38,105 nt of DNA. Origin: a virus. Every line of letters starts with the position of its first letter. Position 1 is the first letter of the stretch. Made by a program: the position numbers and the translations under genes. The DNA lies in IMG/VR virus record IMGVR_UViG_3300035698_005606, positions 1-38,105 of that record. One strand, 5' to 3'. The notes under the pieces were generated by a model that was not told where the DNA came from, did no database searches, and was given only the letters and a program-made list of their open reading frames with translations. Below, piece by piece: positions 1 through 38,105 of the stretch.

Positions 1-15
1 ATTCTAAACATTCTT

Positions 16-207
16 TCACTTTATCACTCTCTCTAAATTTGCTTCGTTTTGCATATAACTAAATAATCCTACTGACCAGATTAAAACAGGAATTGCTCCA
101 AACATCGTTGATATCCAATTACCACCTTTTATCAAAGATAATGAAATCCACATACCACAATTTAAACCTACTAAAAACGTAAACGCAATAAACCTATAAT
201 CTCTCAT
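16..207 (-). CDS. Small two-helix membrane protein
   Basis: This 63-residue protein has two clear hydrophobic segments, at about residues 6-26 and 34-51, joined by a short Gly/Asn-Trp loop, and a charged C-terminal tail. It is predicted to sit in the host membrane as a hairpin. It is the last gene of the leftmost minus-strand unit in view and lies 10 bases after the 31-codon gene, with an AGGTG-type ribosome site ahead of its ATG. Its function is not recognisable. Small two-helix proteins in tailed viruses can be holins or exclusion proteins, but nothing here decides between these. Confidence 0.65.
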   Translation of the reverse strand: MRDYRFIAFTFLVGLNCGMWISLSLIKGGNWISTMFGAIPVLIWSVGLFSYMQNEANLERVIK

Positions 208-217
208 TATTTAACAC

Positions 218-313
218 CTATGCTCCTTCTAAAAATTCTTTCATTAGATTCCATTCTTTAACTAGTTCAGTTGAAATTAACGTACCTTTATTGTTTCTAA
301 AATAATTATTCAT
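218..313 (-). CDS. Hypothetical 31-residue protein
   Basis: This tiny ORF begins MNNYFRNNKG and ends in FLEGA before TAG. Its ATG overlaps the stop of the 41-residue gene upstream (ATGAATAA), the coupling used throughout this block, and it fills the gap before the membrane protein. It has a short amphipathic helix and no known motif. The call rests on gene packing rather than homology. Confidence 0.5.
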   Translation of the reverse strand: MNNYFRNNKGTLISTELVKEWNLMKEFLEGA

Positions 314-431
314 CTTCTTCATCAATAACATCTCTAACTTTAAATCCCATCCTATGAATGAATGCACTTATTTGGTCTTTTTCAAATTGGACTAAATTTA
401 CGTCACTTTCCGTATTAATTATTATTCGCAT
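306..431 (-). CDS. Hypothetical 41-residue acidic protein
   Basis: This ORF starts MRIIINTESD and ends VIDEEDE. Its ATG lies inside the 3' end of the upstream 91-residue gene, overlapping it by 17 bases. The C-terminus is strongly acidic. There is no recognised domain. It is supported by continuous tiling of the block and by its overlap with both neighbours. Confidence 0.5.
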   Translation of the reverse strand: MRIIINTESDVNLVQFEKDQISAFIHRMGFKVRDVIDEEDE

Positions 432-690
432 TGTCTATTCCTCTTTCGTCTTCTGATTTGTCTATAGAAAGCATTGAAGTCATATTATCGTCTATGTATT
501 CTGGGTCTACTCCCTCTTCTAAAGTCATCTGCTCGTTTTTATTGAAAACTTCTGTTACTTGTTTCATATAATTTGATTTTACATATTCTATTAAATGCTC
601 TATTCCGCAAAATCTGACTACTACGTCATTTACTGATAAAATAACAGGTAACTTACTACCTTTACTACACCAATTACATTTTAGTATCAT
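415..690 (-). CDS. Hypothetical Cys-pair protein (91 aa)
   Basis: The N-terminus carries a CNWC pair at residues 5-8 and a further Cys-Gly-x-Glu-His at 28-32, so it may bind one metal ion. The C-terminal half is acidic and probably disordered. Its start overlaps the stop of the zinc-ribbon gene upstream in an ATGA arrangement, which implies translational coupling. It is one of several Cys-rich small proteins in this early region and has no recognisable enzyme motif. Confidence 0.65.
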   Translation of the reverse strand: MILKCNWCSKGSKLPVILSVNDVVVRFCGIEHLIEYVKSNYMKQVTEVFNKNEQMTLEEGVDPEYIDDNMTSMLSIDKSEDERGIDNANNN

Positions 691-1091
691 TCTTCCACCT
701 CAATACTTTTTCCTTTTAGTTTAGCTCCTAACAAACCCATTTTTTCTAACATTCCTAATTCTAAATAACAAATTTTATGTTTAGGAATTTCTTTATCAAA
801 CATTCTTTTAAACGCTTCATCTTTAATAATTGCAAAAGCTCTAGTTGGTACTGGTTCTTTCTTATCAGAAACTCCTCTTACTGGTTCTATTGTCGCCTCT
901 GCCATCAGTACACCTACCGTTAAGTATTTCTTTTTACAAACTTCGCAAGGTTCTACACTTGTTACCATATGCATTGGTGCTTCACCTTTAAACGATGCTC
1001 CTAATAATAATAATAATTCGTTCTTATCTTCGCCGCAAACCATACATTTTGAAATTGTCGGATTTACGCCGTAGTCTTTATGTAAGCTCAT
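687..1091 (-). CDS. Zinc-ribbon protein (134 aa)
   Basis: Two Cys pairs, CMVC at residues 16-19 and CEVC at 49-52, form an apparent treble-clef or zinc-ribbon N-terminal domain. A helical C-terminal region ends in the acidic residues SIEVEE. Proteins of this shape occur as uncharacterised early proteins in tailed phages. The gene has a strong GGAGG site 8 bases before ATG and follows a 10-bp hairpin. It is coupled to the next gene by an ATGA overlap. A nucleic-acid-binding or host-takeover role is inference only. Confidence 0.75.
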   Translation of the reverse strand: MSLHKDYGVNPTISKCMVCGEDKNELLLLLGASFKGEAPMHMVTSVEPCEVCKKKYLTVGVLMAEATIEPVRGVSDKKEPVPTRAFAIIKDEAFKRMFDKEIPKHKICYLELGMLEKMGLLGAKLKGKSIEVEE

Positions 1092-1121
1092 TCTAATTTT
1101 CCTCCATTTTGATAGTAAATA

Positions 1122-1149
1122 GGAGTAGGTATTTGGCGCTACCTACTCC
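1122..1149 (-). terminator. Perfect 10-bp hairpin between early genes
   Basis: GGAGTAGGTA and its exact reverse complement TACCTACTCC flank an 8-base loop. The hairpin lies between the 42-residue gene that stops at 1182 and the ATG at 1091. No strong T-run follows on the minus strand, so it could be a partial terminator, an RNA-processing or stability element, or a protein-binding operator. Strand is assigned from the surrounding transcription. Confidence 0.5.
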
Positions 1150-1181
1150 CTGTTCGAGATACCTAAAAGTTAGGCATAAGT

Positions 1182-1310
1182 TTAATAATAATAACCGCAT
1201 TTTTTACATACTTTTACGGTGCCGTATTGTTCTCCTGAATCTATCCAAGGTTTTTCTTCCCAATCGTGACTATCTTTTCCATCTAAACAGTGAGTTTTAT
1301 CTAGTCCCAT
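1182..1310 (-). CDS. Small zinc-ribbon-like protein (42 aa)
   Basis: This starts MGLDKTHCLDGKDSHDW and ends in CKKCGYYY. It has a CxxC pair near the C-terminus and an upstream Cys and His that could complete a zinc site. Its start overlaps the end of the 128-residue gene by 10 bases. It is followed by a perfect hairpin, so it may be the last gene of a short transcription unit. Function unknown. Confidence 0.6.
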   Translation of the reverse strand: MGLDKTHCLDGKDSHDWEEKPWIDSGEQYGTVKVCKKCGYYY

Positions 1311-1687
1311 CCTGCACACCCACAATAATGACATTTAACTAATTTTGGGTTGCCTTTCCAATCACTTTTTTCGTTATCGTCAAATCTTCTAATTTCTAGT
1401 TTTTCACTGCATTGCATTTGCACTTTTTCAGAGAATTTGTCGCATTGGCAACAGAAATAACCTTTTTGAGTCCAATCTTCTATAACTTCTAAATTTAATT
1501 CTTCACATCTAGTCTGGATTTTATCTTTATCATTGTGTCCCCAGTGGCGCATTTCTACCATATAATTATTATCTTCAATTCTTCTTCTTGTTACTACCCA
1601 AAGTCTACGTCTCTTATCTTCAAGATATTCTGTTCTGCATTGTGCCGTAACATCGCCTGATTTTCCTAATGTAGTAAATTCACTCAT
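1301..1687 (-). CDS. Zinc-ribbon protein with MSEFTTLG N-terminus (128 aa)
   Basis: Four Cys in two pairs, CCQC at about residues 79-82 and CHYC at 121-124, make a zinc ribbon at the C-terminal half. The N-terminal half is basic and aromatic with alternating beta character. Its first eight residues, MSEFTTLG, and the DNA across its start are shared with the gene starting at 11265, so a segment was duplicated or exchanged. The ATGAGTGA start overlaps the stop of the 43-residue gene upstream. Function unknown. Confidence 0.7.
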   Translation of the reverse strand: MSEFTTLGKSGDVTAQCRTEYLEDKRRRLWVVTRRRIEDNNYMVEMRHWGHNDKDKIQTRCEELNLEVIEDWTQKGYFCCQCDKFSEKVQMQCSEKLEIRRFDDNEKSDWKGNPKLVKCHYCGCAGWD

Positions 1688-1811
1688 TTTGCACCTTTTC
1701 TACTGCTTGATTAAATACGTCATCTACTGCCTGTTGGTAATGTTTATGGCATACATAATTTCCGTCATATTTAATTACTGCTTTTTTTTGGCAAATATAA
1801 CATTTACTCAT
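1680..1811 (-). CDS. Small CxxC zinc-finger protein (43 aa)
   Basis: This begins MSKCYICQKK and continues to a second half-site, CHKH, at residues 21-24, giving a CxxC...CxxH arrangement typical of a minimal zinc finger. It ends VQNE, then TGA overlapping the next ATG by 8 bases. Its ATG lies just after the TAA of the MATQE gene. Probably binds nucleic acid or protein, by inference only. Confidence 0.6.
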   Translation of the reverse strand: MSKCYICQKKAVIKYDGNYVCHKHYQQAVDDVFNQAVEKVQNE

Positions 1812-1812
1812 T

Positions 1813-1995
1813 TTACTCAATACCTGCGCTTCTTAAAACTTCTCCGTTCGTTGCCATATTCATAGCTTCTAAACATTCTTGAAAAGTGAATCCTTTCTCG
1901 TTCATAAGCCACTGATTTTTCATTTGGACTGTTCCACCCATTTTTCTATCTTTATATAATTTAACTGCTTTTCTTAAATCTTCTTGAGTTGCCAT
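1813..1995 (-). CDS. Hypothetical MATQE protein (60 aa)
   Basis: A short helical protein with Lys-rich N-terminal helix and a second helix around residues 35-50. Its leader, GTTCGAGGTAAAAAA before the ATG, and first codons (ATGGCAAC) are nearly identical to those of the gene starting at 11368. A third gene, starting at 11152, shares the MATQE N-terminus. The GAGGT in the leader is the ribosome site. It is in the unit driven from the 2184-2244 promoter. Function unknown. Confidence 0.6.
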   Translation of the reverse strand: MATQEDLRKAVKLYKDRKMGGTVQMKNQWLMNEKGFTFQECLEAMNMATNGEVLRSAGIE

Positions 1996-2018
1996 GTTTT
2001 TTACCTCGAACTTATTTT

Positions 2019-2165
2019 TTAATACGCTATGTTTTTAATCTGAAACAAAAAGTGTGAATTGTTCTTAACAAAATCTACAAATTGTGACTCGCACATTTTT
2101 TCTTGATAAATATGACCAAGTTTTATGTCTTTAATTTCGAATTCAATGTTTTTTTCTTGTTTCAT
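2019..2165 (-). CDS. Hypothetical 48-residue protein, first gene of unit
   Basis: This ORF begins MKQEKNIEFE and ends QIKNIAY. It is the first gene after the 61-bp promoter repeat, with a GGAG ribosome site six bases before its ATG. It is Lys/Glu/Phe rich and has one Cys. No domain is recognised. The promoter and ribosome-site placement make it likely to be real. Confidence 0.6.
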   Translation of the reverse strand: MKQEKNIEFEIKDIKLGHIYQEKMCESQFVDFVKNNSHFLFQIKNIAY

Positions 2166-2183
2166 TTTTAGCTCCTTAACCAA

Positions 2184-2244
2184 TTTATTGTGTGTTTATT
2201 GGTTTAATATATAGTAGGCAGTTAGCGTTTATATAGTTTGTGGT
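2184..2244 (-). promoter_or_regulatory. Early promoter repeat, copy 1
   Basis: Read on the minus strand this starts ACCACAAACTATATAA, a BRE-plus-TATA-like box. A second AT box, ACTATATATTAAACC, follows 12-13 bases later, about where an archaeal transcript would start. The 61 bases match copy 3 (11403-11463) at all but part of a 7-base spacer. Copy 2 has the same boxes at the same spacing. It sits directly before the 48-residue gene. Confidence 0.75.
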
Positions 2245-2272
2245 GTCTTATAATATAGATGGTTGCTTAGAA

Positions 2273-2719
2273 TTATAATAAATCTTTAATGTCGAAAGGC
2301 TTTTTTGCGTCAATAAACCTGAACTCGAAACATTGAGGATATACTTTTACTTTTTCTTTAGCTTCTTCTAGCGTTTCGCTGGCTAAAACTTCGAATACTA
2401 TTCCGCGGGTCAAATCTATTATGTCTGCTCTGGAATTGTTGCTAGCGAAAATTGCTTCCGTGATTACTTTGTAGCCTTCATCCATTAAAGAAGTGTAAAT
2501 GAAAAATTTCATCATTTCGTGGTCCGGAGTATTATTCTTGGCGTACTTGAAACAGTTTACGTTTTGGTTAGAAGGTCGGATTAAAGATAAAAAATAGCCG
2601 TCACTTTGTCGATATTTATCTTGTCTACGTTGAAAAGCTCTTTCGGCGTACTCTTTACGTTTTCTATTTTGCGTTTTCCAAAATTCTGTCCAACCTTCTT
2701 CAGTTGTAGGCATTACCAT
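2273..2719 (-). CDS. PD-(D/E)XK-like protein (148 aa)
   Basis: The second half has the layout of a restriction-endonuclease-like fold: a helix with DHEMMKF at about residues 66-72, then SRADIIDL at 95-102, a strand with FEVLASET at 108-115, and a Lys-rich helix ending in YPQCFEF. RAD(I/V)-x-D followed by E-x-x-x-S-E-T is typical of archaeal relatives of this superfamily. However, the canonical third residue after E-x is Leu rather than Lys, so activity is uncertain. The N-terminal 60 residues are basic and helical. It is the last gene of its unit, followed by a promoter repeat. Confidence 0.55.
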   Translation of the reverse strand: MVMPTTEEGWTEFWKTQNRKRKEYAERAFQRRQDKYRQSDGYFLSLIRPSNQNVNCFKYAKNNTPDHEMMKFFIYTSLMDEGYKVITEAIFASNNSRADIIDLTRGIVFEVLASETLEEAKEKVKVYPQCFEFRFIDAKKPFDIKDLL

Positions 2720-2720
2720 T

Positions 2721-2951
2721 TTAACTTTTAGTTACCTTATTATTATTTTCTGATTTAATAAAATCGTCTACTACATCAAACTCTAATATTCTTTTTAATG
2801 TCGGCGAATACTCTACTCGCATATCTCCTAAATTAATCGCAGAATAACCTCCGCTATTACCTTCATAATTTATTTTTGATGATTTTTTAGTTTCGTCTTC
2901 AGGAATCTTACGGACAATCTGCGGAAGACCAAATTCCTTTACTCTTATCAT
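2721..2951 (-). CDS. Hypothetical protein (76 aa)
   Basis: A polar protein beginning MIRVKEFGLP, with a basic and serine-rich middle and a Lys/Asn-rich C-terminus. It overlaps the HD-domain gene upstream by an ATGA and sits 2 bases ahead of the nuclease-like gene. No motif was recognised. Confidence 0.55.
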   Translation of the reverse strand: MIRVKEFGLPQIVRKIPEDETKKSSKINYEGNSGGYSAINLGDMRVEYSPTLKRILEFDVVDDFIKSENNNKVTKS

Positions 2952-3529
2952 TGAGTAACCTCTTCATCATCTACGTATAGACTAGCCATCCAATCTGCTT
3001 GGAACAGTAAATATGCTGCAGGACAAATTTTCCAAACTTGGTTTGCTGATTGGATAAATGCTCTATCGTATAATCCCATATGCCATCTAATCATTAAAAT
3101 TTCTTGTTCTGTCAAATCAATTAAATTCATTGCAATCATAACTGATTTTTCTCCGTGACCTGAAGGGAACAAATCTTCTGTTACAAAGGGTTTCGATGCA
3201 CTAATACTGCCACTTTTTAATATATTATTTTTATAAAGATTTATCTTACAAAAATCGTGTAACAAAGCACTAACTATCATAGTTTCTTCTGAAATGTTCT
3301 GATTAAACAATTCGTTTAAATTCTGTAAAGTATGATATACATTTAAGCTATGTTGTGCTAATCCACCTATTACGTGTAAATGGTGCATTGAACTAGCAGG
3401 TGCAATAAAAAAATCACATTCTTTACTATTTAGCCAGTCAATTAGCTTATCTTTACCATTTCTTTCTACCTGTTGTAAAAGTGCAATTATCTCGTTTTTA
3501 TTCGCTAATATTTTTTCGTCTGAAATCAT
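2948..3529 (-). CDS. HD-domain phosphohydrolase (YhaM-like)
   Basis: The protein has the metal-binding set of the HD superfamily: an HVIGGLAQHS segment at about residues 52-61, the HD signature in LLHDFCKIN at 89-97, a further His in FPSGHGEKS, and RWHMG near residue 148. The GGL-x-HS wording is close to the YhaM family of 3'-5' exoribonucleases, but the OB-fold domain of YhaM is missing. A nucleotide phosphohydrolase role is equally possible. It has a strong GGAGG ribosome site and is in the same run as the nuclease-like gene, suggesting nucleic acid or nucleotide turnover. Confidence 0.8.
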   Translation of the reverse strand: MISDEKILANKNEIIALLQQVERNGKDKLIDWLNSKECDFFIAPASSMHHLHVIGGLAQHSLNVYHTLQNLNELFNQNISEETMIVSALLHDFCKINLYKNNILKSGSISASKPFVTEDLFPSGHGEKSVMIAMNLIDLTEQEILMIRWHMGLYDRAFIQSANQVWKICPAAYLLFQADWMASLYVDDEEVTQ

Positions 3530-3532
3530 TAT

Positions 3533-3820
3533 CTATTCCTCCTTTTTTACTTTATTTCTTTCATAATTTTCTACCATCAATTTGAAATCTTTTTTAGTTA
3601 CGTCCAGTTCACTAGTTTCGTTAATGAATCTGTTCCAGTTCGCTTCAAGTCTTTCCCAAGATTCTATAGTTTTATTTGCGCAATCTTTGAATATTAATAA
3701 TTTGTTTGCGTTCAAGTTATTCGTTATATCTTCAGGAGGTTTTGCTCCTTTAACTTTTAGTAGTCTATCTAACTTGGATTCTATTCTATTTAATTGGACG
3801 GTAATGTCTTCGGTTTTCAT
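3533..3820 (-). CDS. Hypothetical coiled-coil protein (95 aa)
   Basis: I place the start at the ATG overlapping the upstream TAA (TAATG), giving MKTEDITVQL. A TTG nine bases earlier is the alternative. Residues 5-25 and 55-95 look like amphipathic helices with heptad spacing, and the C-terminus is highly basic (ERNKVKKEE). No enzymatic motif. Its coupling to both neighbours supports the call. Confidence 0.6.
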   Translation of the reverse strand: MKTEDITVQLNRIESKLDRLLKVKGAKPPEDITNNLNANKLLIFKDCANKTIESWERLEANWNRFINETSELDVTKKDFKLMVENYERNKVKKEE

Positions 3821-4398
3821 TAGTCCCAAGTTTTGTATAATGTTATGTCAAAATTTAAAATACAAATACTATAACTGCTAAAATCGCAAAAGTAATCTGG
3901 TCCCCAATGATGTATACTGAATAGATGAAAATTAAACCCTTCCATCGGAGTAAAAGTAACTATCTTAAATACAGCTTTTATTAAATCTTTCCAATGACCT
4001 GCACCTAAACTTAATTCATATTTTCCCTTTTTGTAAGTTAATTTCCAGGTGATGCCAGTAGTTAATCCGTGTTTAATGAATAAGTTTCTTAATTTATCCC
4101 AGAAGTTTATTCTTGTTATTTTGTACGTTATTGGTCCATCAGTATTAGGTATTATTGAGTTTAACATTATCCCTATAGTTAAGTTTTTGTTTTTTGATAA
4201 AGTTCTAAATTTGGTTCTGCTTAACACTTTAGGCTTTTTTGTTAGTTTGAATTCTTGCATAAGTTTCTTATCATCAGTGAAAACTGCCAGTTTATGTTTT
4301 AATTTTTTAGTAACGTCAATATTGCGTTTATCAGAATCTGAATTTTGCTTATTGGCTTTTCCGTTCCCTGGATTACATTTTGGTCTTTTATTCGCCAT
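3820..4398 (-). CDS. Hypothetical basic protein (192 aa)
   Basis: The start MANKRPKCNP is chosen because a GAGGT ribosome site lies 9 bases before it. The reading frame stays open further upstream without such a site. The first 50 residues are basic and low-complexity. The rest alternates Trp/Phe-rich strands, including HHWGPDYFCDF near the end. It overlaps the HNH gene by 100 bases in another frame, which is long for this genome. No family is recognised. Confidence 0.55.
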   Translation of the reverse strand: MANKRPKCNPGNGKANKQNSDSDKRNIDVTKKLKHKLAVFTDDKKLMQEFKLTKKPKVLSRTKFRTLSKNKNLTIGIMLNSIIPNTDGPITYKITRINFWDKLRNLFIKHGLTTGITWKLTYKKGKYELSLGAGHWKDLIKAVFKIVTFTPMEGFNFHLFSIHHWGPDYFCDFSSYSICILNFDITLYKTWD

Positions 4399-4649
4399 TT
4401 TCTTATTACCTCTTCCTCTAATTTTGCGTGACATCCTTTCAAACATATTAAACCGAAAAGATACTCTTTCCTCGAACATAATAATTCGAAATTCTTCACA
4501 TTATCGTTATGTTTATTTCCGTCTCTATGGTGTAAAGTTAAATTGTAACCATAATGACATCTTTCGCATCTGCCAAATTTTCTGGCGTAATATTTAAACC
4601 AACTTACACTAGCACTTGCCTTTTTATTTATGGGTGTGGCTGAAGTCAC
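4299..4649 (-). CDS. HNH endonuclease
   Basis: A compact HNH nuclease. CERC at residues 27-30 and CLKGC near 70 form the structural zinc knuckles, LTLHHRDGNKHNDN at 37-50 holds the catalytic His pair and Asn, and NFELLC follows. The 116 residues fit a free-standing HNH enzyme. The N-terminus is basic, and the last 35 residues overlap the next gene. It may be a homing-type or host-DNA nuclease. It is not next to a terminase in this window. Confidence 0.85.
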   Translation of the reverse strand: MTSATPINKKASASVSWFKYYARKFGRCERCHYGYNLTLHHRDGNKHNDNVKNFELLCSRKEYLFGLICLKGCHAKLEEEVIRKWRIKDQNVIQGTEKPISKIQILINAILTLLKN

Positions 4650-4945
4650 TTTTTTATAGGTAGAGTTTTGTTTGGTAATCTTTTTCTAGTTAATACTCCT
4701 TGTTGCGAAAGTAACTCTTTGATTTGTTGTATTGTTTCTGTACCCATCTGGTTTATGAATGCACCTGCCTTATATCCTTGAATACTATCATATTCACTAC
4801 TTAATAATTCTAATGCTACTGCTTCTCTAATTTGTCTGCCTGATTCAGTATGTTTAGGTATGCCTAAAGCTGATAATACTTCGTCTGCTTTTGACGCTTG
4901 TTCAACTAATGTTAATTGTTTTTTAGTTCTATTAAATAAACCCAT
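4646..4945 (-). CDS. Hypothetical helical protein (99 aa)
   Basis: It begins MGLFNRTKKQ, is almost wholly helical, and ends in a basic tail (LPNKTLPIKK). GGAGG lies 10 bases before its ATG. The start overlaps the zinc-ribbon gene upstream by 14 bases and the stop overlaps the HNH start by 4 bases. No known family is recognised. Confidence 0.6.
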   Translation of the reverse strand: MGLFNRTKKQLTLVEQASKADEVLSALGIPKHTESGRQIREAVALELLSSEYDSIQGYKAGAFINQMGTETIQQIKELLSQQGVLTRKRLPNKTLPIKK

Positions 4946-5252
4946 TTTCTTGACCTCCTATTTTGTCTTTATTATTTTCCATATTTAATTTTCTGACTAA
5001 ATCGCCTGCTAGTGTTGCATCATTAAAACTATACATCTTTAATGCTAATCCAGGTTCATTTAATTTTTTTAACGCCATAGATTTATTACAAATGTGACAT
5101 TTAAATCTTAACAAACTTTCGGTTGCTCCCCATCTACCGCAATATTTACATTGGCAAACTTTGAATCTATGTAATTGCTCCGAAATTATCTTTTTAAGTT
5201 CGTTATTACGTCTTTTTATTTTTCCTTTGCTTGGCTTTTGATTAAACCACAT
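4932..5252 (-). CDS. Zinc-ribbon protein (106 aa)
   Basis: After a basic N-terminal helix (residues 1-30) comes CKYCGRW at about 35-41 and CHICNKS at 52-58, a two-pair zinc ribbon with a Trp beside the first knuckle, as often found in nucleic-acid-binding ribbons. The C-terminal half is helical. The start overlaps the SWIM protein gene by 37 bases. Probably binds DNA or RNA, by inference. Confidence 0.7.
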   Translation of the reverse strand: MWFNQKPSKGKIKRRNNELKKIISEQLHRFKVCQCKYCGRWGATESLLRFKCHICNKSMALKKLNEPGLALKMYSFNDATLAGDLVRKLNMENNKDKIGGQENGFI

Positions 5253-5623
5253 TTTTTCATAAACTCCAATTTGTCTTTTTCGGGCATCATTTTAAACATA
5301 TCTTCCGTTTTATCTACTAGATTTACCCACCTTTTTCTTAATGCTGGACCGAATACTGAAGTTAGCATTATTTGTGAAGCTAAGATATGTTTACATCCTC
5401 TTACTCTACCTACCGGGAAAATCATTTCTTTACAAGTACAATGTTGGTTATAAATTTCTTTAGTTTTTTCTATTCCGTCTTCTATTACATCGTCCCAATA
5501 ATGAGTCAATATTACTTCAAAACCTGCAACGTCAAAATAAAAAGAACGAGGAGTCTTTTTCGTACAGACTACCTCTCGTGCTTGAATTAGTTTATATGCC
5601 TCTCTATATCTCTCTATTTTCAC
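5216..5623 (-). CDS. SWIM zinc-finger protein (135 aa)
   Basis: The pattern CTCKEM...GCKHIL at about residues 62-80 is the CxCx(n)CxH signature of SWIM domains, which bind DNA or protein and in archaea often accompany RadA-type recombination factors. Residues 1-50 form a mixed alpha/beta region with an aromatic strand. The start is GTG. A second SWIM protein is encoded at 12266-12598, so the virus carries two. Partnership with the RadA encoded at 7508 is plausible but inferred. Confidence 0.75.
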   Translation of the reverse strand: MKIERYREAYKLIQAREVVCTKKTPRSFYFDVAGFEVILTHYWDDVIEDGIEKTKEIYNQHCTCKEMIFPVGRVRGCKHILASQIMLTSVFGPALRKRWVNLVDKTEDMFKMMPEKDKLEFMKKCGLIKSQAKEK

Positions 5624-5634
5624 GATATATCAAC

Positions 5635-5922
5635 TTATTCTGCAATTTCCTCTTTTTCCCCTTCTGTTACTAACTTCTCGTCTTGTGGTTCAGGTAAGTG
5701 GAATTCATCTAACTTACTTTGACATCTAGTTTTGATAAAATCAACTACTTCACCTTGTAAAGATTTTAATACTTGGTTACTAGTCATTACTATTTTTACC
5801 CAATCGTCGCCATTTTCTTTTCTAAATACAGCTTTATATTGGGTAACGTCATTATCGCCTTTATCTTTAGTGATTTTCATAGTCTCATCGCAATGGCATC
5901 CTATAAACTTTTCGTCTTGCAT
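5635..5922 (-). CDS. Hypothetical protein (95 aa)
   Basis: A small alpha/beta protein with a GCHC motif at residues 8-11, a strand-rich middle with two tryptophan or valine strands (DDWVKIVM), and an acidic C-terminal tail (EGEKEEIAE). Its ATG directly abuts the stop of the SSB-like gene, so the two are probably translated together. The acidic tail next to an SSB is suggestive of a replication accessory protein, but nothing more can be shown. Confidence 0.55.
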   Translation of the reverse strand: MQDEKFIGCHCDETMKITKDKGDNDVTQYKAVFRKENGDDWVKIVMTSNQVLKSLQGEVVDFIKTRCQSKLDEFHLPEPQDEKLVTEGEKEEIAE

Positions 5923-6582
5923 CTAATTTCCCTCTTGATTTACTACTTCTTCTTTAATCGAATCGCCGTCTGTTGCTGATGCGAATCCGTCTACTGAAGC
6001 GTTTTTCTCTCTATAAACCCAGTTTTCGAAGTGTTCAGCAAATTTGAAAAATACGTTTTCTACTTCATTAGGATTTTTATCTTTGAAATGTCCTTCTGCT
6101 TGTAAAACTGTAATGTATGCACTTGCGTGACGACCAGAATTTTGTCTAATAGTTCTTCTTTCTTTACCATCCCAATCTACACCTGAATTGCCTCTATAAT
6201 TTTGGGGCGTTATTTGGTTTGTTGGTTGAATTGATTGTGTGTTTGCTAGCTGGTCTGCTTGTTGATTAATTTGTTCTTGAGTTGGTTGTGGCGCTGTGCC
6301 GTTACCTACTACGTGTACTTTAAAAGTTCCCTTTTTAAAATTCCAGTATTTGTCGCCTTCTTTTTGCCATTGGAAAAATTCTACTTCACTTCCTACTGGT
6401 GCATCAGATTGCAGTTTATTCAATAATATCGGTGTGCCATCTTCTGAAAAGAAACTAAACCAATCGTTTTGACCAACTATTCTTAAAGAAATTTTTGCGT
6501 AACTTGTAACATTATCCTTTTTGAATCCTGCTTTTATCTCTCCCCATTTCTCTATGTGACCTTTAATTATTCTTTCTACCAT
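5923..6582 (-). CDS. SSB-like OB-fold protein (219 aa)
   Basis: Residues 1-105 have the strand pattern of an OB fold, with aromatic residues (WFSFFSEDG, FFQWQKEGDKYWNFK) suited to stacking on single-stranded DNA. A Gln/Pro/Asn linker follows at about 108-140. The C-terminal part, RQNSGRHASAYITVL, resembles a helical segment found behind OB folds in some viral single-stranded DNA-binding proteins. It is encoded in the unit of the 6911-6952 promoter, left of RadA. An ssDNA-binding role in replication or recombination is the best reading. A generic OB-fold RNA-binding protein is the alternative. Confidence 0.65.
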   Translation of the reverse strand: MVERIIKGHIEKWGEIKAGFKKDNVTSYAKISLRIVGQNDWFSFFSEDGTPILLNKLQSDAPVGSEVEFFQWQKEGDKYWNFKKGTFKVHVVGNGTAPQPTQEQINQQADQLANTQSIQPTNQITPQNYRGNSGVDWDGKERRTIRQNSGRHASAYITVLQAEGHFKDKNPNEVENVFFKFAEHFENWVYREKNASVDGFASATDGDSIKEEVVNQEGN

Positions 6583-6629
6583 TTTTATTATCTCCCGACA
6601 TTTCAGCTCTTCGGCTCTTTCATGTCAAT

Positions 6630-6878
6630 TTATTCTGTGTCTTTTACTATTCCTACTTCTACTGAATTTTCTACTAATTTTTTGCTTAACTCTACGTTAT
6701 TTAAATCTACTTCCGATTCTACATCGTCTGGTAATAAAATTAACATAATTCTTAATTTTTTGCAGTTTCTTCTTTCGAACCATTTTTTTGGTACGTAAAC
6801 AGGTACTCCTACATTTATATCCTTTGTAGATACGTTCTTTTCTACTGGACTTACTTCAGTTTCTACTTTTAATTCCAT
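6630..6878 (-). CDS. Hypothetical protein, first gene of unit (82 aa)
   Basis: It starts MELKVETEVS, with GGAGG 6 bases before the ATG. It is Val/Glu rich, with a basic aromatic patch KKWFERRNCKK in the middle. It is the first gene after promoter copy 2 and sits 47 bases ahead of the SSB-like gene. No domain recognised. Confidence 0.6.
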   Translation of the reverse strand: MELKVETEVSPVEKNVSTKDINVGVPVYVPKKWFERRNCKKLRIMLILLPDDVESEVDLNNVELSKKLVENSVEVGIVKDTE

Positions 6879-6910
6879 TTGTTTCCTCCATTCAGTCTAT
6901 AAATTATTGA

Positions 6911-6952
6911 TTTAGTATATAGTAAGTGTTTGCCCCTTATATAGTTTGTGGT
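6911..6952 (-). promoter_or_regulatory. Early promoter repeat, copy 2
   Basis: On the minus strand, ACCACAAACTATATAAG is followed after the same spacing as in copies 1 and 3 by ACTATATACTAAA. The leader sequence further down has diverged. It lies 33-75 bases ahead of the 82-residue gene and just after the end of the preceding unit, so it should drive that gene and the SSB-like gene. Confidence 0.7.
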
Positions 6953-6962
6953 TGTATTTACT

Positions 6963-7106
6963 CTATCTAACTGAAACTATTAACTCAACTAATTGCAACA
7001 TCCGGTCTTGGTTTTCTTCACTTAATGCAGCAATTTTGAGTAACATTTCTTTATGTTTAGGCTTATCTTCAAACGCATCAATTAAATATTTTAATTTGTC
7101 TATCAA
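6963..7106 (-). CDS. Hypothetical helical protein, uncertain start (47 aa or longer)
   Basis: The frame reads MIDKLKYLID to LIVSVR if it starts at TTG one base after the TAA of the membrane protein. There is no ATG. The frame remains open upstream for 13 more codons (EYFGLWERAIKC...) inside the membrane-protein gene. It may therefore be reached by coupling at TTG, or by a +1 shift from the upstream gene. It is strongly helical and charged. Confidence 0.5.
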   Translation of the reverse strand: MIDKLKYLIDAFEDKPKHKEMLLKIAALSEENQDRMLQLVELIVSVR

Positions 7107-7107
7107 T

Positions 7108-7233
7108 TTAATACACTTTATAGCTCGTTCCCATAATCCAAAGTATTCTTATCATTGAAATTGCTAAACTAATTATAAGTATTATTGTTGTAATTCCTAA
7201 TATTGTGCCCATTTCTTCCGAATCAAATTTCAT
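7108..7233 (-). CDS. Small single-span membrane protein (41 aa)
   Basis: It begins MKFDSEEMGT and has one hydrophobic span at about residues 9-34. GGAGG lies 5 bases before the ATG. Downstream the helical 47-residue frame follows with no gap. The membrane segment followed by a soluble helical frame raises the possibility that the two are parts of one protein. Confidence 0.6.
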   Translation of the reverse strand: MKFDSEEMGTILGITTIILIISLAISMIRILWIMGTSYKVY

Positions 7234-7266
7234 ATTGTCCTCCGAACCTATCATTTGTGAATATAG

Positions 7267-7482
7267 TTAAGCGATATAATCAATATATCTACCTATACCC
7301 ATACTCTCCCAAGCTTTTTTAACATCTATCTTTTCACGATTATTAATTTCTGTCTGGGTTACTGTTTCTATTGTCTTCTTTTGCTCTAAACCTGCTTTCA
7401 GTTCTTGACCAATATCTTTCTTTTCGTTGCTATAATACGTTCTCATAAATGGCTCGTATCTATTTATTTTGTTGAAATCCAA
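7267..7482 (-). CDS. Hypothetical protein (71 aa)
   Basis: It probably starts at TTG (AGGTGA lies 3 bases upstream), giving MDFNKINRYE. An internal ATG twelve codons later is the alternative. It is charged and helical and ends in GIGRYIDYIA. It follows RadA by 25 bases in the same direction, so it belongs to the RadA transcript. No motif recognised. Confidence 0.55.
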   Translation of the reverse strand: MDFNKINRYEPFMRTYYSNEKKDIGQELKAGLEQKKTIETVTQTEINNREKIDVKKAWESMGIGRYIDYIA

Positions 7483-7507
7483 AAATCACCTGTAATTTTT
7501 CTACTAT

Positions 7508-8566
7508 TTACAAATCCTTTAATCCGTCCGTTGTTACCTGGAAAGGGGCTTCTCCGTCTGGTAAGTTTGGTGCATCTATTAACTTCGCAACTCTGCTTCC
7601 TTTCTTGCCATGTCTTAAATAAATTCTAAACATACTTCTGTGACCTACTATATGTCCGCCTACGCTTGCAGTTGGGTCTCCGAAGAATTGGTCTGGTTTA
7701 CTCATAACTTGATTAGTCACATATACACATAAATTATGTTGGTCAGCTAATTTAGCTAGTACGTTCATATGTCTATTTATTTTCTGTTGTCTATCTGCTA
7801 ATGTTCCTCGACCTACAAATTCTGCTCTAAACAATGCTATTAAAGAATCTACAACAACTAACTGAATATTCATTTTATCTTTCTTAATTAAATCAATTAC
7901 TTTCTCAGCTAGTAACATCTGGTGGTCTGAATTATGTGCTTTAGCCACTTTAACATTCTTGAGAACTTTTTCTTCGTCTAGTCCTGCGCCTTTAGCCATT
8001 TCTCTTAATCTACTTGGTCTGAAACTTCCTTCTGTGTCAATATACACAGCCACTGCCGTTGGGTCTTGTTTTTGAACATTAACACATAGCTGGTGAGCAA
8101 TTTGTGTCTTAGAACTGCCGTATTGCCCAAAACATTCAACTATCGCTTTAGTCTCAAATCCGCCTCTAAGCATTTCGTCAAAAGCTGCTACGCCTGTCGA
8201 TATTCTAATTACGCTTTCTCGGTCTTTCTCAATTTGAATTGCGTCAGCAAAACCCATATTTAGATTTTCTCTAGCAATATTTATCGTTTTTCTTGCTACT
8301 GCTTCTCCGAAACCACAGGCTTGAGTTAATTGACCGGGACTTGCCACAGCTATACTCATAATATCATAGAATCCTGAAGCTCTTAATTTTTCTGCACTTA
8401 ATGGTCCTACTCCTGGCAAATCTTCAATTTCAGATATTTTTGCAGGTTTTGGAACTTCCACTTTTTTTACTTCAGGTTTTTTCACTATTTTCTGTTCTAC
8501 TTTAGGTTCTGTCATATTCATTCCTTGAAAACTTTTTTTAGTTTCTTCTTTTTTAATTTCAGTCAT
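7508..8566 (-). CDS. radA: RadA recombinase
   Basis: Archaeal RecA/Rad51-family strand-exchange protein of normal length (352 aa). A disordered Lys-rich N-terminus (1-45) is followed by helix-hairpin-helix repeats (LPGVGPLSAEKL at about 49-60, then ACGFGEAVARKTI). The ATPase core starts near 120 with GFETKAIVECFGQYGSSKTQ, the Walker A region, where the usual G-K is S-K. Walker B is LVVVDSLIALFR near residue 240. TNQVMSKPD and GGHIVGH near 290-310 match loops L1/L2. The ATG has a strong GGAGG site. Its presence implies recombination-dependent replication or repair by the virus, and supports an archaeal host. Confidence 0.95.
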   Translation of the reverse strand: MTEIKKEETKKSFQGMNMTEPKVEQKIVKKPEVKKVEVPKPAKISEIEDLPGVGPLSAEKLRASGFYDIMSIAVASPGQLTQACGFGEAVARKTINIARENLNMGFADAIQIEKDRESVIRISTGVAAFDEMLRGGFETKAIVECFGQYGSSKTQIAHQLCVNVQKQDPTAVAVYIDTEGSFRPSRLREMAKGAGLDEEKVLKNVKVAKAHNSDHQMLLAEKVIDLIKKDKMNIQLVVVDSLIALFRAEFVGRGTLADRQQKINRHMNVLAKLADQHNLCVYVTNQVMSKPDQFFGDPTASVGGHIVGHRSMFRIYLRHGKKGSRVAKLIDAPNLPDGEAPFQVTTDGLKDL

Positions 8567-8581
8567 ATTGACCTCCTCTCT

Positions 8582-9028
8582 CTAATTATTTATTTGGGTT
8601 TGTAATTCCCATTTGTCCATAAGTCTTGATACAGTACCAGATTTATTATGTGCAATAACTCCTTCACTTTGTAAAATCTTTAGTGGACCGTAAAAATATT
8701 TATAGTAATCTTTTCTTTCACCGAAAAATTTTGCGAAATCGAATGAGCCTTCTTCCCCTCGATTAAATCTAGTAATCTCTAATTCTGAAATTACGTTCGC
8801 CGCTACTGTTCTTGATTTGATACTTCTACCTATCGCATATGCACTCATAACTTTCCACATAGCAATGATATTTTCTGTAGGCACTTTCTTCTTTACTTTT
8901 TTCTCGTTTATTATTGTTTCGCAAATAAATAATTTCGGTGCTCGGTGAATTATCTTGAAAAAGCCTTGACCTTTTGAACCTGATTTGTCTGTTACTTTTT
9001 GTTCAATCAATAGGCTATAAGGAATCAT
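8582..9028 (-). CDS. Hypothetical protein (148 aa)
   Basis: A basic alpha/beta protein beginning MIPYSLLIEQ. The first half has alternating strands with Lys clusters (KKVKKKVP). The second half, from about residue 85, looks like a winged-helix: RKDYYKYFYG, then ILQSEGVIAHNK and SRLMDKWEL. It lies upstream of radA in the same transcript, with its ATG directly after the upstream TAG. A DNA-binding accessory role is inferred from the context. Confidence 0.6.
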   Translation of the reverse strand: MIPYSLLIEQKVTDKSGSKGQGFFKIIHRAPKLFICETIINEKKVKKKVPTENIIAMWKVMSAYAIGRSIKSRTVAANVISELEITRFNRGEEGSFDFAKFFGERKDYYKYFYGPLKILQSEGVIAHNKSGTVSRLMDKWELQTQINN

Positions 9029-9223
9029 CTATTTAACATCTTCATCTGAAAATTTGAAAGTTTTACCTAACGTTTTTACTACTTTGGATATATCATTAAT
9101 TCTAAATATCCATCTGAATGTTGAATGACCAAGATTTTCTACATTTACGGCTAATGCTTTCAAAACATTATACTCAGTTTGAAGGTATGGTAATTCTAGT
9201 TCAAATAATAAATTAGTTTTCAT
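9029..9223 (-). CDS. Hypothetical protein (64 aa)
   Basis: It begins MKTNLLFELE and has an aromatic motif STFRWIFRIND near the middle, reading like a short helix followed by a strand hairpin. It could be a small winged-helix or partner subunit for the following gene. Start and stop abut both neighbours. Confidence 0.5.
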   Translation of the reverse strand: MKTNLLFELELPYLQTEYNVLKALAVNVENLGHSTFRWIFRINDISKVVKTLGKTFKFSDEDVK

Positions 9224-9224
9224 C

Positions 9225-9458
9225 TTATTTGTAAATGGTTTCTAGATTTATTTCAGCCTGGACCGAATTTAATATTTCTAGAATATCGTCGCAACTATAT
9301 CCTTTAAGCAGTGATTTAATTTTAGTAACTGTTTCTTCTTCATCGTCACGGAAATCAGGCATTATATCTTGTAAAGGTTCAGTAATCTCTTTCGATTTGT
9401 CTACAAGTTTAATATCTAATTGTTCGTTTACTCCTGAACTATCTCCAAATGGTCTCAT
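9225..9458 (-). CDS. Hypothetical acidic protein (77 aa)
   Basis: An acidic helical protein beginning MRPFGDSSGV, with a DDEEETVTK segment and a C-terminal helix. A GAGGT ribosome site lies before the ATG. It sits between the Pol X-like gene and the radA cluster. No motif recognised. Confidence 0.55.
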   Translation of the reverse strand: MRPFGDSSGVNEQLDIKLVDKSKEITEPLQDIMPDFRDDEEETVTKIKSLLKGYSCDDILEILNSVQAEINLETIYK

Positions 9459-9475
9459 ATTATTTTACCTCTTAA

Positions 9476-9958
9476 TTATCTATCTTCGGGATTCTTATAA
9501 TCCATTCCTAAAGCTTCGTAAACTGATTCTTCTGTTTCTCCTGCTATGAATGTTTCTCCTTGCCATAAACCATATTGATTTAATTTATAGCCTAAATCTG
9601 TTGCTTTACCACGCATTTTAATATTTGTTTCTGGACTGCCTGTTGAATAACAAAGTAGTGCTCCAAATCCTTTTCTTGGTGCAACGTATAATTCTATTTT
9701 AATTCCGTTTTTACGTCCACCTTTTAAAATTCCCATCGGTTCTTTTTTAACTTGGTTTCTATGTAACTCATCTGCCCATTTAACAAAGGCAGTTTCAAAA
9801 TCGAAAAAATCTTCTTTTGCTATACATACATCAATATCGCCTATGTCATTTAGGTTTCTTCTAACGCTACCTGCAACAACTACTCCAGGATGTAATTTTT
9901 CTATCTCTTCGGCTACTGGTGCTACAAATAATCTTGGTCTTCTCATTTCTTTACTCAT
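9476..9958 (-). CDS. Minimal Pol X / beta-type nucleotidyltransferase
   Basis: The 160 residues match the palm and thumb of family X DNA polymerases. AGSVRRNLNDIGDIDVCI at about 30-47 is the G-S-x-R-R...D-x-D nucleotidyltransferase motif. ALLCYSTGS near 100 and MRGKATDLGYKLNQYGLW follow, and the C-terminus DYKNPEDR is like the last segment of Pol beta. The N-terminal 8-kDa and fingers domains are absent. The third carboxylate appears as Glu (KIELYV) where Asp is usual. It may be a gap-filling polymerase or a terminal transferase acting with RadA and SSB. Its start overlaps the gene upstream by 4 bases. Confidence 0.85.
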   Translation of the reverse strand: MSKEMRRPRLFVAPVAEEIEKLHPGVVVAGSVRRNLNDIGDIDVCIAKEDFFDFETAFVKWADELHRNQVKKEPMGILKGGRKNGIKIELYVAPRKGFGALLCYSTGSPETNIKMRGKATDLGYKLNQYGLWQGETFIAGETEESVYEALGMDYKNPEDR

Positions 9959-10302
9959 TTTAACTTATCCAAAATTAATGCTTTTATTTCTTTTTTCAAT
10001 TCTTTTACGAATGCGTCCATATCAAATTTAGCAATAATATCTTTCTTAGTTACTGTTTCTAAATGTATCACTTGTGTTTTTATTGCTTCTCTAACAACAA
10101 AATTAGTTTCCTTTGTCATTGAACGTTTAATTTTATCTTCAAAATTATGCCATGACATTCCTTTAATGTGTGCTTCAATTTTTGACCTAATATTTACGTC
10201 AATTTGTTTATTTAATTGAACACGAATTTCTTGTTTTGTTACGTCTTCTAAAAGGTCTTTACGTATTTCTTTTATTTCATTTCCACTTAATTTTATTATC
10301 AT
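9955..10302 (-). CDS. Hypothetical basic helical protein (115 aa)
   Basis: A Lys/Ile/Glu-rich protein, almost all helix, with several possible coiled-coil stretches (residues 1-50 and 85-115). It is coupled by ATGA overlap to the Pol X-like gene downstream, so it may be a partner of that enzyme, but this is inference. No family recognised. Confidence 0.55.
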   Translation of the reverse strand: MIIKLSGNEIKEIRKDLLEDVTKQEIRVQLNKQIDVNIRSKIEAHIKGMSWHNFEDKIKRSMTKETNFVVREAIKTQVIHLETVTKKDIIAKFDMDAFVKELKKEIKALILDKLK

Positions 10303-10305
10303 TTT

Positions 10306-10749
10306 CTAGTCCACCTCGAACTCACTCAATCTCATCTGTTCAGGGTCAATTTGCGGAGATATTTTTTTGGGGATGTATCTTTTTACTTCTTTACCCCACT
10401 CATTTTGCCCAACTTTATCGTAACAAGTTTTACCCATACCTAACTTTACTGATTTAGGATTTTTTAATGGTTTACTGCATCTTATACAACTTCTATGTAA
10501 TGCTCCATCTTTTCCTGTCAAAATATTACTATAAATTTGGTCTATTGCTTCTTTATTATCTATCATATAACTTAGCTTATACTTTTCAAGGATTTTCAAA
10601 GCTTCTACTTTTTCGTCTTCTGTACAGTCAGTATGAAACGTAATATATTCTACAATATTTACAATTCTATTTAAATATTCTTCACTTCGAAGTTTTTTCC
10701 TTTTTTCCAAGTTTTTTACTCGGTTTATTAAAGTGGTTACGTGTGACAT
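10306..10749 (-). CDS. Zinc-ribbon protein (DUF6011-like, 147 aa)
   Basis: I choose the ATG that overlaps the upstream TAA (TAATG), giving MSHVTTLINR. The frame stays open six codons further up. The C-terminal part has SCIRCSKPLKNPKSVKLGMG followed by KTCYDK, the C-x-x-C...S-x-x-x-G-x-G-x-x-C pattern of a small zinc ribbon common in phage proteins. The N-terminal 90 residues are helical and basic. Likely a nucleic-acid or nucleoprotein binder, by analogy only. Confidence 0.7.
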   Translation of the reverse strand: MSHVTTLINRVKNLEKRKKLRSEEYLNRIVNIVEYITFHTDCTEDEKVEALKILEKYKLSYMIDNKEAIDQIYSNILTGKDGALHRSCIRCSKPLKNPKSVKLGMGKTCYDKVGQNEWGKEVKRYIPKKISPQIDPEQMRLSEFEVD

Positions 10750-10901
10750 TACCTTAAACCATCCCAAACTTGATAAGCTTTATCTTGTTCATATTCATTA
10801 AACTTTTGTTCAACAAATTTATCAAAATATTGCGGACTTAATTGTGTTGCGTATGCCAATTCTATGGCTATTTCTCTAACTATCTCTTTTTTTATATTCA
10901 T
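10749..10901 (-). CDS. Hypothetical helical protein (50 aa)
   Basis: It starts MNIKKEIVRE and ends AYQVWDGLR. Its start overlaps the upstream TGA (ATGA) and its stop overlaps the downstream ATG (TAATG). It looks wholly helical, with aromatic residues on one face. No function is recognised. Confidence 0.6.
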   Translation of the reverse strand: MNIKKEIVREIAIELAYATQLSPQYFDKFVEQKFNEYEQDKAYQVWDGLR

Positions 10902-11152
10902 CGTAAATTTACTCCTGTTAATTTGCTTATCTGTTCTACTCTTGTTGCATTGTTCGCATCTTCTAAAGCGTATAATAAAATCTCTATTATTTTATTGCCG
11001 TCCCATTCTGATAATTTAGAAATTAATGTGCCTAATGCTTCAGTATCTTTTGCTTTTTCTGGTTCAATGAAAGCTATCTCTTTTTGAATTTCTATAATTT
11101 CTTTCATTTTTACCAAAATTTCTTCTTGTTTAATCTCTTCTTGTGTTGCCAT
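10898..11152 (-). CDS. Hypothetical MATQE protein (84 aa)
   Basis: A Glu/Lys/Ile-rich helical protein beginning MATQEEIKQE, likely coiled coil at residues 1-40, ending in KLTGVNLR. It shares its first five residues with the gene starting at 1995. Its start overlaps the MSEFTTLG gene stop by TAATG. Function unknown. Confidence 0.6.
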   Translation of the reverse strand: MATQEEIKQEEILVKMKEIIEIQKEIAFIEPEKAKDTEALGTLISKLSEWDGNKIIEILLYALEDANNATRVEQISKLTGVNLR

Positions 11153-11265
11153 TATTCTATATCCTTATTAAGTTTTTTACATAATTCTATAGCTTCAGTT
11201 AGTTGTGATTGGAATACTTCGGCTTGTCCTATCGGTACTGTTCCTAATGTAGTAAATTCACTCAT
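11152..11265 (-). CDS. Short MSEFTTLG protein (37 aa)
   Basis: It begins with the same MSEFTTLG as the 128-residue zinc-ribbon gene, with about 26 identical bases over the start. It then diverges to a short helix ending NKDIE. The frame is open further upstream, but the ATGAGTGA overlap with the preceding gene marks the start. It may be a truncated or recombined relative. Confidence 0.55.
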   Translation of the reverse strand: MSEFTTLGTVPIGQAEVFQSQLTEAIELCKKLNKDIE

Positions 11266-11368
11266 TCTGAATCCTTTTCTTTTTCTCTTCCTCTTCAGAA
11301 ACCATTTTGTCCAATTCTCCAGATTTCCAAAGTTCAATTACCTTTTTTCCAAATTTTGTAGTTGCCAT
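11258..11368 (-). CDS. Hypothetical protein, first gene of unit (36 aa)
   Basis: It begins MATTKFGKKV and ends in a charged tail, KKKRIQNE. The C-terminal QNE and the overlap with the next gene repeat the arrangement at 1680-1687. The leader before its ATG contains GTTCGAGGTAAAAAA, as at 1995. It lies directly under promoter copy 3. Confidence 0.55.
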   Translation of the reverse strand: MATTKFGKKVIELWKSGELDKMVSEEEEKKKRIQNE

Positions 11369-11402
11369 ATTTTTTACCTCGAACTTTATTATTATTGCCA
11401 AT

Positions 11403-11463
11403 TTTATTGTGTGTTTATTGGTTTAATATATAGTAGGCAATGGGCATTTATATAGTTTGTGGT
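11403..11463 (-). promoter_or_regulatory. Early promoter repeat, copy 3
   Basis: This 61-bp element is the same as copy 1 except within a 7-base spacer: ACCACAAACTATATAA and, downstream, ACTATATATTAAACC on the minus strand. The identity extends into the untranslated leader, which suggests recent duplication or selection on a binding site. It drives the genes from 11368 leftward. Confidence 0.75.
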
Positions 11464-11476
11464 AACTTAGGATATG

Positions 11477-11722
11477 TTAATATATTTCATAGATTAAATT
11501 GTGGATTTCTGATTTTCGGATTGATAATTTTAAATCTGGTGCGTGTTGCTCTATCACAGAATTAATTATTTTTCCTTTATTTGTTTCATTATCTAACATA
11601 TCGCTTGTTATTCTATGATTACTGATTAATCTTGGGTTTGCATCCATAATTTTATTTCCTGGTTTAACTTTAATTATTTCAGTTTTTATTATGATGTCAT
11701 ATTTTTTTAGGTTGTCAGGCAT
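11477..11722 (-). CDS. Hypothetical protein (81 aa)
   Basis: It starts MPDNLKKYDI and is basic, with several Ile/Asn-rich strands and a C-terminal helix. Its ATG directly follows the upstream TAG. It is the last gene of its unit before promoter copy 3. No motif recognised. Confidence 0.55.
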   Translation of the reverse strand: MPDNLKKYDIIIKTEIIKVKPGNKIMDANPRLISNHRITSDMLDNETNKGKIINSVIEQHAPDLKLSIRKSEIHNLIYEIY

Positions 11723-11875
11723 CTATTTGACCTTTTTAATTTCGAACATTTTACCTTTGAGCCACTCTTTATTGTCTTCGTGGTCTTTCAAATCTTGCAA
11801 TTCTAATTTTAAACTTTCTTCGTTATCACTAGTATAGCTGCTAGCTTTTCCATCTATAAATAAAATAAACGTCAT
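11723..11875 (-). CDS. Hypothetical protein (50 aa)
   Basis: It starts MTFILFIDGK and has a hydrophobic beta strand, then a charged helix, ending EIKKVK. The start overlaps the upstream stop in TAATG and the stop abuts the next ATG. No domain recognised. Confidence 0.55.
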   Translation of the reverse strand: MTFILFIDGKASSYTSDNEESLKLELQDLKDHEDNKEWLKGKMFEIKKVK

Positions 11876-12168
11876 TATATTAACCTCTTTCTCTCAATCA
11901 TAAAATAGAACATTTTCTCTTCATAATTGAAAGCCTTGTCTACAATTTCCGTAATTGGATTTCCTACTATTTTATATTTTCTTCTTGCACACCATAACAC
12001 TTTTTTCTTTATCGCATGTTCTAATTCTTGAGTTACTTTAGTTCCGTTAGGCATATCTATATGAACGCCGTAAGTATTTGTGAAATCACTTACAAAAATC
12101 CATGCGTTTAATTTTATTCGCCTTGTATCAATTTTGCTATTATCTTTTGACATTTCTTTTTTTCTCAA
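11875..12168 (-). CDS. Hypothetical protein (97 aa)
   Basis: The likely start is TTG in a TTGA overlap with the upstream gene (MRKKEMSKDN). An ATG five codons later is the alternative. It has strands with aromatic residues (NAWIFVSDF) and a basic patch KKKVLWCARRKYK in the middle. The composition fits a nucleic-acid-binding alpha/beta protein, but no family is recognised. Confidence 0.55.
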   Translation of the reverse strand: MRKKEMSKDNSKIDTRRIKLNAWIFVSDFTNTYGVHIDMPNGTKVTQELEHAIKKKVLWCARRKYKIVGNPITEIVDKAFNYEEKMFYFMIERKRLI

Positions 12169-12269
12169 TCTAACTTAAGTATTTCTTTATCTATCATATC
12201 CATCTTATCTCGTGTAGCTGATAACATAGTTTCTATTTCTTCCGAATTGAATAATTTATCTTTGCTCAT
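12165..12269 (-). CDS. Hypothetical helical protein (34 aa)
   Basis: It begins MSKDKLFNSE and ends DKEILKLD. GGAGG lies 5-6 bases before the ATG, which overlaps the SWIM gene stop (ATGA). It forms one or two short helices. Function unknown. Confidence 0.55.
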   Translation of the reverse strand: MSKDKLFNSEEIETMLSATRDKMDMIDKEILKLD

Positions 12270-12598
12270 TCTAACCTCCGTACTGTTCCTCGTTGTTCAA
12301 ATATTTCTCCTTGTGCTATTAATAATTTGTATAATTCTGTTCCTGCTAATTCTTCAAATTCTGCTATATCTATCCCTTCTTTAGGAATAAATTCTAATAT
12401 CTCTGAACTGTTCTGTTGCGGTCTTCCGTGCAATTCCATAACCAATTTTAGATGACCACAATTTTGTCTATATTTAAAACCTAAACATTCGCAATTCATA
12501 TTAATTGTGTCTACTTTATATCTACTTTTTCCGTTACTACTCAAAACCAAATATTCGCCTTCAGAGTCTCCAGTAATAATTTTTTCAGTTTTTTTCAT
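12266..12598 (-). CDS. SWIM zinc-finger protein (110 aa)
   Basis: CECLGFKYRQNCGHLKL near residues 36-52 is a clean CxCx(n)CxH SWIM motif, preceded by a strand pair (YLVLSSNGKSRYKV). The remaining 55 residues are mainly helical and acidic. I place the start at MKKTEKIITG, 1 base after the upstream TAA. A GTG eight codons earlier is possible. It is shorter than and dissimilar to the other SWIM protein of the window (5216-5623). Confidence 0.75.
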   Translation of the reverse strand: MKKTEKIITGDSEGEYLVLSSNGKSRYKVDTINMNCECLGFKYRQNCGHLKLVMELHGRPQQNSSEILEFIPKEGIDIAEFEELAGTELYKLLIAQGEIFEQRGTVRRLE

Positions 12599-12599
12599 T

Positions 12600-12833
12600 T
12601 TATAATTTATCCAGTTTATCACATACGTTTTGGTAAACTTCTTTAAATTTTTCTATCATTAATTCATTATAATTTTCTGTTACATTCCTATAACTTTGTT
12701 TCTCTTGATAAAATTTTTCCCAAGATTCGTAAGCACCTGCTAAACCATATTTGTTTACTAAATCTTTCATCAATTTAGTACGAACAAAATTCATATCTGT
12801 AACTCCTTCTAGTAATTTATCTATTGTTGCCAT
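12600..12833 (-). CDS. Hypothetical helical protein (77 aa)
   Basis: It begins MATIDKLLEG and is helical, with Tyr/Trp-rich stretches (GAYESWEKFYQEKQSY). GGAGG lies ahead of its ATG, inside the end of the preceding gene. No motif recognised. Confidence 0.55.
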   Translation of the reverse strand: MATIDKLLEGVTDMNFVRTKLMKDLVNKYGLAGAYESWEKFYQEKQSYRNVTENYNELMIEKFKEVYQNVCDKLDKL

Positions 12834-13029
12834 TTGCTAAGTTTCCTCCCTTATTATGTGGTACTATTTTATATATTTTTATCTTCGGTATGATTTGATG
12901 ATTGCCATTGTCTAAAGATATTTCTATGTAATTATCGTCAAATTCTGTAATGATTCCATAAATGGTCTCAGTTTTTTCTTCTTGATAAACAATCTTTACA
13001 CGTTTACCTATATATTTTTGTAATATCAT
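12817..13029 (-). CDS. Hypothetical small beta-barrel protein (70 aa)
   Basis: Residues 1-55 show the strand-turn pattern of an SH3/Sm-like barrel: YIGKRVKIVYQ, then TIYGIITEFDDNYIEISL, then a third strand pair. Such folds bind RNA or DNA. The tail is Gly/Asn-rich. The start overlaps the winged-helix gene stop by 4 bases (ATGA). Confidence 0.6.
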   Translation of the reverse strand: MILQKYIGKRVKIVYQEEKTETIYGIITEFDDNYIEISLDNGNHQIIPKIKIYKIVPHNKGGNLANGNNR

Positions 13030-13331
13030 TCGCCTATATCTCCAAGTAAACTTTTCAAAACTCTTCTATATTCTGATTCTATCTCTTCTCTTAATTCAAT
13101 ATCTTTAACACATTCCCAGAATATCGGATAAGACTTAATTTTGGTTAAAAGAGTATCTTTGACTAATTTATTTAATTTATATTCTACAGTTCGTTTAGAC
13201 TGTTTTAATTTAAAAACCAGTTCGTCTGTGGTTATTGATTTAGTCAACCAATCATCCGACTTGTATAGTATTACGAGAATTTTCCAATCATCTAGTGTAA
13301 GCTTTCGCTTATTATTTCTTATCTTAACCAT
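13026..13331 (-). CDS. Winged-helix transcription regulator (101 aa)
   Basis: The segment TLDDWKILVILYKSD at about 12-26, then TTDELVFKLKQSKRTVEYKL at 39-58, fits helix 1 and the helix-turn-helix of an archaeal winged-helix regulator, with SKRTVEYKLNKL as the recognition helix. A wing strand (LLTKIKSYPIFW) follows. Its place beside the iteron region makes it a candidate to bind the 19-bp units. Confidence 0.75.
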   Translation of the reverse strand: MVKIRNNKRKLTLDDWKILVILYKSDDWLTKSITTDELVFKLKQSKRTVEYKLNKLVKDTLLTKIKSYPIFWECVKDIELREEIESEYRRVLKSLLGDIGE

Positions 13332-13366
13332 CTTAACTTACCTATCTTTTTTTTAAAATTCTGATT

Positions 13367-13639
13367 TTAGGCTATACGCCAAATATGTATTCTTCTTTTA
13401 GTCCCACCAATAACTTCGTGAACAATTTTTTTATCTTTTTCTAACAGCTCTAAATATTTATGAACCGTATTCCAACTTAACTTAACACCGAGCGGCATTT
13501 TTTCATTAAACGCAACCATAACAGCTTTAGTTGTCATAGTTCCCGATATAGAATTTAATAAACATTCATCATACTCTTTATAGAATAAAAACCCTTCTTT
13601 CATTCCTCTCTTGGCATTTACACTCTCTTTTTTTTCCAT
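13367..13639 (-). CDS. Winged-helix DNA-binding protein (90 aa)
   Basis: After a basic N-terminus, TMTTKAVMVAFNEK and KLSWNTVHKYLELLEKDKKI (about 34-73) form a helix-turn-helix, and the C-terminal strand RRIHIWRIA makes a wing. It is the first gene left of the iteron region, with an AAGGTG site 7 bases before its ATG and its own TATA-like box about 50 bases up. It is the most likely ligand or autoregulator of that region. Confidence 0.75.
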   Translation of the reverse strand: MEKKESVNAKRGMKEGFLFYKEYDECLLNSISGTMTTKAVMVAFNEKMPLGVKLSWNTVHKYLELLEKDKKIVHEVIGGTKRRIHIWRIA

Positions 13640-13682
13640 ATCTAAGCACCTTTTTTTTTGTAATATATTATTATTGTGTTAG

Positions 13683-13695
13683 GGCATATTTAAAT
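13683..13695 (-). promoter_or_regulatory. TATA-like promoter of the winged-helix gene
   Basis: On the minus strand the sequence TTTAAATATGCCC lies about 45-55 bases ahead of the first winged-helix gene, leaving a short leader. It is unlike the early repeat and the late motif, so this gene may have separate control. The adjacent iteron units could overlap it. Confidence 0.45.
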
Positions 13696-13716
13696 GTATG
13701 TATTACGACAATTTTA

Positions 13717-13773
13717 AGTTCCGAAATGATTGCGTTAAAATGAAATGATTGCGTTAAAATGACAAAAGTGGTA
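13717..13773. repeat. 19-bp iteron-like units, cluster A (three)
   Basis: Units at 13717, 13736 and 13755, each exactly 19 bp. The first two share AAATGATTGCGT. The third, TAAAATGACAAAAGTGGTA, is close to the cluster C unit at 13999. They sit ahead of the first winged-helix gene. They may be replication-initiator or repressor sites. Confidence 0.65.
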
Positions 13774-13799
13774 AATGATAGGTATATTATTGAAATTAT

Positions 13800-13861
<62 letters not shown>

Positions 13862-13918
13862 GTGAGTCATAATTATTGTAGTTTGTCATAATGTTTGTAA
13901 ATTGACATAGTATTTGTA
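13862..13918. repeat. 19-bp iteron-like units, cluster B (three)
   Basis: Units at 13862, 13881 and 13900 follow each other without gaps. The consensus with the others is near AATTGTCATAATNTTTGTA, with CATA and the final TGTA best kept. They flank the AT-only tract on its right. Confidence 0.7.
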
Positions 13919-13998
13919 TATGTGAGTTTGTTTTAAACTTTTGTGAAGACTTTTACTTTGTTCTAATAAATGTTCTAATGATTTGAGAATATATATGG

Positions 13999-14093
13999 TA
14001 AAATGACACTTTTGGTAAATTGTCGCAATTATTGTAAATTGACATAATGTTTGTAATTTGTCATAGAGGTAGTCAATTGTCATAATCTTAGTA
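13999..14093. repeat. 19-bp iteron-like units, cluster C (five)
   Basis: Five gapless 19-bp units start at 13999, 14018, 14037, 14056 and 14075. The unit at 14037, AATTGACATAATGTTTGTA, is closest to the consensus, and the one at 14056 is the most diverged. The array ends just before the rightward TATA box, so its ligand could also control the plus-strand operon. Confidence 0.75.
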
Positions 14094-14105
14094 AAATTTA
14101 TATAC
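14093..14105 (+). promoter_or_regulatory. Rightward promoter (TATA-like)
   Basis: AAAATTTATATAC directly follows the last iteron unit. It is the only good TATA-like box facing right before the plus-strand operon. A transcript would start near 14125-14130, leaving a long untranslated leader before the AGGAGGTG at 14371. Confidence 0.5.
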
Positions 14106-14194
14106 TAGCAAAGCAACATAAGATATACATAAGGATTAAAGAACTTAATCGAACGGTTCTGATATAAGGTCCTGTGGTAATGCATCCGACTGTA

Positions 14195-14206
14195 AACTTG
14201 CAAGTT
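14195..14206. repeat. 12-bp perfect palindrome in leader
   Basis: AACTTGCAAGTT reads the same on both strands, and with one extra base the symmetry extends to GTA...TAC on either side. It could be an operator for a dimeric regulator or an RNA hairpin in the leader of the nuclease operon. Chance is not excluded. Confidence 0.4.
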
Positions 14207-14387
14207 ACGATTCAAATGTTGGTGCATCCACGAATTTCTTAAATATTATTACTGAATATAATGTAAACTTCTATATAAACAAATAGATGTTTCAGCCAAT
14301 GCATCAAACAAAAGTTTTATAAACCTCCAAATAAATCTAATAATAGCACAGAAATTTTAGATTACAATTTAGGAGGTGCGTAGAGAG

Positions 14388-14438
14388 ATGATAGGAAAAA
14401 TTATTAATCAAGATTCTTATAAGGTGACTAAAAATTAG
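14388..14438 (+). CDS. Leader ORF ahead of the nuclease (16 aa)
   Basis: An AGGAGGTG ribosome site at 14371 is placed ideally for ATG at 14388, but the frame ends after 16 codons (MIGKIINQDS...VTKN) at TAG. It overlaps the nuclease frame by 5 bases. It may be a leader peptide, or the true N-terminus of the nuclease joined by a +1 shift or separated by a one-base error in an A-run. Confidence 0.5.
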   Translation: MIGKIINQDSYKVTKN

Positions 14439-14829
14439 TTATCATTATTTTGAGACGCAAGCTAAGAATTATTTAAAAGACAAATATCCACGTTATACTT
14501 GGAACAAATTAAGTTCTCAACATCATATCGACTTATTAGGTATTGGAATGTTGCCTTATTCTAATTTAGTTATTGGTGCTACTCCTACTGAACACGAACA
14601 TTTACAACCTACTATAATTCTTGTTGAATGTAAATTTACTAAAAAAAAGAAATATTATCCTTTTGAAGATTCAAGAAAACGTAAACAATTAGATGCGTAT
14701 TTGCATGAAGCTGAAATCTATAAAGCGAGAGGTTTTAACGTGATGTGTTTTCTAATAGTCAAAGTTAATAAAAAAGTCCATTTTATCAGGTTCAGAAAAA
14801 CTGAAGATTTGCCGAGGTCTATACAATGA
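14434..14829 (+). CDS. Hjc-like PD-(D/E)XK nuclease
   Basis: The frame has the nuclease core in order: YFETQAKNYLKDKYP (Glu in helix 1), HHIDLLGIG (Asp) and IILVECKF (E-x-K), followed by a basic helix and FNVMCFLIVKVNKKVHFIRF. This order matches the archaeal Holliday-junction resolvase Hjc and related nucleases. The first ATG (14548) would remove the first two motifs, so the true start is upstream. There is no ATG, GTG or TTG there: ATT at 14434 lies 6 bases after AAGGTGA, a good ribosome site. A shifted fusion to the 16-codon leader is the alternative. It would resolve recombination intermediates made by RadA. Confidence 0.7.
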   Translation: MSYHYFETQAKNYLKDKYPRYTWNKLSSQHHIDLLGIGMLPYSNLVIGATPTEHEHLQPTIILVECKFTKKKKYYPFEDSRKRKQLDAYLHEAEIYKARGFNVMCFLIVKVNKKVHFIRFRKTEDLPRSIQ

Positions 14830-15131
14830 GAATAACTAAAACTATCAAAATTGCTATGAAAGAACTTATAGCTGAAGGAAATTACGTTATATTATTGAAT
14901 AACGAATTATTCGATTTCGTATCTACTAGCGAAAAGAAGTTACGTTTTATCAAGACTATTTATGTCGAAGACGAAAATTATAATATTGCTAAACATAAAG
15001 ACAGATTATCTAAATTCTATAAATATCCTAAATTTTACGATGATGATATGTTAATTAAAAATAAATGTTTTTCTAAAGAACTTTGGATTCGGTCAGAAAA
15101 TATTTGGGTAAGCAAAATCATAGTAAATTAA
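14826..15131 (+). CDS. Hypothetical protein (101 aa)
   Basis: It begins MRITKTIKIA in an ATGA overlap with the nuclease gene, so the two are translationally coupled. Strands such as NYVILLNNELFDFV are followed by a basic helix and a C-terminal KELWIRSENIWVSKIIV. The ending resembles the last strand of some PD-(D/E)XK relatives, but no catalytic set is present. It may be an inactive partner subunit. Confidence 0.6.
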   Translation: MRITKTIKIAMKELIAEGNYVILLNNELFDFVSTSEKKLRFIKTIYVEDENYNIAKHKDRLSKFYKYPKFYDDDMLIKNKCFSKELWIRSENIWVSKIIVN

Positions 15132-15159
15132 AACAACATTTTATACGGAGGTATTAAAA

Positions 15160-15615
15160 ATGACACAAGAACAACCAACTAGAGACGATAAAGCACGTTT
15201 CGAATTAAGCCAAAAAGTACTGAAAGATGCAAAGGAAAAGATTAGCGTAGCAATAGATACTATTAAAGTAGCAATTACTAAATTTCCTCAAACACAAAGA
15301 GCATATTTAGCGATGGATTTAGTAAATGGTATTTTAGATTCAGCAAATTGTAAAACTATTGTTGTACATCAACCGCAAATTGTTCCTTTAAGCGAAGCAG
15401 AAATTAAACAACGTGAAGAACAAATTAAAGTTCAACAACAAATGCAAGAACAAGCTATAAAAGAAACAGAGTTAAGAGAAGCTATCCCTGAAGGCGAAAA
15501 ACCTAAAACAGTAGCATCTTTACCTGAAACAGAAGATAAGCCTGTAGAAGCCGTGCAACCTGTAGCTCCGCCTAAACCTGTGGAATTAACTGAACCAGAA
15601 ACTAAGGCTGAATAA
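15160..15615 (+). CDS. Hypothetical protein with Pro/Glu-rich tail (151 aa)
   Basis: The first 70 residues are helical (MTQEQPTRDD..., then KEKISVAIDTIKVAITKFPQ). Residues 80-110 form a Gln/Glu-rich coiled-coil-like stretch, and the last 45 residues are Pro/Glu/Val-rich and disordered. It has a GGAGG ribosome site. It is the last gene of the rightward operon. The composition resembles scaffold-like or virion-associated accessory proteins, but nothing proves it. Confidence 0.6.
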   Translation: MTQEQPTRDDKARFELSQKVLKDAKEKISVAIDTIKVAITKFPQTQRAYLAMDLVNGILDSANCKTIVVHQPQIVPLSEAEIKQREEQIKVQQQMQEQAIKETELREAIPEGEKPKTVASLPETEDKPVEAVQPVAPPKPVELTEPETKAE

Positions 15616-15620
15616 GCCCA

Positions 15621-15642
15621 ATTTTATTTTTTATTCTTTAGA
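15621..15642 (+). terminator. T-rich terminator of the plus operon
   Basis: Right after the stop of the 151-residue gene comes TTTTATTTTTTATTCTTT, a run of T of the kind that ends transcription in archaea. It separates the rightward operon from the convergent late operon. Confidence 0.6.
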
Positions 15643-15738
15643 AAAAGTTTAACGAAACACACTATAACATTTATACAAGAGTCTTTAAAATTACACCATT
15701 TGTTTTTCTGTTCATAAATTAGTATTTTTAATGACATT

Positions 15739-18700
15739 TTATTCGATTATCACATAAGCTTTATTCGCCGAATCTGTACCTTTTATATTCCAAGATACAT
15801 AATTAGTCGGTGTTGCGCTCTGGAAAGTTGTTGTACCAGTGCCATATATCAATACATTGCTACCACCTAAATCGTATGGTGTAGTTATAACACATTCATC
15901 GCTAGATTGTATAAGCCAATCTCCACTACCTGCATATACGCAAGAACTTTCCACTTCAATCCAAAAGGTCATAGGTTCGCCATATTCAGTTCCATCTGTA
16001 ATATTAATTGTACAATTTGCTAATCCTACGTAATCTGTAACGCTTGTTAATGATAATGATGTATTTTCAAAAGTCCAGTTTATCGTTGCTGCATCATAAT
16101 AAATTTCTGCGTTAGAACCTGTACTATCCCAAATAGAGTGAGTTCCGGTATCTGAATAACAAGTTACTGAACCCCATCCTTCCGTAAATGATACATATCT
16201 ATATTTAAATTCTGTAGTAGAATAGTCAAAACATTTAGCAGGAATTTCGTATTCTACTGTACCCGCTAACCCATTTTTAAATGTCATCGTAGATGTATTA
16301 GTTATACCTTCCGGTCTTTCAACAGTTATGTCTATTGTTGCAGCATCTCCACCATCATTAGTAGCAGAAGTACCAATATCACCATCAAATAAATGCTCTA
16401 TATTCGTCCAATGTCCATTATCAACATAAGTGGTAGTATTCAATCCTCCACACTCATTTGAAACATTAAATTCTTGGTAGCAATATGGGTACGGATATTG
16501 AGTAATTGTGCAATTTACTGCACTAGCGTTTTCATATTGTACTCCGAAAGTAACTGTATCGCCATCACTATCATTAGCATAAAGGGATAAATTATTTAAA
16601 TAAGTGATTGTGCCAAAATTTGCTTCTTGAGTAGTATTACTTATATTATATAACCAGTATGGAGGTGTGTTTGAAGGAGATGTTTCAGTTAAATCATAAA
16701 TCCCAAAATCATCCAAGAAAACTTCTGCATTTGAAGAGTCTGCACCAAAATCAAAGAATATTGCAGGAGTATCATTCATCATAGTTGTACCGCCTGAAAC
16801 AGTTACTCCGTCAATTTTGATGTCGTAAGTTGAGTTAGTATAATATAAATATACTTGATAATGTTTCCAGGTACTAATTTCATCATCATCTATCTTCCTA
16901 TATTGTTGACTTCCACTATAATACATCTCTTTAGTATCAGCAGACAAATAATTGTAAAAGTAGACATTAGATACGTCTTGTTCAAAACCATAATTACAAG
17001 TTCCACTAGAAATCATATTCATAGTTTGTATGTTATTATAATAAACATAATAATCCATCATATAGTTTTTAGATGCATTTAAAGTTATTCCTGCTGAAGC
17101 TAAACTTAAACTTGCTACAAGATTGTTAGTGCTATCTCTTTTAACTCTCATAGAATATGAACCGCTTTTAGCTTGTGTTGTGCTTCTTTCCATAATTCCA
17201 TTAGTTGCTGCGTGAGTACTTCTTCCAAGTTTTGTCCAATAAGTATTGTCATATTCGAAACTAGTACCGTATATTAAACTATCATTTATTATGCTACCGT
17301 AGTTATAATCTAATAATATTTCCCTTTCAGATAAACCCCTGTCATATGTTTTAACTTCGTCAATTAAACCTCTAAATTTTGAACCATCGGCATAATCTAT
17401 TCCCATACTGAGAGGTACACTGCCTGCCCGTATAGTACCATAAGCCATACTTCCTATAGTGACATCAACGCCATTAACATATAAATATAAATTTCCTGCT
17501 GAAGCCATAAAAGTCACATAGTTCCATTCATTAATTGTAACCGAATTTACTGTTGAAAGTATTCCTTTGTTTGAACCATCATATACATAAGCTTGTAACT
17601 GATTAGTTCCAGCTGTTCTAAATATGAAATGGTGGTCTCCACCATGCCAATCATTTAGTATCGTACCTAGTCTAGCTGAATCTGTAGGATATATCCACGC
17701 AGAAATAGTAAAGTTTGTACTTACACCCAAATTATTTAGTTCTGATGATGTTACTCTAATATAATCATCTGTGCCATCAAAATCATAAGAGTTAGTACTT
17801 CCATTACCACTAATATTATAAATAGGATAACTTGTACTTTGAGTTGCACCTGTAACTATACCATCGTTAAAACTCCAACTATCTAAAGCATTACCGTTAA
17901 AGTTCCAGTAGGATATCCCTCCTGTAGGGATAAAATGTTCTGGACCATATTCATTACCATAATTAAATACGTTTGTAACTTCTCTAGGATTTAAATCTCT
18001 AGTCCATATTTTTAATTCATCTAATATTCCAGTATAATAACCAGCAATTGAACCTTTATCATTACCCGCCCCAACTGCAAAATCATATTGTACATTTAAT
18101 GTTCCTGATAAAGAATCAGAATCTTCTAATATACCGTTCACATATAATTTCATAGTCGTACCGTCCCAAGTTCCCAACACATGGTTCCAAGATTCCTCTG
18201 AAATGTTAGTTGTTGCCTGTACCTCTGCAATGCTTCCAGCAGAATTACGCAATCCAAATCTTGGGTATCCTGTAATAATTCTAAACTGAATATTAGTTTT
18301 ATCTGCATCTCCCGCCCCAGTTGTACTACCAAAAACATATTGAGTTGCCGCAGAATCTTGATGATGATATGCCCAATATGAAAATGTGAAAGATGTTAAT
18401 CCTGTAGGAGAATAACCTAAATCGACATACTCGCTATTACTACCGTCAAAAATTCCTGAATTTGCAATTCCTGCACCATCACCATCTCCTGAAATATTAA
18501 AAGTGGGAAATTTAGTATTATATTGCATACTATGAACTACCCCATCCTCAGAATTCCATTGGTCATTTACTTGATTTTGAAAATCGTAATATGACTGTCT
18601 GTCTGGAGCTGAAGGGTCAGTATTATTATACCAAGGGTCCAGTAAAAACAATTTGCTTTGTGCGATTGCTTCTGCAAATGTTAAAGCAGATGGTTTAAAA

Positions 18701-19977
18701 GCTATATCATACTTTCCTTCTTGTCCTTTTGGGTCAATCATAGCTTTGATAATATACTCTTGGTCGATGTTCATATTAACATCTTCTAAAGCATACCATT
18801 TAGTTTTGTTATCATATTCGTATTCTATAGTTCTGAATTTTGATTTAATATCCATCCATTGTTTTTCTTTGTTTTCTTCCCAGTAAATTGTATAATTAGT
18901 TAAATTGTAAGTATCAAAAGAGTGTTCCCAAGCTAGTTCTTCTGTAATATTCCAACAGTATAATACTTTAGGATTAGTTGTATAAGTATAAGTTTGCGGA
19001 GGAGCACATGTTGCAGACTCTTCAACAGTCACGTTGTGAGGATTGTAATAATCAGCTGTACTTGGTTGTACTTCGCTTGTATTAAAACCAAATAAAATAT
19101 CAACATTTCCACTATATTGTTTGTTGGTAAATTTAAATTCTACTTCTTGCTTACCTGTAATAGTGTGAGGAGTTGCTACTATATTTACTAGACTATTATT
19201 GACATAAACTGAATCTCCATCTATTGTCCAGTTCCATTCTACTATTGGGTCGAATAGTCTAACATTAAAAACTTCATAGTCAGAATCTATATCATATTGA
19301 GCTGCTACACTATCACTTCCGTAAGGATAACCTATCCAAGCCCATCTATAACCTTCTTCTAATTCTACGTTCATATTCATACCAAAATTTAATTTATATT
19401 CGTTAATTAATTTACGTTTAACTCCAGTGTCTTTTAAATCGTCTACTGAATATCTATAGAAATATTTTGAACCGTTATATATCTTGATTATATGTGAAAT
19501 GGGGAATAATTCAATATCGTCTATGTTACCATCGTAAGTATATTCGTCTACGATTACTGCACCATTTTGGTATGGCGTATATCTGCCTATTAAAGTGGAA
19601 TTGATTTTAAGTAAATTTATCATACCTTCATTAAATATCTCTGAATCTTCTACTAGATTAGAAGTCCAAATACCTAAACTGTTTCTAGCACTTCTACTTA
19701 TTACTATATCTGTATCGTTCTTAAAAACAGATTCTACTATAACATTTCTTGCGTCTCTGTATTGTAAAGTTGTTCCTGAAAATAAACGGTTACTTTCACG
19801 ACCAGATACTAAAAATCTACCGTAAGGCTCACCATCAGAATTTAAATATTTAATATAAAAAACTGATTCGTCTTTATTAATATTCATTTTTGCGTTATCG
19901 TTGAAAATGATATACACGCCAGCTGAAGCTAATAATAAGGTTAAAAATCCTACTATAAATATTTTAGTCTCTACCAT
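15739..19977 (-). CDS. Membrane-anchored LamG adhesin (1412 aa)
   Basis: Residues 5-25 (IFIVGFLTLLLASAGVYIIF) form an N-terminal anchor or signal. Residues 40-460 are beta-rich with repeated Asn-x-Ser/Thr sites. Two concanavalin-like LamG domains follow at about 465-670 and 690-895, each ending in the family wording L/I-D-E-L/V-K-x-W/Y...Y/F-N-Y-G. A third lectin-like domain occupies about 900-1090, then a cadherin-like repeat with NDSDGDTVTF near 1140. It is the last gene of the late operon, behind the fibre genes. It probably binds host-surface sugars. The anchor is unusual for a tail fibre and suggests that it passes through, or sits in, the host membrane. Confidence 0.8.
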   Translation of the reverse strand: MVETKIFIVGFLTLLLASAGVYIIFNDNAKMNINKDESVFYIKYLNSDGEPYGRFLVSGRESNRLFSGTTLQYRDARNVIVESVFKNDTDIVISRSARNSLGIWTSNLVEDSEIFNEGMINLLKINSTLIGRYTPYQNGAVIVDEYTYDGNIDDIELFPISHIIKIYNGSKYFYRYSVDDLKDTGVKRKLINEYKLNFGMNMNVELEEGYRWAWIGYPYGSDSVAAQYDIDSDYEVFNVRLFDPIVEWNWTIDGDSVYVNNSLVNIVATPHTITGKQEVEFKFTNKQYSGNVDILFGFNTSEVQPSTADYYNPHNVTVEESATCAPPQTYTYTTNPKVLYCWNITEELAWEHSFDTYNLTNYTIYWEENKEKQWMDIKSKFRTIEYEYDNKTKWYALEDVNMNIDQEYIIKAMIDPKGQEGKYDIAFKPSALTFAEAIAQSKLFLLDPWYNNTDPSAPDRQSYYDFQNQVNDQWNSEDGVVHSMQYNTKFPTFNISGDGDGAGIANSGIFDGSNSEYVDLGYSPTGLTSFTFSYWAYHHQDSAATQYVFGSTTGAGDADKTNIQFRIITGYPRFGLRNSAGSIAEVQATTNISEESWNHVLGTWDGTTMKLYVNGILEDSDSLSGTLNVQYDFAVGAGNDKGSIAGYYTGILDELKIWTRDLNPREVTNVFNYGNEYGPEHFIPTGGISYWNFNGNALDSWSFNDGIVTGATQSTSYPIYNISGNGSTNSYDFDGTDDYIRVTSSELNNLGVSTNFTISAWIYPTDSARLGTILNDWHGGDHHFIFRTAGTNQLQAYVYDGSNKGILSTVNSVTINEWNYVTFMASAGNLYLYVNGVDVTIGSMAYGTIRAGSVPLSMGIDYADGSKFRGLIDEVKTYDRGLSEREILLDYNYGSIINDSLIYGTSFEYDNTYWTKLGRSTHAATNGIMERSTTQAKSGSYSMRVKRDSTNNLVASLSLASAGITLNASKNYMMDYYVYYNNIQTMNMISSGTCNYGFEQDVSNVYFYNYLSADTKEMYYSGSQQYRKIDDDEISTWKHYQVYLYYTNSTYDIKIDGVTVSGGTTMMNDTPAIFFDFGADSSNAEVFLDDFGIYDLTETSPSNTPPYWLYNISNTTQEANFGTITYLNNLSLYANDSDGDTVTFGVQYENASAVNCTITQYPYPYCYQEFNVSNECGGLNTTTYVDNGHWTNIEHLFDGDIGTSATNDGGDAATIDITVERPEGITNTSTMTFKNGLAGTVEYEIPAKCFDYSTTEFKYRYVSFTEGWGSVTCYSDTGTHSIWDSTGSNAEIYYDAATINWTFENTSLSLTSVTDYVGLANCTINITDGTEYGEPMTFWIEVESSCVYAGSGDWLIQSSDECVITTPYDLGGSNVLIYGTGTTTFQSATPTNYVSWNIKGTDSANKAYVIIE

Positions 19978-19988
19978 TATAATTTATC

Positions 19989-20225
19989 CTAACATATAGT
20001 TAATTCAGAAGTATCTCCTGTAATTATTATGCAAGTTGTATTATCGTCAATTCTATGATTAGCAGTATCTTTTTCAAAATTAATTCCGTCAACACTAGTA
20101 ATGTTACCGCCAATTTCAGTATCTCCTCTAACTAATAAAGAATCTATTGTTGTAACGTAAGCCATTACTAGAGGTATCATAAGTAATATTAGTATTGTTA
20201 TTGCAATTAAACCTTCATATTTCAT
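19989..20225 (-). CDS. Short secreted or anchored protein (78 aa)
   Basis: A hydrophobic segment spans residues 5-24 (GLIAITILILLMIPLVMAY), followed by a polar domain with two Cys in NTTCIIITGDTSELTIC. It has a GGAGG site and lies between the beta-helix fibre and the LamG adhesin, which also has an N-terminal anchor. It may be an accessory factor for the adhesin or a small surface protein. Confidence 0.65.
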   Translation of the reverse strand: MKYEGLIAITILILLMIPLVMAYVTTIDSLLVRGDTEIGGNITSVDGINFEKDTANHRIDDNTTCIIITGDTSELTIC

Positions 20226-20247
20226 TTCTATTTTCCTCCTTTAATCA

Positions 20248-21645
20248 TTAATAAGTTACACAGGCAACTATTTGTGCGTCTGCACTATTATCTACTATGT
20301 CAGCATCAGCTCTACAACCTACAAGTATCGTTCTAGTTGCAGCAACATTTATTGTTATTGTCTCACTTCCACCGCCAGAGATTGCTCCTACTCTAGCATT
20401 AGATACAGTTATGTCATTTCCTACTATCGAAAATGCACCTGCTATTTGAATATTATTAAAATTATGCATGTTTGCACCACTAGCTACTACAATATCTCCA
20501 CTAGCATGATTCAATACTACGTTTGAAATATTACCTTGTTGAGACGCCGAATTAAATACTAAGCCTATCTGATTTGATGAGAATAGATTTGAAGCGTTAA
20601 AGTCGTCGCCATAAAAAGTTATAGAATAAAAATCTTGTATATTATGCAATTCCTTACCATACATTTTAATTGTTAAAGTGTTATTTGTTGCATAGCAATT
20701 TTCTAATATACCATCGCCGTCTACATAAATTCCTGTACTACTATAACAAAATACATTTCTCACTATTCCTTTAATCCTAAGAAACTCACTATGAGAAGAT
20801 GTCCCTGTTATTGTGATTCCATCAATTACTCCAACACTATTTCCAATAGCTCTACAACTACTTCCACCACCAATTATTTTTAAATCTTGCACGTAAGAAA
20901 CTTTACCTTGCTTTCCACCAAGTAAATATAAACCTGAACCGGTATAATTTGGTAAATCTAAAGTGCAATCTAAAATTACTGGAGCATCATCTGTTGCAGT
21001 TGAATGAGTTACACAATAACAACTATTTGCAGTTGCATTATTATCGAAATATACTCTTTTAATATAAAGTTTATTCATATCAGAAAATAAGTCTTCTCCC
21101 GAACCAGATGACGTAGTTATTTTTAATTCTTCAACATGGAAGCCTTCATTTGCACCACCATTATCTAAGAAAACATATCCAACCATATCGATATTTACTG
21201 CTTCTTTACCAATACCAACAATTAAACAATCACTTGGTAATGTGATGTCGCCTGTTTCAGTTGTATCTGCTATAACTAATATTCTTACTTTTCCTGCTGC
21301 TATTGCTAAACCTAAAGTTGCATAGTCTCCTACAGTAACGCCAACAGTACATTCAAATTCTGATGGGTCTGCTGCACCTATTGCTTCCCAAGTTGGGACT
21401 GCAGCTTTATAATTATTAGTGAAATATAAGGTTTTATCAGAGTCTTGATATTTGATTGCTCCACCGTAAGTTGCTTCGTCATTTTCTAATACAATTGTTG
21501 TATCTTCGCCTGCGGTTGCGTCATTATTTACTGTCCAAGAAATAGCTGAAGTGCCATCATTAGCATCAACATTAGTTTCAAGCTGATTCATATCTACAGC
21601 AGTAGCTTCTGTGTTGGCTGTAAATCCTACTTTAACGAATGACAT
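20248..21645 (-). CDS. Right-handed beta-helix tail fibre (465 aa)
   Basis: The N-terminus, MSFVKVGFTANTEATAVDMN, is typical of a fibre attachment region. A small strand-rich domain follows. Residues 105-465 have the regular I-x-x-V/N-C-x-x-x-x short-strand repeats of a parallel beta-helix (GIYVDGDGILENCYATNNT and others). It is probably a trimeric receptor-binding fibre or depolymerase-type tailspike. No catalytic residues can be assigned. It starts after a GGAGG site and a late promoter copy. Confidence 0.75.
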   Translation of the reverse strand: MSFVKVGFTANTEATAVDMNQLETNVDANDGTSAISWTVNNDATAGEDTTIVLENDEATYGGAIKYQDSDKTLYFTNNYKAAVPTWEAIGAADPSEFECTVGVTVGDYATLGLAIAAGKVRILVIADTTETGDITLPSDCLIVGIGKEAVNIDMVGYVFLDNGGANEGFHVEELKITTSSGSGEDLFSDMNKLYIKRVYFDNNATANSCYCVTHSTATDDAPVILDCTLDLPNYTGSGLYLLGGKQGKVSYVQDLKIIGGGSSCRAIGNSVGVIDGITITGTSSHSEFLRIKGIVRNVFCYSSTGIYVDGDGILENCYATNNTLTIKMYGKELHNIQDFYSITFYGDDFNASNLFSSNQIGLVFNSASQQGNISNVVLNHASGDIVVASGANMHNFNNIQIAGAFSIVGNDITVSNARVGAISGGGSETITINVAATRTILVGCRADADIVDNSADAQIVACVTY

Positions 21646-21696
21646 TTTCCAAAAACCTCCAATTATCTAAAACCTATATTAGCTATTTATTTATTA

Positions 21697-21708
21697 GTTT
21701 TTAAACTT
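21697..21708 (-). promoter_or_regulatory. Late promoter motif, copy 1
   Basis: Minus-strand AAGTTTAAAAAC followed by TAATAAATAAAT. It lies after the 28-residue gene and about 55 bases before the beta-helix fibre ATG, so it should start a transcript for that gene. Confidence 0.7.
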
Positions 21709-21714
21709 ATTCTT

Positions 21715-21801
21715 TTAACAGTTACCTGCTCCTCTTCCTCCTCTAGTCGTACTTGGTCTAGGACTTCTTGTTCTAGGACCTTTTCCATCTCTATTTGCCA
21801 T
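21715..21801 (-). CDS. Small Gly/Arg protein (28 aa), MxxxDGxGP family-like
   Basis: It reads MANRDGKGPR...RGGRGAGNC. Short proteins with DGxGP near the start and RGxGxC at the end recur in phages and archaea as uncharacterised genes (compare DUF5320-like proteins). A GAGGTGA site 6 bases before the ATG supports it. The length, Arg/Gly content and terminal Cys suggest a nucleic-acid- or virion-associated peptide. Confidence 0.6.
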   Translation of the reverse strand: MANRDGKGPRTRSPRPSTTRGGRGAGNC

Positions 21802-21851
21802 ATTATCTCACCTCGGTCATATGTTTAAAAAAAGAAAATAATTTTTAATCT

Positions 21852-22349
21852 TTACGTAAATTGAATTTTCCACGTTAATGTTAACGATAACGAAGAAGTT
21901 TTAGTAATTGTGCTAAAAGTTATTCTGCTTAATAGCATTCCTGTATCTGCTGATGCGCTAATTACGTGAGTTGAATCTGAACCGAATAGTCCTGCCTCAG
22001 TCAATGCAGCGTTTGCACCAGAATCTCCTTCATCTAAAGTTACTACGAATTGACAAGTATCGTCAGTTGTGGATGTTGTTACTTTTGTTGCTGTGCCTAT
22101 AACTTCTCTATAAACTTCAGTTCCTAAAGCTATATCTGTTGCGTCTGGTGCAGTATTATCAGTTCCTACAGCCATATAAGCTATCGCCACTGAAGTGTCT
22201 ATACCACCAATTAAACCAACTAATAATTCTTTACCTAGAGTTACTATTAAGTTATCTTTTGTAAATTCTTGTACCGTTTTACCAGTATTTTTATCCCAAA
22301 GTCTCATATGTACTGAGCCTTTAGCTTTTATTCCGTCTAAATTATTCAT
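21852..22349 (-). CDS. Tail collar/fibre protein (165 aa)
   Basis: The start is chosen at MNNLDGIKAK because GGAGG lies 8 bases before it. The frame opens earlier. A conserved ALTEAGLFGS near residue 130 and LSRITFSTITKTSSLSLTLT at the end match the beta-rich module seen in phage tail fibre and collar proteins. It follows gpI in the operon and precedes the fibre genes. Confidence 0.65.
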   Translation of the reverse strand: MNNLDGIKAKGSVHMRLWDKNTGKTVQEFTKDNLIVTLGKELLVGLIGGIDTSVAIAYMAVGTDNTAPDATDIALGTEVYREVIGTATKVTTSTTDDTCQFVVTLDEGDSGANAALTEAGLFGSDSTHVISASADTGMLLSRITFSTITKTSSLSLTLTWKIQFT

Positions 22350-22398
22350 TTTTGTTTCCTCCATCATTCTTTGAAGTTAGCCAACTGTCTTTCATCAG

Positions 22399-23469
22399 CT
22401 ATACCCAATTATGTCCTTCTGTCCAATGTGCGTAAATTCCTTCGCTCCATACTAAAGCGTCAGTCGTACTTGGTGCAGTAAATTTGAAATCTATATCTGT
22501 ATCGTCTGGTGCTTGAATTTCTGTTGTTGTTTGTTCACCACTAAATGCTACATCTTCTCCTGTAACTGGAGTTTCAAATGCTGTAGTTGAACCTGCTATA
22601 GTTACTGATTCTGTGCTGGATTGTGATTCTGATATTGCTGTGCTTCCTGCAATTTTAAAGTCTGAATCGCTAACAATTAAAATCTCGTCTGCGAATCCTA
22701 CATCTATTGCAAAATCTTCAGCATAATCTATTTCTTCTACTTCGGCAAGGGCTATATCGAAAGTGTAAACTACTCCTGCAGCTTTAGTCGCATCTACTTG
22801 AGTTAACATATCTGCAATTACAACACCTTCTACATTAACTGCTGGTACTGAAACATAAAATTCTGCTGGATATACACCGTCAATAATTTCTGGTCTTACT
22901 CCAGTATATGTCTCAATTACATCTTGGATAGCAGTTTTAGTTCCACCACCACTAAATGTTGGAACTGTACTTTTTATTCTTAATCTGAATACTGGGTCTG
23001 TTTCTTCAGGGTCTCTTTCTAAATCAAATAATGCGCCAATTGCATCTAAATCGTTACCTTCAGCAGTATCTACCCAATGAGTTTTCTTAATCCAATCCAT
23101 ATCGTTCCAAGAAATGTCTAATTCGTTACCAAAAGCTGCTAAATAATTGTAAGTTTTTTTGTCTGAACGCCAGAATGTTAAAACGAAATCTGTCCCATTA
23201 TCTGGTAATGAGCCGTCATCATATAAAGTTGAATCTGCCCATTGAATATGATTGTCTCTGAAAAAATAATCTATATTTTCTTTAAAAGAATAAGGTAATC
23301 CATCTTTAGTTCCTAAACAAGAAATTATCCCTAAAACGTTATTGCAATCAACTTCGTATGTTTCTTGAGTAGTTAAATAAGAAAAAGTTTCCACTACTTT
23401 AGGCGATAATTGTTCATCAATGTCCCAATATTCAGGAACATTATAGATTATTCTGTTTGTAATTCCCAT
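22399..23469 (-). CDS. Baseplate gpI-like protein (356 aa)
   Basis: The region GNDLDAIGALFDLERDPEET, then FRLRIKSTVP and GTKTAIQDVIETYTGVRPEI at about 135-200, is the signature of tail protein I/gp48-like wedge proteins. Residues 56-103 carry an extra small beta module. A 100-residue Glu/Ser/Thr-rich tail follows. It lies after gpJ, the usual order. It connects the baseplate wedge to the fibres. Confidence 0.75.
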   Translation of the reverse strand: MGITNRIIYNVPEYWDIDEQLSPKVVETFSYLTTQETYEVDCNNVLGIISCLGTKDGLPYSFKENIDYFFRDNHIQWADSTLYDDGSLPDNGTDFVLTFWRSDKKTYNYLAAFGNELDISWNDMDWIKKTHWVDTAEGNDLDAIGALFDLERDPEETDPVFRLRIKSTVPTFSGGGTKTAIQDVIETYTGVRPEIIDGVYPAEFYVSVPAVNVEGVVIADMLTQVDATKAAGVVYTFDIALAEVEEIDYAEDFAIDVGFADEILIVSDSDFKIAGSTAISESQSSTESVTIAGSTTAFETPVTGEDVAFSGEQTTTEIQAPDDTDIDFKFTAPSTTDALVWSEGIYAHWTEGHNWV

Positions 23470-23488
23470 ATTAAAATTTTACTCATAA

Positions 23489-25690
23489 TTATGTTGCATT
23501 TGTTAAAGTTATTGTTCCAGTTGTCACAATCTCATCTGAAGGTACTGATACATTAGTTGGCGGAGTTGAAATCGTAACGTCATAAACACCACTTACACTT
23601 TGTGCTGCATAAACTAATTCTGAATGAATTACGTCTTCTCCAATATCTAAAGCGTTAATATATGCTCTTAATTCGTCTTCAATTAATGGCTTAATTTCAG
23701 TCCAAGAGCTACCCGCAGATATTATTACTTCGCCAGTAATATCTACTGCTACGAAACTTGGTTCTTGAATGTTTACTATAATTCCTGCAGCTTTAGTTGC
23801 GTCTACTTCAGTTTCAATTTCTGCTAAAAGTACCGCTGACATAGGAATTGTGTTACCTAAAACTAATGCGTTTACTACTCCTTTTTGATTATAAATGTAA
23901 TCTACATAATAAATAGTCCCATCATCTGGTTTAGTTCCTGCCGTTAACCATTCTAAAGTTTTGCCATCAGAATCTAGGCTATAATCAGTATCTTCTACGA
24001 AAGTATAAGCTCCACCTGATACTGTACCAGTTATGTCGGATAATGATTCTATACCATCTTCGTTTAACGATTGTAAAGATGTCCCAGTATTATAAGTATG
24101 GTCTTCGTTATATACGTTAACTAGAGGTGTATCATCTATACTAACGTCTCTTACTCCAGAAATATCTAAAATTGAGAATTTTAATGCCAGGACTGTAGCT
24201 TTACCTAAAGCCTGTAAAGCGTTTTTCGCTCTATACCTTAAATCTGCGTCGCTTTCTATATCTCCACCACCTACCGCACCAGTATAATTATTACAAGAAT
24301 CAATATCTGAAAGAGCAGATTTAATTACTGTGATTTTGTTAAGACCTACGTTACCGCTATCTCCACCAATAGACGCACTTATTGCAATATCTAATGATAA
24401 AGGCGTATAACTTACATAAAATTCAGTTCCATCTTCAGGTTTATCTCCAACTAACCAATTAACTACGTCGTAACCACTTGTTGATTCTGAACTTTGCATT
24501 AATTCGTAATCTGTATCTGCTACGAAAGTATATTCTTGTTCTGATACTCCTATTCTAACATAATCGCAACCTAAAATTGAAGCTGAAGGAGTTGCACCGG
24601 CAGTTTTACCGTAGGATTGTACTAATAACCATACTTTTTTATTTCCGTCTACATAATTTGCACATTCTGATTGTGAGTTTGCTATTGATAAATTTTCTAT
24701 TGTTTCTTCAGTTGCACCATCGATTGCTGTGGTTGTATCTCCCCAACTATCCCAATCTAAATCTGTTTTGTTCCACATAAAACATTCGAATCCGCCACTA
24801 GAATCTGCATTACCATATCCTTCAAATCTGGGAATAATTTTAACTATGTTTGCTATATCATCAATGTACGTTGTTACATCAAATTCAAATAAATAATATT
24901 CGTAGTTGTCTATATCTGTGCTTCCACTATGTTCTGCTCGTAAATCGTTACTAGTATTTATTTTAGTATAATCTGCAGTACTAAATTCTACTCCTGCAGC
25001 TTTAATCACTGAAGGGATTACTGGGACTGTTACTAAATCTAAACTTGATAAATAATATGCTGTATGTGGTACTGTCGGAGTTGCAACTTCTGCACCATCG
25101 TAATCTAAAAGGTCGTATTTTGTTCCCCAAACTGACTGAATAGAATACATGAATTTTTGAGCGCAAGGATATTCGTCTACTAATTCGTCAAAAGTTATTG
25201 CTTCATCAGTTATAGTTACTGACCAAGTTCCTAAAGCAGTTGTATCGAATTCTACTGAATCTGCTGATGCACTAAATTCGGTTGTTACTACTGTTCCTAT
25301 AGGAATTATAAAAGCACCGCTAGGTACTGTTGTTCGTATAAAAGTAATTGTTCCACTAGATTTTGCTGCAGCTTTTCTTTCAACTCCAAGTATTGCAACT
25401 ACATTATCTAAAGCTGAACCTTCTGCATAATCTATAAAACCAGAATTATATACGTTTACTAATTGATTGTAAATTGAGATGTTTGTGGTATCATCAGGGT
25501 CATAACCCATTTCTTCACAAATTGCTTCTGTTAAAGTTCTTAGAATTGAACCAGGATTAATATCTGTTAAAGTGTCTCTTCCTGTCGGAGTAGCTTCTTC
25601 TGCGAAAGCTCTTAATAATCTGCTCAGTACATCGTTAACTAAAGAAGTTGTCGATTTTACTACAAAGCTCGGTGTGTTGGTACTTGCCAT
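23489..25690 (-). CDS. Baseplate gpJ-like wedge protein (733 aa)
   Basis: The N-terminal region (SILRTLTEAICEEMGY...GSALDNVVAILGVERKAA) is typical of baseplate J/gp47, as are DADLRYRAKNALQALG near residue 480 and a C-terminal ELVYAAQSVSGVYDVTIST. About 250 extra residues in the middle, including two copies of the DY...DGT...Y module (385-430 and 558-600), make it longer than a usual gpJ. GGAGG lies 9 bases before the ATG. It builds the baseplate wedges with gp25 and gpI. Confidence 0.85.
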   Translation of the reverse strand: MASTNTPSFVVKSTTSLVNDVLSRLLRAFAEEATPTGRDTLTDINPGSILRTLTEAICEEMGYDPDDTTNISIYNQLVNVYNSGFIDYAEGSALDNVVAILGVERKAAAKSSGTITFIRTTVPSGAFIIPIGTVVTTEFSASADSVEFDTTALGTWSVTITDEAITFDELVDEYPCAQKFMYSIQSVWGTKYDLLDYDGAEVATPTVPHTAYYLSSLDLVTVPVIPSVIKAAGVEFSTADYTKINTSNDLRAEHSGSTDIDNYEYYLFEFDVTTYIDDIANIVKIIPRFEGYGNADSSGGFECFMWNKTDLDWDSWGDTTTAIDGATEETIENLSIANSQSECANYVDGNKKVWLLVQSYGKTAGATPSASILGCDYVRIGVSEQEYTFVADTDYELMQSSESTSGYDVVNWLVGDKPEDGTEFYVSYTPLSLDIAISASIGGDSGNVGLNKITVIKSALSDIDSCNNYTGAVGGGDIESDADLRYRAKNALQALGKATVLALKFSILDISGVRDVSIDDTPLVNVYNEDHTYNTGTSLQSLNEDGIESLSDITGTVSGGAYTFVEDTDYSLDSDGKTLEWLTAGTKPDDGTIYYVDYIYNQKGVVNALVLGNTIPMSAVLLAEIETEVDATKAAGIIVNIQEPSFVAVDITGEVIISAGSSWTEIKPLIEDELRAYINALDIGEDVIHSELVYAAQSVSGVYDVTISTPPTNVSVPSDEIVTTGTITLTNAT

Positions 25691-25735
25691 CTTAAATTCC
25701 TCCTATCCAAAACTATATTAATAATATATTTGTTA

Positions 25736-25747
25736 GTTTTTAAACTT
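25736..25747 (-). promoter_or_regulatory. Late promoter motif, copy 2
   Basis: Minus-strand AAGTTTAAAAAC followed by TAACAAATATAT. It lies 46 bases ahead of the gpJ start and just after the gp25 stop. Confidence 0.7.
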
Positions 25748-25754
25748 TGTTCAT

Positions 25755-26225
25755 TTAATCTATAGATACTTGTTTTACTCCACCATATAACAAATAATAA
25801 TCATAAGTTAGATTTAATTCTATTGGTGCTCCAGTGGGCGTTCCAGGAGTAGTATAAACTATTGATGTAACGTAAACGTAAATTCTTACTGTATTTACTT
25901 CATCTGAAACCATAGTTATAGTTACTTCATTTATGGTATCTATTCTTGGTTCTTGGCTTAAAGTTTCTATAACAAATAATCTTATTTTTTCACGATTATC
26001 TTCATTGTTTATTTCTCCAATCATAGTGCTCAATAAACTGCCATATAACGGATGTAATGCTAATTCGCCTTGTCTAGTATTCAATCTACTAAATATGGCT
26101 TGTGCTAAACAATATCTATACTTAGACAATTCCATATCTCCACCCGGAGTTGCCACTAAATCTGATTTTTGAATATTAAACATCAAATCTCGACCCAATA
26201 TTAATTCGTTATTAGTTGCGCTCAT
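25755..26225 (-). CDS. Baseplate gp25-like protein (156 aa)
   Basis: The start MSATNNELIL is chosen because AGGTGAT lies 4-5 bases before it. A GTG nine bases earlier would destroy the ribosome site. Residues GDMELSKYRYCLAQAIFSRL, then GELALHPLYGSLLSTMIG and a C-terminal strand pair fit the gp25/GPW wedge family. The usual neighbours gpV and gpJ flank it. Confidence 0.8.
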   Translation of the reverse strand: MSATNNELILGRDLMFNIQKSDLVATPGGDMELSKYRYCLAQAIFSRLNTRQGELALHPLYGSLLSTMIGEINNEDNREKIRLFVIETLSQEPRIDTINEVTITMVSDEVNTVRIYVYVTSIVYTTPGTPTGAPIELNLTYDYYLLYGGVKQVSID

Positions 26226-26237
26226 AAGTATCACCTG

Positions 26238-26258
26238 TATTTATTAGTTTATTAAGTT
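26238..26258 (-). promoter_or_regulatory. Late promoter motif, degenerate copy 3
   Basis: The minus-strand sequence AACTTAATAAACTAATAAAT matches the late consensus at 18 of 21 positions through the AT-rich tail but breaks the TTTAAAAA core. It lies about 15 bases ahead of the gp25 gene. It may be a weak promoter. Confidence 0.45.
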
Positions 26259-26271
26259 ATTCATATAATAA

Positions 26272-26607
26272 TTATCCTTCTATCGTAACGAAACTTTGTA
26301 CTGAATTTACTACTGCAGTAAAATCTGATACGCTATTATCTGCTGGTTGAACCATAGGATTGCCTTCAATTGTTACGAAAGATTGTGCCAAACCTATTAT
26401 CGGCTGAACGTGGGAATGATATAATTTTAAAATTGCTGGTCCTGCATACCAATGACTTGGAGTAGCCATTATACAATTTTGAGTTAATATTGATACGTCT
26501 TCTATTTTACAAAATGATTGAAGTTGGGTTATTACTCCTGCTACTGGTCCCTGCTTAGTTGAACCTGAATGTACGCTCACTGCTCCTAAAGTAGATACTG
26601 CAGCCAT
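26272..26607 (-). CDS. Putative PAAR-like spike tip (111 aa)
   Basis: A short protein with three related repeats: QSFCKIEDV near residue 31, QSFVTIEGNP near 76 and QSFVTIEG at the end. It has several Cys and His residues (HSHVQ) that might bind metal at a tip. It directly follows the gpV spike gene (TAATG overlap), where the PAAR-like tip protein usually sits. The fold is inferred from position and the repeats. Confidence 0.5.
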   Translation of the reverse strand: MAAVSTLGAVSVHSGSTKQGPVAGVITQLQSFCKIEDVSILTQNCIMATPSHWYAGPAILKLYHSHVQPIIGLAQSFVTIEGNPMVQPADNSVSDFTAVVNSVQSFVTIEG

Positions 26608-27272
26608 TACAGGCTACCTGGAGTTTGTGTATGATTTATGCTTACTCCTCTAAAAGTCATAGCTCCGTCAGCACTTACTTCCACACCATAACCTGTAGCG
26701 TTTAACATTTTGAAACTTCCATCTACTGCAATTTTTAATCCTGCTGTTGGGGCTCCTAATGCATCTGCTTGATTAAATACTATGATGCTTTTATCGGCTT
26801 CTAATCGTATACCGGCAGTGTTAATAAATTGGGATGGGATGCCTGGAATTTTAGTATTCTGGGTTAATTCTAGTGACCCGTCAAGTTTCGTAAGTATTTG
26901 AGTATTTGAAACGTTTCTTGACAACATATCTCCTTCTTCTAAAGACGGAACTCTTTTCTGATTTAATAATGCTTTATGAGTTTTGTTAATATAACCTATT
27001 ATTACTGGATTATCTGGATGAGGAAATAATACTATAACTAAATCTCCAACTTTAGGAACGTAATAAACTCCATATTCGTCTCCAACCATACTACACATAA
27101 TTGGAACTCTTTTATATACTCTATTCAAATATTTACAATTAATATCTGCTTGCAAAGCGGTGTTCCCATTTATTGTTAAAACGTTTACTCCAGAAATTAC
27201 TGCTGAATCTACAATTTTAACATTAGAACTTTTACCTGATGCTTTGTTTATTTCATTAAATAAGTCACTCAA
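26607..27272 (-). CDS. Baseplate spike gpV-like protein (221 aa)
   Basis: The segment ADINCKYLNRVYKRVPIMCS then YYVPKVGDLVIVLFPHPDNP and VIIGYINKTHK (about 38-110) is the OB-fold of phage gpV/gp5 spikes. The remainder has the short repeats of a triple-stranded beta-helix (ITHTQTPGSL at the end). It forms the membrane-piercing spike of the tail. The start overlaps the gpD stop by 4 bases. Confidence 0.8.
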   Translation of the reverse strand: MSDLFNEINKASGKSSNVKIVDSAVISGVNVLTINGNTALQADINCKYLNRVYKRVPIMCSMVGDEYGVYYVPKVGDLVIVLFPHPDNPVIIGYINKTHKALLNQKRVPSLEEGDMLSRNVSNTQILTKLDGSLELTQNTKIPGIPSQFINTAGIRLEADKSIIVFNQADALGAPTAGLKIAVDGSFKMLNATGYGVEVSADGAMTFRGVSINHTQTPGSL

Positions 27273-28321
27273 CTTTCTTCTACCTCTCCCTTGTGAACTA
27301 ACATATCACACCTATAACCGTCAAGTTTAGATACTATATGTGTGCATTCTTGAATTTCAAATATTCCTCGTAATCCTATTGAGCCGTCATCTTGAATATT
27401 AACTAAGCCTCTTTTCTTATATGATGGACTTCCAGTAGCTGATACTTGACCAGTTATTTTTTTCTTTTTTTCTGCTTCTAATAAACTTTCTGCATATTCT
27501 TGTACTGATGCTGCGTCTCCTAAACCTGCATTATATACTATGATTTCTCTTCTAGCCTGTCCATCATTTAAACTTTCTGAATCTTCAGCAGTATATGTTA
27601 AAGTTGTTTCTTCATTTACTAATCCTGCTTTAACTGTAACTACATTATGAGAAGCTTCTGCATCGTCAACTTCTCCTGCAATTAAATTCTCTGCATACTT
27701 AATTTGAATTGCTTGACCATCTTTTACATCTTTAGGGTACCAAGTCATAATTTTATTCGATAATACTACTATGTCGTAACCGTGTTGGTCAGCTAAAGAT
27801 TTTAATACTTCCATTTTAGTCATTTCTTCATCAAAAATTAAAACCGGATTATCTGATGGGCTTCCTAAAATTGTCGTAGGTGCATTAATTATGTTCAAAG
27901 TCAAACCACTACTAGAAATTATTGAACTTGCTATGCTGTATAATATTTGTTTTGTGAAACTATTATCTTCGCCTATCTTTTCGGATAATAAATTAAATTC
28001 TAAACCTGCGCATTCTATAGTTAAACTTGCACCTTCGCCTGATGATAGACTTGGTTTTCTTGAAACTACGTTACCTGAAAATACTATTGCCCTACCAGTT
28101 TCCTTATAGCCTAATTCTATTTCAACTAAATCTCCTTTTGCAATTTTATCGAAATTTCTTTTACCGGAATCATCTTTCATATTATCCATAACTAAAGAAG
28201 CAGAATCTGCACTTTCCATTCTTTGAACTATTTGAATTGTAGATACTCCACTATTCGTATCTGCAGTAAATTTTCCTATAGTCAGTAAATAATCTGGACT
28301 AATGCCTATATTATTAACCAT
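27269..28321 (-). CDS. Baseplate hub gpD-like protein (350 aa)
   Basis: It has the arrangement of the late-control protein D/gp44 hub: a first barrel (residues 10-105 with RAIVFSGNVVSRKPSLSSGE), then ILYSIASSIISSSGL, DQHGYDIVVLSNKIMTWYP, and a C-terminal barrel (GQVSATGSPSYKKRGLVNI). It forms the tail hub to which gpV attaches, and precedes gpV directly. Confidence 0.8.
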   Translation of the reverse strand: MVNNIGISPDYLLTIGKFTADTNSGVSTIQIVQRMESADSASLVMDNMKDDSGKRNFDKIAKGDLVEIELGYKETGRAIVFSGNVVSRKPSLSSGEGASLTIECAGLEFNLLSEKIGEDNSFTKQILYSIASSIISSSGLTLNIINAPTTILGSPSDNPVLIFDEEMTKMEVLKSLADQHGYDIVVLSNKIMTWYPKDVKDGQAIQIKYAENLIAGEVDDAEASHNVVTVKAGLVNEETTLTYTAEDSESLNDGQARREIIVYNAGLGDAASVQEYAESLLEAEKKKKITGQVSATGSPSYKKRGLVNIQDDGSIGLRGIFEIQECTHIVSKLDGYRCDMLVHKGEVEES

Positions 28322-28583
28322 TTTTATGCTCTCTCCTCATATGCACATACCATTGACCTACTGTTTTGAAATCTTTGTTACATACATCGCAATGATTTAG
28401 AGATACTCCTATTCTTTTCCATTCAGTTAATATTCCTTGAAATAACATCCTTTGATAAAAATGCGATTCGTTAGGTAACTCTTTAATATCGTAAGATGTT
28501 TCCGATGTTCGTTTTAATATTAATCCATATTTATCTTTATATGAAGAAATGTCTCCTCCCATTATAACTAATCTTTTAGTCAA
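28314..28583 (-). CDS. C2H2 zinc-finger protein within the tail operon (89 aa)
   Basis: I choose TTG in a TTGA overlap with the gene upstream, 9 bases after GGAGG, giving MTKRLVIMGG. A later ATG, seven codons on, is the alternative. Residues 60-85 hold CDVCNKDFKTVGQWYVHMRR with a final EH, a complete C2H2 finger. The N-terminal half is a small strand-rich domain. It sits between hub genes, where a baseplate-size chaperone or hub adaptor is expected. Zinc fingers are rare there. Confidence 0.7.
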   Translation of the reverse strand: MTKRLVIMGGDISSYKDKYGLILKRTSETSYDIKELPNESHFYQRMLFQGILTEWKRIGVSLNHCDVCNKDFKTVGQWYVHMRREHKNG

Positions 28584-29218
28584 GAAAACCAACCTCCAAA
28601 TGTATTAGCTACACTTCTAACTCCTCTTATAATTCCACCAAAAAAACCAATATCTTCAGCAGGTTCATCTGCAACTATATCAGTACCATCTTCTACCATA
28701 ATACTTTGTGTTGCTTCTTTACCAAACGATAACCAAGATGCTTGATAAGTAGATTGGTTTTCTATCAGTGAGTAAGCTTCTAATGCTTGTTCAGCAGGTT
28801 CTTTATTTACATTATATACTTGATTAACTTTTAATGTAGTTTTAGTATATTGTTTTAATGATAACGTGTAATTGTAAGTAAAAGGTTTACCACCAACTTC
28901 CTCGTAAGTGAAATTTTCTACTAAATATTCTCTTGTTTCAAGAATGTTTAAAATTCCTGCAGTCATTGATTTTGTTCCGCCACTCATCATTTTTTTACGT
29001 AACTTTTTTAGAACATCTTGTTTATCTTGTCTAGAATTAGTAAATATTTTACCATTTAATTCTATTTGAGCAGGACTACTTCCCATATCTTGTAAAACGT
29101 TACCTTCTCTTCCAGGAATAGTCTGCTCAGCTATAACTCTCGTTTCATTAACTTTGATGCTAGATGGATTTACTCCTAAGAATATTCCATCTATAAATAC
29201 TTTAGCTCGATTAACCAT
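28580..29218 (-). CDS. Tail hub-associated protein (212 aa)
   Basis: The first 130 residues read as a beta-rich domain common in tail proteins after the tape measure: FIDGIFLGVNPSSIKVNETR, IPGREGNVLQDMGSSPAQIE, then LNILETREYLVENFTYEE. The last 70 residues are less ordered and end in the aromatic GGWFS. It may be the DNA-circularisation-N / XkdP-like component linking tape measure and hub. Its start overlaps the tape-measure stop by 8 bases. Confidence 0.6.
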   Translation of the reverse strand: MVNRAKVFIDGIFLGVNPSSIKVNETRVIAEQTIPGREGNVLQDMGSSPAQIELNGKIFTNSRQDKQDVLKKLRKKMMSGGTKSMTAGILNILETREYLVENFTYEEVGGKPFTYNYTLSLKQYTKTTLKVNQVYNVNKEPAEQALEAYSLIENQSTYQASWLSFGKEATQSIMVEDGTDIVADEPAEDIGFFGGIIRGVRSVANTFGGWFS

Positions 29219-32200
29219 AATTTAGTCTCCTTTCCTTTTTTAATAATGACGCTAATTTTTGAGCAATTGCACTTATATCCATATTATTTGCTATTTTTAC
29301 TCCACTTAAATCTATCTTGATGTCTCCTTCTTTTATTGAAGTTACGCTACCGCCAGTTTGAACTGGTTGGTCTATAGCACTAGCAACCGGCATTTCTGTT
29401 GCAGTTGGTTGCGCTATTTGAGTTGCTGAATCAATAATTGGTTTTAATATTGGGCTATCAATTATCGGTTTAATCATATCTAACATCGGACTTAATACTG
29501 GAGTTAAATTTTCTGTCATAGGTTGTGCTATCGGTTTTAACGTGTCTACTATCGGAGCAACTACTGGTGCAATTTTTGTAACGAATTTATCCCATAGTCC
29601 GCCCAACATATTTTTTACTTTACCTAAAATTCCTTTTAATGAATCGTATAAAGCACTAGCTGAACTAACAAGTCCTGATATAAATGATGTTATTAAATCT
29701 TTTCCTGCAGTGGTAAATTTTGTACTTAAAGATGAAAACCAAGATGTAATTCCTGACCATATTGTTGAAAATCCTGATTTTATATTTTCCCAAGTAAATA
29801 TTTTACTTAATACTTTTACAAGTCCAAAGATTGCTTTAAATATTAATTTGTTCCATCCTATTATTATTTTTGGTACTAATTTAAATATACTCATAATCAT
29901 TTTAGGAATACCCCACAAAGTATATTTTAATACGCCCAATATTACTTTTCCAAGTCCTATTAACGTAGATTTTGTTCCTTCAAATAAATTAATGAATCCA
30001 TCTTTAATCATACCTTTATTTCCTGAGAATAATCCTACAATCATTTGGAATACTCCCTTAAATTGTTGGTAAATTCCTCCGAAATATTGTTTAATACCAG
30101 CCCAAACTTGCTTTATTGCCGATAACATAGTCATTGCGGCATTTACTATTCCTGCCAGTGGTCCTTCTCCAGATAATCCTTTAGTCCATAACTCTTTTAA
30201 TTTTTTGAAAACGTAAACCACAGCCATAACTGTTCCAATTAATGGTAAAAATGCTAAAGCTAAAACTTTACCTATATTTTCTGCGTAAGGTTTTAATTTT
30301 TTGAACCAACCTACTAAAGTTACTATGCCTTTTATTATTTCCATAATGGGATTGATTATGAATAATAACATAGTCCCTAATACTTTAAATGCTCCACCAA
30401 TTCCAGGAAGTTCTTCAAGTTTTTTCCAGGCTTTAACTAACCATACAATACCTCTAACCAATCCGCCTATTACAGTTCCAATAAACCAACCTAACGCTTT
30501 CGCTACTGGTTGTATAACTTTCCATATTACATCGAATACTTTCATAATTACGTCGCTAAATGAAGTTGCTTCTCCGCCTGCTGAATCGAATACTGAAAAA
30601 GAATCTGCAATAATATTCCATAATTCTTTAATTGCCGACATTGCAGGTTTGAAAGCGGTAACAAATGATTTCCAAACTTGAACCCAGAATTTAGCCATCA
30701 TTAAAAAATTAGATATAAAGCGAGTATACATTGCAGCATAAACTTTAGCTATAAATGTTGCTGCTCCAGCCATACCTTTTGCAACTCTACTTACTATTGA
30801 AGAAAAATTGTTAAGAGAACTTTCTGAATCTTTAAATCCGCCTGAAATACTATTAACGAAACCTTTTACTGCTTTAATTACTGGTTGCATACCTGATACA
30901 AAAGTCGTAATGAATGCTTTAACTACAGTTTTTATTCCGCCAAACACTATTTTCATTCTTTTCCATAGACCACTTACAATATCTTGTATACCGAAAATAT
31001 TCTTTTGCCAAGCTTTATACAAAACGTAACCTATTGCAGCTAACAAAGCCATAACTGCTATTACTTTAATGAATAATAAAGCTACTACGCCTAACATTGA
31101 ACCTAAAAAGCCCATAGTTAATTGGATTCCTATAATTGCAGCCGTAACTGCTCCTGCCACTGCTATCAACCCTAATAGTGCAACAGTTATTTTTAAAATG
31201 TTTTTACCTATTTTTGTTTGCGTAAATTTATTAAATTGTTCTAATAAAGCTGTTAATTTTTTTGTTACTAAAACGACTACTGGTGCAAGTGCTGCTCCGA
31301 ATTGTTCTACTGCAGTTGCTACTACACCTTTTAAAATTCTGTTCATATATTCTAAAGATTTATTCATTTCTGTGATTATGCTTGATGCAGTATTTGCTGA
31401 TTTAAATGCTGTTGTTAATGCGTTAGTTTCTTGTGCTCCTGCGTTCATAAATTTTGCGAATGCTGTTGCTGCTTCGATTCCTAAATCCATCTCCGAAACT
31501 AAATCGTCTATTGCATTAGCATCTCCACCTATAGATTTTTGTAAAGCATTAAAACTTTCTCCAGACATTTCCCAAGCTTTAGTCTGAGTTAGTGCATGTT
31601 TAAAAGATGCCGCTTCATTTGATAGAGTTTTTTCTTTTAAACTATCTAAATTTGCGCCCATTTGCATCATCTGGTTTGCTGCTCGTGAACCGAACATTTC
31701 TGCAAATAAACTTAATTTTGCTAATCTTCCTAAATCTGCAGTTTTTTCTTCCATTAACTCTAAAGTTTTAACTAAATCTAATGAGCCTTTTCTTATTCCT
31801 TCACCGAATGTAATCTGGTCAACAGTCAGGCCTAATTTTTCGAAAGCAGCTTTTGCTCCTGTTGCAGAATCTTCAGATATGCCTAATCCTTTTGCTAATC
31901 TGATGAAACCCATTCTCATACCTGCTCCTGCAACTGAACCTTTTATACCTGTATCTGCCAGAACTCCTATTGCAGCTGATACTTCAGGAATACTTACTCC
32001 CAATGTGTTTGCTGAAGCAGAAACGTAAGTTAATGCTTCGCCTAATTGAGTCATATTTAAGGCTGAACTTGTAACTGTGTTAGTCATAACGTCTACTATA
32101 CTTCTCATTTCTTTAGCTTCTCTACCGAAAGCTCTCATAGTATTTACTACAAATCCTGTAGCTTCTGCTAAATCTATATCTGATGCGGCAGCTAAATCTA

Positions 32201-32588
32201 GGACTGAAGATAAAGATTTTACTGTTTCTTCTGCAGTTAAACCTGCCATAGTCATCATAGTTTCTGCTTCACCTACTTGTTTTCCAGTAAACATAGTTGC
32301 TTGACCGTATTTAATTGCAGCTTCTCTTAATTTATCGTAAGCGTCTTCACCTTCACCAGATAAAGCGGCTGCTCTTCTAACGCCATAATCGAATTCAGAA
32401 AATGCTTTGACAGATGCTATACCCATATCTACTAGTTTTTTAGACATCATAGTTAGTCCTGCTGCAATTACACCAGCACCCATTTTATTCGCAGAAATAA
32501 GACTATTTAAACCTTGATTTGCTTCTTTAAAAGCTTTACCGGTATGATTTACACCTTCCAGTATTACTTCAACAACGTGTTTTGCCAT
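29211..32588 (-). CDS. Tail tape-measure protein (1125 aa)
   Basis: Residues 70-280 match the TP901-type tape-measure domain (TGKQVGEAETMMTMAGLTAE, SSALNMTQLGEALTYVSASA, then ADTGIKGSVAGAGMRMGFIR). Hydrophobic segments between about 450 and 950, rich in Gly, Trp and Lys, are typical of the channel-forming central part. The C-terminal third is Pro/Ile-rich with repeats of PIIDS and PILKPI. It sets the tail length and follows the frameshifted chaperone, the standard order. Confidence 0.95.
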   Translation of the reverse strand: MAKHVVEVILEGVNHTGKAFKEANQGLNSLISANKMGAGVIAAGLTMMSKKLVDMGIASVKAFSEFDYGVRRAAALSGEGEDAYDKLREAAIKYGQATMFTGKQVGEAETMMTMAGLTAEETVKSLSSVLDLAAASDIDLAEATGFVVNTMRAFGREAKEMRSIVDVMTNTVTSSALNMTQLGEALTYVSASANTLGVSIPEVSAAIGVLADTGIKGSVAGAGMRMGFIRLAKGLGISEDSATGAKAAFEKLGLTVDQITFGEGIRKGSLDLVKTLELMEEKTADLGRLAKLSLFAEMFGSRAANQMMQMGANLDSLKEKTLSNEAASFKHALTQTKAWEMSGESFNALQKSIGGDANAIDDLVSEMDLGIEAATAFAKFMNAGAQETNALTTAFKSANTASSIITEMNKSLEYMNRILKGVVATAVEQFGAALAPVVVLVTKKLTALLEQFNKFTQTKIGKNILKITVALLGLIAVAGAVTAAIIGIQLTMGFLGSMLGVVALLFIKVIAVMALLAAIGYVLYKAWQKNIFGIQDIVSGLWKRMKIVFGGIKTVVKAFITTFVSGMQPVIKAVKGFVNSISGGFKDSESSLNNFSSIVSRVAKGMAGAATFIAKVYAAMYTRFISNFLMMAKFWVQVWKSFVTAFKPAMSAIKELWNIIADSFSVFDSAGGEATSFSDVIMKVFDVIWKVIQPVAKALGWFIGTVIGGLVRGIVWLVKAWKKLEELPGIGGAFKVLGTMLLFIINPIMEIIKGIVTLVGWFKKLKPYAENIGKVLALAFLPLIGTVMAVVYVFKKLKELWTKGLSGEGPLAGIVNAAMTMLSAIKQVWAGIKQYFGGIYQQFKGVFQMIVGLFSGNKGMIKDGFINLFEGTKSTLIGLGKVILGVLKYTLWGIPKMIMSIFKLVPKIIIGWNKLIFKAIFGLVKVLSKIFTWENIKSGFSTIWSGITSWFSSLSTKFTTAGKDLITSFISGLVSSASALYDSLKGILGKVKNMLGGLWDKFVTKIAPVVAPIVDTLKPIAQPMTENLTPVLSPMLDMIKPIIDSPILKPIIDSATQIAQPTATEMPVASAIDQPVQTGGSVTSIKEGDIKIDLSGVKIANNMDISAIAQKLASLLKKERRLNYG

Positions 32589-32638
32589 GTTCCTAAATTT
32601 AACTCCTAAATTATGCGTTAATTATCTCTCTTTATTAC

Positions 32639-33189
32639 TCAACGCCTTCTTGCACGTCCTTTAGCTGCTTGTTTTTGTTTCTTTCTTTGTTCATCATTCC
32701 ATCCAGCTATAAGAAATTCTCTTTGAACTGGAGTCATGTTAGCTATACTATCATAACTTTGGTTGAAATGACGAATGAAGATATACACCCATCTACCTTC
32801 ACTAACTACAAGTTTTTTGCTTCAGCTACCATTTCTTTACTAATACCACTTATCTCGTTAATTTTGTTTGAAATTACGTTAACTAAACCTATCGGTATAG
32901 AATCTATTTGGTCGTCAGACATTGCTGGTTCTACAAGTGCTTGTTTTATTAAATATCGTGATACTGCTGATGTGTTTCCGCCTGCAGCTTTTGTTGCTTT
33001 TTGGACAATCTTTAAAGTTACTGGTTTTACTTTTACCATACCTTTAATATCTCTTGTGTTAATTTCTACTGCGTGAACTAAATCTGAACCACTAACTAAA
33101 TCTTCTGCACTTAATAATATTCCTGGTTTAATAACTGGACCTGATTGTTTTTTTTCTACTTCTTTATTTTGACTTAAATCTTCTACCAT
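32639..33189 (-). CDS. Tail assembly chaperone with -1 frameshift (183 aa)
   Basis: The zero frame runs 32806-33189 (127 aa, ends EAKNL). At 32812-32818 the minus-strand sequence is A AAA AAC in the correct phase for tandem slippage. A -1 shift joins residue 126 to a 57-residue extension ending at 32639: VYIFIRHFNQSYDSIANMTP, then REFLIAGWNDEQ and a basic tail. That extension, with M-T-P-x-x-R/E-F-L-I-A-G-W, is like the second half of the phage G/GT-type chaperones. Both products would fold the tape measure downstream. Confidence 0.85.
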
Positions 33190-33261
33190 TTTATATATCC
33201 TCCTAAATTGTCGTTAATTCCCAAAAGGTTTCTCTACTTTCTCTCTCTCAGGTTATCTATA

Positions 33262-33295
33262 ATTTAATTAAAAAAATAAAGGGTTTTATTCCCCT
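33262..33295 (-). terminator. Hairpin and T-run after the tail-tube gene
   Basis: On the minus strand AGGG and CCCT pair over an 8-base loop containing the tube stop codon, then comes TTTATTTTTTTAATT. Archaeal transcription often stops at such a T-run. It would lower expression of the chaperone and tape measure compared with sheath and tube. Confidence 0.5.
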
Positions 33296-33726
33296 AAAGT
33301 TTCTGTTGCTCTGCTAATATTAACTGCTTCGAAATCAACTGATTCCATAACCCAGTCTTCCGCAGGTAAGTCCCAACTGAAAGTGTCTATCTTTACACCT
33401 TTTAGAGTTATGCTTTCGTTTTTTCCTGTTCTTGAATTAGATACAAGTCCAACAATTTCAAACTCTGGTATTCTTTGTTGTGCAAACATAGTTTCGCCTT
33501 CTCCACCTATTGCTAATTCTAATTTAGCGGAGTTAATGAATCCACTTGAAATACTTCCTGAAACTTCGAAATTACCTTCTTTTAATTCTGCAGTAATTCT
33601 GCTTCCCACTTCAAAGTATTTATCTAAATTATTGCTAACGTCTATTGAGAAAGATTCAACTCTACCAACAACGTCACCATTCATCATAATAGTTCCTTCG
33701 AAGCCTTTATACATTTTTTCAGCCAT
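33286..33726 (-). CDS. Tail tube protein (146 aa)
   Basis: Sequence and position fit the XkdM/gpFII-type tail tube: GFEGTIMMNGDVVGRVESFS near the start, then FEVSGSISSGFINSAKLELA, and a last strand VDFEAVNISR. It polymerises into the inner tube inside the sheath. AGGAGG lies 9 bases before the ATG, and it follows the sheath gene with a hairpin between. Confidence 0.85.
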   Translation of the reverse strand: MAEKMYKGFEGTIMMNGDVVGRVESFSIDVSNNLDKYFEVGSRITAELKEGNFEVSGSISSGFINSAKLELAIGGEGETMFAQQRIPEFEIVGLVSNSRTGKNESITLKGVKIDTFSWDLPAEDWVMESVDFEAVNISRATETLGE

Positions 33727-33773
33727 TTTATATGCCTCCTAAATAATTGTTTTAATTTTAATCTATTTGTAAA

Positions 33774-33804
33774 GAACGAGGAAGCTCATCTTCCTCATTC
33801 GTTC
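33774..33804. promoter_or_regulatory. Stem-loop between sheath and tube genes
   Basis: GAGGAAG pairs with CTTCCTC over a 5-base loop, and outer GAAC/GTTC pairs extend it past a 4-base bulge. It lies 22 bases after the sheath stop and about 48 before the tube ATG. It could protect either transcript, be a processing site, or weaken read-through. It is not followed by a strong T-run. Confidence 0.55.
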
Positions 33805-33825
33805 AAATACTTGTATTTTCTCGTC

Positions 33826-35211
33826 TTATTCAAGATATATGATTACCTTAATAAAGTCGATACTGAATACAGGTTTTATTGTTAAATCTACTCTACATAC
33901 ACCAGCAATTTCTTGAGCTCTTGTCGCATATACTGATGTTTTGTAATATGTGATTGACTCGTCTGCCAACATACTATCCAAGAAACTATCAATTGTTCCT
34001 TTTAGAGATGTTCTAACTCTTGTATTGTTAAGTTTTCCTATGAAAGGTTTACCTGCAGTTCTTACTCCGTATTTGGAATAATCTACGATTCTTCTTGTTG
34101 TGATTTGTGCCCAAGCTGAATCTGTTGAACTTGTTATACCTTTTTGGATTCTTATTCCAGAATCTTTTCTAACTGCACAAACTCTAGCCAAAATTAAATC
34201 TTGGATGTTTGCTTTACTTTGGAAATATTCTGTATCAGTAATTCCGCTTAATACCTTATTAGTTGGACTAACGTGTACATCTAAACTTGATACTTTACCA
34301 CATACTGCTGCTGCTGTGTAACATCCGCCAAAATCGGCTAATGCGCCAGTTGCACTATATCTAGGTACGAATGTGATTCCTGGTGCTACATAAATAATTC
34401 TGTCTGAATTTACTCCATTCATATTATCTATAATAGTTGCGTTTAATTCTCCTTGCGCATTACCAATAAATCCTATTCTTTCTTCATCATTAGCTAACAT
34501 CTTTACAACGTGAGCCAAAAGATTACTTATATCTGTAGCACTCGACTGACCTGCTAAATTAACCATATTACATGAAACTGTTTCAAGAGTAGTTAATCCA
34601 TCGTCATAAGTAGTTGAAGTTACTGTTGAACCTGAATCTCCGCCTGTAAATGCTGAACTTACTGTTTGGTCTGGTTCTGTTTCTGTAGCTTTTATTGCAG
34701 TACATAATACTGAATTATTGTTTATGTTAGCTACCAAAATGTCTGCGTCATAAGCTGGTGTTGCTGCACCATCGCTTGCTGAATGGATTTCGTCCACTCC
34801 TAAGCTAGAATTTACAATTGTACATAATAATCTAGTTGTATCATAACTAACGGTAATGTTGTTACCTTGGTCTCCATCATATAATGCTGTTAAAGATACT
34901 ACGTCAACCGCACTAGCTTTTAAAGAACTAACTGCTTTATCTTTTGCGTCACTTGCAATTCTTACAACTCTTACTGTGTTAGCACCATTAGCATAAATTA
35001 AATTTAATGCTCTCGATAAAGTTACATCTGCTGAATCGTCACCGAATTGTGTTAAAACTTCTGCGAATGAGCCTACAGTTACTGGTTCGTCTATTGGACC
35101 CCAATCTGCTGTTCCTATACATCCAACTACTCCAACTGCTCCGGGTGTTACTGTAGTAAGTCCTTCTGCTTTAACATCTATACTTACTCCAGGAATTATT
35201 TGGTCTGTCAT
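33826..35211 (-). CDS. Tail sheath protein (461 aa)
   Basis: MTDQIIPGVSIDVKAEGLTT and VVGCIGTADWGPIDEPVTVG, then FAEVLTQFGDD (residues 1-60), are typical of contractile sheath proteins. TTRRIVDYSKYG...KPFIGKLNNTRVRTSLKGTI near residues 375-415 and a C-terminal strand VDLTIKPVFSIDFIKVIIYL complete the family pattern. Length is normal. It marks the virus as a myovirus. GGAGG lies 8 bases before ATG. Confidence 0.95.
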   Translation of the reverse strand: MTDQIIPGVSIDVKAEGLTTVTPGAVGVVGCIGTADWGPIDEPVTVGSFAEVLTQFGDDSADVTLSRALNLIYANGANTVRVVRIASDAKDKAVSSLKASAVDVVSLTALYDGDQGNNITVSYDTTRLLCTIVNSSLGVDEIHSASDGAATPAYDADILVANINNNSVLCTAIKATETEPDQTVSSAFTGGDSGSTVTSTTYDDGLTTLETVSCNMVNLAGQSSATDISNLLAHVVKMLANDEERIGFIGNAQGELNATIIDNMNGVNSDRIIYVAPGITFVPRYSATGALADFGGCYTAAAVCGKVSSLDVHVSPTNKVLSGITDTEYFQSKANIQDLILARVCAVRKDSGIRIQKGITSSTDSAWAQITTRRIVDYSKYGVRTAGKPFIGKLNNTRVRTSLKGTIDSFLDSMLADESITYYKTSVYATRAQEIAGVCRVDLTIKPVFSIDFIKVIIYLE

Positions 35212-35225
35212 TTTAATTTTCCTCC

Positions 35226-36200
35226 TTAACTTTGAACCGTAATAGGGTTTATTACGACTTCTTGTATTTTGTCTAATAATTCGTCATAATAACATTCTAT
35301 TGTGACTTGAAACTCAAAAGTCTTTCTAAAAATATTAGTATTTGCTGTTTGCGAAGTACCAACATCTAAATCTTGCGGAGTCTCTGTCACTATGACATCT
35401 ACAAAACTCATTATTGCGAGTTTTGTTCTATTTTGAGGGTCTGATATTGCTTCTACCAACTGAGATGCTAAATCATCTCTAAATCTAGGGTTTTGCGCCC
35501 ATATATCCATTTGATATTTCAGTTTATATCTTACCGCTCTTCTTAAACCTGTACTGTTATTTGTTTTATGCTGAACGAATAAAATATCTAATCCAGCCGG
35601 TATATTCTCTCTAAAATATATGCCTGTAGCATCCGATAAGAAATCGGCAGGTGCGAATAAGGGAGTTGCACTTTCAACTATTACTGTTTCTATTTCTGAA
35701 TTTGGGTCTGTAAAGTAAAAGTTCTTTTCACTTGTACTATCGAAAAATTCTGATACTGATTCTTTAATTGCGCCTTCTGAAAACATACCAACACCAACCT
35801 CTTCTCGTTCTCCTCCCGGAAGTTGAGTAAATCCTCCTCTCGGCATACTTGGGTTGAGGTTTGCGTTTACCCAGCCAGGAAATATGAAATGCTGACCACA
35901 ATGGTATCTTACTATTATTACTGCACCAGTTTTCGGTGCCCTAGTAAATATAACTTTGGAATATTGAGTAGACCAACCATAATTAACTTCGTAATCTCTT
36001 ACATTATATTTTTCTACTCCGTCTACTGATACATATGAAACATTAGAAGTTGCTTTATGGGTTAATTCAAATAATACACTTGTTCCGTCTCCTACAAAAT
36101 TATCAACATAATCAGTGCCTCTTCCAGTAATTGGGTCTGTTACACAATTTCTGAAATGTACCGTTAATAAACTGCATACATCTGTAAATATATTATTCAT
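35226..36200 (-). CDS. Tail terminator-like protein with inserted module (324 aa)
   Basis: Its position between the gp10-like gene and sheath is that of the tail terminator. The C-terminal region (AVRYKLKYQMDIWAQNPRFR, then KTFEFQVTIECYYDELLD) fits. At residues 33-100 there is an extra beta module (FVGDGTSVLFEL...YVSVDGVEKYNVRDYEV...IVRYH) also seen in gpI and gpJ here. The protein is longer than the usual 130-180 residues as a result. It caps the tube and sheath at the head end. Confidence 0.65.
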   Translation of the reverse strand: MNNIFTDVCSLLTVHFRNCVTDPITGRGTDYVDNFVGDGTSVLFELTHKATSNVSYVSVDGVEKYNVRDYEVNYGWSTQYSKVIFTRAPKTGAVIIVRYHCGQHFIFPGWVNANLNPSMPRGGFTQLPGGEREEVGVGMFSEGAIKESVSEFFDSTSEKNFYFTDPNSEIETVIVESATPLFAPADFLSDATGIYFRENIPAGLDILFVQHKTNNSTGLRRAVRYKLKYQMDIWAQNPRFRDDLASQLVEAISDPQNRTKLAIMSFVDVIVTETPQDLDVGTSQTANTNIFRKTFEFQVTIECYYDELLDKIQEVVINPITVQS

Positions 36201-36280
36201 TCTTTAATACCTATCCAACTTAGCTAATGCCGGTTTATTAATTATAATCATATACGTCTAATTATGTTATATATTTATTG

Positions 36281-36292
36281 GTTTTTAAACTT
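36281..36292 (-). promoter_or_regulatory. Late promoter motif, copy 4
   Basis: Minus-strand AAGTTTAAAAAC followed by CAATAAATATAT. It lies in the 109-base gap between the gp10-like gene and the terminator-like gene, 81 bases before the latter's ATG, and would lead into sheath and tube. Confidence 0.7.
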
Positions 36293-36309
36293 TATCAATT
36301 AACATAACT

Positions 36310-36705
36310 TCATATACCGCTTTTTTCAAGTGCTTTAGATATATTGGTATCGATGTCTTTTATTGCGATAGCAAGGCTTGGACGGAGGTAAGGTTTGAAT
36401 CCAGTTCTACTACCCGGAATATTATCATTTGGACCATATTCATTATTTGGACCGTATTCTATAGTAGAAGCGTATTTTACTGAAGAACCAACTACTCCTT
36501 TCAACATTCTTTCATTATAAGTTGCAGAAATACTTCCTTGTAATCTGCCAGTAATTACTGGAACTCTACCTCTAGCTAAATTGCCAGTTTCAAAAGTAGC
36601 CTTCTTAATCTCGTTAGAAATAATCTTTTTAATTAAAACGTTAGCACCAACGAATATACTACTTAATTCGTTTGTTCCGGATAATAATACTCTAGCTTGA
36701 GTCAT
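36310..36705 (-). CDS. HK97-gp10-like neck/tail protein (131 aa)
   Basis: Residues 50-110 match the gp10 family closely: RVPVITGRLQGSISATYN, then VGSSVKYASTIEYG and KPYLRPSLAIAI. A local repeat, GPNNEYGPND, is inserted near the middle. It joins the tail to the head connector. It is followed by a late promoter and the terminator-like gene. No clear ribosome site was seen. Confidence 0.85.
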   Translation of the reverse strand: MTQARVLLSGTNELSSIFVGANVLIKKIISNEIKKATFETGNLARGRVPVITGRLQGSISATYNERMLKGVVGSSVKYASTIEYGPNNEYGPNDNIPGSRTGFKPYLRPSLAIAIKDIDTNISKALEKSGI

Positions 36706-36713
36706 TTAAAAAA

Positions 36714-37169
36714 TCAGCTCGATTGCTTTTTTCTTAAAATTACTTGATAAAATATGTTTTGGTTTCCATCTATATTATGTGCAGGACTTTCTACTTCATA
36801 TCTTAGATTACTTCTAGTAGGACTTTCTATTATATCTGAAGATTTAATTACAAATTCTCCAGTAGCGTCAGTATACGAAGTTTCACAAAATAAAACTGCG
36901 TCTCCAATATTTAATGTTCCTACTTTAGCCATCCAAGCTTCTTGTCCAGTTAATACTTCCTGAATTAAACATTTGAAAGGACCTCTTTTTAATTCTACAG
37001 CTTCACTTCCTGCTTCTCCACTTGGGTCTGCAAAACCATAAATCATATCGAAAGGAGAACTTTCTGCTTGTACTTCTTCTATAGTTTCTTGAATCTGTAT
37101 TAAATAAGCCTCTTCACCGTGTGCCGCCACGATTGTTTCAAAATCTGATTTAGTAATAATTGTAGTCAT
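36714..37169 (-). CDS. Head-tail connector / stopper-like protein (151 aa)
   Basis: A beta-rich protein with MIYGFADPSGEAGSEAVELK then PFKCLIQEVLTGQEAWMAKV and a C-terminal strand pair ending YQVILRKKQSS. Its place between the adaptor-like and gp10-like genes, and its length, fit the head-closure (stopper) protein. GGAGG precedes the ATG. Sequence similarity alone is weak. Confidence 0.6.
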   Translation of the reverse strand: MTTIITKSDFETIVAAHGEEAYLIQIQETIEEVQAESSPFDMIYGFADPSGEAGSEAVELKRGPFKCLIQEVLTGQEAWMAKVGTLNIGDAVLFCETSYTDATGEFVIKSSDIIESPTRSNLRYEVESPAHNIDGNQNIFYQVILRKKQSS

Positions 37170-37178
37170 TTGAACCTC

Positions 37179-37748
37179 CTAACAATTTCCGGGATAATCT
37201 CCCGCCATTATAAATATGCTTTCCATCGCAGCTATTCTACTTACCAAAGTGTCAAAGCCATTCTCTGCATCTTGTGTAGTTCCGCCTGCCCAGATAGTAT
37301 CGTCATCAACTGAAGCTCCAAACAAAGATAAAATTCTGTCTGCTTCTTCAAGAATAATAGTATAAATATTAACTGTACTTTCTGAATTTGTAGTAGATTT
37401 TGAACCTATATCCTTTTCTACTGTTAATGCTCCAAGAGTATATTTTTTAAGAGCGCCACTTCCAGCTATACCAGTATTGTAAAGTCTATCTATTCCACCA
37501 CGTTTAACAATCTTAGCTGAAATTAAAAGATAAGTTGCCTCTCTAATCATTTCACAATCATCAGGAGTTGAAGCTACTTCGCTCCACAAAGAAATATCAC
37601 ATACTGCCCAACTAGTATCAGTTGCTTTATCTATAAATGCTGATGCTTGAATTATCCAACTAACCAAAATAGAATCAGTCATCCACGTAGGAATATTTTC
37701 TTCTCCTACAAAATCAATTACATCTTGAACTGTACAATATTGAACCAT
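37179..37748 (-). CDS. Head-tail adaptor-like protein (189 aa)
   Basis: It starts with an adaptor-type helical bundle: TVQDVIDFVGEENIPTWMTD, IIQASAFIDKATDTSW, then IREATYLLISAKIVKRGG at about residues 6-105, as in gp6/gp15-type connectors. The C-terminal 80 residues add a Glu/Asp-rich tail. It is the first gene of the connector group, with a late promoter 25-36 bases ahead and almost no leader. Confidence 0.7.
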   Translation of the reverse strand: MVQYCTVQDVIDFVGEENIPTWMTDSILVSWIIQASAFIDKATDTSWAVCDISLWSEVASTPDDCEMIREATYLLISAKIVKRGGIDRLYNTGIAGSGALKKYTLGALTVEKDIGSKSTTNSESTVNIYTIILEEADRILSLFGASVDDDTIWAGGTTQDAENGFDTLVSRIAAMESIFIMAGDYPGNC

Positions 37749-37772
37749 CTTAATATATTAATTTATTTATAG

Positions 37773-37784
37773 GTTTTTAAACTT
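37773..37784 (-). promoter_or_regulatory. Late promoter motif, copy 5
   Basis: Minus-strand AAGTTTAAAAAC followed by CTATAAATAAAT, 25-36 bases before the adaptor ATG. If the transcript starts about 25 bases after the box it would have a leader of only a few bases. No ribosome site is seen, consistent with leaderless expression. Confidence 0.7.
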
Positions 37785-37805
37785 ATTTGTTTATGTATAT
37801 TGTAA

Positions 37806-38105
37806 TTAACTCCAACCTCTTAATGAAAACTTTGTAATTGATTTTGTTTCATTGTATAATGACAATACTTCAGAATAAGTAAGCGACCTGTTATAGATTC
37901 TAAACTCATCTATTCTACCATTGAACATTTCATTATTAGTTCCTATTGCTCCAACAATCATAAGTCCGACTGAATCGACATAAGGTGAAAGTCCTGTGGC
38001 TGTCCTGTCTAATTCGCCATTAATATATCCTTTAAGGGTAGTTCCATTTCTAACCATAACTATATTATTCCATACATTATCTTCATAAACTTTGGTACCC
38101 CAACC
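37806..38105 (-). CDS. LamG-domain protein, 3' end only
   Basis: The frame is open to the window edge. The visible 99 residues read GWGTKVYEDNVWNNIVMVRN then LKGYINGELDRT and FNGRIDEFRIYNRSLTYSEV, the last half of a LamG/concanavalin-like domain. The first ATG in the frame (38057) is internal to the domain, so the gene begins beyond the edge. It lies before the connector genes, where a capsid decoration or portal-side gene is expected, so it may be a head-surface adhesin. Confidence 0.8.
   Translation of the reverse strand, partial: GWGTKVYEDNVWNNIVMVRNGTTLKGYINGELDRTATGLSPYVDSVGLMIVGAIGTNNEMFNGRIDEFRIYNRSLTYSEVLSLYNETKSITKFSLRGWS

Follow-up and report, generated by a model that had tools for sequence, protein, structure and literature searches.

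The window analysed here, a 38,105-base IMG/VR virus record, very probably carries a G/G-T tail assembly chaperone gene that is read with a -1 frameshift and belongs to an archaeal, probably woesearchaeal (DPANN), tailed virus of the myovirus-like type. A programmed -1 shift in the tail chaperone had been proposed in a preliminary description of the sequence, and it finds support in the gene order, in the predicted fold of the zero-frame product and in the conservation of the -1 extension across independent DPANN-linked genomes. The tail genes of the window are all encoded on the minus strand and run from tail completion through sheath, tube, G (ORF A) and tape measure to the baseplate genes. 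The sheath protein (33826..35211; PHROG tail sheath, E 5e-53) is that of a contractile, myovirus-type tail. The 146-aa tube protein (33286..33726) is recognized by Pfam Phage_tube_2 (E 3.9e-11) and by PHROG tail families, and the 1125-aa tape measure protein (29211..32588) by PhageMin_Tail (E 3.3e-35) and a PHROG tape measure family (E 6e-57). These Pfam and PHROG assignments give the minus-strand order tube, G, G-T, tape measure, and place G between the tube gene (33726-33286) and the tape measure gene (32588-29211), as is the case for chaperones of the G/GT type. The head genes expected upstream of the tail genes are absent from the window, which is thus probably a fragment.

The zero frame, G, occupies 32806..33189 on the minus strand and codes for 127 aa up to a TAG stop (32808-32806); its identification as a chaperone draws on its position, its predicted fold and a BLASTP match to a DPANN-type relative, L121. 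The minus strand at its 3' end reads GCT GAA GCA AAA AAC TTG TAG. The preliminary description had placed a slippery heptamer A AAA AAC at 32812-32818, in phase and one codon before the zero-frame end, and the minus-strand sequence bears out each of these points: the zero-frame codons of the heptamer (32818-32812) are AAA and AAC, so that it conforms to X_XXY_YYZ in phase, and the single codon TTG separates it from the TAG. The first codon read after a tandem -1 slip would be CTT (32812-32810), and the frame continues as CTT GTA GTT AGT GAA GGT ... CGT TGA. This extension, T (32639..32812, minus strand), is open for 57 codons and ends in RRR before a TGA at 32641-32639, as translation confirmed.

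From this arrangement we infer that slippage takes place at some low efficiency, and that it would yield two products with a role in tail assembly. Most ribosomes would stop at the TAG and release the 127-aa G protein, while a minority would slip back by one base at A AAA AAC, where the P-site Lys-tRNA and the A-site Asn-tRNA could re-pair on AAA AAA. With the slip point after residue 126, the slipped ribosomes would produce a fusion of 183 aa, made up of 126 residues of G and 57 of T. By analogy with gpG and gpGT of phage lambda, G might serve as a coat for the tape measure protein, and tail tube subunits might be brought in by the T part, present at a low ratio.

The nearest -1-frame stop upstream of the slip site lies at 32824, and a productive slip is therefore possible only in about the last five zero-frame codons of G. 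Among the 8733 codons of the coding sequences predicted in the window, 47 (0.54%) begin a canonical in-phase heptamer and two begin A AAA AAC, which corresponds to a chance of about 3% for any canonical heptamer, and about 0.1% for A AAA AAC, to occur in the overlap of about five codons. A 56-codon open run has a probability of 0.014 under the dinucleotide composition of the region. Taken alone, these composition statistics are suggestive of a functional -1 frame; the evidence for more than chance that we regard as decisive is the homology of this frame to sequences in other genomes. The second in-phase A AAA AAC of the window is found at 33418-33424 on the minus strand, within the tube gene.

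Relatives were sought with a profile of the tape measure domain in 371 genomes from the DPANN phylum to which the best match of the RadA protein of the window belongs. Five of these genomes matched, and in three of the five, as the proviruses L113, L114 and L115, homologs of both G and T are present. The contig of L113 is 421 kb long and also encodes FtsZ and an archaeal CCA transferase, indicating that it is chromosomal. The same G/T pair is encoded by the IMG/VR contigs L119-L121 and L123. In a fourth genome of the same phylum (L117, 3935-4513) a G-like gene ends in the canonical heptamer A AAT TTT, beyond which a -1 ORF extends directly up to the tape measure gene. No close relatives of the window were found in the collections searched. 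As single-sequence queries, ORF A (G), the tube, the sheath, the baseplate J protein and RadA recovered no relatives in viral contigs, nor did ORF A in phages or the sheath in genome contigs, and a distant DNA search with 32500-33300 in phages was empty. Matches to a sheath alignment, considered as possible close relatives, led instead to haloviral myoviruses and similar contigs and were set aside, and weak phylum-wide matches of an extension profile (E 1e-3 to 1e-2) were treated as noise.

The second frame of the window gene is a conserved coding sequence that is joined to the first, as both frame-specific homology and the codon-position pattern show. Compared with the -1 extensions that lie upstream of the tape measure genes of L113 and L114, T reaches scores of 113-115, where the highest score among 5000 shuffles is 44, and a single BLASTP comparison with the T of L121 (E 3e-16) aligns 53 aa at 40% identity. 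The -1 frames of the window and of L113, L114, L121 and L123 align without gaps, with BLOSUM sums of +82 to +108, while the other two frames of the same DNA score -18 to -61. Among the relatives, the columns that vary after the zero-frame stop are distributed over the -1 codon positions as 22/13/39 (p 0.0009), and those before it over the zero-frame codon positions as 13/8/25 (p 0.007); such a concentration at the third position, in the -1 frame once the stop is passed, is expected for coding sequence. Homology of T begins upstream of every potential start within the -1 ORF, and the relatives share no conserved start codon in that region.

The preliminary description had tied its case to conservation of both the heptamer and the downstream frame. 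The frame and the position of the shift are indeed kept in the relatives L113, L114, L121 and L123; the heptamer is not, and its loss concerns distant relatives only. In an ungapped alignment GCA AAA AAC of the window lies over CGT TTT CCA or CGT TTT CAA of the relatives (AGT TTT CCA in L113), so that the shift sites occupy homologous columns and the heptamer differs. At that column the relatives have T TTT C and no canonical tandem heptamer, and a tandem slippage model was rejected for them as the site does not fit it. As their A-site codon could not re-pair in the -1 frame, slippage there would involve only the P-site tRNA, at T TTT. Identity of the slippery heptamer is not required in the G/GT-type chaperone family, in which the sites vary. 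With G and T of the relatives 25-40% identical to those of the window, such details need not transfer to the latter.

The relatives also share a hairpin of 9 to 10 bp, CCTCAGAAG.../...CTTCTGAGG, that starts 6 nt after the TTT. Folding of the sequence downstream of the heptamer in the window, where the preliminary description had suggested looking for a stem-loop or pseudoknot, revealed no structure of comparable strength. A weak candidate for a stimulatory hairpin lies at 32774..32803 on the minus strand, 8 nt after the heptamer and near the position of the conserved hairpin of the relatives; its constrained fold has -8.4 kcal/mol, against a minimum free energy of -10.1 with a competing stem, and its pair probability is about 0.07. 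Folding z-scores of window segments downstream of the heptamer range from -1.1 to -2.3. No Shine-Dalgarno stimulator is obvious upstream in the window, and no Rfam match is found at the locus. A strong tandem heptamer may need less stimulatory help. We consider it rather likely that DPANN ribosomes perform programmed -1 frameshifting, and that a homologous viral chaperone gene has retained the place of the shift while its signal was replaced, with a tandem A AAA AAC lacking a strong stimulator in the window and a single-tRNA T TTT C with a hairpin in the relatives.

Three other explanations of the overlapping frames bear on this interpretation. The same fusion product could arise by transcriptional slippage, if RNA polymerase were to add an A in the run of six A that the heptamer includes, as one extra A gives the same frame. 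Transcriptional slippage usually needs runs of 8-9 or more, however, so that six A is short, and at the homologous place the relatives show a run of just T4, together with a hairpin at the usual spacing of ribosomal frameshifting. Fusion products are known to arise by such slippage elsewhere (reviewed in PMC5009743), but we regard it as very improbable here. An indel introduced by sequencing or assembly in the A run would make G and T one continuous gene in which no shift is needed, and homopolymer errors are common in metagenome contigs. Yet the same frame change occurs at the same column in the independent contigs and genomes L113, L114, L115, L119-L121 and L123, where the local A run is absent; this explanation is largely refuted, and of the three we give it the smallest chance.

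Alternatively, T might be a separate gene, started within the -1 frame at a GTG at 32788 or at a later ATG by reinitiation after the stop of G. The GTG does lie within the -1 ORF (32639..32788 when counted from this codon), and AGGT a few bases upstream of it could act as a weak Shine-Dalgarno sequence. Homology in the SEG motif nevertheless reaches upstream of the GTG, at whose place the relatives have ATA, GTT, ATC and ATC, with no start codon before T position 18-19; a start at those later codons would cost T its conserved first helix. A separate T gene hence appears about as improbable as transcriptional slippage, and a ribosomal -1 shift at the end of G remains the preferred reading.

G has no significant match in Pfam or PHROG and none to a named chaperone family. 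Against L121 BLASTP gives E 9e-9 for a single comparison. A structural model of G, built from four sequences and with a core pLDDT of about 83, has as its nearest known structures YqbN (3klu, Z 7.8), RBSTP2171 (3fgx, Z 7.6) and the HK97 tail assembly chaperone (2ob9, Z 6.8), after which the next chain falls to Z 4.2. When the model was compared with predicted viral proteins, the high-ranking matches included several tail assembly chaperones, among them the one from the haloarchaeal myovirus ChaoS9. The model thus predicts, at middling Z-scores, the tail assembly chaperone fold of the HK97 chaperone and YqbN. As Foldseek E-values for G are weak, the position of the gene bears part of the argument for a chaperone. 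The model of T is a confident one of three helices (pLDDT 84), and a fold search with it returned weak matches only, some of them to tail assembly chaperones. A sequence-profile match of 20 residues to the PDB entry 4psj was discarded, as no stretch of it passes alone.

The host was approached through the archaeal-type RadA recombinase encoded at 7508..8566 on the minus strand (NCBIfam RadA equivalog, E 5e-124, above the cut-off). Woesearchaeal RadA sequences share up to 68% identity with this protein, which in a tree falls among Woesearchaeota, on a long branch and without strong local support. Its place among woesearchaeal sequences, together with the homologs of G and T in genomes of the same phylum, makes a DPANN host likely, though not proven. 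A search for the family of the sheath C-terminus recovered no member from the 371 genomes of this phylum, which suggests either another tail type in the DPANN relatives or sheaths that escaped the search.

A -1 frameshifted tail chaperone is a standard device of tailed phages. In lambda, gpG and gpGT are tail assembly chaperones made by programmed -1 ribosomal frameshifting (Xu, Hendrix and Duda 2004, reviewed in PMC5009743); they bind the tape measure protein, and the tube protein is recruited through T (PMC5009743). The window shares with lambda the location between tube and tape measure genes, a short ORF that ends just past a heptamer, a -1 extension of tens of codons and, if the analogy holds, the chaperone role. 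It differs from lambda in its contractile tail, its likely archaeal host and its A AAA AAC heptamer, and no sequence similarity to the lambda proteins was detected.

Among archaeal viruses, -1 frameshifting has been proposed for the chaperones of HVTV-1 and HCTV-1, 2 and 5, and +1 frameshifting for that of HSTV-2 (PMC5009743, PMC8211752). In the HF1 group a +1 shift has been proposed at TTT-CGC (PMC7230728), and the DNA of HSTV-2 and Hardycor2 likewise shows the TTT-CGC +1 arrangement; the GenBank records of HSTV-2 and HVTV-1 contain joined chaperone genes. The preliminary description, which considered such shifts seldom documented in archaeal viruses, is to be corrected here, as these haloviral cases are already on record (PMC5009743, PMC8211752, PMC7230728). 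The haloarchaeal siphoviruses HVTV-1 and HCTV-1/2/5 share with the window an archaeal host domain and the -1 direction, and in HVTV-1 the joined CDS is annotated directly before the tape measure gene, as in the window; unlike the window, HVTV-1 has no canonical heptamer that we could see near the end of the zero-frame ORF, and no homology of its extension to T was noticed. The myoviruses HSTV-2 and those of the HF1 group are proposed to shift by +1 at TTT CGC, in contrast to the -1 direction of the window, and their G parts are only 14-15% identical to its G. Like T, their extensions contain a TPxQR motif with a charged stretch behind it, a weak similarity (P 0.0006-0.006 per comparison) that is suggestive only. 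The likeness of MTPVQREFLIAGWND to GT-type extensions, first remarked on in the preliminary description, extends, though weakly, to the +1-shifted haloviral MTPFQRQVFEAE.

The closest parallels are the DPANN proviruses L113-L115 and the IMG/VR contigs L119-L121 and L123, with homologous G and T, the same shift column and the -1 direction; they differ from the window in the T TTT C site and the conserved hairpin, and in a protein identity of about 25-40%. For 38 head-tailed proviruses of Woesearchaeales, the archaeal order indicated by the RadA of the window, the published gene types include a tail assembly chaperone, and the main text of that study makes no mention of a frameshift (PMC11705971). 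Our literature search, which was thin on subscription journals, returned no report of frameshifted tail chaperones in DPANN-linked viruses. What is new here is the connection to DPANN archaea, together with a shift signal that has changed although its position has not; frameshifted chaperones of archaeal viruses as such were known already.

The only archaeal gene with experimental evidence of -1 frameshifting is fucA of Saccharolobus solfataricus; for some haloviruses the mechanism has been proposed (PMC8211752). With its textbook heptamer and a -1 frame retained by independent relatives, the present virus, which is linked to uncultured DPANN archaea, adds to the archaeal cases open to testing. 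Together with its relatives it also forms a natural series, constant in the position of the shift and variable in its signal. As regards annotation, it follows that tail chaperones of DPANN-linked viruses should be entered as joined genes.

Some additional features were observed in the course of the analysis. In several IMG/VR tail loci of unassigned host (L118, L127, L125, L129 and L131-L133), A AAA AAC precedes a -1 ORF that lies upstream of the tape measure gene. In the window, a small ORF at 28314-28592, located among the tail genes that follow the tape measure, has a C2H2 zinc-finger-like C-terminus with a sub-threshold Pfam match. A 1412-aa protein (15739-19977) with a hydrophobic N-terminus, and a partial ORF at the right end of the record (37806-38105), both contain LamG-like stretches recognized by eye and could be surface or adhesion proteins. 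The product of 9476-9958 is similar to a portion of DNA polymerase X (NCBIfam PRK08609; the match, at E 4e-10, falls far short of the cut-off). All four of these ORFs are on the minus strand.
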